Assembly: GCF_030547245.1 (NCBI RefSeq)
Contig: NZ_JAUOQT010000004.1
Span: 67,001-131,000 of the forward strand
DNA length: 64,000 nucleotides
Direction: 5' to 3'
Source: Oceanihabitans sp. 2_MG-2023
GTDB taxonomy: Bacteria; Bacteroidota; Bacteroidia; Flavobacteriales; Flavobacteriaceae
This document shows, one piece after another, positions 1-64,000 of this stretch (positions are counted from its first letter, which is position 1; every line of letters begins with the position of its first letter). The notes under the pieces were generated by a model. That model worked only from the letters and a program-made list of their open reading frames with translations. It was not told where the DNA came from and searched no databases. Both the position numbers and the translations under genes were made by a program.

Positions 1-109
1 ATCGCGCTTCTCGTTCTGCTTGCGTGTAGGTTTGATAGGAGCGTGAGGCAACCAGACTTACTTTGTCTCGTGTAGGTCTAACTGCTTTAAAAGGTTTTAT
101 CGTTGCCAT
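1..109 (-). CDS. DUF1015 family protein, N-terminal fragment
   Basis: Only the first 36 codons lie in the window; the gene continues beyond position 1. The fragment begins MATIKPFKAVRPTRDK and continues with VSLVASRSYQTYTQAE, which resembles the conserved N-terminus of DUF1015 proteins (SerC-adjacent proteins of Bacteroidota and other phyla, function unassigned). The ATG at 107-109 on the reverse strand is the natural start because the homologous region begins immediately. Family recognition is from the N-terminal motif only, so it is fairly sure, but no function can be given. Confidence 0.7.
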   Translation of the reverse strand, partial: MATIKPFKAVRPTRDKVSLVASRSYQTYTQAEREAR

Positions 110-120
110 ATTTTTTATTT

Positions 121-156
121 GTCATTGCGAGAACGAAGGACTTGGCAATCTTTTTT
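121..156. repeat. interspersed GTCATTGCGAG-type intergenic repeat
   Basis: The sequence begins GTCATTGCGAGAACGAAGGA and ends with GGCAATC and a run of six T. ATTGC and GCAAT form the arms of an imperfect hairpin. Elements of the form TCATTGCGAGnnACGAAGCAATCT are scattered through intergenic DNA of many Bacteroidota genomes (from memory). It lies between the DUF1015 gene and hbd, both on the minus strand. Confidence 0.5.
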
Positions 157-172
157 CACAACATATTATTTT

Positions 173-1063
173 TTACTTCAAAAATTGCTTAGCAACATGT
201 TCTGCTTTTCTGCTCTCAGAATAATCATAAAAACCTTCTCCAGATTTTACCCCTAATTTACCAGCACTTACCATATTTACTAACAGTGGGCAAGGCGCGT
301 ATTTAGGGTTTTTAAACCCGTCATACATTACATTTAAAATAGAAAGGCATATATCTAACCCAATAAAATCTGCTAATTGTAATGGTCCCATTGGATGCGC
401 CATACCAAGCTTCATAACGGTGTCAATTTCTTGTACTCCCGCTACGCCGTTGTATAAGGTTTCAATTGCTTCATTAAGCATTGGCATTAAAATTCTATTG
501 GCAACAAAACCAGGGTAATCATTAACTTCAGTAGGCGTTTTTCCTAATTGTTTAGAAAGTTCCATGATGGTTTTTGTTACTGCGTCACTTGTATTGTAAC
601 CTCTTATGATTTCAACCAATTTCATAATTGGCACAGGATTCATAAAATGCATACCAATTACTTTTTCTGGACGATTAGTAACTGCAGCAATTTGCGTTAT
701 AGAGATAGATGAGGTATTAGATGCTAAGATGGTGTCTTCCGCGCAAGCTTTGTCTAATTGTTTAAAAATATTAAGTTTTAAATCTACATTTTCTGTTGCT
801 GCTTCTACAACAAGGCTGGCGTTTTTAACGCCTTCTGGAATAGTAGTAAAGGTTGTAATGTTTCCTAAAGTGTTTGCTTTGTCCGTTTCTGTAATTTTTC
901 CTTTAGCGACCATTCTGTCTAAATTTTTAGCAATGGTTTGCATGCCTCTTTCTAGAGATGCTTCACTAATATCTATAAGTTGTACTTGGAATCCAGATTG
1001 TGCAAAAGTATGCGCAATTCCATTCCCCATGGTTCCAGCTCCAATTACTGCTACGTTTTTCAT
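173..1063 (-). CDS. hbd: 3-hydroxybutyryl-CoA / 3-hydroxyacyl-CoA dehydrogenase
   Basis: NAD-dependent oxidation of 3-hydroxyacyl-CoA to 3-oxoacyl-CoA in fatty-acid or short-chain acyl-CoA metabolism, cytosolic. Residues 7-15 (IGAGTMGNG) are the NAD-binding Rossmann loop. The SNTSS segment (115-119), catalytic His139 in GMHFMNPVP, Glu151 and Asn189 fit the catalytic set of the family. The C-terminal dimerisation domain (about 185-285) ends in GVKSGEGFYDY. The 296 residues are normal for the single-domain enzyme, without a fused enoyl-CoA hydratase. It is followed by an oxidoreductase gene on the same strand, 81 bp upstream. Exact chain-length preference cannot be read from sequence. Confidence 0.92.
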   Translation of the reverse strand: MKNVAVIGAGTMGNGIAHTFAQSGFQVQLIDISEASLERGMQTIAKNLDRMVAKGKITETDKANTLGNITTFTTIPEGVKNASLVVEAATENVDLKLNIFKQLDKACAEDTILASNTSSISITQIAAVTNRPEKVIGMHFMNPVPIMKLVEIIRGYNTSDAVTKTIMELSKQLGKTPTEVNDYPGFVANRILMPMLNEAIETLYNGVAGVQEIDTVMKLGMAHPMGPLQLADFIGLDICLSILNVMYDGFKNPKYAPCPLLVNMVSAGKLGVKSGEGFYDYSESRKAEHVAKQFLK

Positions 1064-1144
1064 AAAAAAGAGAAGTTATATTTTTTCCTGTTAAAGGAAA
1101 TTGTGATTAATTGTTCGTTTGTTTTTATTTGTTTACCGCGTCTA

Positions 1145-2104
1145 CTAAAATTGATCAATTATCATGTTAGCTACACGTAAAGCTTCTGTACCATCATGTA
1201 GGGTTACAATAGGTTTTGTGTTGTTATTTATTGCATCTGCAAAAGTTTCTAATTCGTCAAGAATAGCGTTATTTCCATCTACTTCAGGGTTATCGAAATA
1301 AATTTGTTTTTTTACACCTTCCGCATTTTGTAGAATCATGTCGAAATCGCCAGGAGTTTCTGGGGCATCTTTCATTTTAACTACCTCACATTTTTTTTCT
1401 AAAAAATCTACAGAAACATATGCATCACGTTGAAAGAAACGTGTTTTTCGCATGTTTTTTAAAGAAATCCTACTTGCTGTAAGGTTAGCTACACAGCCAT
1501 TTACAAACTCTATTCTTGCATTAGCGATATCTGGCGTGTCACTAATTACAGATACTCCACTAGCACTAACATGTTTTACTTTAGATTGTACTACGCTTAA
1601 TATAATGTCTATATCGTGTATCATTAAATCTAAAACTACGGGAACATCTGTGCCACGAGGATTAAATTCGGCTAAACGATGTGCTTCAATAAACATTGGT
1701 TTGTCAAGCATGTCTTTAACAGCAATAAAGGCTGGGTTAAATCTTTCAACATGACCAACTTGACCTTTTACACCATATTCGGCAACTAAAGTTCTAAGGG
1801 TTTCAGCTTCTTCAACGGTATTGGTTATTGGTTTCTCAATAAAAATATGTTTGCCTTTTGCTATCGCTTGTCTTGCACAATCGTAATGAGAAAGTGTAGG
1901 CGTGACTATGTCTACCACGTCTACAGCTTCAATAAGTTTGTCAATAGAATCAAAATAAGTGTAACCAAATTCGGCAGCAACTTTTTTTGCATTTTCTTTG
2001 TTAGCATCATAGAAACCAACAAGGTTGTATTTTTTAGATTGATGAAGTAATCTTAAATGAATTTTCCCAAGATGACCAGCACCAAGAACACCTGCTTTCA
2101 GCAT
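1145..2104 (-). CDS. Gfo/Idh/MocA family oxidoreductase
   Basis: NAD(P)-dependent sugar or cyclitol oxidoreductase fold of 319 residues. The N-terminal Rossmann domain has GAGHLG at 8-13 and the family EKP motif at 90-92, where Lys is the usual catalytic residue. The C-terminal half has the DLMIHDID segment typical of the substrate domain (His-Asp pair). The substrate is not identifiable: the family includes sugar, inositol and UDP-sugar dehydrogenases. It is probably transcribed with hbd downstream on the same strand. The ATG at 2102-2104 is supported because the Rossmann strand starts at residue 3. Confidence 0.88.
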   Translation of the reverse strand: MLKAGVLGAGHLGKIHLRLLHQSKKYNLVGFYDANKENAKKVAAEFGYTYFDSIDKLIEAVDVVDIVTPTLSHYDCARQAIAKGKHIFIEKPITNTVEEAETLRTLVAEYGVKGQVGHVERFNPAFIAVKDMLDKPMFIEAHRLAEFNPRGTDVPVVLDLMIHDIDIILSVVQSKVKHVSASGVSVISDTPDIANARIEFVNGCVANLTASRISLKNMRKTRFFQRDAYVSVDFLEKKCEVVKMKDAPETPGDFDMILQNAEGVKKQIYFDNPEVDGNNAILDELETFADAINNNTKPIVTLHDGTEALRVANMIIDQF

Positions 2105-2313
2105 ACTTTTACGTTTTTAACAAAAATAAGATTTTTAATTTTTTAATTGTTAATTCTCCGGAATCTTTTTAAAGGAATTCCTATTAAGAAAGCCTTAACT
2201 ACCTTTTAACGTAAGTTTGTGATTTGTGCGAAATCTATTGTTAAAGCGTAAAACGTAAATATAATGTACTACTTATAAGAGCACATATTGTTTAACTAAA
2301 ATTCTATAAAATC

Positions 2314-2586
2314 ATGAAAAAATTAATCATAACATTAAGCGCAGTATTTTTTATATCAACTACTATTTCAGCAAGTAATGGCACATCCGATTTACAAGTT
2401 AAAACCTTAAAAACTAAAGTAGATACCTACTATAATAATTACAAAAAAGACATGTATTTGTGGGAAGTAGAGAGTAATTATGGAACAGCAAGAGGGTATT
2501 CGGCTTCTTTAGAGAAAGCAAAAGAAATGATCGCTTTAGTAGGTAAAGAAGATGTTACAACATATAAAATTATTGTAAGTAATTAA
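2314..2586 (+). CDS. small exported protein of unknown function
   Basis: Ninety residues. MKKLIITLSAVFFISTTISA is a clear signal peptide with probable cleavage after residue 20. The mature part of about 70 residues is rich in Lys, Tyr and Thr (for example YYNNYKKDMYLWEVE) and has no recognisable motif; it could be a short periplasmic or surface protein. It is monocistronic: it diverges from the oxidoreductase, and a rho-independent terminator follows 20 bp after the stop. Function unknown. Confidence 0.75.
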   Translation: MKKLIITLSAVFFISTTISASNGTSDLQVKTLKTKVDTYYNNYKKDMYLWEVESNYGTARGYSASLEKAKEMIALVGKEDVTTYKIIVSN

Positions 2587-2605
2587 AAGATAATTCTCTA
2601 AAAAG

Positions 2606-2642
2606 AAAGTATCAAGTTATTCTAATTTGATGCTTTTTTTTT
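2606..2642 (+). terminator. rho-independent terminator
   Basis: Stem AAAGTATCAA (2606-2615) pairs with TTGATGCTTT (2627-2636), with one G-T pair, followed by a T run to 2642. It closes the small exported protein gene. It also argues against starting pcm at 2641, inside this T run. Confidence 0.8.
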
Positions 2643-2706
2643 GCATTTTTATTTATGGTCTTTAAAATCTTTGTTTAATTTTAGCATCCTAAACGAACTT
2701 ACTTTT

Positions 2707-3348
2707 TTGAAAGATACATTTAAACACCAAGGATTAAGGCAAAAACTAGTGGATGTTCTAGTTGCTAAGGGAATACAAGATAAACAAGTTCTAGCTGCTA
2801 TTAGAAAAATACCTAGACATTTGTTTATGGATTCCAGTTTTTTAGATCATGCATACCAAGATAAAGCTTTCCCTATTGCGGCAGATCAAACTATTTCGCA
2901 ACCATATACAGTCGCTTTTCAATCGGAATTATTACAAGTAAAACCTACCGATAAAGTTTTAGAAATTGGTACAGGAAGTGGTTATCAAACAGCAGTTTTG
3001 TGCGAGTTAGGGGCAAAAGTGTATAGTATAGAAAGACAACAAGAACTTTTTAAAAAAACGAGTAAGTTTTTACCTAAACTTGGCTACAGGCCAAAGAAAC
3101 TCATTTTTGGAGATGGTTATAAAGGTTTAAAATTAGAAGCGCCTTTTGCTAGTATTATTGTAACAGCTGGGGCTCCTTTTGTTCCAACACCTTTGTTAAG
3201 CCAGTTAGCCATTGGAGGGCGTTTAGTTATTCCGGTAGGAGGCGATGTACAAACGATGACCTTATTTATTAGAAAAGGAGAAAAAGAATTTGAAAAACAC
3301 GAGTTTGGCGAGTTTCGTTTTGTACCTCTATTAGAAGATAAGAATTAA
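2707..3348 (+). CDS. pcm: protein-L-isoaspartate O-methyltransferase
   Basis: Repairs L-isoaspartyl residues in damaged proteins by SAM-dependent methylation, cytosolic. The core IPRHLFMDSSF, AYQDKAFPI and TISQPYTVAFQ motifs are typical, and EIGTGSGYQ (from residue 86) is the SAM-binding motif I. The open frame extends up to a TTG at 2641, but that codon lies in the T tract of the preceding terminator. Family members begin with a short MKDTxKHQGLR segment, so the TTG at 2707 (LKDTFKHQGLR) is chosen, giving 213 residues. TAATTTTAG just upstream resembles a Bacteroidota -7 box. Confidence 0.92.
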   Translation: MKDTFKHQGLRQKLVDVLVAKGIQDKQVLAAIRKIPRHLFMDSSFLDHAYQDKAFPIAADQTISQPYTVAFQSELLQVKPTDKVLEIGTGSGYQTAVLCELGAKVYSIERQQELFKKTSKFLPKLGYRPKKLIFGDGYKGLKLEAPFASIIVTAGAPFVPTPLLSQLAIGGRLVIPVGGDVQTMTLFIRKGEKEFEKHEFGEFRFVPLLEDKN

Positions 3349-3504
3349 TAAAATATAGGCACAGATTCAGTACGTAAATACGTTAATGTTATATTACTTA
3401 TTTATAAATTATGTTTATTAACAAGGAACAATAAACCTTATTTTGAGGGGTTTGTAGAAATAAAAAAAGTATAGTATAGTTAATAAAGAATGTTTGTGTG
3501 TTGA

Positions 3505-3969
3505 TTAAAAATTTTTCTTAATTCGATCTAGATCACGCTTATTATCTCTGTCTTTCATCGTCTCTCTTTTGTCAAAAAGCTTTTTACCTTTAGCAAGAGC
3601 TATGTCTAGTTTAGCCAAACCTTTTTCGTTTAAAAATAATCGAAGCGGAACAATTGTCAAACCTTTTGTGTTTACATCTTTGGCTAGTTTTTTTAACTCA
3701 CGCTTGTTTAACAAAAGTTTACGTTCTGCTTTTGGCCTGTGGTTATAATAGTTACCATAAACATATTCTTGAATAGTCATGTTTATAACAAACAGTTCTC
3801 CTTGTTCATTAAACTCGCAAAAACTTTCTGCAATAGAGGCTTTACTATCTCTAATAGATTTTATTTCGGTTCCAGTTAAAACAATTCCAGCAGTATATTT
3901 ATCGAGTATCTCGTATTCGAATCTTGCTTTTTTGTTTTTTATGTTTACAGTGTTTTGCATGGTTGCCAA
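3505..3969 (-). CDS. smpB: SsrA-binding protein SmpB
   Basis: Binds tmRNA and delivers it to stalled ribosomes in trans-translation. 154 residues, the usual length. Visible signatures are the [10 protein letters not shown] start of the beta barrel, [13 protein letters not shown], the [20 protein letters not shown] segment and the basic C-terminal tail [15 protein letters not shown], which inserts in the mRNA channel. The gene stands alone. No tmRNA gene was recognised in this window. Confidence 0.97.
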
Positions 3970-4011
3970 AATTACACAATTAAATTAAGTACTTAAATGT
4001 TATTAATTGAA

Positions 4012-4019
4012 TAATTTTG
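4012..4019 (+). promoter_or_regulatory. candidate -7 promoter box
   Basis: TAATTTTG matches the Bacteroidota -7 consensus TAnnTTTG and lies 26 bp before the ATG at 4046. No matching -33 TTTG was found at 17-23 bp spacing, so the call is weak. Confidence 0.35.
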
Positions 4020-4045
4020 CGACAACCTAAAGAAAAAAATAATTC

Positions 4046-4783
4046 ATGCAAAATTTAAAATATATAGTTGTCGTTTGTTTTCTTTTTATTGCTTGTAATT
4101 CAAAAAAAACAGAAACAGCAAATGCTATTGTTGATAAGGCAATTGAGGTAGCAGGAGGGGAAAAATATGTAACTGCAGAAATTGATTTTAATTTTAGAGA
4201 CAAGCATTACAAGGCTATTCGTGATACAGAAAAATATCAGTACGAACGTGTGTTTAAAGACTCTGTTTCTATAATTCGTGATGTTTTAAATAATAAAGGA
4301 TTTACAAGGTTTATAGATGATAAAGCTATAACGATAGCAGATAGTGTGGCTGTAAAATATGAAGCTTCAGTTAATTCTGTGCATTATTTTGCTTTGCTTC
4401 CTTATGGTTTAAATGATTCAGCTGTTATTAAAAACAAACTAGGGGAAGTAGTTGTTAAAGGAAAAAAGTATCATAAAATTAAAGTGACTTTTAATCAAGA
4501 GGGAGGCGGTGAAGATTACGAAGATGTTTTCGTGTATTGGATTAATTCTGAAACATATACTGTAGATTATTTAGCATACTCTTATCAAGAAGTATCTGGT
4601 GTTGGTATGCGTTTTCGTGAAGCCTATAATGTAAGAATCGTTAATGGTTTACGTTTTGTAGATTATAATAATTATGCTCCTAAAGACAAAAGCCTACATC
4701 TTATAGAAACAGACAAGGCTTTTGAAAAGGGGAATTTAAAATTATTATCCAAAATAGAACTAAAAGACATAATAGTGAAATAA
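4046..4783 (+). CDS. DUF6503-like lipoprotein
   Basis: 245 residues with a lipoprotein signal: hydrophobic stretch IVVVCFLFIACNS with lipobox Cys17. The mature part contains EVAGGEKYVTAEIDFNFRDKHY and a long run of alternating beta strands, as in DUF6503 family proteins, often seen beside deoxynucleoside catabolism genes in Flavobacteriia. It converges with deoD, four bases from stop to stop. Function is unassigned; a role in the cell envelope is an inference from the lipobox. Confidence 0.75.
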   Translation: MQNLKYIVVVCFLFIACNSKKTETANAIVDKAIEVAGGEKYVTAEIDFNFRDKHYKAIRDTEKYQYERVFKDSVSIIRDVLNNKGFTRFIDDKAITIADSVAVKYEASVNSVHYFALLPYGLNDSAVIKNKLGEVVVKGKKYHKIKVTFNQEGGGEDYEDVFVYWINSETYTVDYLAYSYQEVSGVGMRFREAYNVRIVNGLRFVDYNNYAPKDKSLHLIETDKAFEKGNLKLLSKIELKDIIVK

Positions 4784-4787
4784 AGGC

Positions 4788-5486
4788 TTATGCTAATTCT
4801 AAGGCAATTTCTATCATATCTTTAAAGGTAGTTTCTCTTTCTTTACTTGTTGTTGTTTCCCCAGTTACTAAAGAGTCCGAAATAGTAAGTATTGTTAGTG
4901 CATTTGCGTTATGCTTTGCAGCAACTGTATACAAACCAGCAGTTTCCATTTCGACGCATAGGACACCAAATTTGCTCCATTTTTTATACGATTCAAAATC
5001 GTCAGCATAAAACTCATCGCTAGTAAAAACATTTCCAGCTTTTATTGCAACATTTTTAGTTTTTGCTGCTTCTACAGCTTTTTGAAATAACTCAAAATTA
5101 GCAGTAGGCGCGTAGTCTGCACCTCCAAAACGGAGTTCATTTACTCCTGAATTCGAAGAGGCAGCCATAGCCAAAACTACATCTCTAATTTTAATATGCT
5201 TTTGGTATGAACCAGAACTACCAACTCGAATAAGGTTTTTAACACCAAATTGTGTAATTAATTCGTGCGCATATATAGAAATACTAGGCACACCCATTCC
5301 TGTTCCCATTACAGAAACACGCTTTCCTTGATACGTCCCCGTATAGCCTAACATACCTCTTACTTCATTAAAGCAAATTGGGTTTTCAAAAAAAGTTTCG
5401 GCGATCCATTTTGCACGTAAAGGGTCACCAGGAAGTAAAATAGTTTCTGCGATATCGCCTTTGTTGGCGCCAATGTGTATGCTCAT
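4788..5486 (-). CDS. deoD: purine-nucleoside phosphorylase, DeoD type
   Basis: Phosphorolysis of purine (deoxy)nucleosides to free base and (deoxy)ribose-1-phosphate. 232 residues, hexameric DeoD class. Gly20 and Arg24 in [10 protein letters not shown] are the phosphate site, EME (179-181) binds ribose, and Asp204 in [10 protein letters not shown] is the purine-protonating residue. It lies 37 bp downstream of deoC on the same strand, a plausible deo operon: together they convert deoxynucleosides to glyceraldehyde-3-phosphate and acetaldehyde via deoxyribose-5-phosphate, with a phosphopentomutase elsewhere. Confidence 0.95.
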
Positions 5487-5523
5487 GTTTTTTGTTTAAA
5501 GTTTTTTTGTGTTTTATATAATT

Positions 5524-6192
5524 TTAGTAATTATTTTCTTTGGCAGTATTTCCTGTAGCGATAGCAATTCCGTTAGAGGTACCTATTCTGTCCACACCTA
5601 GATTAATGTAGGTTATAGCTGTTTTTGTATCTCTAATTCCTCCAGAAGCTTTTATTTTTGTATCTCCATTTTTAATAACCGATTTCATAAGTGTTACATC
5701 TTTTATTGTTGCTCCTCCAGTACCGAAACCTGTAGAAGTTTTAATAAAATCTGCTCCAGAGTTAATAGCTAATTCACTGGCTTTTATAATTTCTTTTTCT
5801 TCCAAATAACAGGTTTCTAAAATAACTTTTAGCGTATGATTTGGTATTACTTTTTTTACCGCTTCAATATCCTGCGATACGGCTTCATAATCTTGACTTT
5901 TTAAAAGTCCAATATTTAAAACCATATCAATTTCATCGGCTCCATCTTTTAAAGCCTGCTTGGTTTCCGCAACCTTTGCATTAGTACTCATGGCACCAAG
6001 AGGGAAGCCTATAACACTACATGTTTTTACTGTTGTGTTTTTTAATTCTTCTTTAACTAGTGTTACGTAACAAGAGTTTATACATACCGAAAAGAAGTTG
6101 TATTCCTTAGCTTCTTTGCATATTTGTAGAATATCTTCTTTAGTTGCAGTTGCTTTTAAAAGCGTATGATCTATATATTTATTTAATTCCAT
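5524..6192 (-). CDS. deoC: deoxyribose-phosphate aldolase
   Basis: Class I aldolase cleaving 2-deoxyribose-5-phosphate to glyceraldehyde-3-phosphate and acetaldehyde. 222 residues in a TIM barrel. The Schiff-base Lys151 lies in FIKTSTGF, the second active-site Lys181 in KASGGI, and the start IDHTLLKATAT is characteristic. First gene of the deoC-deoD pair, so its promoter should lie in the 170-bp gap shared with the divergent OmpW-like gene. Confidence 0.96.
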   Translation of the reverse strand: MELNKYIDHTLLKATATKEDILQICKEAKEYNFFSVCINSCYVTLVKEELKNTTVKTCSVIGFPLGAMSTNAKVAETKQALKDGADEIDMVLNIGLLKSQDYEAVSQDIEAVKKVIPNHTLKVILETCYLEEKEIIKASELAINSGADFIKTSTGFGTGGATIKDVTLMKSVIKNGDTKIKASGGIRDTKTAITYINLGVDRIGTSNGIAIATGNTAKENNY

Positions 6193-6298
6193 TGTAGTGT
6201 AAATTGACTATAAAATTACTTCATTTTATTTAAAAATTAAGGCTAATTTATAAGTATTATTCTTTCCTTAAAAATGAAAAAAAATAAAACGTCAGTCT

Positions 6299-6312
6299 AT
6301 GACTTTTGTCAT
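6299..6312. promoter_or_regulatory. inverted repeat ATGAC-N4-GTCAT, candidate operator
   Basis: Perfect 5-bp arms around TTTT, 23 bp upstream of the -7 box of the OmpW-like gene, in the divergent gap with deoC. A related GAC-(A/T)n-GTC element occurs twice upstream of clpB. Regulator unknown. Confidence 0.35.
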
Positions 6313-6334
6313 CTTTTAAGGTCTTTTTCACTAT

Positions 6335-6342
6335 TAATTTTG
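6335..6342 (+). promoter_or_regulatory. candidate -7 promoter box
   Basis: TAATTTTG matches TAnnTTTG, 24 bp before the ATG at 6367. It lies inside the upstream open frame that begins at 6274 and therefore supports the shorter protein start. Confidence 0.5.
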
Positions 6343-6366
6343 TTTAAAATTTTAACCCAATTAATT

Positions 6367-7023
6367 ATGAGAAAAATATTTATTACCGCTTTAATGGCAT
6401 GTTTTACTTTCTTTTCAGCTAATGCTCAGGAGAATACATCAGCAGAAAACACAGGATATACTAAATTTCAACTTAGAGTTAGAGCTTTAGTCGTTGCACC
6501 AGATGAATCCGCTACCATTGAAGCCATAGGAGGTGATGTTCAAATTACCAATAATTATGTACCAGAATTAGATTTAACTTATTTTTTTACAAAAAATATA
6601 GCTGCAGAGTTGATTTTGGCTACAACAAAACATGATGTAAAAGCAGTTGCAACAGCTGCGGGTGATATTCCTTTAGGTTCTGTTAGATTGTTGCCACCAA
6701 CGTTAACATTACAATATCATTTTAATGGAGATTTAGTACGTCCTTATATTGGAGCAGGAGTTAATTATTCTTTATTCTTTGATGAAAAATCTGGTCCAGT
6801 AGCAGATAAAGTAGAATATGATAACGCTTTCGGATTCGCTTTTCAATTAGGATTTGACTTTGATATTACTGATAAATGGTTTGTTAATTTAGATGCTAAA
6901 TATTTATTGTTAAACACAGATGTTACTGTCGATGCAACAACAGCATTAGGAGCTACGGTTGGTGCAGATGTTGATATTAATCCTTTTATAGCAGGAGTTG
7001 GTATTGGTTATAGACTGTTCTAA
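6367..7023 (+). CDS. OmpW-like outer membrane beta-barrel protein
   Basis: 218 residues. Signal peptide MRKIFITALMACFTFFSANA precedes a small beta barrel. The segments VRALVVAPDESA, ELDLTYFFTKNIAAELI, RLLPPTLTLQYHF and VRPYIGAGVNYSLFF match the OmpW family, eight-stranded porins for small hydrophobic or cationic solutes, and the C-terminus GVGIGYRLF is an aromatic-ended outer-membrane barrel signal. An in-frame start at 6274 would add 31 residues before the signal peptide and overlap the promoter, so it is rejected. A strong terminator follows. Confidence 0.88.
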   Translation: MRKIFITALMACFTFFSANAQENTSAENTGYTKFQLRVRALVVAPDESATIEAIGGDVQITNNYVPELDLTYFFTKNIAAELILATTKHDVKAVATAAGDIPLGSVRLLPPTLTLQYHFNGDLVRPYIGAGVNYSLFFDEKSGPVADKVEYDNAFGFAFQLGFDFDITDKWFVNLDAKYLLLNTDVTVDATTALGATVGADVDINPFIAGVGIGYRLF

Positions 7024-7042
7024 TTAGAAAGAAGTTTTATTT

Positions 7043-7072
7043 AAAAGGTCGCTTTTTGCGACCTTTTTTTTT
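7043..7072 (+). terminator. rho-independent terminator
   Basis: Perfect 10-bp stem AAAAGGTCGC (7043-7052) with GCGACCTTTT (7058-7067), loop TTTTT, then T to 7072. Ends the OmpW-like gene. Confidence 0.92.
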
Positions 7073-7131
7073 ATTTAAAAATTAATTATTTCAAAGGACT
7101 TGCATATATTGAAGCCTAAATAATAAAAAAA

Positions 7132-8616
7132 ATGCAAGATATTAGTAGTGTTAAAGAATACGATTTAATTTGTGTTGGAGGAGGAATTATGAGTGCCACA
7201 TTAGCACTTATATCAAAAATTATAAAACCAGAATTAAAAATTTTAATCGTTGAACGATTAAGTGCCGTTGCACAAGAAAGTTCTGCTGCATGGAATAACG
7301 CTGGAACAGGACATTCTGCACTTTGTGAACTTAATTATTGTCCAGAAAATGAAGATGGATCGGTAGCGATAGAAAAAGCCATTAAAATTTGCCAACAGTT
7401 TGAAATCTCTAAACAATTTTGGAGCTATCTAGCAGAAGAAGGATTATTAGAAATCCCTGAGGAATTTATAGCTGCTGTGCCACATCATAGTTGGGTTATA
7501 GGGAAGGAAAATGCCGATTATTTAGAAAACCGTTTCCATGCAATGAAAGATCATTTCATGTTTAATACCATAGAATTTACAAGAGATTCTAATAAAATGA
7601 AGGAGTGGTTTCCTTTAATCATGCAAGATAGAAAGGAGGATGAAGTTTTGGCTGCTTCCCGAATTGAAAGAGGTACAGAAGTAAATTATGGAGCTCTTAC
7701 CAAAAGTCTTTTTAAAATATTAGAAACCAAATACAATACTCCTGTGCATTGTAATATGGAAGTGCAAGATGTAGATCCTAGCGCAGATATTGATTGGACT
7801 GTAGAAATAAAAAACCTAGAAACTAAAGAGAAATACAACCTAGAATCCAAACATGTTTTTATTGGCGCAGGAGGAGGAAGCTTGTTGTTACTACAAAAAG
7901 TAGAGATTGATGAAAAAGAAGGTTATGGCGGTTTTCCTATTAGTGGCGAATGGTTGGTTTGTAAAAATGAAGAAATTATAAAACAACACAATGCAAAAGT
8001 GTATAGTAAAGCAGGAATTGGAGATCCACCAATGTCTACACCACATTTAGATACAAGATATATTAATGGAAAACGCGAACTGCTTTTTGGTCCTTTTGCA
8101 GGTTTTAGTCCTAAGTTTTTAAAAGAAGGTTCAAACCTTGACTTATTTAAATCGGTGCAATTGGATAATATTTCCCCTTTACTTGGTGCATTTTGGCACA
8201 ATTTGCCTTTAACTAAATATTTAATTGAACAAGTCACTTCTAGTCATGAAGATAGAATGCAGGAATTACGAAAATTTGTTAAAGAAGCAAAAAGCGAAGA
8301 TTGGGAAATTCTTGTTGCTGGTCAACGCGTACAAATCATTAAAAAAGACGAATTTGAAGGAGGTAAACTTCAATTTGGTACAGAGGTAGTAAGTAGTAAA
8401 GACGGGAGTATTACTTGTTTGTTAGGCGCTTCTCCTGGAGCTTCTACTGCGCCTTCTGTAATGCTGGAAGTTTTAGAAAAAGCTTTTCCTGAAATTTTAA
8501 ATACTTCCGAAGGAAAAGAAATATTAAACCAATTAGTTCCCACTTGGAAAAAAGATTTGGATGCTGAAACTTTTCAGCAGCAGCTAGAAAAATCTAAAAA
8601 AGCATTAAAATTATAG
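7132..8616 (+). CDS. mqo: malate:quinone oxidoreductase
   Basis: FAD-dependent peripheral membrane enzyme oxidising malate to oxaloacetate and reducing the quinone pool (TCA cycle and respiration). 494 residues, normal length. DLICVGGGIMSATLA (about 10-24) is the FAD-binding motif; AWNNAGTGHSALCELNY and FPISGEWLVC are conserved mqo segments; LLGASPGASTAPSVMLEVL marks the C-terminal end of the FAD domain. The gene is alone between two terminators. Confidence 0.96.
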   Translation: MQDISSVKEYDLICVGGGIMSATLALISKIIKPELKILIVERLSAVAQESSAAWNNAGTGHSALCELNYCPENEDGSVAIEKAIKICQQFEISKQFWSYLAEEGLLEIPEEFIAAVPHHSWVIGKENADYLENRFHAMKDHFMFNTIEFTRDSNKMKEWFPLIMQDRKEDEVLAASRIERGTEVNYGALTKSLFKILETKYNTPVHCNMEVQDVDPSADIDWTVEIKNLETKEKYNLESKHVFIGAGGGSLLLLQKVEIDEKEGYGGFPISGEWLVCKNEEIIKQHNAKVYSKAGIGDPPMSTPHLDTRYINGKRELLFGPFAGFSPKFLKEGSNLDLFKSVQLDNISPLLGAFWHNLPLTKYLIEQVTSSHEDRMQELRKFVKEAKSEDWEILVAGQRVQIIKKDEFEGGKLQFGTEVVSSKDGSITCLLGASPGASTAPSVMLEVLEKAFPEILNTSEGKEILNQLVPTWKKDLDAETFQQQLEKSKKALKL

Positions 8617-8689
8617 TGTAAATATGCCAACTCTTCCTATGGTTTTGATGTCGAAAAATATTTTGTTTGCATTTTTTTAAACCAAGTAT

Positions 8690-8728
8690 AAACCCCTGAT
8701 TTTTAAGTATTAAAAGGGTTTTTTTTTG
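8690..8728 (+). terminator. weak rho-independent terminator
   Basis: AAACCC (8690-8695) and GGGTTT (8716-8721) form a short stem with a large 20-base loop before a T run to 8727. It probably ends mqo. The same T run carries the -33 TTTG of the next promoter. Confidence 0.45.
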
Positions 8729-8755
8729 CTGATGTATTAAATTTATTTACCTTTC
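8725..8755 (+). promoter_or_regulatory. Bacteroidota-type promoter (TTTG-N19-TACCTTTC)
   Basis: TTTG at 8725-8728 and TACCTTTC at 8748-8755 with a 19-bp spacer fit the TTTG/TAnnTTTG consensus (one mismatch at the last base). The expected transcript start near 8760 leaves a leader of about 25 bases to the ATG at 8785. Confidence 0.55.
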
Positions 8756-8784
8756 GAAGGCTAATAATCAACTTAATATATATT

Positions 8785-10215
8785 ATGAAAAAACAAAACT
8801 TTTTTTTTATGTTGCTATGTCTTATACTTAGCCCAACACTTTTCGCGCAACAAGATCAAGATATTCCGGTACCGGAAGATCAAGTTTTTGCCGATGATTT
8901 AGTAGTGCAAGGTAGTGCAGTTGTCGGTTTCGATGCTATAGATGGTGAATCTTTTGGCTTTGATACTTTTAGGCTTAAAGAAAATAATCTAAGAATTCAT
9001 TTTGAAGACACCTCTGAAAGTGGTAGTTTTCCTTCTAATGACTGGAGGATTACTATTAATGATAGCAGTGATGGCGGTTTAAACTATTTTGCTATTGATG
9101 ATGCTAGTTCAGGAGCCAATCCATTTAGAATAATGGCAGGTGCAGGAAACAATGCCTTATATATTAATGCTTCTGGTAATGTTGGATTTGGTAATGCTGC
9201 ACCACTTGTAGAGTTACACGTTACAGATGGAGATACACCAACATTACGTTTAGAGCAAAATGAGGCTAATGGTTGGCCGGCGCAAACTTGGGATGTTGGA
9301 GGTAATGAAGCTAACTTTTTTATAAGAGATATAACTAATGGGACTTTGTTGCCTTTTAGAATGCAACCAGGAGCTGCAACAAACTCTTTATTTGTTGCTT
9401 CTACTGGTAATGTTAGTTTGGGAGACGACTCTGCTTCAGAGAAATTAGAGGTAAATGGTAATGCTGCAATTATAGGTAATACCTATATTACCGGTCAAGC
9501 CGGAATTGCAACAAATACTCCAGATGCTAATGCGTCTTTAGATCTTGCTGCAACAGATAAAGCATTATTATTAAATAGGTTAACTACTGCAAGTAGAACT
9601 GCTTTAACAACAGCTGCAGTTGCAGGTATGTTAGTGTATGATACCGATGAAAATAAAACCTATTATTTTGATGGAACTGCTTGGGTAGACCCTTCTAGTG
9701 ATAACCAAAATTTAACTTCTGCTTCTATAGTAGATACTACTTTAACTATTGCTATTGAAGGCGGATCATCAGTAAATGTAGATTTAGCACCAATTTTAAC
9801 ACCTTTACAGACAGCAATTACCGATTTAGAAAATGAAAATATAGCACAACAAGCGCAAATTGATGCACTAATGGCTAGAATGGATGCTGTTGAAGCTTGT
9901 GCTTGTGGTGGAACTTTAGGTATTGCAGATATTTCTGATGATTTAAATGATAATGCAAATATTAGATTAAATCAAAATATTCCAAACCCTTTTCAATCTA
10001 CTACAACGATAAACTATTTTATACCAAATAAATATAATACTGCTAACATTCAAGTAGTATCTTCTTTAGGTCAAGTGGTTTATGATATTCCTGTTACAAA
10101 ATTTGGTGATGGTTCGGTTACTTTAACTAAAAACAATTTGCAATCTTCAGTTTATTTTTACACGCTTTATGTTGATGGTGAAAAAATAGATACCAAACGA
10201 TTAGTTGTAGATTAA
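8785..10215 (+). CDS. T9SS type A sorting domain-containing secreted protein
   Basis: 476 residues. Signal peptide MKKQNFFFMLLCLILSPTLFA. The central region has two related stretches ending in PFRIMAGAGNNALYINASGNV and PFRMQPGAATNSLFVASTGNV, as in tail-fibre-like surface proteins of Bacteroidota, then a short coiled coil (about 345-370) and a CACGG segment. The last 80 residues, from LNQNIPNPFQSTTTINY to KRLVVD, are a type A sorting domain that directs export through the type IX secretion system and attachment to the surface. The exact role (adhesin or structural) is not readable. It has its own promoter and terminator. Confidence 0.85.
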   Translation: MKKQNFFFMLLCLILSPTLFAQQDQDIPVPEDQVFADDLVVQGSAVVGFDAIDGESFGFDTFRLKENNLRIHFEDTSESGSFPSNDWRITINDSSDGGLNYFAIDDASSGANPFRIMAGAGNNALYINASGNVGFGNAAPLVELHVTDGDTPTLRLEQNEANGWPAQTWDVGGNEANFFIRDITNGTLLPFRMQPGAATNSLFVASTGNVSLGDDSASEKLEVNGNAAIIGNTYITGQAGIATNTPDANASLDLAATDKALLLNRLTTASRTALTTAAVAGMLVYDTDENKTYYFDGTAWVDPSSDNQNLTSASIVDTTLTIAIEGGSSVNVDLAPILTPLQTAITDLENENIAQQAQIDALMARMDAVEACACGGTLGIADISDDLNDNANIRLNQNIPNPFQSTTTINYFIPNKYNTANIQVVSSLGQVVYDIPVTKFGDGSVTLTKNNLQSSVYFYTLYVDGEKIDTKRLVVD

Positions 10216-10244
10216 GAATGAAGTAGAATTTTAAAGTAGATAAA

Positions 10245-10286
10245 AAAAAACAGCGTGCATCTTAATTTAAGACTTACGCTGTTTTT
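10245..10286. terminator. bidirectional rho-independent terminator
   Basis: AAAAACAGCGT and ACGCTGTTTTT form an 11-bp stem with T runs on both strands, between the T9SS protein gene (plus) and clpB (minus), which converge here. Confidence 0.85.
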
Positions 10287-10307
10287 CAACTAACTAACCA
10301 ACTTACT

Positions 10308-10355
10308 ATGAAAACGTATAAACTTTTAAGTTATTTTACGTTAACAATACTTTAA
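10308..10355 (+). pseudogene. possible relic signal peptide (15 codons)
   Basis: ATG at 10308 opens a 15-codon frame, MKTYKLLSYFTLTIL, then TAA. It looks like the first part of a signal peptide and is preceded by a CTAACTAACCAACTTACT leader like those I recall before surface-protein genes in this family. No continuation was seen in other frames before clpB. Either a gene relic or chance. Confidence 0.3.
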
Positions 10356-10400
10356 TATATTTCATTTATTCTTTTGGTTTTCTTTAAGAATAATAGGGTT

Positions 10401-13010
10401 TTATACTTTTTCTGTAACCAAGCTATTTTGATTTCTAAAAACTAATTCTCCATCAAAAGCATCTAGTAAAATAATACTATCTGTAGTTACAGTTCCTGCA
10501 AGTATTTCTTTACTTAAAGCATTTAAAACTTCTTTTTGAATTACTCGTTTTACAGGTCTTGCTCCATATTCTGGATTATACCCTTTGTTTGCTAGATATT
10601 CTACAGCTTCTTGTGTAGCATCAAAAGTAATACCTTGTTGTGCTACCATTTTGGTAACCGATTTTAATTGTAAACCAACTATGTCAACAATATTGTCTTT
10701 ACTTAAAGGAGTAAACATAATGGTGTCGTCTATTCGATTTAAAAACTCTGGTCTTACGCTTTGTTTTAGTATTGCTAAAACATCTACTTTTGCTGCTTCT
10801 ATAGCAGAGTCTATATCTTTTGTTGCTTCAAAACGTTGTTGTATAATATCACTTCCCATGTTAGAAGTCATGATAATTATTGCATTTTTAAAATCGGCAA
10901 CACGACCTTTGTTGTCGGTTAATCTACCTTCATCTAATACTTGTAATAAAATATTAAAAGTATCTGGATGTGCTTTTTCAATTTCATCTAATAGGACCAC
11001 AGAGTATGGTTTTCTTCGAACCGCTTCTGTAAGTTGTCCTCCTTCATCATAGCCAACATATCCAGGAGGAGCACCAACTAATCTGCTTACCGCATGACGT
11101 TCTTGGTATTCGCTCATATCTATTCTAGTCATAGCATTCTCATCATCAAAAAGATATTCTGCTAAAGCTTTAGCTAGCTCTGTTTTACCAACGCCAGTTG
11201 TACCTAAGAAAAGGAATGTGCCTATTGGTTTTTCAGGGTTTTGTAAGCCAGCTCTACTACGACGTACAGCATCACTAACAGCAACAATAGCTTCTTCTTG
11301 ACCAACAACACGTTTGTGTAGCTCATCTTCTAGTTTTAAAAGTTTTTCTCTGTCGCTTTGTAGCATTTTGGAAACAGGAATCCCTGTCCATTTGGCAACA
11401 ACATCTGCAATATCTTCGTAAGTAACTTCTTCTTTAATTAAAGAGCTTTCACTTTGATTTTCTTGCAATTCTTTTTGTAGTTTTTCTAACTGTTCCTGTG
11501 CTTCTTTAATTTTTCCATAGCGAATTTCGGCAACTTTTCCATAATCTCCATCTCTTTCTGCGCGTTCTGCTTCTAGCTTAAACTCTTCAATGTTGGATTT
11601 TGCTGTTTGTATGTTGTCTACAACATCTTTTTCGCTTTTCCATTTTGCAAATATTTCGTTGCGTTCTTCTTTTAAATTAGCTAAATCTGCACGAAGCGAT
11701 TTTAATTTTGTTTCGTCCTTTTCACGTTTGATCGCTTCAATTTCAATTTCTAATTGCATAATTTTACGATCTAAAACATCTAATTCTTCAGGTTTAGAGT
11801 TTATTTCCATGCGAAGTTTGGAAGCAGCTTCATCCATTAAATCAATAGCTTTATCTGGTAAAAAACGATTGGTTATATACCTTTGTGAAAGCTCTACAGC
11901 TCCAATAATAGCTTCATCTTTAATACGTACTTTATGGTGTGTCTCGTACTTTTCTTTAATTCCTCTTAAAATAGAAATAGCACTTTCGGTATCTGGCTCA
12001 TTCACCATTACTTTTTGAAAACGACGTTCTAAAGCTTTGTCTTTTTCAAAATATTTCTGGTATTCATCTAAGGTGGTTGCTCCAATAGCACGAAGTTCTC
12101 CACGTGCTAATGCTGGTTTTAAAATATTTGCAGCATCCATTGCGCCTTGACCTCCTCCAGCTCCAACTAATGTATGGATTTCATCTATAAAAAGAACAAT
12201 GTCCCCATCGCTTTCGGTAACCTCTTTAATAACTGCTTTTAGTCGTTCTTCAAATTCCCCTTTAAACTTTGCGCCAGCTATTAGTGCTCCCATGTCTAAT
12301 GCAAAAATTTGCTTGTCTATCAAGTTTTCAGGAATATCTCCATCTACTATCCTGTGTGCTAAACCTTCTGCAATAGCAGTTTTACCAGTTCCAGGCTCAC
12401 CAACTAAAATAGGATTGTTCTTGGTTCTACGCGATAAAATTTGAAGTATTCTTCTAATTTCTTCATCTCTACCTATTACAGGGTCTAGTTTCCCATCTTT
12501 AGCTAATTGGTTGAGGTTTTTAGCGTATTTGTTTAAGGAGTTGTATGTTTCTTCTTGGCTTTGCGATGTAACTCTATCTCCTTTACGTAACTCTTCAATA
12601 GCAGCTTGTAAGCCTTTTTCGGTAATACTTTGGTCTTTTAAAACCTGTGCAATTTTACTTTTTGATTTAAAAATAGCTAAAATTAAATGTTCGACAGAAA
12701 CATAATCATCGTTCATTTTTTTTGCAACAATGGATGCTTCATTTAGTGTTTTTCCTGTTTCTCGAGATAATATTATATCTCCACCAGAAACTTTAGGAAA
12801 GCTTTCTAATTCTTTGTCTAAAATTTGTTGTAGTATGGTGATATTAACATTCAATTTTTTTAATAAGAATGGTAGTACATTTTCATCTACTTCAAAAATA
12901 GCTTTAAAGAGATGTTCGTTTTCAATTTGTTGATGACCATAACTTTGTGCAATTTGTTGCGCTTGCTGTATGGCTTCTTGCGATTTTATTGTATAATTGT
13001 TAAAGTTCAT
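10401..13010 (-). CDS. clpB: ATP-dependent chaperone ClpB
   Basis: Hsp100 disaggregase that works with DnaK to resolubilise aggregated proteins, cytosolic hexamer. 869 residues. Order: N-terminal Clp repeats (1-145), first AAA+ module with Walker A GEPGTGKT (204-211) and Walker [10 protein letters not shown], the long charged coiled-coil M domain (about 400-530), and the second AAA+ module with GTTGVGKT and [11 protein letters not shown]. The M domain separates it from ClpA and ClpC. The upstream gap contains GAC/GTC inverted repeats that may be regulatory. Confidence 0.98.
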
Positions 13011-13072
13011 GTTGTTTTATTTTTCTTTATTCTGATAAGTATTAGTCAACAATCTTACCAGTTAAACAGGTG

Positions 13073-13116
13073 AGACAAAATGTCTGATTTACTGAGTAGT
13101 GAAATGACTTTTTGTC
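13073..13116. promoter_or_regulatory. paired inverted repeats upstream of clpB
   Basis: AGACA-AAA-TGTCT (13073-13085) is a perfect 5-3-5 inverted repeat; GAC-TTTTT-GTC (13106-13116) follows 20 bp away. CTTTTTGTC (13108-13116) recurs in inverted form as GACAAAAAG at 13164-13172. They lie 63-162 bp upstream of the clpB start, a natural place for heat-shock control. The regulator is not identified. Confidence 0.35.
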
Positions 13117-13219
13117 TGTTTCTCTGGTTGGGTAAACTAATAGTAAGTTTACAATAATGTTTCGACAAAAAGAATGATTAATATCATTAAAAGGGTATTA
13201 GATTGTTTCATTTAAAAAT

Positions 13220-13227
13220 TAATTTTG
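13220..13227 (+). promoter_or_regulatory. candidate -7 promoter box
   Basis: TAATTTTG matches TAnnTTTG, 27 bp before the ATG of the ytxJ-like gene at 13255. No clear -33 element at the usual spacing. Confidence 0.35.
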
Positions 13228-13254
13228 CTTTCTAGCAAATAAAGAATAGAGTGT

Positions 13255-13635
13255 ATGTTTAAAAAAATATTCGGTTCTAAAGAGCCAAAAGAAGTAAAGG
13301 TTTTGCCTTGGATACCTTTAAATGATTTGCAACAACTAACGTTTATTGAGGAAAAATCGAAAACAAAAACACAAGTGATATTTAAGCATTCTACACGATG
13401 TGGTATTAGTAGAATGGTTATGAATCAATTTATTGCAATGTATGGTTTAACCGAAAAAGATTTGGATTTGTACTATTTAGATTTGCTAAATTATAGAGCT
13501 GTTTCTGATGCGGTTGGCGTTAAGTTTATGGTTATGCATGAGTCACCACAGTTATTAGTTATTAAAAATGGAACCCTTATTACTCATGCGTCTCATGGAG
13601 GTGTTAATGACATTAAATTAGAGGATTATATCTAA
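13255..13635 (+). CDS. ytxJ: bacillithiol-system redox protein, YtxJ-like (monothiol)
   Basis: 126 residues, thioredoxin-like fold. The single active-site Cys49 in FKHSTRCGISRMV and the SPQLLVIKNG and ASHGGV segments near the end are typical of YtxJ/DUF2847 proteins, thought to de-bacillithiolate proteins as a monothiol bacilliredoxin. The presence of bshB1 elsewhere in this window supports bacillithiol use. The gene overlaps the stop of the convergent plug-domain gene by four bases. Confidence 0.85.
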   Translation: MFKKIFGSKEPKEVKVLPWIPLNDLQQLTFIEEKSKTKTQVIFKHSTRCGISRMVMNQFIAMYGLTEKDLDLYYLDLLNYRAVSDAVGVKFMVMHESPQLLVIKNGTLITHASHGGVNDIKLEDYI

Positions 13636-16040
13636 TTGCTATTTGTTTTTGTATTAATAGTTGTAATTTTAAATAGCAAATCCCCTTTATCGCTTTGGCC
13701 ATTAATAATTAGTTTTATGTGTTCTAAATTATCGTTGTAAACTGTTATAAAATTATCTGTGTTTGGCTTTAATTCTATATTTGGTATCCAATCTAGAGTG
13801 CTATAATATATTTTAGAATTTTTTGTTGGAAATTGTATATCTTCATTATAATAATTTTCTGTTGAAATTGAAAAACCAAAATCTACATTCCCAATTTTTA
13901 ATGTAGATAGTGTATTGTCTGAATTTTTAATCGTATTTGTTTCTCCTTTCGTTTTTAGTATTACAACTCCCGCAAACCCATCTAATCCATAACCAGCTCC
14001 TGAAGCATTTACTTTAGCTTCTACGATTTCTGTAGCATTAATAGATCTTAGTAAATCGAAATCTGGTACTCTAACACCATTTAAAATTACAGCGACTTCA
14101 TCATTTCTACTGCCTGGGATAATAGATTTTGCTCCTCTAGTAGATCTTATTTTTGTTGAGAAAACATCTACTTCAATTCCTGGTAAATCTTTAATAACAT
14201 CCATTACTGTTTCGTTAGGTGAGTATCTGTTTTCTTTTATTTGATACGTTTTTGTAAAGCTACTTGCACGAACTTTAGGGTCTGGATAATCATCTGGGAG
14301 AACTGTTTTTTTTGTTTTCGATTGAATAACCACTTCGTCTAGAATTTCTTGTGTTTTTATTTGTTTAGAATCTTGGTCCTCAATTTTGGCATAGGTATAG
14401 TTCTTTGCGTACAACTCTTTTAAGTTTTTATTAGAAACAATCTCTGGCTTGTAGTCTATAAAATCTTCATTTACCTTAATAATAGCTTTTAAAAGTCTCC
14501 CTTTATTATCGATTAAAGAAAGTTTGTAATTAGAGTTTTGCTTTAGTAAAAGACTATCAAAAACAAAGGTGTTGTTTGGTTTTAATCTAGATACTAAAAC
14601 AATATTATTTTCTTGTGAAGTAAGCATTATTCTAGAATTTTCACTATTCGCTTTGTTTAGTAATATAGAACCACTAATTCTTGTTCCAATTTCTGGTTTT
14701 TTTGTGGATTTTTTGTTTTTTGTAATTACTGAAAAATGATTTTTGTTTTGGGTTTGTATGTATGTATCTAGGTTTTTTAATGTCGATTTATTTAAAAAGT
14801 ATTTAGCTGCGTTTCCTGTTTTATCGTTTAAATAAGGAGTCACTAAAAAGTCGGAAAGAATATTATTTTGGTTTTGATACATCAACGATTTTTCAGGTAA
14901 AACCGAAATGCTAGCATTCGTTTTAGTGTAAATATTTTGGAGGTTTATTTTTAAGGTTGTAGAATCTTTTGAATTGGAAATTTTAGTTACTTCTATTTCT
15001 ATTTGATTTTTATTAGTATTAAAAATATTACGTTCTGCAATGGGTTGATTTTTATTATTAAACAGCGTTATGGTATTAATACCATTAAAAAGATCATTTT
15101 TAAGTAGCTTTAGGTTATAGCTATAGTATTCTTGACTTATAGTAATGGGGATTACAGATAAAACATGTCCTTTTCTATGTATTACAGCAAAAATAGTGTT
15201 CCCTTTTTCTTGCTGAATGGTACTTTTGTTAGTTGTTATTTTTAAGCTAATTGCATCCTTATTTTCCTGTTTTTCTTTTTTGTGAATAATAAATCCAGTT
15301 TCTTGAGTTTGCGGTATTTTATACTTAGAATTATTAATCTTTATAGAATATGCATCTTGTTCATAAGGAGTTAGTTGAAAGTTTCCAATTCCATTTTTAT
15401 CACTATAAAATTCGGTGATTACCTCTCCATTTTTATCTATTACATTCCCATGAACCTTTATTGGTTCGTTGTTTTTTGTACTTGAAAAATATATTGTATT
15501 CTCCGTGTTTTTTAAAATAACGTTACTTTCTGGGTAGAATTGAAAGGTAGTATCTGTATTTAAAGATTCTGTGTTTTCTTGTGAAGAAATAAAACCGTCT
15601 TCTAAATTATTAATTTTAATGGGTTTAATGTAAGTATTATTAAAATTAGTATTCCAATTGGTGTCTAATTGCAAGTAATATGTATTTGTTTTTATAGTAT
15701 CCGGTATTTTTATTTTGCCTTCTACTTTTCCATTAGAAACATAAGCTAATTGCTTTGCTATTAGTTTCTTTTCAGTATCGTAAAGGTTTAGATGTAAGTT
15801 TGTGGTTTTGTAGTTTGGTGTTTCAGTGATATCGTAAGCCACATAAGCTTTAAACCAAATATGTTCTCCCGAAAAATAGGTTGTTTTATTCGTGTGAACA
15901 GCAAATTTCTCTAAATATTCATGATGCAAAAAGTTGTTTTTTGAAACAAAAGATTGTGTTATATTTTGTTCTTCCTTTTGTGCATATGTACTAGTATGAA
16001 AACTGAATATAGTGATTAATATAACAATGAATCTTTGCAT
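13632..16040 (-). CDS. A2M-like/TonB-plug domain outer membrane-associated protein
   Basis: 802 residues. Signal peptide MQRFIVILITIFSFHTSTYA. Residues about 45-140 (KFAVHTNKTTYFSGEHIWFK onward) resemble an alpha-2-macroglobulin MG-type beta domain; further beta-rich domains follow. Near 620-735 there is a TonB-dependent-receptor plug: SPNETVMDVIKDLPGIEV, VAVILNGVRVPDFDLLRSI, GAGYGLDGFAGVVILKTKG. Only about 80 residues follow, so there is no 22-strand barrel. A paralogue lies immediately upstream on the same strand. The likely role is a periplasmic or surface partner of a transport complex; this is inference. Confidence 0.75.
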   Translation of the reverse strand: MQRFIVILITIFSFHTSTYAQKEEQNITQSFVSKNNFLHHEYLEKFAVHTNKTTYFSGEHIWFKAYVAYDITETPNYKTTNLHLNLYDTEKKLIAKQLAYVSNGKVEGKIKIPDTIKTNTYYLQLDTNWNTNFNNTYIKPIKINNLEDGFISSQENTESLNTDTTFQFYPESNVILKNTENTIYFSSTKNNEPIKVHGNVIDKNGEVITEFYSDKNGIGNFQLTPYEQDAYSIKINNSKYKIPQTQETGFIIHKKEKQENKDAISLKITTNKSTIQQEKGNTIFAVIHRKGHVLSVIPITISQEYYSYNLKLLKNDLFNGINTITLFNNKNQPIAERNIFNTNKNQIEIEVTKISNSKDSTTLKINLQNIYTKTNASISVLPEKSLMYQNQNNILSDFLVTPYLNDKTGNAAKYFLNKSTLKNLDTYIQTQNKNHFSVITKNKKSTKKPEIGTRISGSILLNKANSENSRIMLTSQENNIVLVSRLKPNNTFVFDSLLLKQNSNYKLSLIDNKGRLLKAIIKVNEDFIDYKPEIVSNKNLKELYAKNYTYAKIEDQDSKQIKTQEILDEVVIQSKTKKTVLPDDYPDPKVRASSFTKTYQIKENRYSPNETVMDVIKDLPGIEVDVFSTKIRSTRGAKSIIPGSRNDEVAVILNGVRVPDFDLLRSINATEIVEAKVNASGAGYGLDGFAGVVILKTKGETNTIKNSDNTLSTLKIGNVDFGFSISTENYYNEDIQFPTKNSKIYYSTLDWIPNIELKPNTDNFITVYNDNLEHIKLIINGQSDKGDLLFKITTINTKTNSN

Positions 16041-16132
16041 AATTTTTGTATGAATTTTTTAAAGATAATAATTTAAAATACTATAAAGAATAGGGTAAGT
16101 GAAAGTATTTATTAATCACGAATACTATATGG

Positions 16133-18265
16133 CTATAGTTCTATTATTTTACTAATTAAATTTCCATTTTCATTAAAACCATTAATAATCAGCTTAACCT
16201 TTTCATGCTTTGGTTTTTTAATTTTTAAAATATTTGAGCTATTTGCTTTTATATTGTAGTTCGGAATCCAATCTATAGTTTTATAATAATACTGTGACTG
16301 TAGACTTGGAAAAGTAAGTTTACTGTCTTCTAATTGTGCTTGGTTTAAGTTAAATCCTTTTACTGTTTGGTATTCTTTAGTAAAAGAATTGCCTTTGTTT
16401 TTATAACTAAAATCGTTTCTAGTAATTAAATTTATTACACCATTTGAGCCATTAATTCCATAGCCAGCTCCAGATATATTTACACTAATTAATTCAAAAT
16501 CGGTAACATTAAGATATGCAATATCTAAACCATCTTCTTGGCTAAATGGCATACCATCTAAAATGATATTCATCAATGAAGCACCAGCACTTTTCTGTAA
16601 ATTAGACATTCTTCTTGTGTATACTTTTATAACACCAAATTGATCCGTAACGCGTAAGCCAGGAATATTTATTAAATAATCTTTGAGGGTTAAATGAGAG
16701 TCTTTTTCAGTATCAATAATATAATCTTTTGAAAATCCTGCGCCTATTCCTAAAAATTTATTTTCTTTTTTTAATTCTTTAACTCTTTGTTGTTTTTTGT
16801 TTTGAATGTCTTTTAAAAACACTTCTTCTAATTCTTCGATTTCATTGTTAAGCGGGAAGTAATTAACTATTTCATTTGTATTCGAATTTATAACAGTACT
16901 GTCCAAATTTATTTCCTTTTCAGCATCTAAGGTTTCTGAAATAATAGGGTCTATAACCGTATAATTGTTTAGAATATTATCTGCTTTGTAGGTAACAAAA
17001 TCTTTATAAACATAAAATTCACCTTTTATAATTTCTCCTTTTTTATTTACCAAAGCAAGTTTATAATCGGAAGGATGTTTTAATAGTAAATTTTTAAATT
17101 CAAACTTTTTATCAGAAGTAATCGGGCTAGTTAAAAGTATGTTGTTAACATGTGAGGTTAGCATTACTTTGTGATTTTTTGTATTCTCTATGCTACTATT
17201 AACTGTTCCAATAATTTTTAAACCATTTTCTCTGGTAAATAGAGGTTTTGTATTTGTTTTGTCTTTATATGGAAATGCATTTTTAGTATCTATTCCTAGT
17301 AGTGTTTTCGTTATTGTAGCATTGCTATCTATGGCTTTCGTTTGTTGGTGTAAAACAGCAACACTTATATTGGTATCTTTTAAACTGTTTAACAGTTTAA
17401 TATTTAAACTTACAGAGTCTTTCGTTTCTTTTAAAACATTAGTAATAATGTCTACTTTTTTTTCTGGGTACTTATAGTAGTTTATTTGCGCAAGAATTTC
17501 GTTCTGTTTATTAAAAACCGATATGGTATTTGTGCCTTCGTATAGTGAGTTTTTATAAAAGTTTAATTTGTAAGTATTTATTCCTTTAATAAGTTTTATT
17601 GGAGCAACAGATTTAGCTACTCCTTTTTTATGTAATACTGCATAAATAAATTTGTCTTTTTCAGCTAATACTGTGTTGTTATCTGTGTTTAGTCGAAAGG
17701 AAACAATATCTTTTTTGTCTAATTTGTTTTCTTCGAGTATATATCCAGTTTTCTTTACATTAATGAAAGCAGTTCTATCCTCCTGATTTAATATTCTTTT
17801 TTGAGGTTTAGTAATAGAAGTAGTAGTATCCTTTATATTATAAATTTGAATAGGAAATAAGGAGCCTTCCTTAAAATTTCTATTCCATTGAGTATTTAAT
17901 TGTATCGTATAATTTCCTGTTTTTATATCTTCAGGAATAGCAATAGTGCCATAAGTGATTCCTTTATCTACATAAAACAATTCGCTTATTACCAGTTTAT
18001 TTTCAGAGTCGTATATGTTTATATGAAGGTTGGTCGTTTCAAGAAAAGGTTTGTTATTCTCTTCATGTACCACATAGGCTTTAAAAAATATTTCTTCTTG
18101 TGTGAAGTAAACGCTTTTATTGGTGTGTAAATAAAAATTTTCTAAACTATAATTGTTGAAATATCCATTATTTAATATTGCATCAATAGGGTCTTTATTA
18201 CTATTGCTTTGAGAAAAGGAAAGATTTGTAGCTAAAGCAATAAAAATAAGTAGGATGTTTCTCAT
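16133..18265 (-). CDS. A2M-like/TonB-plug domain outer membrane-associated protein, paralogue
   Basis: 710 residues with the same order as the following gene: signal peptide MRNILLIFIALATNLSFS, MG-like domain (FYLHTNKSVYFTQEEIFFKA; TTNLHINIYDSENK), middle beta domains, then a plug with LKDYLINIPGLRVTDQFG, MNIILDGMPFSQEDGLDIA and ISGAGYGINGSNGVINLITR. It too ends about 100 residues after the plug with no barrel. The two are clearly diverged tandem duplicates (shared TTNLHxNxYD, SGAGYGxxG, DWIPN segments), 92 bp apart and probably co-transcribed. Confidence 0.75.
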   Translation of the reverse strand: MRNILLIFIALATNLSFSQSNSNKDPIDAILNNGYFNNYSLENFYLHTNKSVYFTQEEIFFKAYVVHEENNKPFLETTNLHINIYDSENKLVISELFYVDKGITYGTIAIPEDIKTGNYTIQLNTQWNRNFKEGSLFPIQIYNIKDTTTSITKPQKRILNQEDRTAFINVKKTGYILEENKLDKKDIVSFRLNTDNNTVLAEKDKFIYAVLHKKGVAKSVAPIKLIKGINTYKLNFYKNSLYEGTNTISVFNKQNEILAQINYYKYPEKKVDIITNVLKETKDSVSLNIKLLNSLKDTNISVAVLHQQTKAIDSNATITKTLLGIDTKNAFPYKDKTNTKPLFTRENGLKIIGTVNSSIENTKNHKVMLTSHVNNILLTSPITSDKKFEFKNLLLKHPSDYKLALVNKKGEIIKGEFYVYKDFVTYKADNILNNYTVIDPIISETLDAEKEINLDSTVINSNTNEIVNYFPLNNEIEELEEVFLKDIQNKKQQRVKELKKENKFLGIGAGFSKDYIIDTEKDSHLTLKDYLINIPGLRVTDQFGVIKVYTRRMSNLQKSAGASLMNIILDGMPFSQEDGLDIAYLNVTDFELISVNISGAGYGINGSNGVINLITRNDFSYKNKGNSFTKEYQTVKGFNLNQAQLEDSKLTFPSLQSQYYYKTIDWIPNYNIKANSSNILKIKKPKHEKVKLIINGFNENGNLISKIIEL

Positions 18266-18330
18266 AAGTTAATTTTTGTAACAATAGTCTTGCAAATAAG
18301 TATCGATAACGAACATTTCGTATAGATTTA

Positions 18331-20082
18331 TTAATTGATTAGATATCCAAAATAACCCAAAATAAGGATAATGGATAGTAGAGTAAATTTACTATTATTT
18401 TTTAAGTCTTTAAAAGAAATAAGCAACGAAATTGCCATTACTATCATACATCCAACAAAATTTAACCATAAAAAAGGAAGGTTTATTATTTCGTATTGAT
18501 TTAAAAGAAACAAACTAATAACAACCACTTGCGTTATTAATGCTGCTACAAATACCGCATTTGCTTTTACTGTTTTAAAGAAAAAGGCAAGAAGAAAAAT
18601 ACCCAAAACATTACCATAAAAAATAGAGCCTATTATATTTACTAGTTGAATTAAATTTTCGGCAAGATTGGCTACGCAAGCAACACCAATAGCAATAATT
18701 CCCCAAGCAAGAGTAAACAATCTAGACGTTTTAACCATTTCTTTCTCAGTCTTTTCGCTAGTGTTACGTTTGTATAAATCTATAGTAGTTGTACTTGCTA
18801 ATGCATTAAGTTCACTAGAAGTACTAGACATTGCAGCACTTAATATTACAGCTAGAAGTAAGCCAATTAAACCTCTTGGTAAGTTGTTTAATATAAAATG
18901 AATAAACACATAATCTTTATCGTTGCTTTCTACTTTTACTTGCTGCGCTTTACCAGCTTTTTCTATTAAAATTTTGGCTTCGTTTCTAATATCATCATTG
19001 GCTTGATTGGCTATATGAATGTAGTTTTTTAGCTGTTCTGTTTCCGAAGTAGTGTACTTATCAATTAGAATTTGTTTGTCTTTAAAAATCTTTTCTTGTT
19101 CTAGTTGAAGATTTTTATATTGTTCCGCATACTCCGAATTTAAAACCAATTCAGTAGCTGTAGGATTGAAATTTACAGGAGCAGGATTAAATTGATAAAA
19201 AACAAAAACCATAACTCCAACTAGTAAAATAAAGAATTGCATAGGTACTTTTAATAAGCCGTTAAAGACTAAACCTAATTGCATTTCTTTTAATGATTTA
19301 CCAGATAAATATCGTTGTACCTGACTTTGGTCGGTACCAAAATAGGAAAGCATTAAAAAAGTACCACCAATAATTCCAGACCAAAATGTATATCGATTGT
19401 TTAAGTTGAAAGAGAAGTCTAAAACTTCCATTTTTCCGCTAGCTCCTGCAATATTTAATGCTTTCGAAAAAGTTATATCTGCAGGAAGTTTGCTGATAAT
19501 AAGAATAAAAGCAATTACCATTCCTGTGAAAATAACCACCATCTGGTGTTTTTGTGTGACGTTTACAGCACGTGTACCACCAGAAACGGTATAAATAATT
19601 ACAAGAACCCCAATGATGATGTTTAGTAATAATAAATTCCATCCAAGAACTGCCGATAATATAATTGCAGGAGCAAAAATAGTAATTCCTGCAGCTAAGC
19701 CACGTTGAATTAAAAATAGAATAGCAGTTAGTGTTCTGGTTTTAAGGTCGAATCTGGTTTCTAAAAACTCATAAGCGGTATATACTTTCAGTTTATGATA
19801 TAATGGAATAAATACCATGCAAATCACTACCATTGCTATTGGTAAGCCAAAATAGAATTGCACAAACCCCATGCCGTCATTAAATGCTTGTCCTGGAGTA
19901 GAAAGAAAGGTGATGGCACTCGCTTGTGTTGCCATTACAGACAAACCAATAGTCCACCATTTGGAAGAATTTCCACCTCTTAAATAATCTTGTACATTTT
20001 TACTGCCTCGAGTTTGCCAAGTTCCATAACCAACAATAAGTAATAAGGTACTTATAAGTACGATCCAATCTAATGTTTGCAT
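18331..20082 (-). CDS. sodium:solute symporter family protein
   Basis: 583-residue inner-membrane transporter of the SSS family with about 13 hydrophobic segments, starting LDWIVLISTLLLIVGYGTWQ. Family segments seen: LSVMATQASAITFLSTPGQAF, FGTDQSQVQRYLSGKSLKEMQ, and AAMSSTSSELNALASTTTIDL. A hydrophilic Lys/Glu-rich loop of about 90 residues (roughly 300-390) interrupts the membrane core. The substrate is not identifiable (sugars, nucleosides and amino acids all occur). A 33-residue membrane peptide gene lies three bases upstream on the same strand. Confidence 0.88.
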   Translation of the reverse strand: MQTLDWIVLISTLLLIVGYGTWQTRGSKNVQDYLRGGNSSKWWTIGLSVMATQASAITFLSTPGQAFNDGMGFVQFYFGLPIAMVVICMVFIPLYHKLKVYTAYEFLETRFDLKTRTLTAILFLIQRGLAAGITIFAPAIILSAVLGWNLLLLNIIIGVLVIIYTVSGGTRAVNVTQKHQMVVIFTGMVIAFILIISKLPADITFSKALNIAGASGKMEVLDFSFNLNNRYTFWSGIIGGTFLMLSYFGTDQSQVQRYLSGKSLKEMQLGLVFNGLLKVPMQFFILLVGVMVFVFYQFNPAPVNFNPTATELVLNSEYAEQYKNLQLEQEKIFKDKQILIDKYTTSETEQLKNYIHIANQANDDIRNEAKILIEKAGKAQQVKVESNDKDYVFIHFILNNLPRGLIGLLLAVILSAAMSSTSSELNALASTTTIDLYKRNTSEKTEKEMVKTSRLFTLAWGIIAIGVACVANLAENLIQLVNIIGSIFYGNVLGIFLLAFFFKTVKANAVFVAALITQVVVISLFLLNQYEIINLPFLWLNFVGCMIVMAISLLISFKDLKNNSKFTLLSIILILGYFGYLIN

Positions 20083-20085
20083 AGT

Positions 20086-20187
20086 TTATAAGGCTTTGGT
20101 TATAAAGTAAAATGCAATAATATAGACTGCGTTTGCAACAAGTATTAAAGTATACATGTTATTCCATTTATATTTTGGTTGGTTCAT
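20086..20187 (-). CDS. small single-span membrane protein (33 aa) beside SSS symporter
   Basis: Frame ATG (20185-20187) to TAA, protein MNQPKYKWNNMYTLILVAN then AVYIIAFYFITKAL. It has a polar 10-residue N-terminus and one hydrophobic helix ending in Lys-Ala-Leu. It lies between the PIG-L deacetylase and the symporter, 11 bp and 3 bp away, all on the same strand, so it is very likely co-translated. Small accessory subunits are known for other symporter families. No family was recognised for this one; the role as symporter subunit is inference from position. Confidence 0.6.
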   Translation of the reverse strand: MNQPKYKWNNMYTLILVANAVYIIAFYFITKAL

Positions 20188-20198
20188 TGCGGTTATTT

Positions 20199-22724
20199 TT
20201 AATTTTTTATTGTGTTTACTGCATGTATATTCTCTTTTCCTATACTTAACATATTTGCAAATAATCGGTAAGCGCCAGAAACTCCAGCAGGAAACTCTCT
20301 AAAGAAACTTAATCCGGTATATATATAATAACCTTTGCCATGTTTTGCAACCAGTAAACTTCCTTTTTTAGCAGATTCTCCTTTGTCATGCATTGATAAA
20401 ATAGGAGTAAACTCTTTAGACCATTTATCCGGAAAATACAAACCACGTTCTTGTGTCCAGCCTTCAAAATCTTTTTCAGTTATTTTATTTGGAAAATTTA
20501 ATAGCTCATGTTCTGGTTTTAATAAGGTAACTTTTGCGTTTTCGTCGGTAACACGATCTCTAGAAAGGGTTAAAGAATAAGGAGCAAGTTGCTCTGTTTT
20601 TAATCTTCGGTTAGTATTATATTGCACAATCATGTTTCCACCATTAGCGACAAAATCGAATAATATTTGTTGTTTAAATTTTAAAGCTTCAACGGTGTTG
20701 TATGCACGAATACCAACTACAACAGCATCAAATTTGCTTAAGGTTTCGGTATTAATATCTTCTGGTTTTATAGTTACTACGTTGTAACCAATTTGTTGTA
20801 AACTCTCAGGGATCACATCTCCAGCGCCTTCAATATACGCGATGTTTTCTCCTTTTTTTTGAATATCTAATCGAACAATTTTACTTTCACTAGGCAATAA
20901 AACCGTTTGAAACGGAATGTGATCGTATTCCATTTCAATAAGTTCCTTAGTGTAGGTTTTATCTGCAACATGAACCATTGGGGTTATTAGTCCTTCACTT
21001 TGATTTTTAGGAGGAATAATAGTAAATATTAGGGTTTGTTCTTGTCCTTTATTAGCGATGGCAAATTTTTGCTTTTCGGGAAAAACACTCCATCCATTAG
21101 GATATGCAATTTCTACAAAACCTTCAAGATTATCTCTTCCAGCTTTTACAAGTACAGGGATTTCTTTTGGCTTATCGTTCTCAAAAATTATTACTTTTTC
21201 TGCTATTTTGGCCGAAGCTTCTGTGATAATTTCAAAAGGTTTGTATACTTCTCCTTTTACAGGATCATTGGTTTTATAGATAATTGGTTTTGTGTACGAA
21301 ATTGCGATACCTTGTATGTTTAAGCCAAAAGTTACATTAAAATATCGAGGTGTTTCTGGCTTGCCTATCCAACTTTTATCGTTTACTTGGTACATGCCAA
21401 GCGTTCCTTTTTTTGTTAGCCAATATGGTGTTGTTGGTTCTTGGTCTTTCTTTACAGAAAAAGATTTTTTAAGCCCTATTTTTTCGTTTTTGACTAATGT
21501 TTTTTCTTCTAAAAGAGGAGTTTCATTATTAATTTGTAAGGTTTTTAATTGTACATTTTCAGAAGCCCTGTTAATAAGTTCAATGTTTAAATGAACAGTT
21601 TCATTTGCTGTAGCATGATTGTTTTCGGCTGCAGCTTCTAAATATAAACCAGCACAATTATATATAAGGTTTTTAATTTCTTCGGATTTGATTTGCTTCC
21701 AATGATTGTCTTCTAATTTTTCAATGCGCTGGTAAGCTTTCAATAGTTCTGGAATAGAAGCGGAAGGATTTGTGAAGTCGAAATCTTTTTCTACTTGATA
21801 TAAAATATTTCCTATTGCATTACCTCCAGAAACACGGTTCCATGTAGTATCTATTCCTTCAAAAATATTGTTTTTATCCTTAGGTATTTCTCCTTTAATT
21901 AATTCGATATACTCTTGTTGACTTCCACGTGTTCCTGTATTACCGAAGCCTTGCGATTTATGCTGACTTCTACTAAGTGATGCAATTTCGGTGTTACTTA
22001 AACCATTGGAAGCATAATAAGTACCAATATCAAAGTTTAAAAGTTTGCTCTTGTCGGCCTTGTCAAATTTTTCTTGGCTGCCATAAAACCACCAAGAAGT
22101 ATTAAAAAACTCACGGTTTGGTTGCCAAGTTCCATGTTTTTTTACCTGCTCAGGATAAATAGAAGGATTGTTCGCTAAATCAAAAGCTTCTACACTTAAC
22201 ATAGCAGAACTTGTATGATGCCCATGAGTGGTTCCTGGACTTCTGTGGTCAAAACGATTAATAATAATATCTGGTTTAAATTGTCTAATAGCTAAAACTA
22301 CATCACTTAAAACTTCTTCTTTGTTCCAAATAGCCAATGTTTCGTCTGGATGTTTAGAATAGCCAAAATCGTTCGCTCTGGTAAAGCGTTGTTCTCCTCC
22401 ATCTGTTCTTCTAGCTGCAAGTAATTCTTGAGTTCTTATTACTCCAAGAAGTTCTCTAATTTCTGGACCAATTAAGTTTTGCCCTCCATCACCACGAGTT
22501 AGGGAAAGGTAAGCAGTGCGAGCTTTTACATGGTTTGCCATATAAGAGATTAATCGCGTATTTTCGTCATCGGGATGGGCTGCAACATATAATACAGAAC
22601 CTAAAAAATTAAGCTTTTTTAAAGATTCGAAAATCTCTGAAGCATTAGGTTTTTTAGGTTGTTGTGCTTGTGTGCTTGTTATTGTAAAAAAAGAAATAAA
22701 TAAATAGAGTAGTAGCTTTCGCAT
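20199..22724 (-). CDS. PIG-L family deacetylase, secreted, with amidotransferase-like C-terminus
   Basis: About 841 residues from the chosen ATG at 22722-22724 (MRKLLLYLFISFFTITSTQA signal peptide); an in-frame ATG at 22748 adds eight residues. The PIG-L domain has AAHPDDENTR (His50, Asp52, Asp53) and RSPGTTHGHHTSS with the third zinc His, a zinc-dependent N-acetyl-sugar deacetylase fold. A beta-rich middle is followed by a C-terminal class-I-glutamine-amidotransferase-like domain (VVTIKPEDINTETLSKFDAV; GGNMIVQYNTNRR). Substrate unknown, acting outside the cytoplasm. It heads a likely operon with the small protein and the symporter, suggesting uptake of its product. Confidence 0.82.
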   Translation of the reverse strand: MRKLLLYLFISFFTITSTQAQQPKKPNASEIFESLKKLNFLGSVLYVAAHPDDENTRLISYMANHVKARTAYLSLTRGDGGQNLIGPEIRELLGVIRTQELLAARRTDGGEQRFTRANDFGYSKHPDETLAIWNKEEVLSDVVLAIRQFKPDIIINRFDHRSPGTTHGHHTSSAMLSVEAFDLANNPSIYPEQVKKHGTWQPNREFFNTSWWFYGSQEKFDKADKSKLLNFDIGTYYASNGLSNTEIASLSRSQHKSQGFGNTGTRGSQQEYIELIKGEIPKDKNNIFEGIDTTWNRVSGGNAIGNILYQVEKDFDFTNPSASIPELLKAYQRIEKLEDNHWKQIKSEEIKNLIYNCAGLYLEAAAENNHATANETVHLNIELINRASENVQLKTLQINNETPLLEEKTLVKNEKIGLKKSFSVKKDQEPTTPYWLTKKGTLGMYQVNDKSWIGKPETPRYFNVTFGLNIQGIAISYTKPIIYKTNDPVKGEVYKPFEIITEASAKIAEKVIIFENDKPKEIPVLVKAGRDNLEGFVEIAYPNGWSVFPEKQKFAIANKGQEQTLIFTIIPPKNQSEGLITPMVHVADKTYTKELIEMEYDHIPFQTVLLPSESKIVRLDIQKKGENIAYIEGAGDVIPESLQQIGYNVVTIKPEDINTETLSKFDAVVVGIRAYNTVEALKFKQQILFDFVANGGNMIVQYNTNRRLKTEQLAPYSLTLSRDRVTDENAKVTLLKPEHELLNFPNKITEKDFEGWTQERGLYFPDKWSKEFTPILSMHDKGESAKKGSLLVAKHGKGYYIYTGLSFFREFPAGVSGAYRLFANMLSIGKENIHAVNTIKN

Positions 22725-22803
22725 CATTTTGGTTCGTTTATTAACCAAATATAAAAAAGTTACTACCGAGTAGAATGCTTTTAATCTTTATTTAACTTTA
22801 TAT

Positions 22804-23349
22804 TTAAATAAGATCGGAACCATGTTCAAAATCTTCGATAGCATCTTTTTCTATAAGGGTAACTGCCTTTTGTAGAATAAGATTATTAGGGTAAGTAACT
22901 AAATCACCATTATCTTGTCTTAAGTGTAGTTGAAACGCTCTAATGTCTTCAATAATAGCCTCTATGGGAAAGTCTTTGTCGTGTATTTGAATTTTATCTC
23001 CAACTTTATATGGAAACGAGAAAAACATAATGACACCAGAAGTGATGTTGCTTAATATAGACCAAACAGCAAATAGTGCAACTCCAATAACTGCAAAAAC
23101 AGAAGAAAAAACTAACGCAAGATTTTTAAATTCTGCACCAAAAATAAAAGCTAAAATGAGTGTTAGAATTAAGAAGAGTGTTACAGATGAATATCTAATT
23201 ATTAAGTGAATTCTTGCATCATTAATTCCAGATTTTCTTCCAATTTTTCGAATAGAAAATTTTTGTATGGTCCAAATAATAAAAAAGATGCCTAATACAA
23301 TTAAGGCGTTTATAAATTGGTCACTAAGTGAGCTAAAAATATCTTTCAT
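22804..23349 (-). CDS. small MscS-family mechanosensitive channel protein
   Basis: 181 residues, inner membrane. Hydrophobic helices at about 12-28, 46-66 and 72-105, the last glycine/alanine-rich and leading into the MscS beta domain (SFPYKVGDKIQIHDKDFPIEAIIEDI; GDLVTYPNNLILQKAV). It lacks the long C-terminal domain of E. coli MscS (286 residues), typical of short flavobacterial versions. Function as an osmotic safety valve is inferred from family. Confidence 0.85.
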   Translation of the reverse strand: MKDIFSSLSDQFINALIVLGIFFIIWTIQKFSIRKIGRKSGINDARIHLIIRYSSVTLFLILTLILAFIFGAEFKNLALVFSSVFAVIGVALFAVWSILSNITSGVIMFFSFPYKVGDKIQIHDKDFPIEAIIEDIRAFQLHLRQDNGDLVTYPNNLILQKAVTLIEKDAIEDFEHGSDLI

Positions 23350-23408
23350 AATTTAAAATAAAATGCAAAGATAAATTAGAATTAGTTCTTAAAAACAAAA
23401 AGTAGAAG

Positions 23409-23996
23409 TTAGTTTGTAATTTCTAACAAAGCTTGATACACTAAATGAAGCGGTAAACCCATTACATTATAATGAGACCCTTCAATTTTTGTAATAGCGA
23501 TATAGCCAATCCAATCTTGAATACCATAAGCACCAGCTTTGTCGTATGGTTTATAGTTGTCTAAGTAGTAATTTATTTCTATATCAGAAAGTGCTTTAAA
23601 AGTAACTTTTGTTACAGCACTTACTGTTTTTTCTGAAGTTTTTGTTGTAAAACAAACCGAAGTAATTACTTCGTGGGTAGCATTACTTAACGATTTTAAT
23701 ATTTGAAAAGCATCGTCTTTATCTCTCGGTTTCCCTAAGGCTTTTTCGTTATGCCATACAATGGTGTCACTAGTAACTAGAATGTCTTTTTCTTGTAATT
23801 CTGTTTTAAACGGAAGCGATTTTAATTGCGCTAAATAATCTGTTATTTCAAAATGACGGAGCCTATCAGGATATTCTTCAACAACCGGTTTTAATTGAAT
23901 TTTAAAATCCAGATCTAAATCCGAGAAAAACTTTTGTCGTCTAGGTGAAGCAGATGCAAGAATTAGATTGTGGTTTTTTAGTTTTTCTTTCAACAT
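23409..23996 (-). CDS. maf: Maf family nucleoside triphosphate pyrophosphatase
   Basis: 195 residues. LILASASPRRQKFF at the N-terminus, SDTIVWHNEKALGKPRD with the catalytic Asp, and DKAGAYGIQDWIGYIAITKIEGS match the Maf/YhdE family, which hydrolyses dTTP, UTP and modified pyrimidine nucleotides. It overlaps the UbiA-family gene upstream by one base and is translationally coupled to it. Confidence 0.94.
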   Translation of the reverse strand: MLKEKLKNHNLILASASPRRQKFFSDLDLDFKIQLKPVVEEYPDRLRHFEITDYLAQLKSLPFKTELQEKDILVTSDTIVWHNEKALGKPRDKDDAFQILKSLSNATHEVITSVCFTTKTSEKTVSAVTKVTFKALSDIEINYYLDNYKPYDKAGAYGIQDWIGYIAITKIEGSHYNVMGLPLHLVYQALLEITN

Positions 23997-24910
23997 TATT
24001 TTAAAATTAAAGGGTAAAGTAGCATCGATAACATGCCAAAAAGCATGACCAGTTTCAATATAATACTAATATGTGCATATTCTTTTTTTGTTTTTGCTGA
24101 AAACAGTTTTATGCTAATGTAAATAAGTGGCGCTACTATGAATAGTAAAAAGTAAGCTACAGCAATTTCTTGTTTGTATAAAAAAGTAGTGATGTAAAAT
24201 ACAACGCCAACTATTGGTATTAAAGAAAAAACGAAAATAACTTTATTAGCACGATCTCTTCCAATGGCAATTGGTAACGTGTTTCTACCTGCTTTATAAT
24301 CTCCATCGATATCTTCGATGTCTTTTACCATTTCTCGAATTAGATTAATTATAAATGCAAAAAACGCATAATCTAGAATAATCTTGAAGAAAGTAATTTG
24401 TGCTTCTTTGTTTGCAGCGGTTATTGCAGGTAGTAAATCGAAGATGCCAACAATAATTAAACTTAAAGCTACTAAAATAGAGATGACGACATTTCCTATC
24501 AAAGGAATTTGTTTTAAATAGGAAGCATACATATAAAGTAGCGCAGAAATAATAACAAATAAAGTAAAAAAAGGACTTTTCCCAACCACATGCGATAAAT
24601 AAAAACCAAGAGCAACACCTATAAAATTAAAAGCAAAAAATAGGTTGTATGCTGTTTTTTCGGAAATAGATTTACCTACAGTTACCCGATTTGGTTTATT
24701 AATTAAATCGGTTTCTATGTCATAGATGTCATTAATTATATTTCCTGCTGCAGCCAAACAAAGTGTCGCTAAAATTAAAATAAATAAACCCATGCCATTT
24801 AAAGTAATAGTAACGCCAAAAGGTTCCAAAAGCGCATATTTTATGAGTAATTGCACCAATACAATTAATAAGAGGTTTTTCCAGCGAATTAGGTTTAATA
24901 TGCTTTGCAT
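23996..24910 (-). CDS. UbiA family prenyltransferase (geranylgeranylglycerol-phosphate synthase-like)
   Basis: 304-residue integral membrane protein with about eight or nine helices. The two Asp-rich motifs are NIINDIYDIETDLINKPNR (about 59-77) and DIEDIDGDYKAGRNTLP, which bind the Mg-prenyl diphosphate. The Flavobacteriia family at this position, between maf and a KdsC-like gene, is usually called geranylgeranylglycerol-phosphate geranylgeranyltransferase, but the acceptor cannot be read from sequence. Coupled to maf downstream by a one-base overlap. Confidence 0.85.
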   Translation of the reverse strand: MQSILNLIRWKNLLLIVLVQLLIKYALLEPFGVTITLNGMGLFILILATLCLAAAGNIINDIYDIETDLINKPNRVTVGKSISEKTAYNLFFAFNFIGVALGFYLSHVVGKSPFFTLFVIISALLYMYASYLKQIPLIGNVVISILVALSLIIVGIFDLLPAITAANKEAQITFFKIILDYAFFAFIINLIREMVKDIEDIDGDYKAGRNTLPIAIGRDRANKVIFVFSLIPIVGVVFYITTFLYKQEIAVAYFLLFIVAPLIYISIKLFSAKTKKEYAHISIILKLVMLFGMLSMLLYPLILK

Positions 24911-24985
24911 TATTTTAAAGAATAATTAATATGAAATAATTAAAGTGTTTTAATCTGTTTGTTAATGCTTTTACTTAACAACGAA

Positions 24986-25516
24986 CTAATCATATTTAGC
25001 ATCAAAATTACCATCCCATTTGCCTTGTACTTTTAGTACTTGCTCAATAACATCGCGAACAGCACCTTTTCCTCCATTTTTATGTGATATGTATTTAGAA
25101 ACCGCTTTCACTTCTGGTACTGCATCTTGAGGACTACATGGTAATCCTACTAGTTTCATAACAGGAATGTCTGGAATGTCATCTCCCATGTATAAAGCAT
25201 TTTCTAGCTTTAAATGGTGTTTTTTTAAATACGCATGAAGTTGTTCTATTTTATTATGCGAACCAAGATATACATCTGTAAGACCTAGATTTTCTAAACG
25301 TTTTCTAACACCTTCGTTACTTCCGCCAGAAATAATACAAATAGGATATCCTTTGTCTACTGCAGTTTTTAAAGCATAACCATCTTTAATGTTCATGGTT
25401 CGTAACATTTCTCCCGAAGTAGTAACGGTTACTGTTCCATCTGTTAAAACACCATCTACATCAAAGATTAGTGTTGTAATATTATTTAGGTATTCTTTGT
25501 AGCTTTTATCTTCCAT
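24986..25516 (-). CDS. HAD-IIIA phosphatase, KdsC-like
   Basis: 176 residues. The HAD nucleophile motif IFDVDGVLTDG gives Asp19 and Asp21; IISGGSNEGVRKRLENLG carries motif II and YMGDDIPDIPVM motif IV. There is no cap domain, as in 3-deoxy-D-manno-octulosonate-8-phosphate phosphatase (KdsC) for LPS core synthesis. It overlaps the DUF2520 gene by 11 bases. KdsC activity is likely but the family has other members. Confidence 0.85.
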   Translation of the reverse strand: MEDKSYKEYLNNITTLIFDVDGVLTDGTVTVTTSGEMLRTMNIKDGYALKTAVDKGYPICIISGGSNEGVRKRLENLGLTDVYLGSHNKIEQLHAYLKKHHLKLENALYMGDDIPDIPVMKLVGLPCSPQDAVPEVKAVSKYISHKNGGKGAVRDVIEQVLKVQGKWDGNFDAKYD

Positions 25517-26267
25517 GTGTTTTTTGTATCGATTTGGTTAGCAATTCGTAAACTTCTTTATGGTGTTTATCTGTTAATGCTTTTAAGTGTTTTTTTATTG
25601 TTTTTTTGTCGTTGCGCTTGGCAGGACCAGTTTGTGCTAGATAAGGAGAAATATCATCCAGTTTTCTAGCCGTTTCTTTAATTAAAGGTTTTAGTATTTC
25701 AAATTCGGCACTTTGAGATTCTGTTATTTCGTGTGCAATTCTGTAAATCTGATTGGTAAAATTATTTACAAAAACAGCTGCCAAATGCAAAGCAGCGCGT
25801 TGGTCACTATTTACTTTATGTGGTTGGCTGCCAATAGCTATTGCCAGTTTTTTTAAAATAGGGAGATCTTCTTTGTTTTTTAGCGCTTCTAAGCATAATG
25901 GAACATCCGAAAAATCTACACTCGCATTTTTACTAAACGTTTGTAGCGGATAGAATACACCGCGTTTATGTTTTTTATCAACGGCATATAAACTAACACT
26001 ACCAGAAGTATGAACAACCAATCTGTTTTCAAACGGAAGTTTAGAAGATAATTCTGCAACTACATCATCACTAACTGCAAGAATATATATATCTGCTTCT
26101 ACCAAATCTTCTAAATTATCGGTAATGGCAACTTTATTTTTATACTTTTCAATGGTTTTTAAACTCCTGTTATACCATTGTTTTACAGTTACTTCTTCTG
26201 CATTTGTAAATGCTTTATATAAGTGGGTTGCTACATTTCCTGCACCAAGTAATACTACGTCAATCAT
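25506..26267 (-). CDS. Rossmann-like and DUF2520 domain protein
   Basis: 253 residues. The N-terminal Rossmann fold has VVLLGAGNVATHLYKAF (NAD(P)-type glycine motif at 8-13) and YILAVSDDVV; VHTSGSVS is the family middle motif. The C-terminal DUF2520 helical domain begins near AALHLAAVFVNNFTNQ. These resemble 6-phosphogluconate or ketopantoate reductase-like enzymes, reaction unknown. First gene of a four-gene run (DUF2520, KdsC-like, UbiA, maf). Confidence 0.88.
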   Translation of the reverse strand: MIDVVLLGAGNVATHLYKAFTNAEEVTVKQWYNRSLKTIEKYKNKVAITDNLEDLVEADIYILAVSDDVVAELSSKLPFENRLVVHTSGSVSLYAVDKKHKRGVFYPLQTFSKNASVDFSDVPLCLEALKNKEDLPILKKLAIAIGSQPHKVNSDQRAALHLAAVFVNNFTNQIYRIAHEITESQSAEFEILKPLIKETARKLDDISPYLAQTGPAKRNDKKTIKKHLKALTDKHHKEVYELLTKSIQKTHGR

Positions 26268-26350
26268 TCTGCTAAAATAATAAGAATAATCAATTACTAA
26301 TTAATATTATTTAATTCCTTTATTCAAAATAAAAACTTAATTTCGAATTC

Positions 26351-26761
26351 ATGAATAAATCCGATATAAATACTAGAGAAGATATTTTTTTACTTGTTTC
26401 TACTTTTTATGATAAAGTTAGAGCAGATCTAACGCTTGGACCTTTTTTTAATGAAACCATTAAAGATTGGAGTGCTCATCTAGAACACTTAACTACGTTT
26501 TGGGAAACAAGTCTTTTTATGACCCGAAAATTAGAAAATAAATACCAAGGAAACCCTCTAGAAGCACATGTTAAAGTAGATAAACAGTTTAATCATACCA
26601 TCGATAATTTACATTTTGGATTATGGTTAAATTTATGGTATCAAACTTTAGATGAATTATTTGAAGGAGACATCACAGAGAATGCAAAACGAAGAGCAAG
26701 AAAAATGGGGACTTTTATGTATATGAATCTTTTTGCTGCACGTAAAAAAGATGAAATGTAA
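26351..26761 (+). CDS. group III truncated haemoglobin
   Basis: 136 residues with the 2-over-2 globin fold. FYDKVRADLTLGPFFNE carries Phe19-Tyr20 of helix B; HLEHLTTFWETSLF is the typical E-helix segment with Trp; His73 in LEAHVKV is the likely proximal haem ligand. Group III members bind O2/NO or sulfide; the real function is uncertain. It lies just before the cytochrome c maturation gene on the same strand. Confidence 0.88.
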   Translation: MNKSDINTREDIFLLVSTFYDKVRADLTLGPFFNETIKDWSAHLEHLTTFWETSLFMTRKLENKYQGNPLEAHVKVDKQFNHTIDNLHFGLWLNLWYQTLDELFEGDITENAKRRARKMGTFMYMNLFAARKKDEM

Positions 26762-26821
26762 ATCACGTATATTTTAACACAATATTTGTTTCGATTCGAT
26801 ACTTAAATAAACTAAAATCCG

Positions 26822-26829
26822 TAAATTTG
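26822..26829 (+). promoter_or_regulatory. candidate -7 promoter box
   Basis: TAAATTTG followed by CA, an exact TAnnTTTG match, 26 bp before the ATG at 26856. A -33 TTTG at the correct distance was not seen. Confidence 0.45.
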
Positions 26830-26855
26830 CACGAGCTAAAAATAAGCTTGTTATT

Positions 26856-29800
26856 ATGCTAAAGAAACTCTCCGATATTCTGTTTTCAACCAGACTAACC
26901 GCATTACTTTTTGTTTTATTTGCAACAGCAATGGCTGTTGGTACTTTTATGGATGCAGGAATGGACACATCTCCAACGCCATATAGTAGGAATTTAATCT
27001 ATAACACATGGTGGTTTGAAGGAATCATGCTATTTTTTGTAATTAATTTTGCAGGAAATATTTTTAGATTCCGATTGTATAAAAAAGAAAAATGGGCAAC
27101 TTTAATCTTGCATGTCGCTTTTTTGTTTATACTTATTGGAGCGTTTATTACACGCTATGCAAGTTATGAAGGTATGATGCCAATTCGAGAAGGTGCTACC
27201 GAAAGTAAGTTTTTGTCACAAAAAACATATATAACAACGTATATTGATGGAGATTATGAAATTGATGGTGTTCCACAACGATTACCAGTAGAAAGAGAAG
27301 TAGATTTTTCGCCACGTTTAGAGAATAATTTTGAAGTAAATACCAACTATAATAAGCAACCAGTTCGCATTTCTTTAGAGGAATTTATTGGAGGAGCAGA
27401 AGAAGATATTTTGCCAAATGAAACTGGTGAAGAATACCTTAAAATAGTTGAAGCAGGAGGGGAAGGACCTCACAATCACTTTTTAAAATCTGGTGAAGTA
27501 CAAAGTATTCATAATGTATTAATTGCATTAGATAAGCCAACAAAAGGAGCAATAAATATTACACAAGATGCGAACGGATTAAATATTCATTCGCCTTTTG
27601 AAGGAGAGTATTTAACAATGGCTACTATGGCCACTGGCAAGCTTGTGAAGGATAGTTTACAACCATTAATTTTGCGTTCCCGATATATAATTGGAAATAT
27701 GCAAATGGTTTTTCCTAAACCTGTAGTGAAAGGAGATTTCGGGATTGTAAAAAAAGCACAATTTCTTAAAGGAGACGAGGATGGCGTTGTTTTAAAGGTT
27801 ACCGCTAATGGAGAAACTAAAAGCGTAGGGTTACTAGGAGGACCATATAAAAACAATGCGTTTAAGCAAATTAAAATAGGAGGCTTAGATTTTGCTTTCC
27901 GTTATGGTTCTAAAGTTTTAGAGCTACCATTTCAAATTAAGTTGAACGATTTTATTGCAGAACGTTATCCTGGTACCGAAAGAAGCTATTCTTCCTACGC
28001 AAGTGAAGTAACTGTTTTAGATAATAAGGAAGGCGATTTCGATTACCGAATTTATATGAATAATATATTAAATCATGGTGGTTATAAGTTTTTTCAATCT
28101 AATTTCGATCCAGATGAAAAAGGAACTATTCTTTCTGTAAATCATGACTTTTGGGGTACATGGATAACTTATTTTGGTTACTTTATGCTTTTCTTCGGTA
28201 TGATTGCTATCATGTTAGCAAAAGGAACAAGGTTTTCCGATTTAAAAAGACACTTAAATAAGATTAAGGATAAAAAGGAAAAGTTACTTACTGTATTCTT
28301 TTTCTGTTTTGCACTACAAACTTTTGCCCAAGAAGAGCAACATCAAGCTCCAACTCCTGCGCAAATTGACTCTATTTTAATTGCTAATGCAACACCAAAA
28401 GAACATGCTGACAAATTTGGTAGATTGGTGATTCAAGATTTAAGCGGACGAATGATGCCAATGAATACATATGCATCCGAATTAGTTAGAAAAATTCATC
28501 ATAAAGAAACGTATGCAGGTTTGTCTCCTAATCAAATTTTGCTTTCTATAAGTGAAAGTCCATTGCTTTGGTATAATGTGCCAATTATTTATCTAACACC
28601 AATGAAAACCGATTCGTTAAAAACGATTCTTGGTATTCCGAAGGAAAAAAAATATGCAACTATAGTAGATTTCTTTGACGAAAATTTAAGCTATAAATTA
28701 AATCCGTATTTAGAAGATGCATACAAAACAAAAACGCCTAATGGATACCAAAAAGAATTAAAGTTAGCAGACCAACGTGCTACTATTTTATCGAATGCGA
28801 TTGAAGGATTGACCTTAAAAATTTTCCCAATCCCAGAAGACGATAATAACAAATGGATATCTCCTTTAGAATACAGAAAAGAAGGTTATAAAGAAAAAAT
28901 TACAGATTCCCTTTACGGAAATTTTGTAAATTCTGGTTTTTCGGCATATTTATTTACTTTAGATAAAGCAAAGCAAAAAGGAGATTTTACTGAAGCTGAA
29001 AAGCTTTTAGAATCTTTTAATAAAACGCAGCATAAATATGGTAGCGATATTATGCTTAGTGAGAATAAGATTAGTGCAGAGATTAATTACAATAAATACA
29101 ATGTATTTAAAAAACTTTATAGATATTATTTATTAGCAGGTTTTTTAATGTTTGTTTTCTTAATTACACAAATTTTAAGCAAAAATAGAAAAGGCATTAA
29201 CCTAGCTGTAAATATTAGTAAATGGTTAATCATAGCTTTATTTATTGTGCATACTATTGGCTTAATTGTACGTTGGTATATTTCTGGTCACGCTCCTTGG
29301 AGTGATACCTATGAAACAATGTTATATGTCGCGTGGTCTGCAATGTTATTTGGGTTGTTTTTTGGAAGAAAAAGTGATTTAACCATTGCTTCTACGGCAT
29401 TTGTGGCATCTATTATTTTATTTTTTGCACACCAAAACTGGCTAGATCCTGCAATTGCAAACTTGCAACCTGTTTTAAATAGTTATTGGTTAATGATACA
29501 TGTATCTATTATTGTGGCTAGTTATGGTCCATTTGTTTTAGGTATGATTCTAGGTATAGTCTCTCTTGTTTTAATGATTGCAACTAATGCAAACAATAAA
29601 GAGAAAATGCTATTAAATATTAAAGAGCTTACTATTATTAACGAAATGGCTTTAACAGTTGGTTTGGTTATGCTTACTATTGGGAACTTTCTTGGTGGTA
29701 TGTGGGCTAATGAAAGTTGGGGAAGATATTGGGGATGGGATCCTAAAGAAACTTGGGCTTTAATTAGTATTATGGTATATGCATTTGTAATTCACATGCG

Positions 29801-30029
29801 TTTGGTGCCTGGATTACGTGGCAGATTTGGTTTTAACTTGATGTCTATTATTGCTTTTGCAAGTATAATGATGACCTATTTTGGAGTAAATTTTTACCTA
29901 GCAGGACTACACTCTTATGCTAGTGGAGATCAAGTAATGAGTGTGCAAATTATAGGGATTTCTTGTGCAATAGTAACGATACTAGGTTTCTTTGCATATA
30001 GAAAGTATGCGAAGTTTTATAAAAAATAA
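26856..30029 (+). CDS. ccsBA: cytochrome c biogenesis protein, fused ResB (CcsB) and CcsA
   Basis: 1057 residues. The N-terminal ResB-like part (helices near 15-30, 50-70 and 80-95, then a large periplasmic domain to about 430, then another helix) is joined to a C-terminal CcsA part with about eight helices. The CcsA haem-handling WWD motif is GGMWANESWGRYWGWDPKETW. The fused protein carries haem outward and attaches it to apocytochromes c (system II). A segment near residues 480-492 (LTVFFFCFALQTFAQ) resembles a signal peptide at the fusion joint. Fused CcsBA is common in Bacteroidota. Confidence 0.93.
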   Translation: MLKKLSDILFSTRLTALLFVLFATAMAVGTFMDAGMDTSPTPYSRNLIYNTWWFEGIMLFFVINFAGNIFRFRLYKKEKWATLILHVAFLFILIGAFITRYASYEGMMPIREGATESKFLSQKTYITTYIDGDYEIDGVPQRLPVEREVDFSPRLENNFEVNTNYNKQPVRISLEEFIGGAEEDILPNETGEEYLKIVEAGGEGPHNHFLKSGEVQSIHNVLIALDKPTKGAINITQDANGLNIHSPFEGEYLTMATMATGKLVKDSLQPLILRSRYIIGNMQMVFPKPVVKGDFGIVKKAQFLKGDEDGVVLKVTANGETKSVGLLGGPYKNNAFKQIKIGGLDFAFRYGSKVLELPFQIKLNDFIAERYPGTERSYSSYASEVTVLDNKEGDFDYRIYMNNILNHGGYKFFQSNFDPDEKGTILSVNHDFWGTWITYFGYFMLFFGMIAIMLAKGTRFSDLKRHLNKIKDKKEKLLTVFFFCFALQTFAQEEQHQAPTPAQIDSILIANATPKEHADKFGRLVIQDLSGRMMPMNTYASELVRKIHHKETYAGLSPNQILLSISESPLLWYNVPIIYLTPMKTDSLKTILGIPKEKKYATIVDFFDENLSYKLNPYLEDAYKTKTPNGYQKELKLADQRATILSNAIEGLTLKIFPIPEDDNNKWISPLEYRKEGYKEKITDSLYGNFVNSGFSAYLFTLDKAKQKGDFTEAEKLLESFNKTQHKYGSDIMLSENKISAEINYNKYNVFKKLYRYYLLAGFLMFVFLITQILSKNRKGINLAVNISKWLIIALFIVHTIGLIVRWYISGHAPWSDTYETMLYVAWSAMLFGLFFGRKSDLTIASTAFVASIILFFAHQNWLDPAIANLQPVLNSYWLMIHVSIIVASYGPFVLGMILGIVSLVLMIATNANNKEKMLLNIKELTIINEMALTVGLVMLTIGNFLGGMWANESWGRYWGWDPKETWALISIMVYAFVIHMRLVPGLRGRFGFNLMSIIAFASIMMTYFGVNFYLAGLHSYASGDQVMSVQIIGISCAIVTILGFFAYRKYAKFYKK

Positions 30030-30045
30030 ACAATAAATATTCCAG

Positions 30046-30492
30046 ATGAAATTTTTAAAAGAGTTTAAAGAGTTTGCTGTTAAAGGCAATATGATGGATA
30101 TGGCTATTGGTATCATCATTGGTGCATCTTTTAATAAGGTAATAGATGTATTAGTGAAGAAAGTATTTATGCCACCTTTATCTTTAATGACAGATGGTTT
30201 AAATTTTCAAGATAAAAAATATGTGCTTCGAGATGCTGTTGTTAACAGTGAAGGTGTAACTACTACAAATGAAGTCGTAATAGAGTATGGAACCTTTTTT
30301 GAAGTTTCGTTAGATTTTTTAATTGTTGGTTTAACCGTATTTCTAGTAGTTAAAGCAATGAATCGTTTACGTACAAAGGCACACAACGAAAAAGACACAA
30401 CAGTGGCTACTCCCAAAGATATTGAGCTTTTAGCAAAGCTCACCGTTTTAATGGAGGAACAAAATAAATTATTAAAAGCTACTAAAAATTAA
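30046..30492 (+). CDS. mscL: large-conductance mechanosensitive channel MscL
   Basis: 148 residues, inner-membrane pentameric emergency valve for hypo-osmotic shock. KEFAVKGNMMDMAIGIIIGA is the first membrane helix with the gating Gly/Ala face; the second helix is YGTFFEVSLDFLIVGLTVF; the cytoplasmic C-terminal helix ends in LTVLMEEQNKLLK. It lies 16 bp after ccsBA and may be read from the same transcript. The stop overlaps the convergent next gene by four bases. Confidence 0.96.
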   Translation: MKFLKEFKEFAVKGNMMDMAIGIIIGASFNKVIDVLVKKVFMPPLSLMTDGLNFQDKKYVLRDAVVNSEGVTTTNEVVIEYGTFFEVSLDFLIVGLTVFLVVKAMNRLRTKAHNEKDTTVATPKDIELLAKLTVLMEEQNKLLKATKN

Positions 30493-30869
30493 GGTAATTT
30501 AATTGGCTCTTTGTCAAGGTTAAGGTCATCAAGCATGTCTTGTGTGAACTTATAATGACCACGACGTGTAATTACTTTAAATCGATCGTCTTTCATTCTA
30601 GATAAAACATCTAAAAAACGCCATTTCGACTTTAATAAAGTCGGTTCTTCACTTTTTAAGCCAATTTCAAAATAGTGTTTTCTTCCTGCTTTTTCTGCTA
30701 CAATATCCGGAGTTATTGAAGAATCAACACCTTTACTCTTTTTAGTGTAAGATTTTGGAGATTCATAACCTTCAACATCTGCTTGAATATTATCAAAGCC
30801 TTTGTTTTCTAGGTATAAAATACTTTCTTTTAAAAATTCTAAATTTACTTCTTTGTCTGCTGTTGTCAT
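30489..30869 (-). CDS. hypothetical protein with PD...ExxxK-like segment
   Basis: 126 residues from ATG at 30867-30869; an upstream ATG at 30899 adds ten residues without similarity to a domain. The visible core is SSITPDIVAEKAGRKHYFEIG, then LKSEEPTLLKSKWRFLDVLS. Pro-Asp, a beta strand ending in Glu and a following Lys loosely resemble PD-(D/E)xK nuclease folds, though the spacing is not canonical. No family recognised. Cytosolic, no signal peptide. Confidence 0.65.
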   Translation of the reverse strand: MTTADKEVNLEFLKESILYLENKGFDNIQADVEGYESPKSYTKKSKGVDSSITPDIVAEKAGRKHYFEIGLKSEEPTLLKSKWRFLDVLSRMKDDRFKVITRRGHYKFTQDMLDDLNLDKEPIKLP

Positions 30870-31089
30870 AACTTGCAAGTTACAAAAAATAATCAACAAT
30901 ACGTAATTATCTGGTATACAGTTGTTTAAAATTATTGCGAATTTGCGAATTGCGTTAAAAAAGCGCCAAAAAAAATAAGTGTCAAGGCGTTTTATTTATA
31001 AGATTCTGATTAATAGTTTATTGTGTGCTAATAGAACTTATAGCATATGCAAATTAGAAAATATTTAAATTTATAAAACCTAAATAAGT

Positions 31090-31674
31090 TTAATTATTAA
31101 AATCTGCTACTTCTTCTACTTTACCAGATTCTATTTTTAGAAGTATACTACCAATTCGAACTCTAACCAAGCGTAATGTTGGAAAACCAACTGCAGCAGT
31201 CATTTTACGTACTTGTCTAAATTTACCTTCTGTTAATGTAATAGACACCCAAGACATTGGTCCATGACGTGCATCTCTCACTTTTCTATTGGCAAAAGGA
31301 AAGTCAGAAACATTAGAAATATTTTTTACGATGCATGGTTTCGTTTTATATTTTGTGCCATGTATTCCAATTTCTACACCTTCTTGTAATTGTTTTAAGG
31401 CTTGGGTAGTAATTAGACCATCTACTTGAGCATAATATTCTTTTTCAAATTTTGCACTTCTTATTTCTTCACTTACTTTACCGTTAGTGGTTAAAAGTAG
31501 TAGACCTTCCGAGTTTTCGTCTAATCTGCCAATTGCCATAGTTCTTTCCGGAAAATCGAATAGTTCTCCTAATAAACGTTTGTTTTTCCGTTTGTTTTGG
31601 TTGTTTATTAATTGGCTTAAATAGCCATAAGGCTTGTGTAATATAAAATGTTGATGGTTTTCTTGTACTTGCAA
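31090..31674 (-). CDS. rRNA pseudouridine synthase, RluE/RsuA family
   Basis: 194 residues. Catalytic Asp52 lies in AIGRLDENSEGLLLLTTNG; HFILHKPYGYLSQ is the N-terminal strand and EGKFRQVRKMTAAVGFPTLRLVRVRIG the C-terminal signature. Without an S4 domain and at this length it is closest to RluE, which modifies U2457 of 23S rRNA in E. coli. The exact target in this organism is inferred. Confidence 0.9.
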   Translation of the reverse strand: MQVQENHQHFILHKPYGYLSQLINNQNKRKNKRLLGELFDFPERTMAIGRLDENSEGLLLLTTNGKVSEEIRSAKFEKEYYAQVDGLITTQALKQLQEGVEIGIHGTKYKTKPCIVKNISNVSDFPFANRKVRDARHGPMSWVSITLTEGKFRQVRKMTAAVGFPTLRLVRVRIGSILLKIESGKVEEVADFNN

Positions 31675-31750
31675 AGCAATATTCTTTTATTAATAGCAAT
31701 GTACTTACTTTATTTAAAATGTTTCCATAAAAAATTATTTACATTTGCTT

Positions 31751-31900
31751 ATGCCAAAACCTAAAGGACAAAAAAACACAAAGAATAAAGCGAAACATTC
31801 TAAGTTAATCGCTAGAAAAGTGAATAAACAAAAAAAAGAAAAAGAACTGCGAAAAGAACGCTTAAAAGAAATTGTAAAGCGATCTAAAGGGCAAGCTTAA
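31751..31900 (+). CDS. small very basic protein (49 aa), function unknown
   Basis: ATG at 31751 to TAA at 31898-31900. The protein begins MPKPKGQKNTKNKAKHSKLI and continues ARKVNKQKKEKELRKERL; about 40% of residues are Lys or Arg, with a probable C-terminal helix. A TAcaTTTG box (31740-31747) ends three bases before the ATG, so the mRNA may be leaderless or have a very short leader. It lies 33 bp before the trans-sulfuration enzyme gene. A nucleic-acid or ribosome-binding role is a guess from charge alone. Confidence 0.6.
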   Translation: MPKPKGQKNTKNKAKHSKLIARKVNKQKKEKELRKERLKEIVKRSKGQA

Positions 31901-31933
31901 TCTCTTATATTTTGTAACTAAAATAGGATAACA

Positions 31934-33082
31934 ATGAAAGACAATAAATTAGGAATAAATACGATTTGTACACATGTTGGTGAGACACCAGATGAACAGT
32001 TTAAAGGAGCAGTTTCACCAATGTATTTATCGTCTTCTTATGCGTTTATGGATATAGACGTAAAGCGATACCCAAGATACTATAACACGCCAAATCAAGA
32101 ATATTTGTCTAAAAAAATTGCGGCCTTAGAACATACAGAAGCAGCAATGATTTTTGGATCTGGAATGGCTGCTATTAGTACTGTTTTGTTAGCGTTTTTA
32201 AAATCAGGAGATCATGTAGTTGTTCAAAATGATATTTATGGAGGAACAAGAAATCTTATTGAAAAGCACTTTGAAGACTATAATATTGCATTCACGTTTA
32301 CTAAAGATTTAAAGATTACCTCGTTTAAGGATTGCATTCAAACAAATACGAAACTCATTTATATTGAAACACCTTCTAATCCGCTTTTAAAATTAGTTGA
32401 TATGGAAGCAGTCGCAGATTTAGCAAAATCGAAAAATATTTTATCAGTAATCGATAATACTTTTGCTAGTCCAATTATTCAAAACCCAATAGACTTTGGT
32501 ATCGATATCGTTGTGCACAGTGCAACCAAGTATTTTGGCGGACATAGTGATATTTGCGCAGGAGCTGTTGCTACTTCGCAAGCTTACATAGATACCATTT
32601 GGCAAACCGGAATTGCGCTTGGAGGTAGTTTAAGTGATTATACCGTTTGGATGCTAGAACGTAGCATGAAAACCTTAGCGATTCGTGTAAAAGCACAACA
32701 ACGAAACGCTAGAAAATTAGCGAAATTTTTAGATGCACATCCTGCAGTAGAAAAAGTATATTATCCTGGATTAAAAAACCATGAAAATCATCAAATAGCT
32801 AAAAAGCAAATGAAAGGTTATGGTGCGATGCTCTCTTTTGAATTAAAAGAAAATATAGATGCAGAAGCATTTTTAAAGGCATTACAACTTATAAAACCAT
32901 CTATGAGTTTAGCAGGAATAGAAAGTACCATGTTATTACCTTCTAAAACATCTCATTCTTTATTAACTGCCGAAGCTAGAAAAGAACAAGGTATAAAAGA
33001 TGGTTTAATTCGTTTCTCTGTCGGAATAGAATCTAAGAAGGATTTGATGTATGATATTGAACAAGCTATAAGTAATTCCTAA
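31934..33082 (+). CDS. cystathionine gamma-synthase / lyase family PLP enzyme
   Basis: 382 residues, Cys/Met metabolism PLP-dependent family. PLP Lys199 lies in DIVVHSATKYFGGHSD, Asp174 in VIDNTFASP, and the N-terminal THVGETPD and YPRYYNTPNQEYLSKKIAALE are typical. SMSLAGIESTMLLPSKTSHS is the conserved substrate loop. Synthase (O-acyl-homoserine to cystathionine) and lyase cannot be separated by eye. rlmF follows 10 bp downstream. Confidence 0.93.
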   Translation: MKDNKLGINTICTHVGETPDEQFKGAVSPMYLSSSYAFMDIDVKRYPRYYNTPNQEYLSKKIAALEHTEAAMIFGSGMAAISTVLLAFLKSGDHVVVQNDIYGGTRNLIEKHFEDYNIAFTFTKDLKITSFKDCIQTNTKLIYIETPSNPLLKLVDMEAVADLAKSKNILSVIDNTFASPIIQNPIDFGIDIVVHSATKYFGGHSDICAGAVATSQAYIDTIWQTGIALGGSLSDYTVWMLERSMKTLAIRVKAQQRNARKLAKFLDAHPAVEKVYYPGLKNHENHQIAKKQMKGYGAMLSFELKENIDAEAFLKALQLIKPSMSLAGIESTMLLPSKTSHSLLTAEARKEQGIKDGLIRFSVGIESKKDLMYDIEQAISNS

Positions 33083-33092
33083 TTAAAGTATT

Positions 33093-33983
33093 TTGCATAA
33101 AAATAACAAGCATATTAAGGGGTATGATTTTGAAGCTTTATTGAAGGGGTTTCCTAAACTAGAACCTTTTGTTTTTACAAATAAGTATGGTACACTAACC
33201 ATAGATTTTGCTAATCCGGAAGCTGTAAAAAATCTAAATAAAGCATTATTAAAAACCTATTATTCTATTAATTATTGGGAGTTTGATGATACTCATTTAT
33301 GCCCACCAATTCCTGGTCGTGTAGATTATATACACCATTTAGCTAATCTATTAAAAACCTATACTTTTAAAAAGAAAATTCAAGTTTTAGATATTGGAAC
33401 AGGAGCAACTTGTATTTATCCTTTGCTCGGTTTTGCTGCATATAATTGGCGTTTTGTAGGGACAGATGTTGAAAACACTTCCTTGAAAAATGCACAAAGA
33501 ATTATAGATGAGAATATGTTAAGGGATAGTATTACTTTACGTTTCCAAAAGGACAAGGCACAAATTTTAAACGGAATTTTAAAGCCGGATGACACTTTTA
33601 TGGTTAGTATGTGTAATCCTCCTTTTTATAAAGATGAAAAAGAGGCATACGAAGCGACACAACGTAAACTAAAAGGTCTTGGTAATACAGACAAACAAGG
33701 GCAGCGAAATTTTAGCGGAACAGCAAGTGAACTTTGGTTTGCAGGAGGAGAAAAAGCCTTTTTGCATACCTATTTATATCAAAGTGCTTTGCATAAAAAC
33801 AATTGTTTTTGGTTTACAAGTTTAGTTTCTAATAAAGACTTGGTGAAATCGATGCAGAAATCACTTAAAAAATTGGGAGCTACAGAAATAAAGATAATTA
33901 ATATGCAACTTGGTAATAAGATAAGTCGAGTAGTGGCTTGGACTTTTTTAACCGAAGAAGATAAAAAAGATTGGTTATTATAA
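33093..33983 (+). CDS. rlmF: 23S rRNA (adenine(1618)-N(6))-methyltransferase
   Basis: 296 residues. TTG start: homologues begin MHPRNKHxxxYDF, and here the frame reads (M)HKNNKHIKGYDFEAL, so the TTG at 33093 is right. Class I methyltransferase core: LDIGTGATCIYPLLG (Asp100) binds SAM; MCNPPFYKD (Asn175-Phe178) is the N6-adenine catalytic motif. RNFSGTASELWFAGGEKAF is a family signature. Possibly co-transcribed with the preceding PLP enzyme. Confidence 0.94.
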   Translation: MHKNNKHIKGYDFEALLKGFPKLEPFVFTNKYGTLTIDFANPEAVKNLNKALLKTYYSINYWEFDDTHLCPPIPGRVDYIHHLANLLKTYTFKKKIQVLDIGTGATCIYPLLGFAAYNWRFVGTDVENTSLKNAQRIIDENMLRDSITLRFQKDKAQILNGILKPDDTFMVSMCNPPFYKDEKEAYEATQRKLKGLGNTDKQGQRNFSGTASELWFAGGEKAFLHTYLYQSALHKNNCFWFTSLVSNKDLVKSMQKSLKKLGATEIKIINMQLGNKISRVVAWTFLTEEDKKDWLL

Positions 33984-34002
33984 TAGGGGAGGGATAAGTT
34001 AA

Positions 34003-34701
34003 TTACAATTTTACAGCAGATTTAGATTTTCTGTAATCGGTTAGGATACTAATTCCTATTTGAATACGATTAAAATTCTTTTTTCTAATATGATGTTTTA
34101 AATAATCCATTTGTAGTTGCATGTTTTTAAATAGATGGAAACCTGCTCCAATAAAAAAACGATTTTCATGAAAAGCTTGATCCTGAAAATTAACAAAAGG
34201 TTCTTCTTTTATACCAAGGAATAACGTTTTATTGATGTTGTATTTTAAACTAAATCGATAACGAAATCTATTTTGCATTTCATTTTTAGCTGCTAATTGC
34301 AAAAAACGTTGCTCTAACCTAAAACGATGCTGTACATTAAAAATACCAAGCTTATGCTTGTAATTGTATTGTTCATAGATTCTGTTTTCCTTCGTGTTGT
34401 TGCGATTGTCTTCATCAAAAACACTATCGATATCTAAATACGCATAAGCAACACTAAGAGTTTGTTTCTTTTTTATGTGATAATTTCCAGAGAAACTGGA
34501 AAAGGTTAAATTATAATTAGAAATTGGTTCATAAAAACGTAGTTCCCCATAGGTGTTTACACTAAATTTTTCTGTAAATCTATGGTTAATACCTAGCGTG
34601 TACCAAGAACCTAAATAGTCATCAGAAGTTTTTTGAGCAAACAATTGTGCTGGGATGCATAGTACAATAAGTAGTGCGATTTGGCTGGCTTTTACAATCA
34701 T
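34003..34701 (-). CDS. DUF2490 domain outer membrane protein
   Basis: 232 residues. Signal peptide about 1-22 (ALLIVLCIPAQLFAQ). The mature part alternates short polar/aromatic strands (NTYGELRFYEP, YEQYNYKHKLGIFNVQHRFR, LEQRFLQ, RFRYRFSLKYNI), as in DUF2490 proteins predicted to be about ten-stranded outer-membrane barrels. Function unknown. A terminator separates it from pckA upstream. Confidence 0.85.
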   Translation of the reverse strand: MIVKASQIALLIVLCIPAQLFAQKTSDDYLGSWYTLGINHRFTEKFSVNTYGELRFYEPISNYNLTFSSFSGNYHIKKKQTLSVAYAYLDIDSVFDEDNRNNTKENRIYEQYNYKHKLGIFNVQHRFRLEQRFLQLAAKNEMQNRFRYRFSLKYNINKTLFLGIKEEPFVNFQDQAFHENRFFIGAGFHLFKNMQLQMDYLKHHIRKKNFNRIQIGISILTDYRKSKSAVKL

Positions 34702-34710
34702 AGAAAAATA

Positions 34711-34736
34711 AAAGAGCCCAGAATTGGGCTCTTTTT
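34711..34736. terminator. rho-independent terminator (bidirectional stem)
   Basis: AAAGAGCCCA (34711-34720) and TGGGCTCTTT (34725-34734), loop GAAT, with T runs on both strands. On the minus strand it ends pckA, upstream of the DUF2490 gene. Confidence 0.9.
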
Positions 34737-34749
34737 AATTAGGATAATA

Positions 34750-36360
34750 TTAAATATGTTCATTTAAGTGATGGTGCTCATCAATTAATGGGCCTCCTTC
34801 TAGTATTTGTTGGGAAGCTTCACTTGCGAATTTTTCAAAATTTAAATGGAAGGAATGTGCTAATTGAATCGATTTACTAATGTAAGCTCCCTTGTCAGTC
34901 CAAGTATTCATTGGGTCTAATAATGCTACAGGTACATTCGGACACGTTTTTGGCATGAATAAACCAAATATGGGATGTTGCGAATAATCTACAGTATCTA
35001 AATCGCCGTTTAAGATAGCTGTAATCATAGCTCTAGTGTATTTTAATTTAATTCGAGAACCAACGCCATAAGGACCTCCACTCCAGCCTGTATTTATTAG
35101 CCAAACGTTAACACCAGCATCTTGCATTTTTTTGCTTAGCATTTCAGCATATACGGTTGGGTGTAAAGGCATAAATGGTTCGCCAAAACAAGCAGAGAAA
35201 GAAGGTACTGGTTCTGTGATACCAGCTTCTGTTCCTGCAACTTTAGCAGTATATCCTGAAATAAAGTGATATGCTGCTTGACCTGGAGTTAATTTAGATA
35301 CTGGTGGTAATACACCAAAAGCATCTGCAGTTAAGAAAAATATATTTGTAGGATTCTTAGCATAAGATGGTTTTTGAATATTGTCAATATGATAAATAGG
35401 GTAGCTTACACGTGTATTTTGTGTGATACTACTATCCATATAATCTATAGTACCATCGTCTTTAAAAACTACATTTTCAAGAATTGCTCCAGGTTTAATT
35501 GCTCTAAATATATCTGGTTCTTTTTCTTCAGAAAGATCAATAACTTTAGCATAACATCCGCCTTCAAAATTAAAGATGTTATTATCGGCTGTCCAACCAT
35601 GTTCATCATCACCAATTAGTTTACGGTTAGGGTCAGCAGATAATGTTGTTTTTCCTGTGCCAGATAATCCAAAGAAAATAGCCGTATCGCCAGCTTCACC
35701 AACATTAGCAGAACAGTGCATAGGTAAAACGTTCTTTTCAACAGGCAGAATAAAGTTTAAAGAAGAGAAAATACCTTTCTTTATTTCTCCAGTATATCCA
35801 GATCCTCCAATTAAAGCTATTTTTTTTGAAAAATTAAGTATGGAAAAATTCCCTTGACGCAATCCAATTGATTTAGGGTCTTTTGCTTCGTATCCAGGAG
35901 CGCAAAGTACCAACCAGTCTTCTTTGAAATTTTCTAATTCTGATGCATCAGAACGTAAAAACATATTGTAGGTGAACATGTTAGACCAAGGATATTCGGT
36001 AACAGTTCTCACATTTGTTTTATATTCTGGGGCTGCACATACATATGCATCTCTTACATAGATTTCTTTACCGCTGAGGTATTTTGTGATTTCCGATTGT
36101 AAATATTCGAAATTTTCAGGAGAGATTGGTTTGTTTGTTTTTCCCCACCAAACACGATCTTTGGTATAATCATCCTTTACAATAAAACGATCTTGAGGAG
36201 AACGTCCAGTATATTTTCCTGTATTAATAGCTAATGTTCCATTAGCGGTTTCTTTACCCATTCCTTTTTCAATAGTAATGGCTTGTAGTTTTTCAGGGGA
36301 AAGATTCCAATGTGCATTGGTGTCTTTTATTCCGTACTTTGTTAGGTCTCTTGTTTTCAT
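34750..36360 (-). CDS. pckA: phosphoenolpyruvate carboxykinase (ATP)
   Basis: Gluconeogenic conversion of oxaloacetate and ATP to PEP, CO2 and ADP. 536 residues from ATG at 36358-36360 (MKTRDLTKYGIKDTNAHWN). An upstream ATG at 36411 would add 17 hydrophobic residues and overlap the permease gene. GLSGTGKTTLSADPNRKLIGD is the kinase-1a/2 region (P-loop at about 231-238); NTGKYTGRSPQDRF and PVEKNVLPMHCSANVG are conserved. ATP class, not GTP. Confidence 0.97.
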   Translation of the reverse strand: MKTRDLTKYGIKDTNAHWNLSPEKLQAITIEKGMGKETANGTLAINTGKYTGRSPQDRFIVKDDYTKDRVWWGKTNKPISPENFEYLQSEITKYLSGKEIYVRDAYVCAAPEYKTNVRTVTEYPWSNMFTYNMFLRSDASELENFKEDWLVLCAPGYEAKDPKSIGLRQGNFSILNFSKKIALIGGSGYTGEIKKGIFSSLNFILPVEKNVLPMHCSANVGEAGDTAIFFGLSGTGKTTLSADPNRKLIGDDEHGWTADNNIFNFEGGCYAKVIDLSEEKEPDIFRAIKPGAILENVVFKDDGTIDYMDSSITQNTRVSYPIYHIDNIQKPSYAKNPTNIFFLTADAFGVLPPVSKLTPGQAAYHFISGYTAKVAGTEAGITEPVPSFSACFGEPFMPLHPTVYAEMLSKKMQDAGVNVWLINTGWSGGPYGVGSRIKLKYTRAMITAILNGDLDTVDYSQHPIFGLFMPKTCPNVPVALLDPMNTWTDKGAYISKSIQLAHSFHLNFEKFASEASQQILEGGPLIDEHHHLNEHI

Positions 36361-36398
36361 AATCTGTTGTTTTAATGTGTTGTTCAAGATGTTAAATA

Positions 36399-38237
36399 TT
36401 AAAAAGGCCAAAATAATGGCACTAGTATTAATGATGTTATTAGAAAGAGTAGTAGCAATGGAACTCCTACTTTTAAGTAATCCATAAATTTATATCCGCC
36501 AGCCGTCATTACCATAGCATTCGTAGTTGTGCCAACTGGTGTTAAAAATGCGGTGGATGCACTAATTGCAACTATAATCATAAATGGAGCAGCAGAAAGG
36601 TTTAAAGAATTTGCGGTAAGAATTGCAATAGGCGCCATTAGTACTGCTGTCGCTGAATTATTAATAACCTGACTAAAGGAGGTGGTTAATAAAAAAATAC
36701 CTCCTAGCAATACAATTGGATGTAAAGCTCCTAAAGTGTTAACAAGTCCATTGGCTATTAGTTCTGCTGTTCCTGTTTTTTGTAAAGCAACTCCCATAGG
36801 TATCATCGCAGCAATCATAATAACACTCACCCAACTAATACCTTTATATGCTTTTGCCATTGGAACACAGCCAGTGATTAATACAATCCCCGCAGAAATT
36901 AATGCAGCAATGGAACCAGGTACAAGTTTAAATACTAATAAAACAATCATTAACAGGAGTGCGAATAGTGCGATATACGATTTAAGGGTGATATTAGTTA
37001 CGGTTTTAATCATGCCTTCTGGGCTCCCACAAATTACTATATGTTCATGATGTTTTTTTAAATCGTCAATAGCACTCCATTCTCCTCTAATTAAAAAGGA
37101 ATCTCCCGATCTTACCGTAATTTCTGGCTCTGTTAGTGGTGTTGAGTGACGAGAAGCAGCCATTAATTGTACATTGTATCTATCAAAAAAGCGAATAGAT
37201 TTAATTTGCTTTCCAACTAAAGAAGATTGCGGCGTTACCAATATTTCCGTCATGCCAACTTCTCTGTTAATTAAATTGGTTCTTAGTTCATTAGTAATGG
37301 ATTTTAAAGGTAGTAGCCCTAGTCTTAAACTAATCATTAAAGCATTTATCGCTTGCGTTTCTCCCTTTACTGTTATAATATCATGATACAGAAATTCTGT
37401 ATTCTCCGTTGGAAGTTCAATAAAAGGGTCATTTCCTTTAAGACGGTTAGGATGTCTTCTCTTAATACGAAGTATAGATACCCCGTATTTATTTTCAAAA
37501 TCCCAATCGCCTAATTTTGTATTTAATAATGGCGATACAGATCTTACTCTTAACCGGTAATATTCACCATCTACTTTATAAGCTTCAATCCATTTATAAA
37601 GTGTATTGCTTATATCTACAGGTTTGTTATTTGTTTTGTTATCTGGTAAGAGTTTATGTCCTATAAATTTAAAGTACAGAAGAGTTATTAGTAACAAGGG
37701 GATACCTATTAAACTAAATTCAAAGAAAGAAAAACCTTCAAGTCCGCTTTCCATCATTGCATTATTTACTATAATATTAGGAGGTGTACCAGTTAGTGTT
37801 AATAAGCCTCCGGTATTAGAACCAAAGGCAACAGGCATTAATAATTTAGAGGGCAATGTGCCAATGCTCCAAGCAGAAGAAATAGTTACTGGCATTAGTG
37901 TTGCTACTGTTCCTGTATTACTTACGACTCCAGAAAGTAGCCCAGAACCTAATGTGGTTATTAGTAAAAGTTTCGTTTTGCTTTTACCAGCCATTTTTAT
38001 AAACTTTTCACCAGCCAATGCTGTCCATCCCGTTTGCGATAATCCTTCTCCAATAATAAATAGAGCGGCAATCATAATAACAGTTGGATTACTAAATCCG
38101 CTTAGTGTTTCTGTTAAATTTAAAATACCAAAAAGAAATAAACTTAACATAGATAATAATGCGATAATATCTGGTGTAAATTTGCCCCAAATAAATAAGG
38201 CGATGGTGATAATAAGAATTATAATCATTAATGTCAT
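36399..38237 (-). CDS. SLC13/DASS-type permease with two TrkA-C domains
   Basis: 612-residue inner-membrane transporter. Hydrophobic N-half (IILIITIALFIWG; MLSLFLFGILNLTETLSGFSNP) with VVSNTGTVATLMPV and NTGGLLTLTGTPPNI, the ArsB/CitT-type signature. Two TrkA C-terminal-like domains are in the middle (LLNTKLGDWDFENKYGVSIL; TPQSSLVGKQIKSIRFFDRY), followed by more helices with SQVINNSATAVLMAPI and STAFLTPVGTTTNAMVM. Probable Na+/dicarboxylate or sulfate carrier, substrate undetermined. It lies 38 bp upstream of pckA, so carboxylate import with PEP formation is plausible. Confidence 0.87.
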   Translation of the reverse strand: MTLMIIILIITIALFIWGKFTPDIIALLSMLSLFLFGILNLTETLSGFSNPTVIMIAALFIIGEGLSQTGWTALAGEKFIKMAGKSKTKLLLITTLGSGLLSGVVSNTGTVATLMPVTISSAWSIGTLPSKLLMPVAFGSNTGGLLTLTGTPPNIIVNNAMMESGLEGFSFFEFSLIGIPLLLITLLYFKFIGHKLLPDNKTNNKPVDISNTLYKWIEAYKVDGEYYRLRVRSVSPLLNTKLGDWDFENKYGVSILRIKRRHPNRLKGNDPFIELPTENTEFLYHDIITVKGETQAINALMISLRLGLLPLKSITNELRTNLINREVGMTEILVTPQSSLVGKQIKSIRFFDRYNVQLMAASRHSTPLTEPEITVRSGDSFLIRGEWSAIDDLKKHHEHIVICGSPEGMIKTVTNITLKSYIALFALLLMIVLLVFKLVPGSIAALISAGIVLITGCVPMAKAYKGISWVSVIMIAAMIPMGVALQKTGTAELIANGLVNTLGALHPIVLLGGIFLLTTSFSQVINNSATAVLMAPIAILTANSLNLSAAPFMIIVAISASTAFLTPVGTTTNAMVMTAGGYKFMDYLKVGVPLLLLFLITSLILVPLFWPF

Positions 38238-38313
38238 AATTACTAAAAGTTCATTGTATTAAGTTGTGGATTAAAGGTATAGCCATTAGAAGATAATATT
38301 TATGATTATTATC

Positions 38314-38327
38314 ATACTTCGAAGTAT
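38314..38327. promoter_or_regulatory. 14-bp palindrome, candidate operator
   Basis: ATACTTCGAAGTAT is a perfect palindrome in the divergent gap between the permease gene and bshB1. Regulator unknown. Confidence 0.3.
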
Positions 38328-38433
38328 TACCAGTTTTACAATTTTGACTGCTCTTTATTAAGAATTCTTTAATTTATTTCAAGGAATAATGATTGCTAGT
38401 TAAAAAGAAAGCGATTATCTGTCTTCTTTTTAA

Positions 38434-38441
38434 TATTTTTG
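38434..38441 (+). promoter_or_regulatory. candidate -7 promoter box
   Basis: TATTTTTG matches TAnnTTTG and overlaps the upstream ATG at 38439, favouring 38466 as the real bshB1 start. No -33 TTTG at normal spacing. Confidence 0.4.
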
Positions 38442-38465
38442 ATGTTTAGAAAACTAAAAACACAT

Positions 38466-39182
38466 ATGAAACTAGATATATTAGCTTTTGGTGCACATCC
38501 AGATGATGTAGAATTAGGTTGTGGAGGCACAATAGCAAAAGAAATAAAAAACGGAAAAACCGTTGGGATTATAGATTTAACTCGTGGAGAATTAGGTACT
38601 CGAGGTACCGCAGCAACTAGAAAGCAAGAAGCAACAAATGCAGCAAAAATTTTAGGGGTAACCGTGCGTGAAAATCTTGGTTTTGCAGATGGTTTTTTTA
38701 TAAATAACAGGCAACATCAGCTGGAGATTATTAAAATGATACGTAAATATCAGCCAGACATTATTCTTTCTAATGCCATAGATGATAGACATATAGATCA
38801 TGGCAAAGGAAGCCAGCTGGTTAGTGATGCTTGCTTTTTAAGTGGACTAATAAAGATTGAAACCGAAGTAGACGGAAGCAAACAAAAACAATGGAGACCA
38901 AAGCAAGTATACCACTATATACAATGGAAGAATATAGAGCCAGACTTTGTTGTTGATATTTCTGGTTTTATAGATACTAAAATGGCATCTGTTTTAGCAT
39001 ATCGTACTCAGTTTTTTGACGCCAATAGTAAAGAGCCAGAAACCCCCATTTCTAGTAGAAATTTTACCGATAGTGTAGATTATAGAGCAAGAGACTTAGG
39101 AAGATTAATAGGGGTAGGGCATGCAGAAGGCTTTACCACAGAGCGTTATGCTGCTGTGGAAAGTTTATTTGATTTAAAGTAA
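38466..39182 (+). CDS. bshB1: bacillithiol biosynthesis deacetylase BshB1
   Basis: Zinc-dependent deacetylation of GlcNAc-malate to GlcN-malate in bacillithiol synthesis. 238 residues from ATG at 38466; homologues start MKLDILAFGAHPDDVEL. His11, Asp13 and Asp14 (HPDD) and DDRHIDHGKGS bind zinc; VDLTRGELGTRGT-type residues (here IDLTRGELGTRGTAATRKQE) and GVGHAEGFTTERY at the end are BshB1 signatures. The upstream ATG at 38439 overlaps a promoter box and is rejected. Confidence 0.93.
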   Translation: MKLDILAFGAHPDDVELGCGGTIAKEIKNGKTVGIIDLTRGELGTRGTAATRKQEATNAAKILGVTVRENLGFADGFFINNRQHQLEIIKMIRKYQPDIILSNAIDDRHIDHGKGSQLVSDACFLSGLIKIETEVDGSKQKQWRPKQVYHYIQWKNIEPDFVVDISGFIDTKMASVLAYRTQFFDANSKEPETPISSRNFTDSVDYRARDLGRLIGVGHAEGFTTERYAAVESLFDLK

Positions 39183-39200
39183 TAATTTTTTAAAAAAATC

Positions 39201-39231
39201 TTTGCAGTAATTACTAAATAATTTACATTTG
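39201..39231 (+). promoter_or_regulatory. strong Bacteroidota promoter for repeat array / tRNA-His
   Basis: TTTG at 39201-39204 and TACATTTG at 39224-39231 with a 19-bp spacer match the consensus fully. A perfect 7-1-7 hairpin, CATTCTT-A-AAGAATG (39238-39252), lies at the expected transcript start. It is the only clear promoter before the tRNA, so the array is probably transcribed with it. Confidence 0.65.
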
Positions 39232-39258
39232 CACTCGCATTCTTAAAGAATGTTATAA

Positions 39259-39670
39259 GGTGGGTCTTTTCGTTAGGTTAGGCACTTCTTTTTTAGAAAC
39301 TTTTATAAAGTTTTAAAATAAAACAGGTTGTTGTAGTCTTAGTTGGTTAGAGCATTCCTTTTTAGAAACTTTTATAAAGTTTTAAAATAAAACAGGTTGT
39401 TATAGTCTTAGTTGGTTAGAGCATTCCTTTTTAGAAACTTTTATAAAGTTTTAAAATAAAACAGGTTGTTGTAGTCTTAGTTGGTTAGAGTATTCCTTTT
39501 GAGAAACTTTTTTAAAGTTTTAAAATAAAACAGGTTGTTATAGTCTTAGTTGGTTAGAGCATTCCTTTTGAGAAACTTTTATAAAGTTTTAAAATAAAAC
39601 AGGTTGTTGTAGTCTTAGTTGGTTAGAGCACACCTTTTGAGAAACTTTTTTAAAGTTTTAAAATAAAAAA
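39259..39670 (+). repeat. 69-bp tandem array of hairpin plus tRNA 5'-half-like units
   Basis: GAAACTTT-type starts recur at 39296, 39365, 39434, 39503, 39572 and 39641, exactly 69 bp apart. Each unit has an AT-rich hairpin (AAACTTT-TAT-AAAGTTT), a spacer TTTAAAATAAAACA, and a segment GGTTGTTGTAGTCTTAGTTG then GTTAGAGCATTCC. That segment aligns to the 5' half (acceptor, D-arm, start of anticodon arm) of the tRNA-His that follows, with one inserted base and a few changes. Copies begin at 39326, 39395, 39464, 39533 and 39602; a more decayed one is at 39259 (GGTGGGTCTTTTCGTTAGG). The stretch from bshB1 to the tRNA (39183-39673) holds this array and its promoter and no protein gene. Confidence 0.9.
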
Positions 39671-39673
39671 CAT

Positions 39674-39748
39674 GGTGATTGTAGCTCAGCTGGTTAGAGC
39701 ATCGGTTTGTGGTACCGAGGGTCGCGGGTTCGAATCCCGTCTTTCACC
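39674..39748 (+). tRNA. tRNA-His (anticodon GTG)
   Basis: Cloverleaf read by eye: G-1 at 39674, D arm AGCTC...GAGC, anticodon stem TCGGT/ACCGA with loop TTGTGGT (anticodon GTG), variable GGGTC, T arm GCGGG-TTCGAAT-CCCGT, 3' side CTTTCAC and discriminator C73. An extra G-1 opposite C73 is the histidine identity element. CCA is not encoded (CCCA would be needed after C73; only CA is present). Bases 5-6 against 67-68 of the acceptor stem look like T-T mismatches. Confidence 0.93.
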
Positions 39749-39756
39749 CAAAAGCA

Positions 39757-39788
39757 AAAGCTTCTCTTTTACAAGAGGAGCTTTTTTT
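39757..39788 (+). terminator. rho-independent terminator after tRNA-His
   Basis: AAAGCTTCTCTT (39757-39768, one G-T pair) with AAGAGGAGCTTT (39773-39784), loop TTAC, then T run. Confidence 0.88.
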
Positions 39789-39839
39789 GTTTGTAATAAT
39801 TGCATAGTTTTGATAAAAAAGAATCCTTATTTTAATACG

Positions 39840-40319
39840 ATGAAGAAAATAACTATAATCTTACTACTTGCTTTCATTTCAATCTCCTATTGTAATGCAC
39901 AAGAAATCTCTTTTAAAAAACATTCCTTTGTGGGCTATGTGTTTTATGAAGATGGTAATAAGTTAGGGCTTAATGAATTAGTAGATAAAATAGCATCTAA
40001 TGCAGAAGTATTACACTTAATGAAGAATGCAAAATCTAAAAGTGTTTTTGCATCGGTTATTAGTTTTTCTGGAGGTGCTTTAATTGGTTGGCCTATTGGT
40101 GAAGCAATTAGTGGCGGGGATCCTAATTGGGTGCTTGCTGGTATTGGAGCAGGATTGGCTATTGTAGCTATTCCTATTGGGGCTAGTGCTAATAAAGATG
40201 CAAAAAAAGCAGTTACATTATATAATGAAAGTCTAAAGACTACTTCTTTAAATAGGTTTAAACCGGAATATAAAATTATAGCAAATACTACTGGAATTGG
40301 ATTGGCAATGCAGTTTTAG
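39840..40319 (+). CDS. exported protein with glycine-rich hydrophobic segment, unknown function
   Basis: 159 residues from ATG at 39840. Signal peptide MKKITIILLLAFISISYCNA. Mature part HSFVGYVFYEDGNKLGLNEL, then a glycine-rich hydrophobic stretch from SFSGGALIGWPIGEAI to GASANK (about 75-125) that could be two short membrane helices or a glycine-zipper. No family recognised. The longer open frame from 39672 reads through the tRNA and is an artefact. A strong terminator follows. Confidence 0.7.
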   Translation: MKKITIILLLAFISISYCNAQEISFKKHSFVGYVFYEDGNKLGLNELVDKIASNAEVLHLMKNAKSKSVFASVISFSGGALIGWPIGEAISGGDPNWVLAGIGAGLAIVAIPIGASANKDAKKAVTLYNESLKTTSLNRFKPEYKIIANTTGIGLAMQF

Positions 40320-40354
40320 TTTTTTGGAGAAATAAAAAAATAGAAAGAGAAATT

Positions 40355-40395
40355 AAAAAAGGAGCTATAAAATACATTTTATAGCTCCTTTTTTT
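40355..40395 (+). terminator. strong rho-independent terminator
   Basis: AAAAAAGGAGCTATAAAA pairs with TTTTATAGCTCCTTTTTT, 18 bp, small loop near 40374-40378, T tail to 40395. Works on both strands by sequence. Confidence 0.92.
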
Positions 40396-40474
40396 GCGTT
40401 AGCGATAGTAGCGTTATCCTTTTTGGTACAAAAAGATTTAAGCGGATAGCGCGACCCTTTGGGTAACGCCCAAC
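40396..40474. repeat. hairpin-rich intergenic element, possible dispersed repeat
   Basis: GCGTTAGCGATAGTAGCG followed by CTTTTTG-GTA-CAAAAAG (40419-40435, perfect 7-3-7), then GCGGATAGCGCG and ACCC-TTT-GGGT (40454-40464). It is GC-richer than its surroundings. From memory, similar GCGGATAGCGCGACCC-type elements occur between genes in other Flavobacteriaceae; this cannot be confirmed here. Confidence 0.45.
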
Positions 40475-40476
40475 TT

Positions 40477-42027
40477 TTAATTTGCCTTATCTACAGTTAT
40501 TCTATTTTCACGATTTGCTAACTCCCAAGCGGTGTAAAATATTAGTCGTGTTCTGTTTTCTAATAAGTCGTACTCAATTTTGTCTGGGGTATCGCTTGGT
40601 TTGTGATAATCGTCGTGCGTGCCATTAAAATAAAAGATTACTGGAATGTTGTTTTTTGCAAAGTTATAGTGGTCACTTCTGTAATAAAAACGGTTTGGAT
40701 CGTTGTCATCATTAAAGGTGTAGTCTAAATCGATGTTGCAATATTTGGTATTCATTTCTTCTGAAATGTTGTGTAATTCGGTACTTAATTTATCGCTACC
40801 AATAAGGTAAAGATAGTTTCTGTTGGTTTTTTCGCGTTTCGGATCTGTACGACCAATCATGTCTATATTTAAATCGGCAACCGTATTTGCTAAAGGGAAA
40901 ATTGGGTCTACGTCTGTGTAATATTTAGATCCTAGTAGGCCTTTTTCTTCTCCAGTTACATGTAAAAATACGATAGAACGTTTTGGTCCTTGACCGTTTT
41001 TTACTGCGTTTTGAAATGCTTCTGCAATTTCTAACATGGCTACGGTACCAGAGCCATCGTCGTCTGCACCATTATAAATCTCACCATCTTTTATTCCTTC
41101 ATGGTCTAAATGTGCTGAAACTACAATGTATTCTTCTGGCTTTTCACTTCCTTTAATTATTGCGACTACGTTTTCCGATTCGAAACCATTGGAATCATTT
41201 TTATACGTAAATTCTATTGCGCTGTTTAGTGTTTCTGTTTTATCTGAAGTATCAATTGTACTATGTATCGTTTTTGCTAAATTGGTATTTATAACAAAGT
41301 AATATAGATTGTTTGGTGCTTCTTGTAGAGACATTCTTCCATGACTTCCTCCAAATCTTCTCGCAACAAAATCGTAAGCATTTGCATTATAAAATATTAC
41401 TGCTTTTGCTCCTTTTTTCTCTGCAGCTTCTCGTTTTGCAACAAACTCTTGTCTAAGATTAGACCATTTTGAAGTTTCACTAGTTCCAGAAATAGTATAG
41501 GTTCCATCTGTGTTTTTTGGTTCTCCTGCTTTAAAAAGAACGACTTTGTTTTGCACATCTAGATCTGTATAACTGGAAAATTTTTCATCATCAATACCAT
41601 AGCCAACATAGATTATTTCTTTTGCATCTAATGTACCATCTGGGCTAGAGAGAACAGATACATAGTCATCAATATTTGTGAATGATTTTCCGTTTACTAA
41701 TAAATCAATCTTAGGAGTTTTTAATGTTTGTAATGGTACTTCTTGAAAGTAGTCGTTATCTGGTAAAGCCGAAGGAACTCCTATGTTTATATAGTGGTTT
41801 TTTAAATATTCTACGGCTTTCTTTTGTCCTGGGTCTCCAGTATTTCTACCTTCAAAGTCATCAGAAGCATAGGTGTAAAGTGCCTCTTTTAGTTCTGCCG
41901 AAGTTATGCTGTTTGCATAGGTAGTAACATCTACCGTTTTTGTGCTTGTTGTAGCTGTTTTGTTTTGCGAAGTTCCACAAGAAAAGAAAATAGTAGAAAT
42001 ACCAAAAAGGAAAAACAATTTTTTCAT
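40477..42027 (-). CDS. M28 family metallopeptidase with PA domain, lipoprotein
   Basis: 516 residues. Lipobox LFGISTIFFSCGTS, Cys17. A protease-associated (PA) insert of about 170 residues (roughly 95-275) precedes the catalytic domain: VVSAHLDHEGIKDGEIYNGA (His, Asp), ADDDGSGTVAMLEIAEAF, HVTGEEKGLLGS (Glu general base), NIDMIGRTDP and YRSDHYNFAKNNIPVIFYF (last zinc His). Exported di-zinc aminopeptidase-like enzyme, probably periplasmic or outer-membrane-anchored. The neighbouring gene is a shorter paralogue. Confidence 0.9.
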   Translation of the reverse strand: MKKLFFLFGISTIFFSCGTSQNKTATTSTKTVDVTTYANSITSAELKEALYTYASDDFEGRNTGDPGQKKAVEYLKNHYINIGVPSALPDNDYFQEVPLQTLKTPKIDLLVNGKSFTNIDDYVSVLSSPDGTLDAKEIIYVGYGIDDEKFSSYTDLDVQNKVVLFKAGEPKNTDGTYTISGTSETSKWSNLRQEFVAKREAAEKKGAKAVIFYNANAYDFVARRFGGSHGRMSLQEAPNNLYYFVINTNLAKTIHSTIDTSDKTETLNSAIEFTYKNDSNGFESENVVAIIKGSEKPEEYIVVSAHLDHEGIKDGEIYNGADDDGSGTVAMLEIAEAFQNAVKNGQGPKRSIVFLHVTGEEKGLLGSKYYTDVDPIFPLANTVADLNIDMIGRTDPKREKTNRNYLYLIGSDKLSTELHNISEEMNTKYCNIDLDYTFNDDNDPNRFYYRSDHYNFAKNNIPVIFYFNGTHDDYHKPSDTPDKIEYDLLENRTRLIFYTAWELANRENRITVDKAN

Positions 42028-42153
42028 AAGATTGTATTTTTAATGAAGGTGTTCGTTTGTTGGTTAGTAAAAAAATCTAATCTACTATATTACGAAAAAG
42101 TAAAATAATAGATTAAGTAAATATACGCTTTATATAAATTTTAACAGGGAGTA

Positions 42154-43197
42154 TTAAAAATCGGTATTCATTAATAGCTTGTTTTCTTGATTGGCTAGTT
42201 GCCATGCGGTAGCAAAAATAAGCTGTGCTCTTTTTTCTAGTAGGGGATAGTTTATTTTATCTGCAGTATCTGTAGGCTTATGGTAGTCTTCATGTTCGCC
42301 ATTAAAATAAAAAATTACAGGAATATTATGTTTCGCAAAGTTATAATGATCGCTTCGGTAATAGTATCTGTTACTGTCGGTTTCTTCGTTATACTTATAC
42401 TCTAAATTTAAATTGGTGGTGATAGTATTTACAGATTCATTAATATAATGTAATTCTTTACTAAGCCTATCTGCACCAATAATATAAATATAGTTTGGAT
42501 TTTCCTTATGAGTTCTATCTACTCTTCCAATCATATCAATATTTAAGTTCGCAATGGTATTCTCTAGTTTAAATATTGGGTTTTTGGTATAGTATAGAGA
42601 GCCTTGTAGTCCAATTTCTTCGGCAGTAAGGTGTAAAAAAAGAATACTTCTTTTAGGTTTAAATCCGTCTTGTTCTGCTATTTTAAAGGCTTGTGCTATT
42701 TCTAGTATTGCGGTAGATCCAGAACCATTATCGTCTGCACCAAAATGTATTTCTTCATTTTCTATACCTAAATGGTCAAAATGCCCAGAAATAATAAGAA
42801 CTTCATCAGGCTTTTCACTTCCTTTAATATAAGCTAATACGTTTTCCGAAGCATGTATTCCTTCTGGTAAAAAGGATTTAGGTATGTGTTGAAAGTAGGT
42901 AGAATCTGCAATAGGAGATGCTATGTTGTGCGATTTATAAAAATCGACTAAAAAATTAGCGGCTTTTTTCTGTCCTTCTTCTCCTGTTGCACGACCTTCA
43001 AAATTGGTAGATGCAAATTGGTATAAATTTTCTTTTAACGCTGCAGCAGTAATGGTTGCTGCATATTTTTTCACTAAAGTACTATCAACAATAGTTATAT
43101 TTCCTTTTAGGTTTTCAATTTTTGTAGCATATTTAGTTTCAGCACAAGAACCAACTAAAATAAAAGCAGATAGTAAAAAGTACATCTTCATAAACAT
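42154..43197 (-). CDS. M28 family peptidase, PA domain missing, lipoprotein
   Basis: 347 residues. Lipobox FILVGSCAE, Cys18. Catalytic residues are intact: SGHFDHLGIENEEIHFGADD, NGSGSTAILEIAQAF, HLTAEEIGLQGS, NIDMIGRVD, YRSDHYNFAKHNIPVIFYF. Compared with the gene downstream it is about 170 residues shorter, and the PA insert is absent: the segment after ADSTYFQHIPKSFLPEG goes directly to SENVLAYIKGSEKPDE. Tandem paralogues, 126 bp apart, same strand. Confidence 0.9.
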   Translation of the reverse strand: MFMKMYFLLSAFILVGSCAETKYATKIENLKGNITIVDSTLVKKYAATITAAALKENLYQFASTNFEGRATGEEGQKKAANFLVDFYKSHNIASPIADSTYFQHIPKSFLPEGIHASENVLAYIKGSEKPDEVLIISGHFDHLGIENEEIHFGADDNGSGSTAILEIAQAFKIAEQDGFKPKRSILFLHLTAEEIGLQGSLYYTKNPIFKLENTIANLNIDMIGRVDRTHKENPNYIYIIGADRLSKELHYINESVNTITTNLNLEYKYNEETDSNRYYYRSDHYNFAKHNIPVIFYFNGEHEDYHKPTDTADKINYPLLEKRAQLIFATAWQLANQENKLLMNTDF

Positions 43198-43240
43198 CCA
43201 TTTTTTTGAGCCTCAAATATATACAAAATTTGATAATGAT

Positions 43241-43570
43241 TTATTCCGATAAATCGATACCTTCTAATGCTTCAATGGCATTATCTTCTGCTTCTTGTTC
43301 GCGTACTTCTAGTGCTTCTGTATTTCCAATTTCAGCTTCGCTAAAAACAGATTTGTAAGTGCTTAAACATAAAGAGATTATGGTTAGTAAAAATATTAAT
43401 TGTACTGTTTTTTTAGATTCGTTTTCCTTTTTAGATAAGTAAAAGGCGATCAAGCCAAACAATAAAGCGGCTATTGCAGGAATAAACGCAATGTTGAATA
43501 ATGGTAAAGCAGATAAAACCACTGCAATTATGGCTGCAATTAACCCTAGAATGATAAATAACTTTCTCAT
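43241..43570 (-). CDS. small membrane protein, unknown function
   Basis: 109 residues with three hydrophobic segments: FIILGLIAAIIAVVLSALPL, AFIPAIAALLFGLIAFYL and VQLIFLLTIISLCLS, then an acidic C-terminal tail (about 80-109, ten or more Glu/Asp). No family recognised. It is 5 bp after the DUF3108 gene on the same strand and 43 bp before the M28 lipoprotein gene, so probably in one transcript. Confidence 0.75.
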   Translation of the reverse strand: MRKLFIILGLIAAIIAVVLSALPLFNIAFIPAIAALLFGLIAFYLSKKENESKKTVQLIFLLTIISLCLSTYKSVFSEAEIGNTEALEVREQEAEDNAIEALEGIDLSE

Positions 43571-43575
43571 AGTTT

Positions 43576-44361
43576 TTAGTTTTTTAAACCTGTTGCAGAT
43601 TTTATTTTTAATTCTCCACTACCAACTGCTACTCTAAATTTTGCGTAAACTGGTATTTTATTTTCGTCTGCAGTTAGCCAAAGTAGATTCGCATTATTTC
43701 CTTTTAAAACGTCGCTACCATGAATGCGAATTGCTAATTTGTAGCATTCTTTATTTCCAATGTTGGTACTAATGGTTTCTTTTCCTAAAAGCGTAAACGA
43801 TATTTTTGTTTCCTCATTATCAAATAATACAGTAAAAGAATCTGTTGCTCCAATTGGAGCTTTATGGATATCTAAATTTCTAATATGGTAAATAGTGGTT
43901 ACTAAATCTTTGGTTCCCGAATTAATTTTCACTTCCTCATTTCTGTCCCAAAAACCAGATGCAAAGTTCTTGCTTTTTTGTCTTCTTAGGCTTTTTACTG
44001 TATTTGTTTTATGGTTAAAAGTATACTTCACAAATTTATAATGACCACCTTCATCAATATCTCTTTGGTATAAATAAGGGGTTAAGGTTTTAGGGTTAAC
44101 ATAACTTTCGTAGATGTCTCTAATTTTAAAAAAATTATCCCATTTGCTATACGTAGTTGCTGTACATTTTAGACGTAATAATGTGGCTTTCGAAGTCTTT
44201 ACTTCGCTAGTTTCCATACGAACTTCGGCAAGGTCTGTTAGTAAACCAGACATATTATAAGCAGCTGTAAAACTAAGTTTTTCGCCAGCTTGAAATGCAT
44301 TGTTTTGTGCAAATGTAGTTGCGCTTAAGGTTAGCAAAAGGAGCGTGATTATTTTTTTCAT
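43576..44361 (-). CDS. DUF3108 domain protein, exported
   Basis: 261 residues from ATG at 44359-44361; signal peptide MKKIITLLLLTLSATTFA. An upstream ATG at 44400 adds 13 residues before it. FQAGEKLSFTAAYNMSGLLT and VRMETSEVKT match the DUF3108 start, and LWLTADENKIPVYAKFRVAVG the end. Mostly beta, likely periplasmic; function unknown. Confidence 0.86.
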   Translation of the reverse strand: MKKIITLLLLTLSATTFAQNNAFQAGEKLSFTAAYNMSGLLTDLAEVRMETSEVKTSKATLLRLKCTATTYSKWDNFFKIRDIYESYVNPKTLTPYLYQRDIDEGGHYKFVKYTFNHKTNTVKSLRRQKSKNFASGFWDRNEEVKINSGTKDLVTTIYHIRNLDIHKAPIGATDSFTVLFDNEETKISFTLLGKETISTNIGNKECYKLAIRIHGSDVLKGNNANLLWLTADENKIPVYAKFRVAVGSGELKIKSATGLKN

Positions 44362-44469
44362 AAATTCTAAAAATTTTTCAAATATACAAGTTTGTAACAT
44401 TAATTATGCCGAAGCTTATACCTTAACTTCTTTTTTCGAATTTTATTTTTTAATCCACATACTAATTAT

Positions 44470-45411
44470 TTAATTCCAAGGCAGTTGTTTTCTTTCTTGC
44501 CAATAAGCAACAGGGGTTATTTTTAATTTTTTTAAGCTATTTAATTCTTCTTCCAATAAGGTGATTTTATTTGCTTGAAGGTTAGAAATTAACTGTTCTG
44601 TATTCGATGCGCCACTTAAAACAATACTTTTCTTAATATTTTGTTGGCAAAATTTTAAAGCTATTGCATCTATACCAACATGGTATTTTATTGCTAATTT
44701 TTCTAAAGTATTGTATAGTTTAGAGTAGTGCTTATAATTGCTGTTTTTAAAAACCCTACCATTCGCTAAGGCTTCTTTTATAATTATTTTTTTGCCTTGT
44801 TTTGCTAACGTATTACACATGGTTTCTAAACTTTGATCTAAAACATTATAAGTAACCTGAAACGCATCAAACAATGGTGTGCCTTTTATAGTAACGTCCA
44901 TTGCTTTTTGTAATACTTCTAACTGGTTGCTTCCAGTGGTTGTAATCCCAATCTCTATTGGATGTTCCTTTTTTAAAACTGCCAATCGGTTTAAAACGGC
45001 AGCATTATTTAAGACTCCAGTTTCTAAAGTAGCCGAATGGATTTGATACAGTTTTAGATGCGGAAGAAATGCATTAGAAACTTGCCATTGCGCATTTAAC
45101 TTTTCTAGGCTATGTTCTTTTACCTCATGAACTTTTGCATTTGCATCAAAATTGGCAACGTATGTATAGCCCCATTTGGTAGCTACAGTAATGGTTTCGT
45201 CTTCTTTGGTTTGTAACCATTCCAATAATACATCTTCCGCTAAGCCGTATCCCGGAGCAGTATCAAAATAGCGAATACCTAATTGGTATGCTTTTTCAAG
45301 TGTATTAAAGCTGTCTTGTCTAAAGGATTCTAAACTTGGATTTAAGTTTTTATCCTTTCGTATATTAATATATTGCGGTCTTCCTAATGCAGCTGTACCA
45401 AGTCCTAACAT
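44470..45411 (-). CDS. aldo/keto reductase family oxidoreductase
   Basis: 313 residues from ATG at 45409-45411, where the barrel strand begins (MLGLGTAALGRPQY). The ATGs at 45435 and 45459 would add residues without similarity. YFDTAPGYGLAEDVLLEWL (Asp and Tyr of the tetrad), VATKWGYTY (Lys) and LPHLKLYQIHSATLE (His) are the AKR active site; IVLSGASNTEQL binds the NADPH phosphate. Substrate unknown. It lies 75 bp after selO, same strand, in a redox-repair cluster. Confidence 0.86.
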   Translation of the reverse strand: MLGLGTAALGRPQYINIRKDKNLNPSLESFRQDSFNTLEKAYQLGIRYFDTAPGYGLAEDVLLEWLQTKEDETITVATKWGYTYVANFDANAKVHEVKEHSLEKLNAQWQVSNAFLPHLKLYQIHSATLETGVLNNAAVLNRLAVLKKEHPIEIGITTTGSNQLEVLQKAMDVTIKGTPLFDAFQVTYNVLDQSLETMCNTLAKQGKKIIIKEALANGRVFKNSNYKHYSKLYNTLEKLAIKYHVGIDAIALKFCQQNIKKSIVLSGASNTEQLISNLQANKITLLEEELNSLKKLKITPVAYWQERKQLPWN

Positions 45412-45485
45412 TGTATTTGTTTTTATGGTTATCATGCCTTCGGTGCAACCCACTGGCAATTTGTATGTTTTGTATGTTAAATGTA

Positions 45486-47048
45486 TTACGAACTACAAGA
45501 TAACATCGAACAGCCAACTTTATGCCTTGCCCAATCGGGACGTTTTGCAAACCATTTTTCGTTTTCTGGTTGTGCGTCATAAGGTTTTTTTAGTAGCTGA
45601 AATAAATCGTCTATTAATTGGTAATCTCCTTTGTTTGCAGCGTCAATTGCTAATTGTGCCATGTAATTACGAAGCACATATTTAGGATTCACCTGATGCA
45701 TTTTTTGTTTTCTTTCTTCTGAAGAAATGCGTTCTTTTTCAAGGCGTTTCGCATAGTCGGTAAACCAAAGATTCCATTTTTGTCGAATGCTATCGGAAAC
45801 TTCGTTGGGTACATAAAAAGCATCCTGTATAATTTGCAATCCTTCCGAAGGTTTCTTTGCCGAAAAATCACTTAAATTTCTAAAAAAGATAGTCATATCT
45901 GTTTCGGTAAGCTGTAATATTTCTTCTAAAGTAAAAATTAATTCTACGTCTGTATCTTCTTCTAAAAACAAACCTAATTTACTACGCATCATAGCTATGT
46001 ATTGGTCTGCAGCCTTTTGATTATAGGTATTTAAAATGTTTTCTAGTCCTTCCGCTTCTTCAAGCAACGGATATAAGGCATTTGCAAGCTGAAACAAATT
46101 CCACAAACCAATCTCTAACTGTGCACCAAAACGATACCTTTTATGTTGATTGTCGGTGGTGTTTGGTGTCCAATGGGCATCATAACCTTCTAGCCAACCA
46201 TACGGACCATAATCTATGGTAAGTCCAAGAATAGACATATTATCGGTATTCATTACACCATGCACAAAACCAACACGTTGCCAATGTATTAGCATTTCAA
46301 GAGTATTATTAAACACGCTTTCAAAAAATTGCAAATAGGTTTCCTTACTAGGTGCGCTTAAATGCGAAAAATGATTTTTTATGGTATAATCTACTAAGGT
46401 TTTTAAGGTCTCTTTATCTTGTCTAGCGGCTAGTATTTGAAAATTCCCAAAACGTAAAAAACTAGGCGCAACACGACAAACAATAGCACCTTTTTCGTAG
46501 GCAGCATTACCATCATACAGCATATCTCTTAAAACGGCATCTCCAGATACTGCTAACGATAAAGCTCTGGTGGTTGGCACGCCTAAATGAAACATGGCTT
46601 CGCTACATAAATACTCACGAACCGAAGAACGCAAAACCGCCAAACCATCTGCTGTACGGGAATATGGTGTTTCTCCTGCGCCTTTAAGTTGCAGTGCCCA
46701 ATGTTTATTATTGTGTTCTATTTCAGTTAAATTAATAGCACGACCATCGCCTAATTGTCCTGCCCAATGCCCAAATTGATGTCCGCCATAACACATCGCA
46801 AAGGGTTTTGTGTTTGGTAAAACACTATTACCAGTAAATACATTTAAAAAAGCTTCGCTTTTAGCATCTGCTGCTGTTAGCCCTAAAGCTTTAAGCATTT
46901 CGGGAGAAACATGAAGCATTTCTGGATTTGCAGTTTGCTTTGGTGTTACGTAAGAAAAGCAAGCCTTTTCCACCTGTCTTCTTGTGTTTTCCAGTATCGC
47001 ATCTGCTGGCAATTGGCTAGTAAATGTATCTTTTATTTTTAGGTTCAT
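45486..47048 (-). CDS. selO: protein adenylyltransferase SelO (YdiU family)
   Basis: 520 residues, pseudokinase fold that transfers AMP to Ser/Thr/Tyr of target proteins, linked to redox stress. FAMCYGGHQFGHWAGQLGDGRA, GAGETPYSRTADGLAVLRSS and HGVMNTDNMSILGLTIDYGP are family hallmarks (NTDN and DYGP hold the metal ligands). The C-terminus GCSMLSCSS carries the conserved Cys that is selenocysteine in eukaryotes. Neighbours msrA, msrB and an aldo-keto reductase support a redox role. Confidence 0.95.
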   Translation of the reverse strand: MNLKIKDTFTSQLPADAILENTRRQVEKACFSYVTPKQTANPEMLHVSPEMLKALGLTAADAKSEAFLNVFTGNSVLPNTKPFAMCYGGHQFGHWAGQLGDGRAINLTEIEHNNKHWALQLKGAGETPYSRTADGLAVLRSSVREYLCSEAMFHLGVPTTRALSLAVSGDAVLRDMLYDGNAAYEKGAIVCRVAPSFLRFGNFQILAARQDKETLKTLVDYTIKNHFSHLSAPSKETYLQFFESVFNNTLEMLIHWQRVGFVHGVMNTDNMSILGLTIDYGPYGWLEGYDAHWTPNTTDNQHKRYRFGAQLEIGLWNLFQLANALYPLLEEAEGLENILNTYNQKAADQYIAMMRSKLGLFLEEDTDVELIFTLEEILQLTETDMTIFFRNLSDFSAKKPSEGLQIIQDAFYVPNEVSDSIRQKWNLWFTDYAKRLEKERISSEERKQKMHQVNPKYVLRNYMAQLAIDAANKGDYQLIDDLFQLLKKPYDAQPENEKWFAKRPDWARHKVGCSMLSCSS

Positions 47049-47075
47049 TATTTTACGTGCTACTTAATGGGGTTC

Positions 47076-47615
47076 CTATTTTAATTTATCGGAATAGAGC
47101 CTTCTTAGTTTTGCTAATTTTGGAGCAATAACAAAACTGCAATACCCTTGTTCTTTATTATTTTTGTAATAATCCTGATGTTCTTTGTCGGCAGCATAAA
47201 AAGTAGGAGCAGGGCTTATTTCGGTTACAATAGGGTTTTCGTAATACCTAGCAATAGCTTTAGTAACCTCATGTGCAATAGCTGCTTGTACTTCGTTGTG
47301 ATAAAAAATAACCGATCGGTATTGCGTACCACGATCGGCACCTTGTTGGTTTAAAGTTGTAGGATCGTGAGTGGTCATAAAAATAACCAAAATCTCTTCG
47401 TAAGAAATCACATGCGCATCAAAAGTAATTTGTATTACTTCGGCATGACCTGTAAGTCCGGAGCATATTTCGCGATACGTTGGGTGTCCAGGAACCGTTC
47501 CACCAGCATATCCAGAGATTACTTTTTCGATACCTTTTACTTCTTGAAATACCGCTTCGGTACACCAAAAACAACCACCACCAACAGTGGCTAATTGTAG
47601 ATTTTTAGCTTTCAT
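47076..47615 (-). CDS. msrA: peptide-methionine (S)-S-oxide reductase MsrA
   Basis: 179 residues. Catalytic Cys15 in GGGCFWCTEAVF, GYAGGTVPGHPTYREICSG, HDPTTLNQQGADRGTQYRS and AADKEHQDYYK are typical. Repairs methionine-S-sulfoxide in oxidised proteins. Start overlaps the stop of msrB upstream by 11 bases, so the two are co-translated. No signal peptide, cytosolic. Confidence 0.97.
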   Translation of the reverse strand: MKAKNLQLATVGGGCFWCTEAVFQEVKGIEKVISGYAGGTVPGHPTYREICSGLTGHAEVIQITFDAHVISYEEILVIFMTTHDPTTLNQQGADRGTQYRSVIFYHNEVQAAIAHEVTKAIARYYENPIVTEISPAPTFYAADKEHQDYYKNNKEQGYCSFVIAPKLAKLRRLYSDKLK

Positions 47616-48066
47616 TAGTAATTCCTTTCTCTAATTGCATAGATGCCGAGTTAATACAATAGCGCAAACCGCTAGGTGCTGGTCCATCGGGAAAAATATG
47701 CCCTAAATGCGCATCGCATGTATTGCATAGTACCTCTACGCGAACCATACCAAAAGCAGTATCTTTTTCGTATTTAATGGCATTTTCTTGTATGGGCTGT
47801 GTAAAACTAGGCCAGCCAGTTCCAGAGGTAAACTTAATTGTAGAGTCGAATAAAGGCGTGTTGCAACAAATGCAATTGTATTGTCCTTCGTCATAAATAC
47901 TACAAAGTGCACCACTATGCGGCGCTTCCGTTCCTTTTAGTCTGGTAATTTTAAATTGTTCTGGCGTAAGTAGCGTCTTCCATTCGTTTTCGGTTTTTTC
48001 TACGCGTTGGTCTGGAGTAGGGTTTCCGTTTACGGTATAATTAATTACATGTTTCCAAGTAAGCAT
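47605..48066 (-). CDS. msrB: peptide-methionine (R)-S-oxide reductase MsrB
   Basis: 153 residues. Catalytic Cys137 in RYCINSAS; structural zinc site from C65/C68 and C114/C117; SGTGWPSFTQ and AHLGHIFPDGPAPSG are conserved. Repairs methionine-R-sulfoxide. First gene of msrB-msrA-selO-aldo/keto reductase on the minus strand; its promoter must be in the gap that also serves the divergent defence island. Confidence 0.97.
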   Translation of the reverse strand: MLTWKHVINYTVNGNPTPDQRVEKTENEWKTLLTPEQFKITRLKGTEAPHSGALCSIYDEGQYNCICCNTPLFDSTIKFTSGTGWPSFTQPIQENAIKYEKDTAFGMVRVEVLCNTCDAHLGHIFPDGPAPSGLRYCINSASMQLEKGITNES

Positions 48067-48348
48067 AATGTAGTTCCTTTCTTTGTTAGATTATTAATAT
48101 GCTTTTAAAGATACATTTTTTGACGTATTTTTATTAAAAACCTTACAGGAAAAATAGAAATACAATTGGCAATAAAAAAAATTATAGTGAAAAAAAACGT
48201 GGCTTACGGTTTTCCGTAAGGAATGCTTTAAAAAAGCATCTAGCTTAGAAAAAATATAACTGTTTTTAGCTTTGTAAAATGATTATGTACTAAGATGAAA
48301 AAAGCAAGCAGTTTGGTTTACTTTTTTTCATAAAGATAAGTGGTTAAG

Positions 48349-48392
48349 TAATTGACAGTCAATTATTATTAATATTTGTGTTGGTTAACCAA
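48349..48392. promoter_or_regulatory. two palindromes, candidate operators for the defence island
   Basis: TAATTGAC-A-GTCAATTA (48349-48365) is a perfect 8-1-8 inverted repeat; TTGGTTAACCAA (48381-48392) is a perfect 12-bp palindrome 15 bp further on. The second lies inside the spacer of the candidate promoter. The regulator is not encoded in the visible part of the island. Confidence 0.45.
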
Positions 48393-48402
48393 ATTATTTT
48401 TC
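48375..48402 (+). promoter_or_regulatory. candidate promoter of the defence island
   Basis: TTTG (48375-48378), 16-bp spacer, TATTTTTC (48395-48402), close to TTTG/TAnnTTTG. It would give a leader of about 150 bases before hsdR. Spacer is slightly short and the last base of the -7 box differs. Confidence 0.4.
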
Positions 48403-48560
48403 GAGGATATACAGCTTCCTTTTTTAAAAAGTTTATATATTTAGATTCTCCCTTTTGAATTAAAATAGCTGATTAAGTTTAAGAATAAATGTAATAGAAG
48501 AAAAAAGCATGTTGATATTGGTGATAGAATTAGCTTTAATTTCTTTATAAATTGCCTCGA

Positions 48561-51500
48561 ATGAATATAAAAACAAACTTTAGTTTTTTAACAGATAGTT
48601 ATGTCGAATTGTTTCAATTGGCTTTATTAGCTGAACGTAATTCTTATGTAGATCCTAGTACTACTTTATCAAAACTTAGGATACTAACAGAAAAGTTAAC
48701 AAGTATTTTAATTGATTATGAACAATTAGAAGAGCCTTACGATAAAAAACAAATAAGCAGGTTAACTGTTTTAGCAAATAACTCAGATACACCTTCTGAG
48801 ATAATTTCTATTTTGCATACGATTAGAAAATCAGGAAATAAGGCTTCACATACAGGAGAAGGTACCCAAGCAGAAGCTAGATATATGCTGAGGCAAGCCT
48901 TTTATTTAACTAAATGGTTTGTAGAGGTTTACGAGAATCAAGACGTTTTTCAGGATTATGAAATGCCTAAAGAATCTTGGTTCGTAAACGATTCAAGAGC
49001 TCAGAAACTGGAAAAAGAACTAGAGCTACTTAAGAAAGAAGTTGGTGACTATAAGCAGAAAATAAAAGAGCAAACTCAAATTACTGAAGAAGCAAAACAA
49101 GAGCGTAAAATACGTGCTTTTGCTAAAGCTAAAAAAACAGAGGAAACTGAAGCGGAAACTAGAGATCGTATTGATAAACAATTACGTGATGCAGGTTGGG
49201 AATGTGACACACAGACTCTAAATTATAAATCTAAACAAACACTTCCACAAAAGGGAAAGCAAATGGCAATTGCCGAATGGAAGTGCGGAACAAAATGGGC
49301 AGATTATGCCTTGTTTAATGGTATAGAATTAATTGGAATTGTCGAAGCTAAAAAACACATTAAAAATGTAATGAGCGATTTAGGGCAAGCCAAAACCTAT
49401 AGTGAATTGGTAACTAATGACCACAATATTACGTTTCCTGATCATACCAATAATACAGCTTATAAAGTACCATTTATGTTTTCCACAAATGGAAGACCTT
49501 ATTTAGAGCAGTTTAAAACAGCTTCTGGTATTTGGTTTTGGGATGGTAGAGATCAGAAAAATTTAGCTAGACCTTTACCAAATTGGTTTTCACCACGAGA
49601 TTTGGTAGAAAAATTAAATTATGACGAAAATGAAGGTGTCGAAAAACTAGAAAAAACAGATTATGATTTATTATCTGACCCAAGCGGATTAAGTTTAAGA
49701 GAATATCAAATTGAAGCTATTAAGGCTGTTGAGCAAAAAATTCTTAACAATATAGAAGATAGACGCGCTTTGTTAGCTATGGCAACAGGAACTGGTAAAA
49801 CACGTACTATGATTGGTATGTGTTATCGTTTAATAAAGTCAGGAAGATTTAGACGTATTCTTTTTTTAGTAGATAGACGCATGTTAGGTAAACAAGCTTC
49901 AGATGCGTTTAAAGAAGTACATATAGAGGGATTGCAAACCTTTGCACAAATTTATGACCTTCAAGATTTAGAAGACAAAGCTTCAGAGTTAGATACAAAA
50001 ATACACTTTGCAACGGTTCAAGGTATGGTACAACGTATTGCGTATTCTGATGAATCGCCAAGCGTTGGAGATTACGATTGTATTGTGGTGGATGAAGCGC
50101 ACAGAGGGTATACTTTAGATAAAGAAATGGATGAAGAAGAATTTATCCTTCGAGACCAGCTTGACTTTCAGAGTAAATACAGAATGGTCTTAGATTATTT
50201 TGATGCGTATCGCATTGGTTTAACAGCAACACCTGCTATTCATACAAAAGAAATTTTTGGAGATCCTGTTTATATGTATTCGTATCGCCAAGCTGTTATA
50301 GAAGGGTATCTAATTGATTTTGAGCCGCCTTATGTATTTCAAACTACATTGTCTAAAGATGGTATTAAATGGGAGAAAGGGGATGAAGTTAAAATATACG
50401 ATCCAGAAGAAAACCAGATTAAAGATTTGGGAATTACTGAAGATGAAATTAAAGTTGAAATAACAGGTTTTAATCGCAAAGTCATTACCGAAAATTTTAA
50501 CCGTGTCGTGTTAAACGAGCTAATTTCTACTTATGGTATACTACCAGAAAACAAAGATAAAACTTTGATTTTTGCAGCAACAAATGCACATGCAGATACC
50601 ATTGTAAGATTGATATATGAAGAATTAGCAGAATTAGGAGAAGAGGCAGATCAAGATGCTATTGTTAAAATTACAGGTGAAGTTTATAATCGTGAAGATT
50701 TATTACGAAAATTTAAAAACGATCAATATCCAAGTATTGTAGTTACTGTAGATTTATTAACCACAGGAATAGATGTGCCAAGTATTTCTAATTTGGTGTT
50801 TCTACGTCGTGTTAACTCTCGTATATTATACGATCAAATGGTTGGTCGTGCCACAAGACGTTGTGATGTTATTGGTAAAGAAGTTTTTAAAATTTACGAT
50901 TGTGTTGGTGTTACTGAAATTATGGCTAAAGAACAGGTGATGAAACCTGTTGCGCCTTTAGTTACCAAGTCTTTTGCAAATTTGGTTGAAGAACTTTCTA
51001 TAATTGAAGACACGTATTCTAAAGAGGCTAAGCTAGATCGAGTTATAGCTAAAATACAGCGTAAGGTGTCTGGTTTTAGTGAAAAACAAAAACAACAATT
51101 TCAAACCCTTTCTGGTGAACCAACCGTTAGAGATTTTGCTAAAAAACTAAAAGCTATTGATATAGAAAATGTAAACCAATCTCTTGAAGATTATGGACAT
51201 TTATGGGAGTTTTTAGATAGAGAAAAAGGTAAAGCCTTAAATTATGGTACTTTATATAGTGACCATGAAGATAGGGTGGAAGAGGTGTCTCGTGCTTACG
51301 AGAAAAACCTTAAACCTAAAGATTATTTAGAGTCATTTACGGAGTATATCAATAACAACCGCAACCAAATTGCTGCATTAAACATTGTGTGTACTAAACC
51401 AAGTACATTATCACGTCATGATCTTAAAGAATTAAGGTTAATTCTAGATACCCAAGGTTTTAATAAAAACAACCTGAATACAGCATATAAAGAAGTAACT

Positions 51501-51809
51501 AATACAGAAATTGTTGCAGATATTATTGCTCATATACGCACCTCTGCTTTAGGAGAAGAATTAGTAAGTCACCATGAGCGTATTGCAAATGCAGTTTCTA
51601 AATTAAAATCAAGTCACAGCTGGAATCAAATTCAACTAAAATGGCTGGATAAAATAGAAGCACAATTGCAAAAAGAATCTATTATTACTTTAGAAGATTT
51701 AAACAAACCACCATTTAGCGTAGATGGAGGTTTAAAGCGTTTAGATAAAGTATTTAAAAATGAAACTGCAGAAATTATTAAGGAGTTAAACGAGTATTTG
51801 TACGCTTAA
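48561..51809 (+). CDS. hsdR: type I restriction endonuclease subunit R (HsdR) with DUF4145-like N-terminus
   Basis: About 1082 residues from ATG at 48561; an in-frame TTG at 48552 adds three. Residues 1-125 form a helical DUF4145-like domain, then a coiled coil (about 140-190). The nuclease domain has Asp248 (WADYAL) and Glu262-Ala-Lys264 (IVEAKK), a PD-(D/E)xK set. SF2 helicase: Walker A ATGTGKT (Lys413), DEAH at 511, GLTATP, and QMVGRATRR (motif VI). An EcoEI-type C-terminal domain follows. Translocates DNA and cleaves unmodified DNA together with HsdM and HsdS. hsdM and hsdS are 3.4 kb further on, separated by two DUF262 genes. Confidence 0.95.
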   Translation: MNIKTNFSFLTDSYVELFQLALLAERNSYVDPSTTLSKLRILTEKLTSILIDYEQLEEPYDKKQISRLTVLANNSDTPSEIISILHTIRKSGNKASHTGEGTQAEARYMLRQAFYLTKWFVEVYENQDVFQDYEMPKESWFVNDSRAQKLEKELELLKKEVGDYKQKIKEQTQITEEAKQERKIRAFAKAKKTEETEAETRDRIDKQLRDAGWECDTQTLNYKSKQTLPQKGKQMAIAEWKCGTKWADYALFNGIELIGIVEAKKHIKNVMSDLGQAKTYSELVTNDHNITFPDHTNNTAYKVPFMFSTNGRPYLEQFKTASGIWFWDGRDQKNLARPLPNWFSPRDLVEKLNYDENEGVEKLEKTDYDLLSDPSGLSLREYQIEAIKAVEQKILNNIEDRRALLAMATGTGKTRTMIGMCYRLIKSGRFRRILFLVDRRMLGKQASDAFKEVHIEGLQTFAQIYDLQDLEDKASELDTKIHFATVQGMVQRIAYSDESPSVGDYDCIVVDEAHRGYTLDKEMDEEEFILRDQLDFQSKYRMVLDYFDAYRIGLTATPAIHTKEIFGDPVYMYSYRQAVIEGYLIDFEPPYVFQTTLSKDGIKWEKGDEVKIYDPEENQIKDLGITEDEIKVEITGFNRKVITENFNRVVLNELISTYGILPENKDKTLIFAATNAHADTIVRLIYEELAELGEEADQDAIVKITGEVYNREDLLRKFKNDQYPSIVVTVDLLTTGIDVPSISNLVFLRRVNSRILYDQMVGRATRRCDVIGKEVFKIYDCVGVTEIMAKEQVMKPVAPLVTKSFANLVEELSIIEDTYSKEAKLDRVIAKIQRKVSGFSEKQKQQFQTLSGEPTVRDFAKKLKAIDIENVNQSLEDYGHLWEFLDREKGKALNYGTLYSDHEDRVEEVSRAYEKNLKPKDYLESFTEYINNNRNQIAALNIVCTKPSTLSRHDLKELRLILDTQGFNKNNLNTAYKEVTNTEIVADIIAHIRTSALGEELVSHHERIANAVSKLKSSHSWNQIQLKWLDKIEAQLQKESIITLEDLNKPPFSVDGGLKRLDKVFKNETAEIIKELNEYLYA

Positions 51810-51833
51810 TAATAAACAATTTAAAATTATTTA

Positions 51834-53297
51834 ATGGCAGAGGCTATAATTGAAAATATAGAACAAATTGAGGTTTTAAAACATACATTAAAACCTAAAG
51901 TCAAGACTGTAAAAGAAATTTTATATAATCAAGATTTAAAAATACCAGAATATCAAAGACCTTATAAATGGCAACCAAAAAATGTAAAACAATTATTAGA
52001 AGATATTGTTTTACATCAAAAAAAATCAGCTTACAGAATTGGTACAGCTGTTATGCATAAAGACAAGAAGGAATTAAATATTGTAGATGGACAACAACGT
52101 ATAGTTACTCTTACTCTAATTGCACATGCTCTGCTTCATAATGATTCAACAAAATATTTTGCTGAAAAATATGGAGGAGATAGTAAGCTCAAGCTACTTT
52201 CAGAATCTATGGATAATGATATATCAAAAGCAAATGTTATTATTAACTATAAAGAAATTGAAAGAGAGATAAAAAGTTTTACGGAAGATGAAGTTCGTTT
52301 CTTTTTTACAAAATGTGAATTGGTATGCATAACCTTGTCTAGTATTTCTGAAGCCTTTCAGTTTTTCGATTCTCAAAATGCAAGAGGAAAAGATTTAGAT
52401 CCTCACGATTTATTAAAAGCTTTTCACTTACGTGAAATGTCTAGTTTTTCAGAAAAAGAAAGACAGCAATGTATCGAAGAATGGGAAAGTAAAAATGACG
52501 ATGAACTGCACGAAGTTTTTTCACAATATTTATTTAGGATTCGTAGATGGTCTAAACGTAAAAATGGACGCTATTTAAACAAAACCAATGCTAATACCTT
52601 TAAAGGGGTTACTTTAGATAAAACACAAGATTTTCCATACATCTATCCTCTAAAGATTAATAATGTTTTTACAGATGAGTTTAATCAACATCTCCATAGA
52701 AAGATAGATAATAACACAAAACTTTATCCTTTTCAAATAGACCAAGTAGTTCTTAATGGACAACGTTTTTTTGAAATGATTAATTTTTATCAAGAAAAAA
52801 TAAAACAAATTAAAGGAACGCATAGTGCAAAATACTTTAATAAAGAAGAGAAAAAATGGGTGTATGATGAAGATTTTTTTCTTGGTAAGCTTCAATTTCT
52901 TTCTATTAGTTCTAAAACCAGTATTTCTTTTAAAGTTTTTAAAACCTTAGCTACGTATGAAGGACGTAATAGATCTGGAGATCAATATGTAAGAACCCTT
53001 TTTGATTGTGCACTACTTTATTATACCGATAAATTTGGGAATCAAGATCTAGACAGAGTAATTACCAAACTGTTTATTTGGGCATATAGATTGCGCTTAG
53101 ATTCGCAGGCAGTGCAACTGGCTTCTGTAGATAACCATGCTAGAGAATGGAGCAGTATGTTTTCTGTTATTAGAGAAGCAACACAACCAAAGGAAGTTTA
53201 CCAAATGTATTTAGAAAGTTTAAATGCCATAAGGTCTTCAAAAACCGAAAAATTAAAAGAGTTATTTAAATCTTTAAACTATTACCATGGCGAATAA
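51834..53297 (+). CDS. DUF262 domain protein without recognised HNH end
   Basis: 487 residues. The N-terminal DUF262 (ParB-like/DndB-like NTP-binding) has KIPEYQRPYKW at 36-46 and catalytic-type DGQQR at 85-89; NARGKDLDPHDLLKAFHLRE is the family middle motif. The C-terminal half is helical and I see no DUF1524 HNH signature. It resembles the DUF262 partner of two-part GmrS/GmrD-like modification-dependent enzymes. It begins 24 bp after hsdR and overlaps the next DUF262 gene by 11 bases, so the two probably form a complex. Role is inferred. Confidence 0.85.
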   Translation: MAEAIIENIEQIEVLKHTLKPKVKTVKEILYNQDLKIPEYQRPYKWQPKNVKQLLEDIVLHQKKSAYRIGTAVMHKDKKELNIVDGQQRIVTLTLIAHALLHNDSTKYFAEKYGGDSKLKLLSESMDNDISKANVIINYKEIEREIKSFTEDEVRFFFTKCELVCITLSSISEAFQFFDSQNARGKDLDPHDLLKAFHLREMSSFSEKERQQCIEEWESKNDDELHEVFSQYLFRIRRWSKRKNGRYLNKTNANTFKGVTLDKTQDFPYIYPLKINNVFTDEFNQHLHRKIDNNTKLYPFQIDQVVLNGQRFFEMINFYQEKIKQIKGTHSAKYFNKEEKKWVYDEDFFLGKLQFLSISSKTSISFKVFKTLATYEGRNRSGDQYVRTLFDCALLYYTDKFGNQDLDRVITKLFIWAYRLRLDSQAVQLASVDNHAREWSSMFSVIREATQPKEVYQMYLESLNAIRSSKTEKLKELFKSLNYYHGE

Positions 53298-55221
53298 TTT
53301 AGTAGAATTAAATATCGAAGAGGTATTCTCAAACAATACCTATGCAATTCCAATATATCAACGCAATTATGCTTGGAAAGAAGCACAAATAAAACAGCTT
53401 ATTCAAGATGTTTATGACTATGCTAAATATGATAAAACAACTACACAAAAGTATTATATAGGTAGTTTAGTGGTTTTTGAGCGTAAAACGGAAGACGGAA
53501 TTGTTTATGAAACAATTGATGGTCAGCAACGTTTAACAACGCTAAACATCTTGTTTTCGATTTTAAAAAATGAATTTGATATTCATATTAATAACTATAA
53601 AACAAATCTTCATTTTGATAGTAGACCTATGTCTTCTTATACTTTAGAGCACCTTTATAATAAGACTAAAAAGGAAGATGTAAACAAGTCAGAAAAAAAA
53701 TTAAATGTTAGAATTACTGATGCCTATACCATTGCTAAAAAGGAATTAAATAAGATAAAAAAGGCCAATCATTTAGAACAGTTTGTTAATTATTTAAAGG
53801 CAAATGTTATTATTTTAAGGGTTCCTGTACCTAAGGATACAGATTTAAATCATTATTTCGAGATAATGAATAATCGTGGAGAACAGTTAGAAAAACATGA
53901 AGTCTTAAAAGCTAAAATGCTAAAGGTCTTTAGTAAAGAAAAAAAGGAAAGCCACGTTTTTAATACCATTTGGGAAGCCTCTGCTAATATGGAGAAATAT
54001 GTTCAACATGGTTTTAATACAGAGGTACGTTCTGCTCTTTTTGGTAAAGATTGGAATCATTTTGAAGCAGAAGTTTTTGAAGATGTTATCACTAGTTTTA
54101 GCACTAAAATTAAGGTAGATAATACTGCATTAACTATAGAGGCTTTATTAAAAGATAAACAGCAAATAGAAATAAATAAGGAAGAGGAAGATGATGCTCC
54201 AGAACGCTTTAATTCTGTAATAAACTTTTCTAATTTCTTATTACATATTTTAAGAATATTGGTTAATAGTAATCCTAATTATGAATTGCTTTCTGAGGAT
54301 AAAAAAAATATTCCTTTAGACGATAAAAGGCTAATGGAAACTTTTGATTTTTTCTTAAACGTAGAAGACAAAAACAAGAAAAAAGCATTTGTGAAAGACT
54401 TTGCTTTTCTGTTATTAAAAGGAAAACACTACTACGACAAGTACATCATTAAACGTAATTTAAAAGATGATAAATGGAGTTTAAAATACCTTAAAGTAGA
54501 ATATTATAATAAAAAAGCATCGCATCAATATATAAACAGTTTAGGTACTAATAATAAGTCAATTTTAATGTTATTATCAATGTTTCATGTGTCTGCACCA
54601 ACTTTAATCTATAAACATTGGTTAAATGCTGCCTTAAATTATGTGCTAGATGATGGTAAAGACAGAATAGATGGAGAAGATTATATCTGCTATTTAGAAG
54701 ATTTAAGCGATGCGTATTTATACGATCGTTTTCTTGCTAAACAAGAAAATGATTACTTTAATATAATTTATATAAATGATGCTTATTCTACTGCAAATAT
54801 GGATGACTTAGATAAAACTAAACTAAATCAAGGTACAAGCGTAGAGAATTTTATATTTAACAGATTAGATTATTTACTTTGGAAACAAGATCAAGAAAAA
54901 GAAAATAAACAATTTTCCGATTTTAGTTTTTCTTTCCGTACCTCTGTAGAACATTACTATCCTCAAAATCCAATGGAAGGACAAGAAAGGTTAGACACTA
55001 GTGCTTTAGATAGTTTTGGAAATTTATGCTTAATAAGTAGAAATAAAAACTCTAAATTAAGTAACTACATGCCAACTGCTAAAAAAGAACATTATGCAAA
55101 ACGAGGTAGTATAGAAAGCATAAAACAACAAATTATGATGCAAGAAAAGCATTGGCAGGAAATTGAAATTGAGCAACACGCAGAAAAAATGACAAAAATA
55201 CTTTTAACAACAAGAAAATAA
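53287..55221 (+). CDS. DUF262 plus DUF1524 (HNH) domain nuclease, GmrSD-like
   Basis: 644 residues. DUF262 with IPIYQRNYAW (21-30), YYIGSLVV and DGQQRLTTLN from residue 78. FEIMNNRGEQLEKHEVLKAKM is the middle signature. The C-terminal DUF1524 nuclease has VEHYYPQNP (His556) and LDSFGNLCLISRNKNSKLSN, the His...Asn...Lys pattern of this HNH group, here EHYYPQ rather than the common xHIxPQ. GmrSD and BrxU relatives cut modified phage DNA using NTP. It ends one base before hsdM starts. Confidence 0.88.
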   Translation: MANNLVELNIEEVFSNNTYAIPIYQRNYAWKEAQIKQLIQDVYDYAKYDKTTTQKYYIGSLVVFERKTEDGIVYETIDGQQRLTTLNILFSILKNEFDIHINNYKTNLHFDSRPMSSYTLEHLYNKTKKEDVNKSEKKLNVRITDAYTIAKKELNKIKKANHLEQFVNYLKANVIILRVPVPKDTDLNHYFEIMNNRGEQLEKHEVLKAKMLKVFSKEKKESHVFNTIWEASANMEKYVQHGFNTEVRSALFGKDWNHFEAEVFEDVITSFSTKIKVDNTALTIEALLKDKQQIEINKEEEDDAPERFNSVINFSNFLLHILRILVNSNPNYELLSEDKKNIPLDDKRLMETFDFFLNVEDKNKKKAFVKDFAFLLLKGKHYYDKYIIKRNLKDDKWSLKYLKVEYYNKKASHQYINSLGTNNKSILMLLSMFHVSAPTLIYKHWLNAALNYVLDDGKDRIDGEDYICYLEDLSDAYLYDRFLAKQENDYFNIIYINDAYSTANMDDLDKTKLNQGTSVENFIFNRLDYLLWKQDQEKENKQFSDFSFSFRTSVEHYYPQNPMEGQERLDTSALDSFGNLCLISRNKNSKLSNYMPTAKKEHYAKRGSIESIKQQIMMQEKHWQEIEIEQHAEKMTKILLTTRK

Positions 55222-56625
55222 ATGGCATTAACAACCCAAGAAATAGTAAACAAACTCTGGAACCTTTGTAACGTATTACGAGATGATGGTATCACCTACC
55301 ACCAATACCTAAACGAGCTCACCTTTATTCTGTTCCTTAAAATGGCAGAAGAAACGGACTATAACGATAAGCTACCAGAAGGCTACCGTTGGGAAGACCT
55401 AAAACAAAAAGAAGGCGTAGAACTCGCCACCTTTTACCGTCAGTTACTATTAAAATTAGGAACGGAAAGCACAGGCAATATTCAGAAAATATACAACAAC
55501 GCACAAACTAGTATACAAGAACCAGCCAACTTACGTAAAATTATAAAGCACATCGACGAGCTCGATTGGTTTGAAGCCAAAGACGAAGGTCTAGGCGAAA
55601 TGTACGAAGGCTTGTTAGAAAAAAATGCGAGTGAAAAAAAATCTGGAGCAGGACAATATTTTACACCGCGACCATTAATTAACGTGATGGTACGTTTAAT
55701 GGAACCTAAAGTAGGCGAGCGCCTTAACGATCCTGCCTGTGGAACCTATGGGTTTATGATTGCCGCACACCATTATATTTTAAAACATAACGATATTTAC
55801 ACACTCGGCGATGCCGAAAACAACCACTTACAAACCGAGCAATACAGTGGTTGCGAGTTGGTAGGCGATACCCATCGTTTAGCCATGATGAATGCTTTTT
55901 TACATGGTATGGGCGGAAACATTGCTCTAGGCGATTCTTTAAGTAGTTATGGTGAAAGCATTAAAAACATGGACTTAGTCCTGGCAAACCCACCATTTGG
56001 AACTAAAAAAGGTGGCGACCGACCAACCAGAACCGACTTAGTCTATCCAACCTCAAACAAGCAACTCAACTTTTTACAAGGTATTTACCGCAGTTTACAC
56101 ACACGTGGTGGCGCACGTGCAGCAGTAGTTTTACCAGATAATGTATTGTTTGAAGATGGCGACGGACAAAACGTACGTAAAGACCTCATGGAAAAATGCA
56201 ACCTACACACCATTTTGCGTTTGCCAACCGGTATTTTTTACGCCGCAGGTGTAAAAACCAACGTGTTATTCTTTGAGCGTGGTACCGCAGATAAAGCCAA
56301 TACCAAAAACGTGTGGTTTTACGATATGCGTACCAATATGCCCAACTTTGGAAAGCGCACGCCATTTACCGAAAGCTATTTTGCCGATTTTGAAAAAGCC
56401 TACACCGCCAATGATCGCAACAAAATTAAAGACGAACGTTTTAGCTGCATAACTAGAGAAACTATTGCCAAAAAGAACGACTCTTTAGATTTAGGATTAA
56501 TAGCAGACGATAGCATTACCAAAGCCGAAGACATTGGCGAACCTATAGATATTGCTAAAGAAGCTTTAACCGAATTAACCAGCATTACCAAGGAGTTGAA
56601 TGCCATAATTAAAGCGTTAAACTAG
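55222..56625 (+). CDS. hsdM: type I restriction-modification DNA methyltransferase HsdM
   Basis: 467 residues, N6-adenine methyltransferase. N-terminal HsdM helices (VNKLWNLCNVLRDDGITYHQYL) precede SAM motif I at 170-178, DPACGTYGF, where the usual second Gly of GTGGF is Tyr176. Catalytic motif IV is LANPPFGTKKGGD (Asn256-Phe259), and VLPDNVLFEDGDG and LRLPTGIFYAAGVKTNVLFF are conserved. Visibly GC-richer than its neighbours. Start is immediately after the preceding stop, and hsdS begins directly at the end. Confidence 0.95.
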   Translation: MALTTQEIVNKLWNLCNVLRDDGITYHQYLNELTFILFLKMAEETDYNDKLPEGYRWEDLKQKEGVELATFYRQLLLKLGTESTGNIQKIYNNAQTSIQEPANLRKIIKHIDELDWFEAKDEGLGEMYEGLLEKNASEKKSGAGQYFTPRPLINVMVRLMEPKVGERLNDPACGTYGFMIAAHHYILKHNDIYTLGDAENNHLQTEQYSGCELVGDTHRLAMMNAFLHGMGGNIALGDSLSSYGESIKNMDLVLANPPFGTKKGGDRPTRTDLVYPTSNKQLNFLQGIYRSLHTRGGARAAVVLPDNVLFEDGDGQNVRKDLMEKCNLHTILRLPTGIFYAAGVKTNVLFFERGTADKANTKNVWFYDMRTNMPNFGKRTPFTESYFADFEKAYTANDRNKIKDERFSCITRETIAKKNDSLDLGLIADDSITKAEDIGEPIDIAKEALTELTSITKELNAIIKALN

Positions 56626-58053
56626 ATGGAGAATAAATTGCCAAAGAATTGGGTTGAAACTGAATTTAAAGAGCTTACAGCTTTTGTTATTGGTGGAGAT
56701 TGGGGAAAAGATTTAGAATTTGAATTTGATGTTGATTCTGAAATTGTTTCTTGCATTAGAGGAAGCGAAATAAAAAATTGGGAACGAGATAAGGGAAGTA
56801 CAGCTTCGATAAGAAAAATTAAATCAGCAAGTTTAGAAAAAAGAGCTTTAGTTGAAGGGGATATTTTATTAGAAATCTCAGGAGGAGGACCAGATCAGCC
56901 AGTTGGACGAACAATTTATATAGATGAAGAAGCTTTAGATGTAAATATTGATTGTAAAAAAGTCTGTACTAACTTTTTAAGAATGGTTCGACTTTATGAT
57001 AATTTAGATAAGAAATTTATCAAGCATTATTTGGATTCTTTTTATTTGTCTGGAGAAATTCTGAAATATCAAGGAGGAAGTAACAATCTAAGAAATTTAA
57101 AATACAAGGAATTTGAAACTATTAAAATCCCACTTCCACCACTAGCAGAACAACAACGCATTGTTACCAAGTTAGACGAGTTATTTGGGCATCTAGACAG
57201 TCTTAAAACCCGTTTAAACCACATCCCACAAATCCTTAAAAACTTTAGACAAGCGGTGTTAACCCAAGCGGTAACAGGTAAGATTACTGAGGAATGGCGT
57301 GGTTCGAAATCTGTAAAAGTAGTTTCGCCAATTACGATTGGTGACGAGTTTCAGGAAAAACCAAAAAAATGGGTCTGGAGTAATTTGATAGATCTTGCAA
57401 AATTGGAATCGGGGCATACACCAAGGAAAAGTAAGGAAGAATATTGGATTAATGGTAATGTTCCTTGGATTTCATTACAAGATATTCGAGCTGCACACGG
57501 AACAGTAATAAGTGATACAAAGTTTAAACCAAACATGGTGGGGATTAATAATTCTAGTGCCAGATTACTTCCTAAAGGAACGGTATGCTTTTCACGCGAT
57601 ATCTCTGTAGGTTTTACTACAATTATGGGTAAGGAGATGGCAACAACTCAACATTTTGCGAATTGGATTTGTAAAGAAAAGTTATACAATAAATATTTAT
57701 TATACGCTTTTATTTCTGCAAAAGATTATTTAATAGCTTCAGGTAAAGGAACTACAGTCAAAACTATTTATATGCCAGCTTTAAAACAGTTTAGGCTTTT
57801 ACTTCCACCAATAGAAGAACAAACCGAAATCGTAAAACGCGTAGAACATTTATTTGCTAAAGCAGATGCTATAGAAGCACAATACCAAACTCTAAAAACA
57901 AAAATAGATAGTTTGCCACAAGCTATTTTAGCCAAAGCCTTTAAAGGCGAGTTGGTTGAGCAGTTGGAGAGTGATGGTAGTGCTGAGGTTTTGTTGGAGG
58001 AGATACAGAAGTTGAAGGCAGAGTTGAAGCCTGTTAAGAAAACAAAGAAATAA
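56626..58053 (+). CDS. hsdS: type I restriction-modification specificity subunit HsdS
   Basis: 475 residues. Two target-recognition domains (about 1-165 and 235-385) with central and C-terminal conserved helices: PLPPLAEQQRIVTKLDELF then HLDSLKTRLNHIPQILKNF, and LLPPIEEQTEIVKRVEHLF then KADAIEAQYQTLKTKIDSL. These hold two HsdM and set the two half-sites. DNA for the recognition domains is AT-rich; DNA for the conserved helices is richer in G+C, like hsdM, a mosaic pattern. Target sequence cannot be predicted. Confidence 0.94.
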   Translation: MENKLPKNWVETEFKELTAFVIGGDWGKDLEFEFDVDSEIVSCIRGSEIKNWERDKGSTASIRKIKSASLEKRALVEGDILLEISGGGPDQPVGRTIYIDEEALDVNIDCKKVCTNFLRMVRLYDNLDKKFIKHYLDSFYLSGEILKYQGGSNNLRNLKYKEFETIKIPLPPLAEQQRIVTKLDELFGHLDSLKTRLNHIPQILKNFRQAVLTQAVTGKITEEWRGSKSVKVVSPITIGDEFQEKPKKWVWSNLIDLAKLESGHTPRKSKEEYWINGNVPWISLQDIRAAHGTVISDTKFKPNMVGINNSSARLLPKGTVCFSRDISVGFTTIMGKEMATTQHFANWICKEKLYNKYLLYAFISAKDYLIASGKGTTVKTIYMPALKQFRLLLPPIEEQTEIVKRVEHLFAKADAIEAQYQTLKTKIDSLPQAILAKAFKGELVEQLESDGSAEVLLEEIQKLKAELKPVKKTKK

Positions 58054-58056
58054 TTT

Positions 58057-60450
58057 ATGAGATTAGCGGCAGTATATATATTAGAGCATTATCTTTTTGA
58101 CGAACCTCAAGTTATAAATTTGGTTGGAAATTATTTCTATAGTATTAACCACGAATATGAAAAAATAACCATTAATAGAATTAAGAATGATAAATATGTT
58201 TATAATTTACATTCTAATAATATCAATGAGTTATCTGCAATAGTAGGAGCTAATGGTAGTGGCAAAACAACACTTTTTTCAATAATTAATAAAAACCGCG
58301 ATACAACAAGAGCAATTTTTATTTATGAGAATAGAAATGGTGAAATAAAAATAGTAAATAGAACAGGAAAGTTAAACGAAAATGGTGATTTTACTGAAAC
58401 ACATCAGGTTGCTGTATACTTTGAAAAGCTTAGGGTTAATTCTGTTCCAAATATTGACATCCCTGTATTATATTTTTCCCCTATTCCTGATGAAGATTTA
58501 AGTGATTTTAGTTCATCAATTTCAAAAACTTCACATTTTAAGTCTACCTTAATTGAATATCATCTAGATAATATTGAGCGCTCTACTATGTTAATGACGG
58601 ATGATATTGTAGATGAGATAAAAAAAGTTTATCCAGAATTACCTTTATATAATTATTTGAGCTTGTCAGCTAAACCTTTATACAAAAGAGATTTAAGGAA
58701 TACACATGGTGGATTTAAAGTTACTGGTTCTATCGAAAAAACTCAGAAAGAAGCCTTTGAGAAATTATGGGAAAGTTACCCATCTAGTAATAAAGATAAA
58801 GAACATTTAACTCACGATAGCTCTAATTTTTTTAAAAATATAGAAGTCAATATTTTATCTTATTTAATAATTGATGCAACTTCAACGGAAACTGCGTTTA
58901 ATGGATTTCATAATATTAGCTATTTTGATATCATAAAAGAAGATAATTTTTTAGTAAAATTAAAACAACTTTTTTTTCATAAGATTGCGCATATTGATAA
59001 GTATATATACTATCATTTAAAGGAGGCAATGGTGAATGATGATTATCATATATTGCTTTTTCATTTTGAGACTACAAATTTTGATGAAATTCTAAAAGAT
59101 AAGCAGAATATATTAATGAAGTCAATTGAAAGTTTGAAACCTTTTTTAGAAGGAAATGAAATAGAAAATTTCAGAGTTGAACTTAATAGAAGGATTGAGG
59201 GGGTGATTAATGAAGAATTAAAAGGGAATGAATTTGAAAATTTAAGAGATAATTTAGTAAAATTTAGTGAATATATTAATGCATTAATTGAAAGTGGAAA
59301 TGATGATTTACTAAAGCGAATTAAAAATAGCCTTAAAGAAGTGGAAATTGGTATAGGTATGTCCTTCGATACAATCTATAATGCGAGATATGAAATTATT
59401 GACCAATTAAAGGGAGGGGTTCAAAAGGCTATTAAACTCTTTACTGCTATACAGAGCTTTTATATTGTAGCCACCGAGTTTGCAAAAAAAGATGGTGCAG
59501 AGCTAATTAATGGCAAATTAAATATCAATCTAAGAATAATAGATTTTGCAGATTTTAAAAAGTTAATGCAAAATTACAGAATGGTTTTAGAAGAGTTTAA
59601 TGGCAATTCTTTAATCAATGCGCAAATTCTTGAATTCAGGCCAGATAAAAGATTTTCATATGGTGAAAAGTCCTTACTGAATTTGTTTAGCAGTTTTTAT
59701 GAATTTACAATTAGAAAGCATCACTATTTAAGAAGAAAAGAAAACTACATTTTATTATTAGATGAAGCTGATTTAGGATTTCATCCTTTATGGAAAAAGA
59801 GATTTGTTAGTGCAATCACTAAAGTTATACCTGTGATTTTTGAGAGATTGAACATAGATATTGATAATTCAAAACATCCAGAATTAAATACAAGAAAAAT
59901 TCAAATTATAATTTCTACACATGATCCATTAACGCTATCAGATATTCCAAATTATAATATTGTTTATATAGATCGTATCGATAATGATAAATCCAATGTT
60001 ATACATCTGCTAAATGATAATTCTAAACCAAAACAATCTTTTGGCGCCAACGTTCACGACTTACTTGCACACAGCTTTTTTTTAAAAGATGGCTTTATCG
60101 GTGAATTTGCAAAAGAAAAAATCCAGCAGGTATTAGATAATTTGAGCTTCATCATTTTAAGCAAAGAGATAGAAGAATTACGGAGTAATTCAGAGGATTT
60201 AAATAAGGATTTGATAAAAGCTAAACAAGAATATCATAGTGATTTAGAAGGAAAGTTTTTATATAAAGAAAAACAGTATTTAAAATCTATAATCGACATA
60301 GTAGATGAGCCTATTTTAAAGTATAAGATGGATGAAATGTATTATCAAGCTTTTCCTAATGAAATAGATAAGAATGAGGCCATAAAAAGAGCAAAGAGGA
60401 TTCTTGGTGATGCAGGTTTAAATATTAAGGATTTAAATGAAGATAGCTAA
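58057..60450 (+). CDS. AAA/ABC-type ATPase (Septu PtuA-like)
   Basis: 797 residues. Walker A IVGANGSGKTT (62-72), ABC-like signature SYGEKSLLNLFSSF near 533, Walker B YILLLDEADLGFHP near 565-577 and His loop IIISTHDPLTLSDI near 617: an SMC/RecF-type ATPase split by a long helical insertion. No TOPRIM domain follows, so it is not an OLD-type nuclease. It starts 3 bp after hsdS, and its stop overlaps the start of the HNH gene by one base. ATPase plus HNH neighbour is the Septu (PtuA/PtuB) layout; similarity to PtuA proper is not proven. Confidence 0.85.
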   Translation: MRLAAVYILEHYLFDEPQVINLVGNYFYSINHEYEKITINRIKNDKYVYNLHSNNINELSAIVGANGSGKTTLFSIINKNRDTTRAIFIYENRNGEIKIVNRTGKLNENGDFTETHQVAVYFEKLRVNSVPNIDIPVLYFSPIPDEDLSDFSSSISKTSHFKSTLIEYHLDNIERSTMLMTDDIVDEIKKVYPELPLYNYLSLSAKPLYKRDLRNTHGGFKVTGSIEKTQKEAFEKLWESYPSSNKDKEHLTHDSSNFFKNIEVNILSYLIIDATSTETAFNGFHNISYFDIIKEDNFLVKLKQLFFHKIAHIDKYIYYHLKEAMVNDDYHILLFHFETTNFDEILKDKQNILMKSIESLKPFLEGNEIENFRVELNRRIEGVINEELKGNEFENLRDNLVKFSEYINALIESGNDDLLKRIKNSLKEVEIGIGMSFDTIYNARYEIIDQLKGGVQKAIKLFTAIQSFYIVATEFAKKDGAELINGKLNINLRIIDFADFKKLMQNYRMVLEEFNGNSLINAQILEFRPDKRFSYGEKSLLNLFSSFYEFTIRKHHYLRRKENYILLLDEADLGFHPLWKKRFVSAITKVIPVIFERLNIDIDNSKHPELNTRKIQIIISTHDPLTLSDIPNYNIVYIDRIDNDKSNVIHLLNDNSKPKQSFGANVHDLLAHSFFLKDGFIGEFAKEKIQQVLDNLSFIILSKEIEELRSNSEDLNKDLIKAKQEYHSDLEGKFLYKEKQYLKSIIDIVDEPILKYKMDEMYYQAFPNEIDKNEAIKRAKRILGDAGLNIKDLNEDS

Positions 60451-61457
60451 TGATTTATTTAGGTGATCAAATAGATGCTTTAAATGCCTATAGTAAAGAG
60501 GCTGTATGCTGGTTAGGTGTAAAGCTTAAAGGCAGATTAACTACGTCAAATAGTCATGGTTATAGTTGTGGAGATTCAGCTTGTTACCCATGTAATCATA
60601 GTAATATTAGAAGTAAGATAAATCAAGGCTTTAGAGATCTATTTACAGATGCTACCATTAAGGAATTAATAGAAGCAAAACCTCACAGGCTTATTGAAAT
60701 TAATAATAGTCTACAAACAAAATTTATTGCAGCCACAGGTAGAACAGTTAAAGATTTTAAAGCTAATGCAAAAAAACTATGTCTTATTTCAGGATTTACA
60801 GGCTGGTTTTCTAAAGATGAAACGGTAGGAGAAAAGTGGAATTACCGATTAGCACGTCTGTTGGATAAACACACTTGTACGTATTGTAACAGAGAATATG
60901 TTTTTGTTTATAGAAACCCATCTGGCAGTGGTAAAGGCATGGTGCCACAGTTTGATCACTGGTTTGCAAAAACAGATTATCCTCTTTTGGCTATTTCATT
61001 TTACAATCTAATTCCATCATGTGCCACTTGCAATACCATTAAATCATCAACGGATTTAAACTTAACAGATCATTTACATCCTTACGTAGATTCAAATATT
61101 TCAAGCACCTATGAATTTAGCTATTTGCCTATTACAAACATAGATAATAGAATAATACTTAAAAACAGCTCTTTGTTTAATAGTAAAGGATTAGATACAG
61201 TGAACGCGCTCAATTTACCTTTAATATATAAAGGGCATTCAGGCAAAGAGTTACAAGATTTAATTGATTTGAGGTATAAATATTCTGATAATTATCTCAA
61301 TATACTTTTGGAAGATACTTTTGGAGATTTACAAATATCAAAAGAAGAACGTTATAGGCTAATTTTTGGAATTGAGTTAGATGAAGAAAATCATCACAAA
61401 CGCATATTTAGCAAGTTTAAAGGAGATATTATTAGTGAACTTTTATCAATAAAATAG
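60450..61457 (+). CDS. HNH endonuclease (Septu PtuB-like)
   Basis: 335 residues. HNH core: CTYC (143-146), QFDHWFAK (Asp169-His170), ISFYNLIPSC (Asn186), CATCNTIK (191-198), a treble-clef zinc nuclease like PtuB. An additional Cys/His cluster, C40-x4-C45-x2-C48-x-H50 in YSCGDSACYPCNH, lies in the N-terminal extension and could be a second zinc or nucleic-acid site. TAATG overlap with the ATPase gene implies coupled translation and a complex. Nuclease acting on foreign DNA or RNA by inference. Confidence 0.85.
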   Translation: MIYLGDQIDALNAYSKEAVCWLGVKLKGRLTTSNSHGYSCGDSACYPCNHSNIRSKINQGFRDLFTDATIKELIEAKPHRLIEINNSLQTKFIAATGRTVKDFKANAKKLCLISGFTGWFSKDETVGEKWNYRLARLLDKHTCTYCNREYVFVYRNPSGSGKGMVPQFDHWFAKTDYPLLAISFYNLIPSCATCNTIKSSTDLNLTDHLHPYVDSNISSTYEFSYLPITNIDNRIILKNSSLFNSKGLDTVNALNLPLIYKGHSGKELQDLIDLRYKYSDNYLNILLEDTFGDLQISKEERYRLIFGIELDEENHHKRIFSKFKGDIISELLSIK

Positions 61458-61472
61458 AATACGATATGTCTT

Positions 61473-61976
61473 ATGAATAACCAAAGAAAACAACTATGTC
61501 TTAACTATTTAAAAGCAAGACAAGATTTTTTAGAAGTAGCGAATAAAGATGAGGTATTACATGGTAATGATAATATTATTGGAAGAATAGGAGAAGCTAT
61601 TTCGTATTCCTTTTTAGAGCAAATGGGAAGAAGACCTAAAGTTGTAAAAAATCAATCTAATAAAGGTTATGATATTATTTGTGAACATGACAACGCTAGA
61701 ATATCAGTTAAAATGATTACATCGGAAAACGAAGGTGGTTATACCTCTAAAATTAATCATAAATGGGATGAGTTAATTGGTATAGAGTTAGGAGATAATT
61801 TAAAAGTTAAAAATTTTGGACTGATAACCAAAGACGCTTTTGTAGAAGAGCAAAAAAGAAAAAACCAAAGTTTAGAACCAAGGTTTAGTAGAAATATGTT
61901 TAAAGAAAATGGTTTGTTTGCTTTAGCAGGAACATTGTTTCCAATAGAGCAAATTGAAAAGTATAATTTAATATAA
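61473..61976 (+). CDS. nuclease-like protein of unknown family
   Basis: 167 residues, no signal peptide. NIIGRIGEAISYSFLEQMG (Glu41) then SNKGYDIIC (Asp67) and ARISVKMIT (Ser78-Val-Lys80) follow the order of a PD-(D/E)xK core with Ser in place of the second acidic residue, E...D...SVK. The C-terminal part (from WDELIGIELG) is predicted alpha/beta. It lies 16 bp after the HNH gene and 7 bp before the next gene. A third nuclease of the island is an inference from motif order only. Confidence 0.6.
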   Translation: MNNQRKQLCLNYLKARQDFLEVANKDEVLHGNDNIIGRIGEAISYSFLEQMGRRPKVVKNQSNKGYDIICEHDNARISVKMITSENEGGYTSKINHKWDELIGIELGDNLKVKNFGLITKDAFVEEQKRKNQSLEPRFSRNMFKENGLFALAGTLFPIEQIEKYNLI

Positions 61977-61982
61977 AGCACT

Positions 61983-62282
61983 ATGGTGGCACGTGTAAAA
62001 GTAGATGGTAATTATTTAGAAACGCTAGATGAAAAAGGTCGGAGAATTAAACGAGCGTATTGTAAGGCTGATTTTTTAGGCAACTCTAGTGATATTGTGG
62101 TAGTTAAAGATGGTAATTATATAGAGGTTTTAAATGCAGACTTAAAAAGATTATCGCGTAGCTACATAAAAGCAGACCAATTTTTGGCTGTTTCTGGAGA
62201 CACTTTTTCTATTCAAAATGGAAACTATGCAGAAACGTATGATGCTAAAGGAAAACGAATCAGTAGAAATTATTCAAAATAA
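61983..62282 (+). CDS. small protein with three internal repeats, unknown function
   Basis: 99 residues made almost wholly of three copies of a 35-36 residue unit: VDGNYLETLDEKGRRIKRAY, KDGNYIEVLNADLKRLSRSY and QNGNYAETYDAKGKRISRNY (the last copy truncated). Each unit starts with a GNY strand and a D/NxxxKR turn followed by KAD, so a beta-propeller or solenoid-like stack is plausible. No signal peptide. It sits 3 bp before the KAP NTPase gene and is presumably co-translated. No family recognised. Confidence 0.75.
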   Translation: MVARVKVDGNYLETLDEKGRRIKRAYCKADFLGNSSDIVVVKDGNYIEVLNADLKRLSRSYIKADQFLAVSGDTFSIQNGNYAETYDAKGKRISRNYSK

Positions 62283-62285
62283 AGA

Positions 62286-64000
62286 ATGAGTACATCCAGT
62301 ATTATAGACGTGCCTAAAAAAGCACAAGATAAAGATCAATTAGGTATAGATGCCTACAAAAACGGTTTAACAGGTTTTATAAATACAGCGCAAACACCAC
62401 TCACTATTGCCATACAAGGAGAATGGGGTAGTGGGAAAACTTCACTAATGAATGCTATAAGGCATGATTTGTGTGAAAATGAAAATAGCTTTTTTGGTAT
62501 TTGGATAAACACTTGGGAATATTCGTTGCTTACAGACGAGTATACCACGATGACGAATATTATTCAAGGTATTATTTCTTCGGTTATACAGGTTTTGGAA
62601 AAGGATAAGAACCAAAACCTAGAAGATTTAAAGAAAAAAGCTGTTGGCTTTTTTAAAGCCGCAGCACGTAGTGCCGCAAAAATGGGAGCTAATGCAGCAA
62701 CCGCTGGTATTGCAGGAGATGCTACCGATGCTTTTTTTGAAGCTGCAGATAAACAATCGTCTTTGCGCGAGTTACACACCGAGTTACAGAAGCAAATTAA
62801 CCAAACTATTGAGCACAATGAGAACGCCAAAGGGTTCTTGTTTTTTATAGATGATTTAGATCGTATCAATCCACCTGTAGCAGTGCAAATACTAGAGCTG
62901 CTAAAAAATATCTTCGATTTAGAGAATTGTATTTTTATGTTAGCCATAGATTATGATGTGGTTGTTAAAGGTTTGGAACCAAAATTTGGTAAAAAAACAG
63001 CTGAGAATGAACGCGAGTTTCGATCTTTCTTTGAAAAAATTATCCAGTTACCTTTTACCATGCCTATTGGTCAATATCGTGTTAACGATTTAATTATTGA
63101 TAATTTAAAGCAACTGCAATATTTTAACGAAGGGGAGCTTACACCAGATATTTCAGATGTTATTGTAGATATTAGTAATCTTACCGTGGGTTCTAATCCA
63201 AGGGCTATTAAGCGTTTACTAAACAGTTTATCTTTAGTACGAAGTATTATGATTGCTGTAGAGAAAGATAGTAAGCCTTCAGCCTTTGAGCAGCTTATAA
63301 ATATAGGTGTCTTTAGCATTCAAATTGCATACCCTTTAATCTTTAAAGTATTAGAACGGTTTCCAGATTTTACGGCTTGGAATGATGAGGTTGTGGAAAC
63401 CTTTAAGTTAAAAACTATAGACGCTAGTTTAAAAGAAAAACTGTCGCAGAATGAATATTTTGATGAAGAGTGGGAACAGGTGTTGTATCAATTGTGTCAG
63501 CGCGAAACGTTTTTAAGTAATCGCGCAATGCAAATTTCTAGGCTTTTTAACACCTTAAAAAATCGTATAGAACTCAATGCTACCAATGTTTCTAATGATA
63601 CGGATCAGACCGAATCACAGGATGTTACTTTACTAGATGTAATGACTAATGCCATTCAAATAGCATCCGTTACTAGTTATGATAACAATATTGAAGAGCC
63701 AAAGGCAAAAGAAATACATAAATCTGGATTTTTAAAAGGTTTAAGAGAACGCATTAAAAATAATTTAATGCAACAAGCGGCATCTAAAAATATAGAGATT
63801 CTATACCAACAAAAGGCTGTGAAATCTAACTTGACTTTCTTGATACAAAAAGGAAAACACAGGTATCGTTTAGATTTCTCGGTGCATACCAGTGCTAAAG
63901 AATATAGTATACTAGCACGTTACGGTAGTTGGTATTTTGTAAAAGCCATACATAACGATTTTTACAAAAACCTAGAAGAGCCCGAAGCAAAGGAATTAAA
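62286..64000 (+). CDS. KAP family P-loop NTPase, partial
   Basis: The ATG at 62286 opens a frame that runs past the window end (571 codons visible). Walker A is GEWGSGKTS (45-53). A hydrophobic Ala/Gly-rich insert (about 119-150) may be the membrane hairpin known in KAP NTPases. Walker B GFLFFIDDLDRINPPVAVQ (Asp189, Asp190) and NLTVGSNPRAIKRLLNS (sensor/arginine region) follow. KAP proteins occur in phage-defence and membrane-associated systems. The C-terminus and next genes are unseen, so length and partners remain open. Confidence 0.88.
   Translation, partial: MSTSSIIDVPKKAQDKDQLGIDAYKNGLTGFINTAQTPLTIAIQGEWGSGKTSLMNAIRHDLCENENSFFGIWINTWEYSLLTDEYTTMTNIIQGIISSVIQVLEKDKNQNLEDLKKKAVGFFKAAARSAAKMGANAATAGIAGDATDAFFEAADKQSSLRELHTELQKQINQTIEHNENAKGFLFFIDDLDRINPPVAVQILELLKNIFDLENCIFMLAIDYDVVVKGLEPKFGKKTAENEREFRSFFEKIIQLPFTMPIGQYRVNDLIIDNLKQLQYFNEGELTPDISDVIVDISNLTVGSNPRAIKRLLNSLSLVRSIMIAVEKDSKPSAFEQLINIGVFSIQIAYPLIFKVLERFPDFTAWNDEVVETFKLKTIDASLKEKLSQNEYFDEEWEQVLYQLCQRETFLSNRAMQISRLFNTLKNRIELNATNVSNDTDQTESQDVTLLDVMTNAIQIASVTSYDNNIEEPKAKEIHKSGFLKGLRERIKNNLMQQAASKNIEILYQQKAVKSNLTFLIQKGKHRYRLDFSVHTSAKEYSILARYGSWYFVKAIHNDFYKNLEEPEAKEL

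What the first reader, a model, noticed from the sequence alone, without database searches (positions are those of the whole stretch)
48561..64000. Composite co-directional defence island
From hsdR to the KAP NTPase, ten genes run in one direction with gaps of 0-24 bp or overlaps. Type I restriction, a GmrSD-like pair, an ATPase/HNH pair, a nuclease-like protein, a repeat protein and a KAP NTPase may act as one multi-layer unit. The exact combination is one I do not recognise as a named system.
Basis: partly seen in the sequence, partly recalled or inferred. Interest (0 to 1): 0.7.

Follow-up and report, generated by a model that had tools for sequence, protein, structure and literature searches.

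The report
Type I restriction operon stacking defences
A marine bacterium's DNA-restriction operon carries, in one run of ten genes, several separately swappable anti-virus modules, most of a known kind, plus a small-protein/ATPase pair that keeps turning up with dissimilar restriction systems and whose role is unknown.

Summary
In detail: ten same-strand genes, hsdR to a KAP NTPase, with gaps of at most 24 bp; a terminator-like hairpin follows the KAP gene just past the window. Best reading: a type I restriction-modification operon carrying separable cargo, not one machine. (1) The GmrSD-like pair is TgvAB-type, a published two-protein type IV restriction system known to nest in type I operons. 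(2) The ATPase/HNH pair matches the Septu-like candidate PDC-M62. (3) A 167-aa protein, possibly a nuclease, was found in four loci, all TgvAB-bearing. (4) The 99-aa repeat protein and KAP NTPase recur as a pair in 7 genomes, 5 times in type I operons of differing kinds. The 99-aa protein is confidently predicted all-beta; among the 50 listed PDB matches only Helicobacter IceA2, itself encoded beside a DNA methylase, fits over its whole length. My searches found no description of this pair. Relatives show cassette exchange: against a genome of another genus TgvAB is about 99% identical at DNA level while hsdR is mostly 71-91%. That genome keeps the whole order with a Zorya II insert; in two other relatives everything after the 167-aa gene differs.

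The parts
48561..51809 (+). hsdR, type I restriction subunit
   Evidence: Pfam EcoEI_R_C, ResIII; NCBIfam NF008521 1275.6 bits against cut-off 729
51834..53297 (+). tgvA-like: GmrSD_N (DUF262) + DUF7834, no nuclease domain
   Evidence: Pfam; QR, DGQQR, FxxxN kept in 18 of 18 aligned homologues
53287..55221 (+). tgvB-like: GmrSD_N + GmrSD_C (DUF1524) nuclease
   Evidence: Pfam; DGQQR and H556/N579/N588 kept in 18 of 18
55222..56625 (+). hsdM, type I methyltransferase
   Evidence: Pfam N6_Mtase, HsdM_N; DPACG and NPPF motifs
56626..58053 (+). hsdS, specificity subunit
   Evidence: Pfam Methylase_S, two stretches
58057..60450 (+). AAA ATPase, PDC-M62A, Septu-like
   Evidence: PADLOC PDC-M62A E 6.5e-48 over residues 335-717; Walker A at 64
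60450..61457 (+). HNH protein, PDC-M62B, Septu-like
   Evidence: PADLOC PDC-M62B E 2.3e-46; no Pfam hit; CxxC, DHW, NxIPSC motifs
61473..61976 (+). g8, 167 aa, possible PD-(D/E)XK nuclease
   Evidence: Orphan, no family at E<=1; 4 homologous loci; model poor
61983..62282 (+). g9, 99-aa all-beta repeat protein, IceA2-like fold
   Evidence: AlphaFold pLDDT 93.6; IceA2 TM 0.72/0.75; directly before KAP in 7 loci
62286..64000 (+). KAP P-loop NTPase; continues to C25:131247, hairpin after it
   Evidence: Pfam KAP_NTPase E 1.3e-38; whole ORF 653 aa; hairpin

Best explanation
A Flavobacteriaceae type I R-M operon used as a common expression unit for stacked defence modules. HsdRMS methylates the host and cuts unmethylated DNA. 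The TgvAB-type pair between hsdR and hsdM most likely cuts phage DNA with hypermodified cytosines, which escapes type I enzymes. The AAA/HNH pair is most likely a Septu-like effector in which the ATPase controls the nuclease. The last two genes are a pair: the 99-aa beta protein most likely serves as sensor or adaptor of the KAP NTPase, the effector. Transcription probably ends at the hairpin after KAP. Cargo is exchanged by recombination in the conserved hsd genes. Shown: gene content, motifs, spacing, hairpin, recurrence, mosaic identity. Inferred: co-transcription, targets, sensor and effector roles, and that g9-KAP defends at all.
For: Tight spacing and end hairpin. TgvAB motifs 18 of 18; 12 of 17 TgvAB-pair loci outside the window are nested in or beside a full hsd set, 1 more beside hsdR only. 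Published TgvAB needs both proteins and acts on Tevenvirinae (PMC11411939). Mosaic identity. PDC-M62 models. g9 directly before KAP in 7 of 10 KAP loci, 5 of the 7 in type I operons. Order kept in G322.
Against: No RNA data; promoter scans uninformative. 4 of 17 TgvAB loci show no hsd gene. No clear hairpin after KAP in G322, G312 or G011. In G1109 KAP is only 36% identical while g9 is 64%, and G100's KAP has no g9. g9 has no sequence link to IceA2.
Confidence: 0.72

Rival explanations
1. One integrated machine: the ten products work together, for instance HsdRMS loading or licensing the other nucleases and the NTPase.
For: Tight spacing; order kept in another genus; g9-KAP found in five type I operons.
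Against: Parts occur apart. Published TgvAB works without hsd genes, though 10- to 100-fold less well alone; the loss was not due to HsdR cutting (PMC11411939).
Confidence: 0.08
2. Mere defence-island hitchhiking: the genes are neighbours by chance of a hotspot and are transcribed separately.
For: Genes after g8 differ in L008 and G006; next to the flank gene g16 another genome (G004) holds a different hsd cluster.
Against: Overlapping or 0-24 bp junctions without room for promoters; g9-KAP lies at start, middle or end of differing type I operons.
Confidence: 0.17
3. g9-KAP regulates or services the R-M genes (expression, assembly, control of damage by HsdR) rather than acting on phage.
For: 5 of 7 g9-KAP loci are in type I operons. 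In Helicobacter iceA subtype is reported to correlate with transcription of the neighbouring methylase gene (PMC13340068, passages).
Against: KAP matches PADLOC PifA, PDC-S20 and QatA models; a PDDEXK_4 nuclease gene adjoins the pair in G312, G011 and G1109; G016 and G1109 have the pair with no hsd gene seen.
Confidence: 0.25

Closest known systems
TgvAB nested in the VPI-2 type I cluster of Vibrio cholerae (PMC11411939)
   Same: Two adjacent DUF262 proteins, the second with DUF1524; same motifs; nested among hsd genes.
   Different: There the pair is flanked by other hsd genes in a five-gene operon; here it lies between hsdR and hsdM and five more genes follow hsdS. An E. coli plasmid homologue has M-S-A-B-R order.
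Septu (PtuAB) / PADLOC candidate PDC-M62
   Same: ATPase followed by HNH protein; PDC-M62A/B models match. In the Bacillus cereus group 203 PDC-M62 calls coincided with Septu calls of a second tool (PMC11811056, passages).
   Different: Far below NCBIfam's PtuA cut-off (28 of 500 bits); ATPase 797 aa.
DarTG2 embedded in a type I operon of E. coli (PMC12255303)
   Same: A second defence embedded between hsd genes of one island.
   Different: Other cargo, one module, has its own repressor RptR (passages).
KAP-NTPase defence proteins PifA, QatA, PDC-S20
   Same: KAP P-loop domain.
   Different: Match limited mostly to the NTPase domain; no QatB-D beside it; here a 99-aa beta partner precedes it.
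Helicobacter pylori IceA2 (PDB 7xfp)
   Same: Small all-beta protein of like size and fold (TM 0.72/0.75), also encoded beside a DNA methylase gene.
   Different: No sequence similarity found; no KAP partner known to me (recalled). The IceA2 structure paper did not appear in the 12 of 15 papers listed and was not read.

Membership tests
Type I restriction-modification | HsdR, HsdM and HsdS encoded together with intact domains | tested here: met
   motor and methylase motifs. The HsdR nuclease motif was missed by my narrow pattern; seen by eye as D..EAK
Type I restriction-modification | Active methylation and restriction | not testable with these tools
   Needs methylome data and plating
TgvAB | Two adjacent DUF262 proteins, only the second with DUF1524 | tested here: met
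TgvAB | QR, DGQQR, FxxxN in both; H..N..N in the second | tested here: met
   18 of 18 pairs
TgvAB | Acts on hypermodified cytosine phages, both proteins needed | not testable with these tools
   Known for the Vibrio pair only; direct comparison with the Vibrio sequence not made
Septu / PDC-M62 | PtuA equivalog score | tested here: not met
   28.1 bits, cut-off 500
Septu / PDC-M62 | PDC-M62A and PDC-M62B matched by adjacent genes | tested here: met
   E 6.5e-48 and 2.3e-46
Qat | QatA equivalog score | tested here: not met
   82.3 bits, cut-off 600, KAP part in the window only
Qat | QatB, QatC, QatD alongside | tested here: not met
   Neighbours have no such match in the families listed; PADLOC lists for genes 4-7 were capped at 25
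PifA | Full-length similarity | tested here: inconclusive
   E 2.1e-36 over profile 6-316 of 720 only
IceA2 | Fold | tested here: met
   TM 0.72/0.75, E 3.0e-3, predicted model
IceA2 | Sequence homology | tested here: not met
   Profile search at E<=10 does not list 7xfp
Beta-flower (PF21784-PF21786) | Pfam match | tested here: not met
   g9 none at E<=1; the 121-aa protein of G186 18 bits against 38
PD-(D/E)XK nuclease (g8) | Fold and D..(D/E)xK motif | tested here: inconclusive
   pLDDT 55.7; Foldseek best E 2.9e-3, TM 0.33; E41, D67, SVK80 kept in 4 of 4 but S in place of E

The most novel reading that the evidence does not exclude
g9-KAP is an undescribed two-gene anti-phage system: an IceA2-like beta protein senses infection and switches a KAP NTPase effector, and it is repeatedly recruited into type I R-M operons of differing kinds (start, middle or end), often with a PDDEXK_4 nuclease gene. 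It would give the orphan IceA2, itself encoded beside a DNA methylase, a first functional context: an adaptor of restriction-linked defence.
Probability: 0.35. Interest if true: 0.65.

Novelty: new variant of a known kind. Interest (0 to 1): 0.45.

Why it matters
It shows a type I operon serving as a platform with several cargo slots and with sequence-level footprints of cassette exchange. It also singles out a compact, testable gene pair (99-aa beta protein plus KAP NTPase) tied to restriction systems, and offers a lead on what IceA2-like proteins do.

Tried and rejected
Sigma-70 scan: no signal over shuffles. Bacteroidota promoter pattern (recalled): no signal. g8 as DUF6998, because G314 has a DUF6998 gene in the same place: hhalign probability 1.7%, E 0.029, on a profile of only 4 near-identical rows, so not accepted but not excluded. 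g8 structure: too weak to rely on. g9 as a Pfam beta-flower: no hit. g9 fold in viral models: best hits are local WD/BTB-type matches, none of the 50 listed above TM 0.5 by both lengths. g9 and KAP in viral contigs: no relative confirmed (short peptide patterns only). KAP in plasmids at E<=1e-40, g9 in phages and plasmids at E<=0.01: no match. PDB sequence searches for HNH, TgvA, ATPase and KAP: none within limits; TgvB matched one DUF262 entry, 9jfl, E 1.8e-14; g8's weak hits (best E 0.28) are taken as chance. Hairpin with T run after KAP: also in G016 (-19.3 kcal/mol), not convincing in G322 and G312, none in G011.

Paper searches; each shows at most 12-20 of the papers found (12 of 1,222). 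In those listings I saw no account of a KAP NTPase with a small repeat partner in type I operons; PDC-S20 by name had no hit. The library lacks most subscription papers and bioRxiv, so this is no proof of absence. The Payne et al. preprint on embedded defences was seen only as a reference entry. Papers seen: PMC11411939 (abstract and passages); PMC4619093, PMC11811056, PMC12255303, PMC10584680, PMC13340068 (passages).

Rows dropped: G080 (broken TgvAB pair at a contig end) and G767 (single GmrSD protein) left out of the motif count; G767 also left out of the 17 TgvAB loci, G080 kept there as 'no hsd seen'. Four hsdM loci at 44-48% identity (G137, G334, G312, G239) left out of the ten same-kind loci. 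The two G186 KAP loci are one genome. L008 starts inside hsdR.
Full report
OBSERVATION. Ten co-directional ORFs from hsdR (48561) to a KAP NTPase (62286 on) are present as described. Junctions are 24, -11, 0, 0, 3, -1, 15, 6 and 3 bp. The KAP gene runs past the window and ends at C25:131247; it is 653 aa. It is followed by a hairpin with a T run (-13.7 kcal/mol, 0 of 200 shuffles as good), 170 bp without an ORF of the list, then another five-gene run: 110 aa, a UPF1-like helicase, 356 aa, a PLD protein and an RtcR-like CARF/AAA protein. Upstream, msrB lies on the other strand.

HOST. A same-genus genome (G006) has a contig of the same length, with g8 at the same place, as Oceanihabitans sediminis S9-10, so this is a Flavobacteriaceae relative of that organism (family recalled).

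TGVAB. Genes 2 and 3 both have the GmrSD N-terminal (DUF262) domain; only gene 3 has the C-terminal (DUF1524) nuclease. QR, DGQQR and FxxxN are kept in both, and H556/N579/N588 in gene 3, in 18 of 18 aligned pairs (the window's, 16 from relatives, one from an E. coli plasmid). This is the make-up of TgvAB, shown by others to be a two-protein, modification-dependent type IV system nested in a type I operon, needing both proteins and stopping Tevenvirinae with hypermodified cytosines (PMC11411939, abstract and passages). That GmrSD homologues favour type I loci was noted earlier (PMC4619093, passages). Here 11 of 397 family genomes match gene 2 at E <= 1e-20 and 7 of 395 phylum genomes match DUF7834 at E <= 1e-5, own genome included in both. 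Of 17 TgvAB-pair loci outside the window (two of them found through g8), 10 lie between hsd genes, 2 beside a full hsd set, 1 beside an hsdR only, and 4 have no hsd gene in the fetched stretch. The hsdM proteins of these systems are 22-96% identical to the window's over the aligned parts.

SLOTS AND SWAPPING. Ten loci hold an hsdM at least 59% identical to this one, the window included. Between hsdR and hsdM there is TgvAB in 4, other ORFs in 2 (G278, G421) and no ORF of 90 aa or more in 4. After hsdS, both AAA and HNH are matched in 5 of 10 and HNH only in 1 (G278). g8 is in the 4 TgvAB loci and, by similarity, in none of the other 6; but two of the four (L008, G006) were found through g8, so this link is partly by selection. 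Nucleotide profiles in 150-base blocks show recombination footprints. Against G322, TgvAB is 97-100% identical in every block but one (91%), while hsdR is 71-91% over most of its length, rising to 93-97% at its 3' end, and hsdM is 86-94%. Against G006, TgvAB is 54-79% while hsdR and hsdM are 72-89%. Against L008 the contrast is weak. hsdS shows exchange of its two variable regions in G322 and L008, of one in G006. So TgvAB moves as a two-gene cassette; that hsd sequence supplies the recombination arms is inference.

AAA-HNH AND G8. Genes 6 and 7 match PADLOC PDC-M62A/B (E 6.5e-48 and 2.3e-46) and more weakly Septu PtuA/PtuB, far under NCBIfam's PtuA cut-off. Gene 8 is an orphan: 2 of 60 relatives (own included), 1 of 395 order genomes (own only), 2 loci of genome contigs (one of them G006 again), and G322: four loci in all. 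Its model is poor. The best Foldseek hits are the PD-(D/E)XK restriction enzymes NhoI, DpnI and Eco15I, at TM about 0.3, which act on methylated DNA by their titles or by recall. I treat it as a possible nuclease only.

G9-KAP. KAP homologues at E <= 1e-60 occur in 7 of 299 family genomes (8 loci, own included). Genus searches around three of them added two: G1104 (2 of 5 genomes, G312 again the other) and G1109 (2 of 16, G016 again the other); the genus of G011 held only G011. Of these 10 loci, g9 lies directly upstream of KAP in 7: window, G322, G312, G016, G011, G1104, G1109. A different small repeat protein precedes KAP in 2 (both G186), with a GmrSD-like gene after it. G100 has neither. 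Of the 7, five are in type I operons: at the end (window, G322, G312), between hsdS and hsdR (G011), and at the start (G1104). In the three new ones R, M and S are confirmed by Pfam: the R subunit has an EcoEI-type C-terminus in G312 and G1104, as in the window, and an EcoR124-type one in G011. Their hsdM proteins are 42, 25 and 29% identical to the window's; G322's is 96%. G016 is at a contig end with no hsd gene seen, and G1109 shows none in 20 kb. A PDDEXK_4 nuclease gene adjoins the pair in G312, G011 and G1109 and lies nearby on the other strand in G016. Pairwise identities of g9 and KAP rank together (Spearman 0.66 over 21 non-independent pairs), but in G1109 KAP is far more diverged (36%) than g9 (64%), which counts against strict co-evolution. 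I made no random-gene control for the closeness to type I genes.

G9 FOLD. A five-sequence alignment gave a confident model: pLDDT 93.6, 11 strands. Foldseek's best PDB E-values are local matches to beta-propellers. Among the 50 rows listed of 1,217, the only target matched with TM above 0.5 by both lengths is Helicobacter pylori IceA2 (7xfp, TM 0.72/0.75, E 3.0e-3). A sequence link was not found at E <= 10, so descent is unproven. The beta-flower fold (96 residues, ten short strands; PMC10584680, passages) is the other candidate; no Pfam beta-flower model hits g9, and the small protein of G186 hits one under its cut-off. iceA lies next to the methylase gene hpyIM (PMC13340068, passages), which makes the shared restriction context notable.

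SECOND COPY OF THE ORDER. G322, another genus, keeps hsdR-tgvA-tgvB-hsdM-hsdS-AAA-HNH-g8, then ZorA2-ZorB2-ZorE2, then g9-KAP. Its AAA and HNH are only about 36 and 35% identical over the matched parts. In the other two g8-bearing relatives (L008, G006) the genes after g8 differ, and G006 lacks AAA-HNH.

VERDICT. A type I R-M operon stacking separable defence modules, most of known kinds, with one undescribed module candidate (g9-KAP). I rate it a new variant of a known kind.

Noticed in passing
L002:2419-9730 (C25:131418-138729, just right of the window): A second five-gene same-strand run: 110 aa, a UPF1-like helicase (best PADLOC match MkoA), 356 aa without family, a PLD protein (DrmC-like, weak MkoB) and an RtcR-like CARF/AAA sigma-54-type protein; a possible Mokosh-like set under its own regulator.
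   Followed up: no
L002:9800-10600 (-), L008:15484-16284, L093:18729-19529: The flank gene g16 (266 aa) stands right of the defence genes in the window and in L008 (79%), and in G004 (95%) beside a different hsd cluster: a likely insertion hotspot.
   Followed up: partly
L069:1690-4416: A Zorya type II set (ZorA2, ZorB2, ZorE2) lies inside the G322 version of the operon, between g8 and g9.
   Followed up: partly
L097:8411-12546 and L107:7950-12085: In G186, in two copies, a 121-aa repeat protein with a sub-threshold beta-flower hit precedes KAP, and a GmrSD-like gene follows.
   Followed up: partly
plasmids collection, hits: TgvA homologues (under 60% identity) are on 891 plasmid records, 854 of them Klebsiella; I read the context of three other hosts only.
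   Followed up: no
L026:10166-13369: In G080 both TgvAB genes are split into pieces near a contig end, apparently a decaying copy.
   Followed up: no
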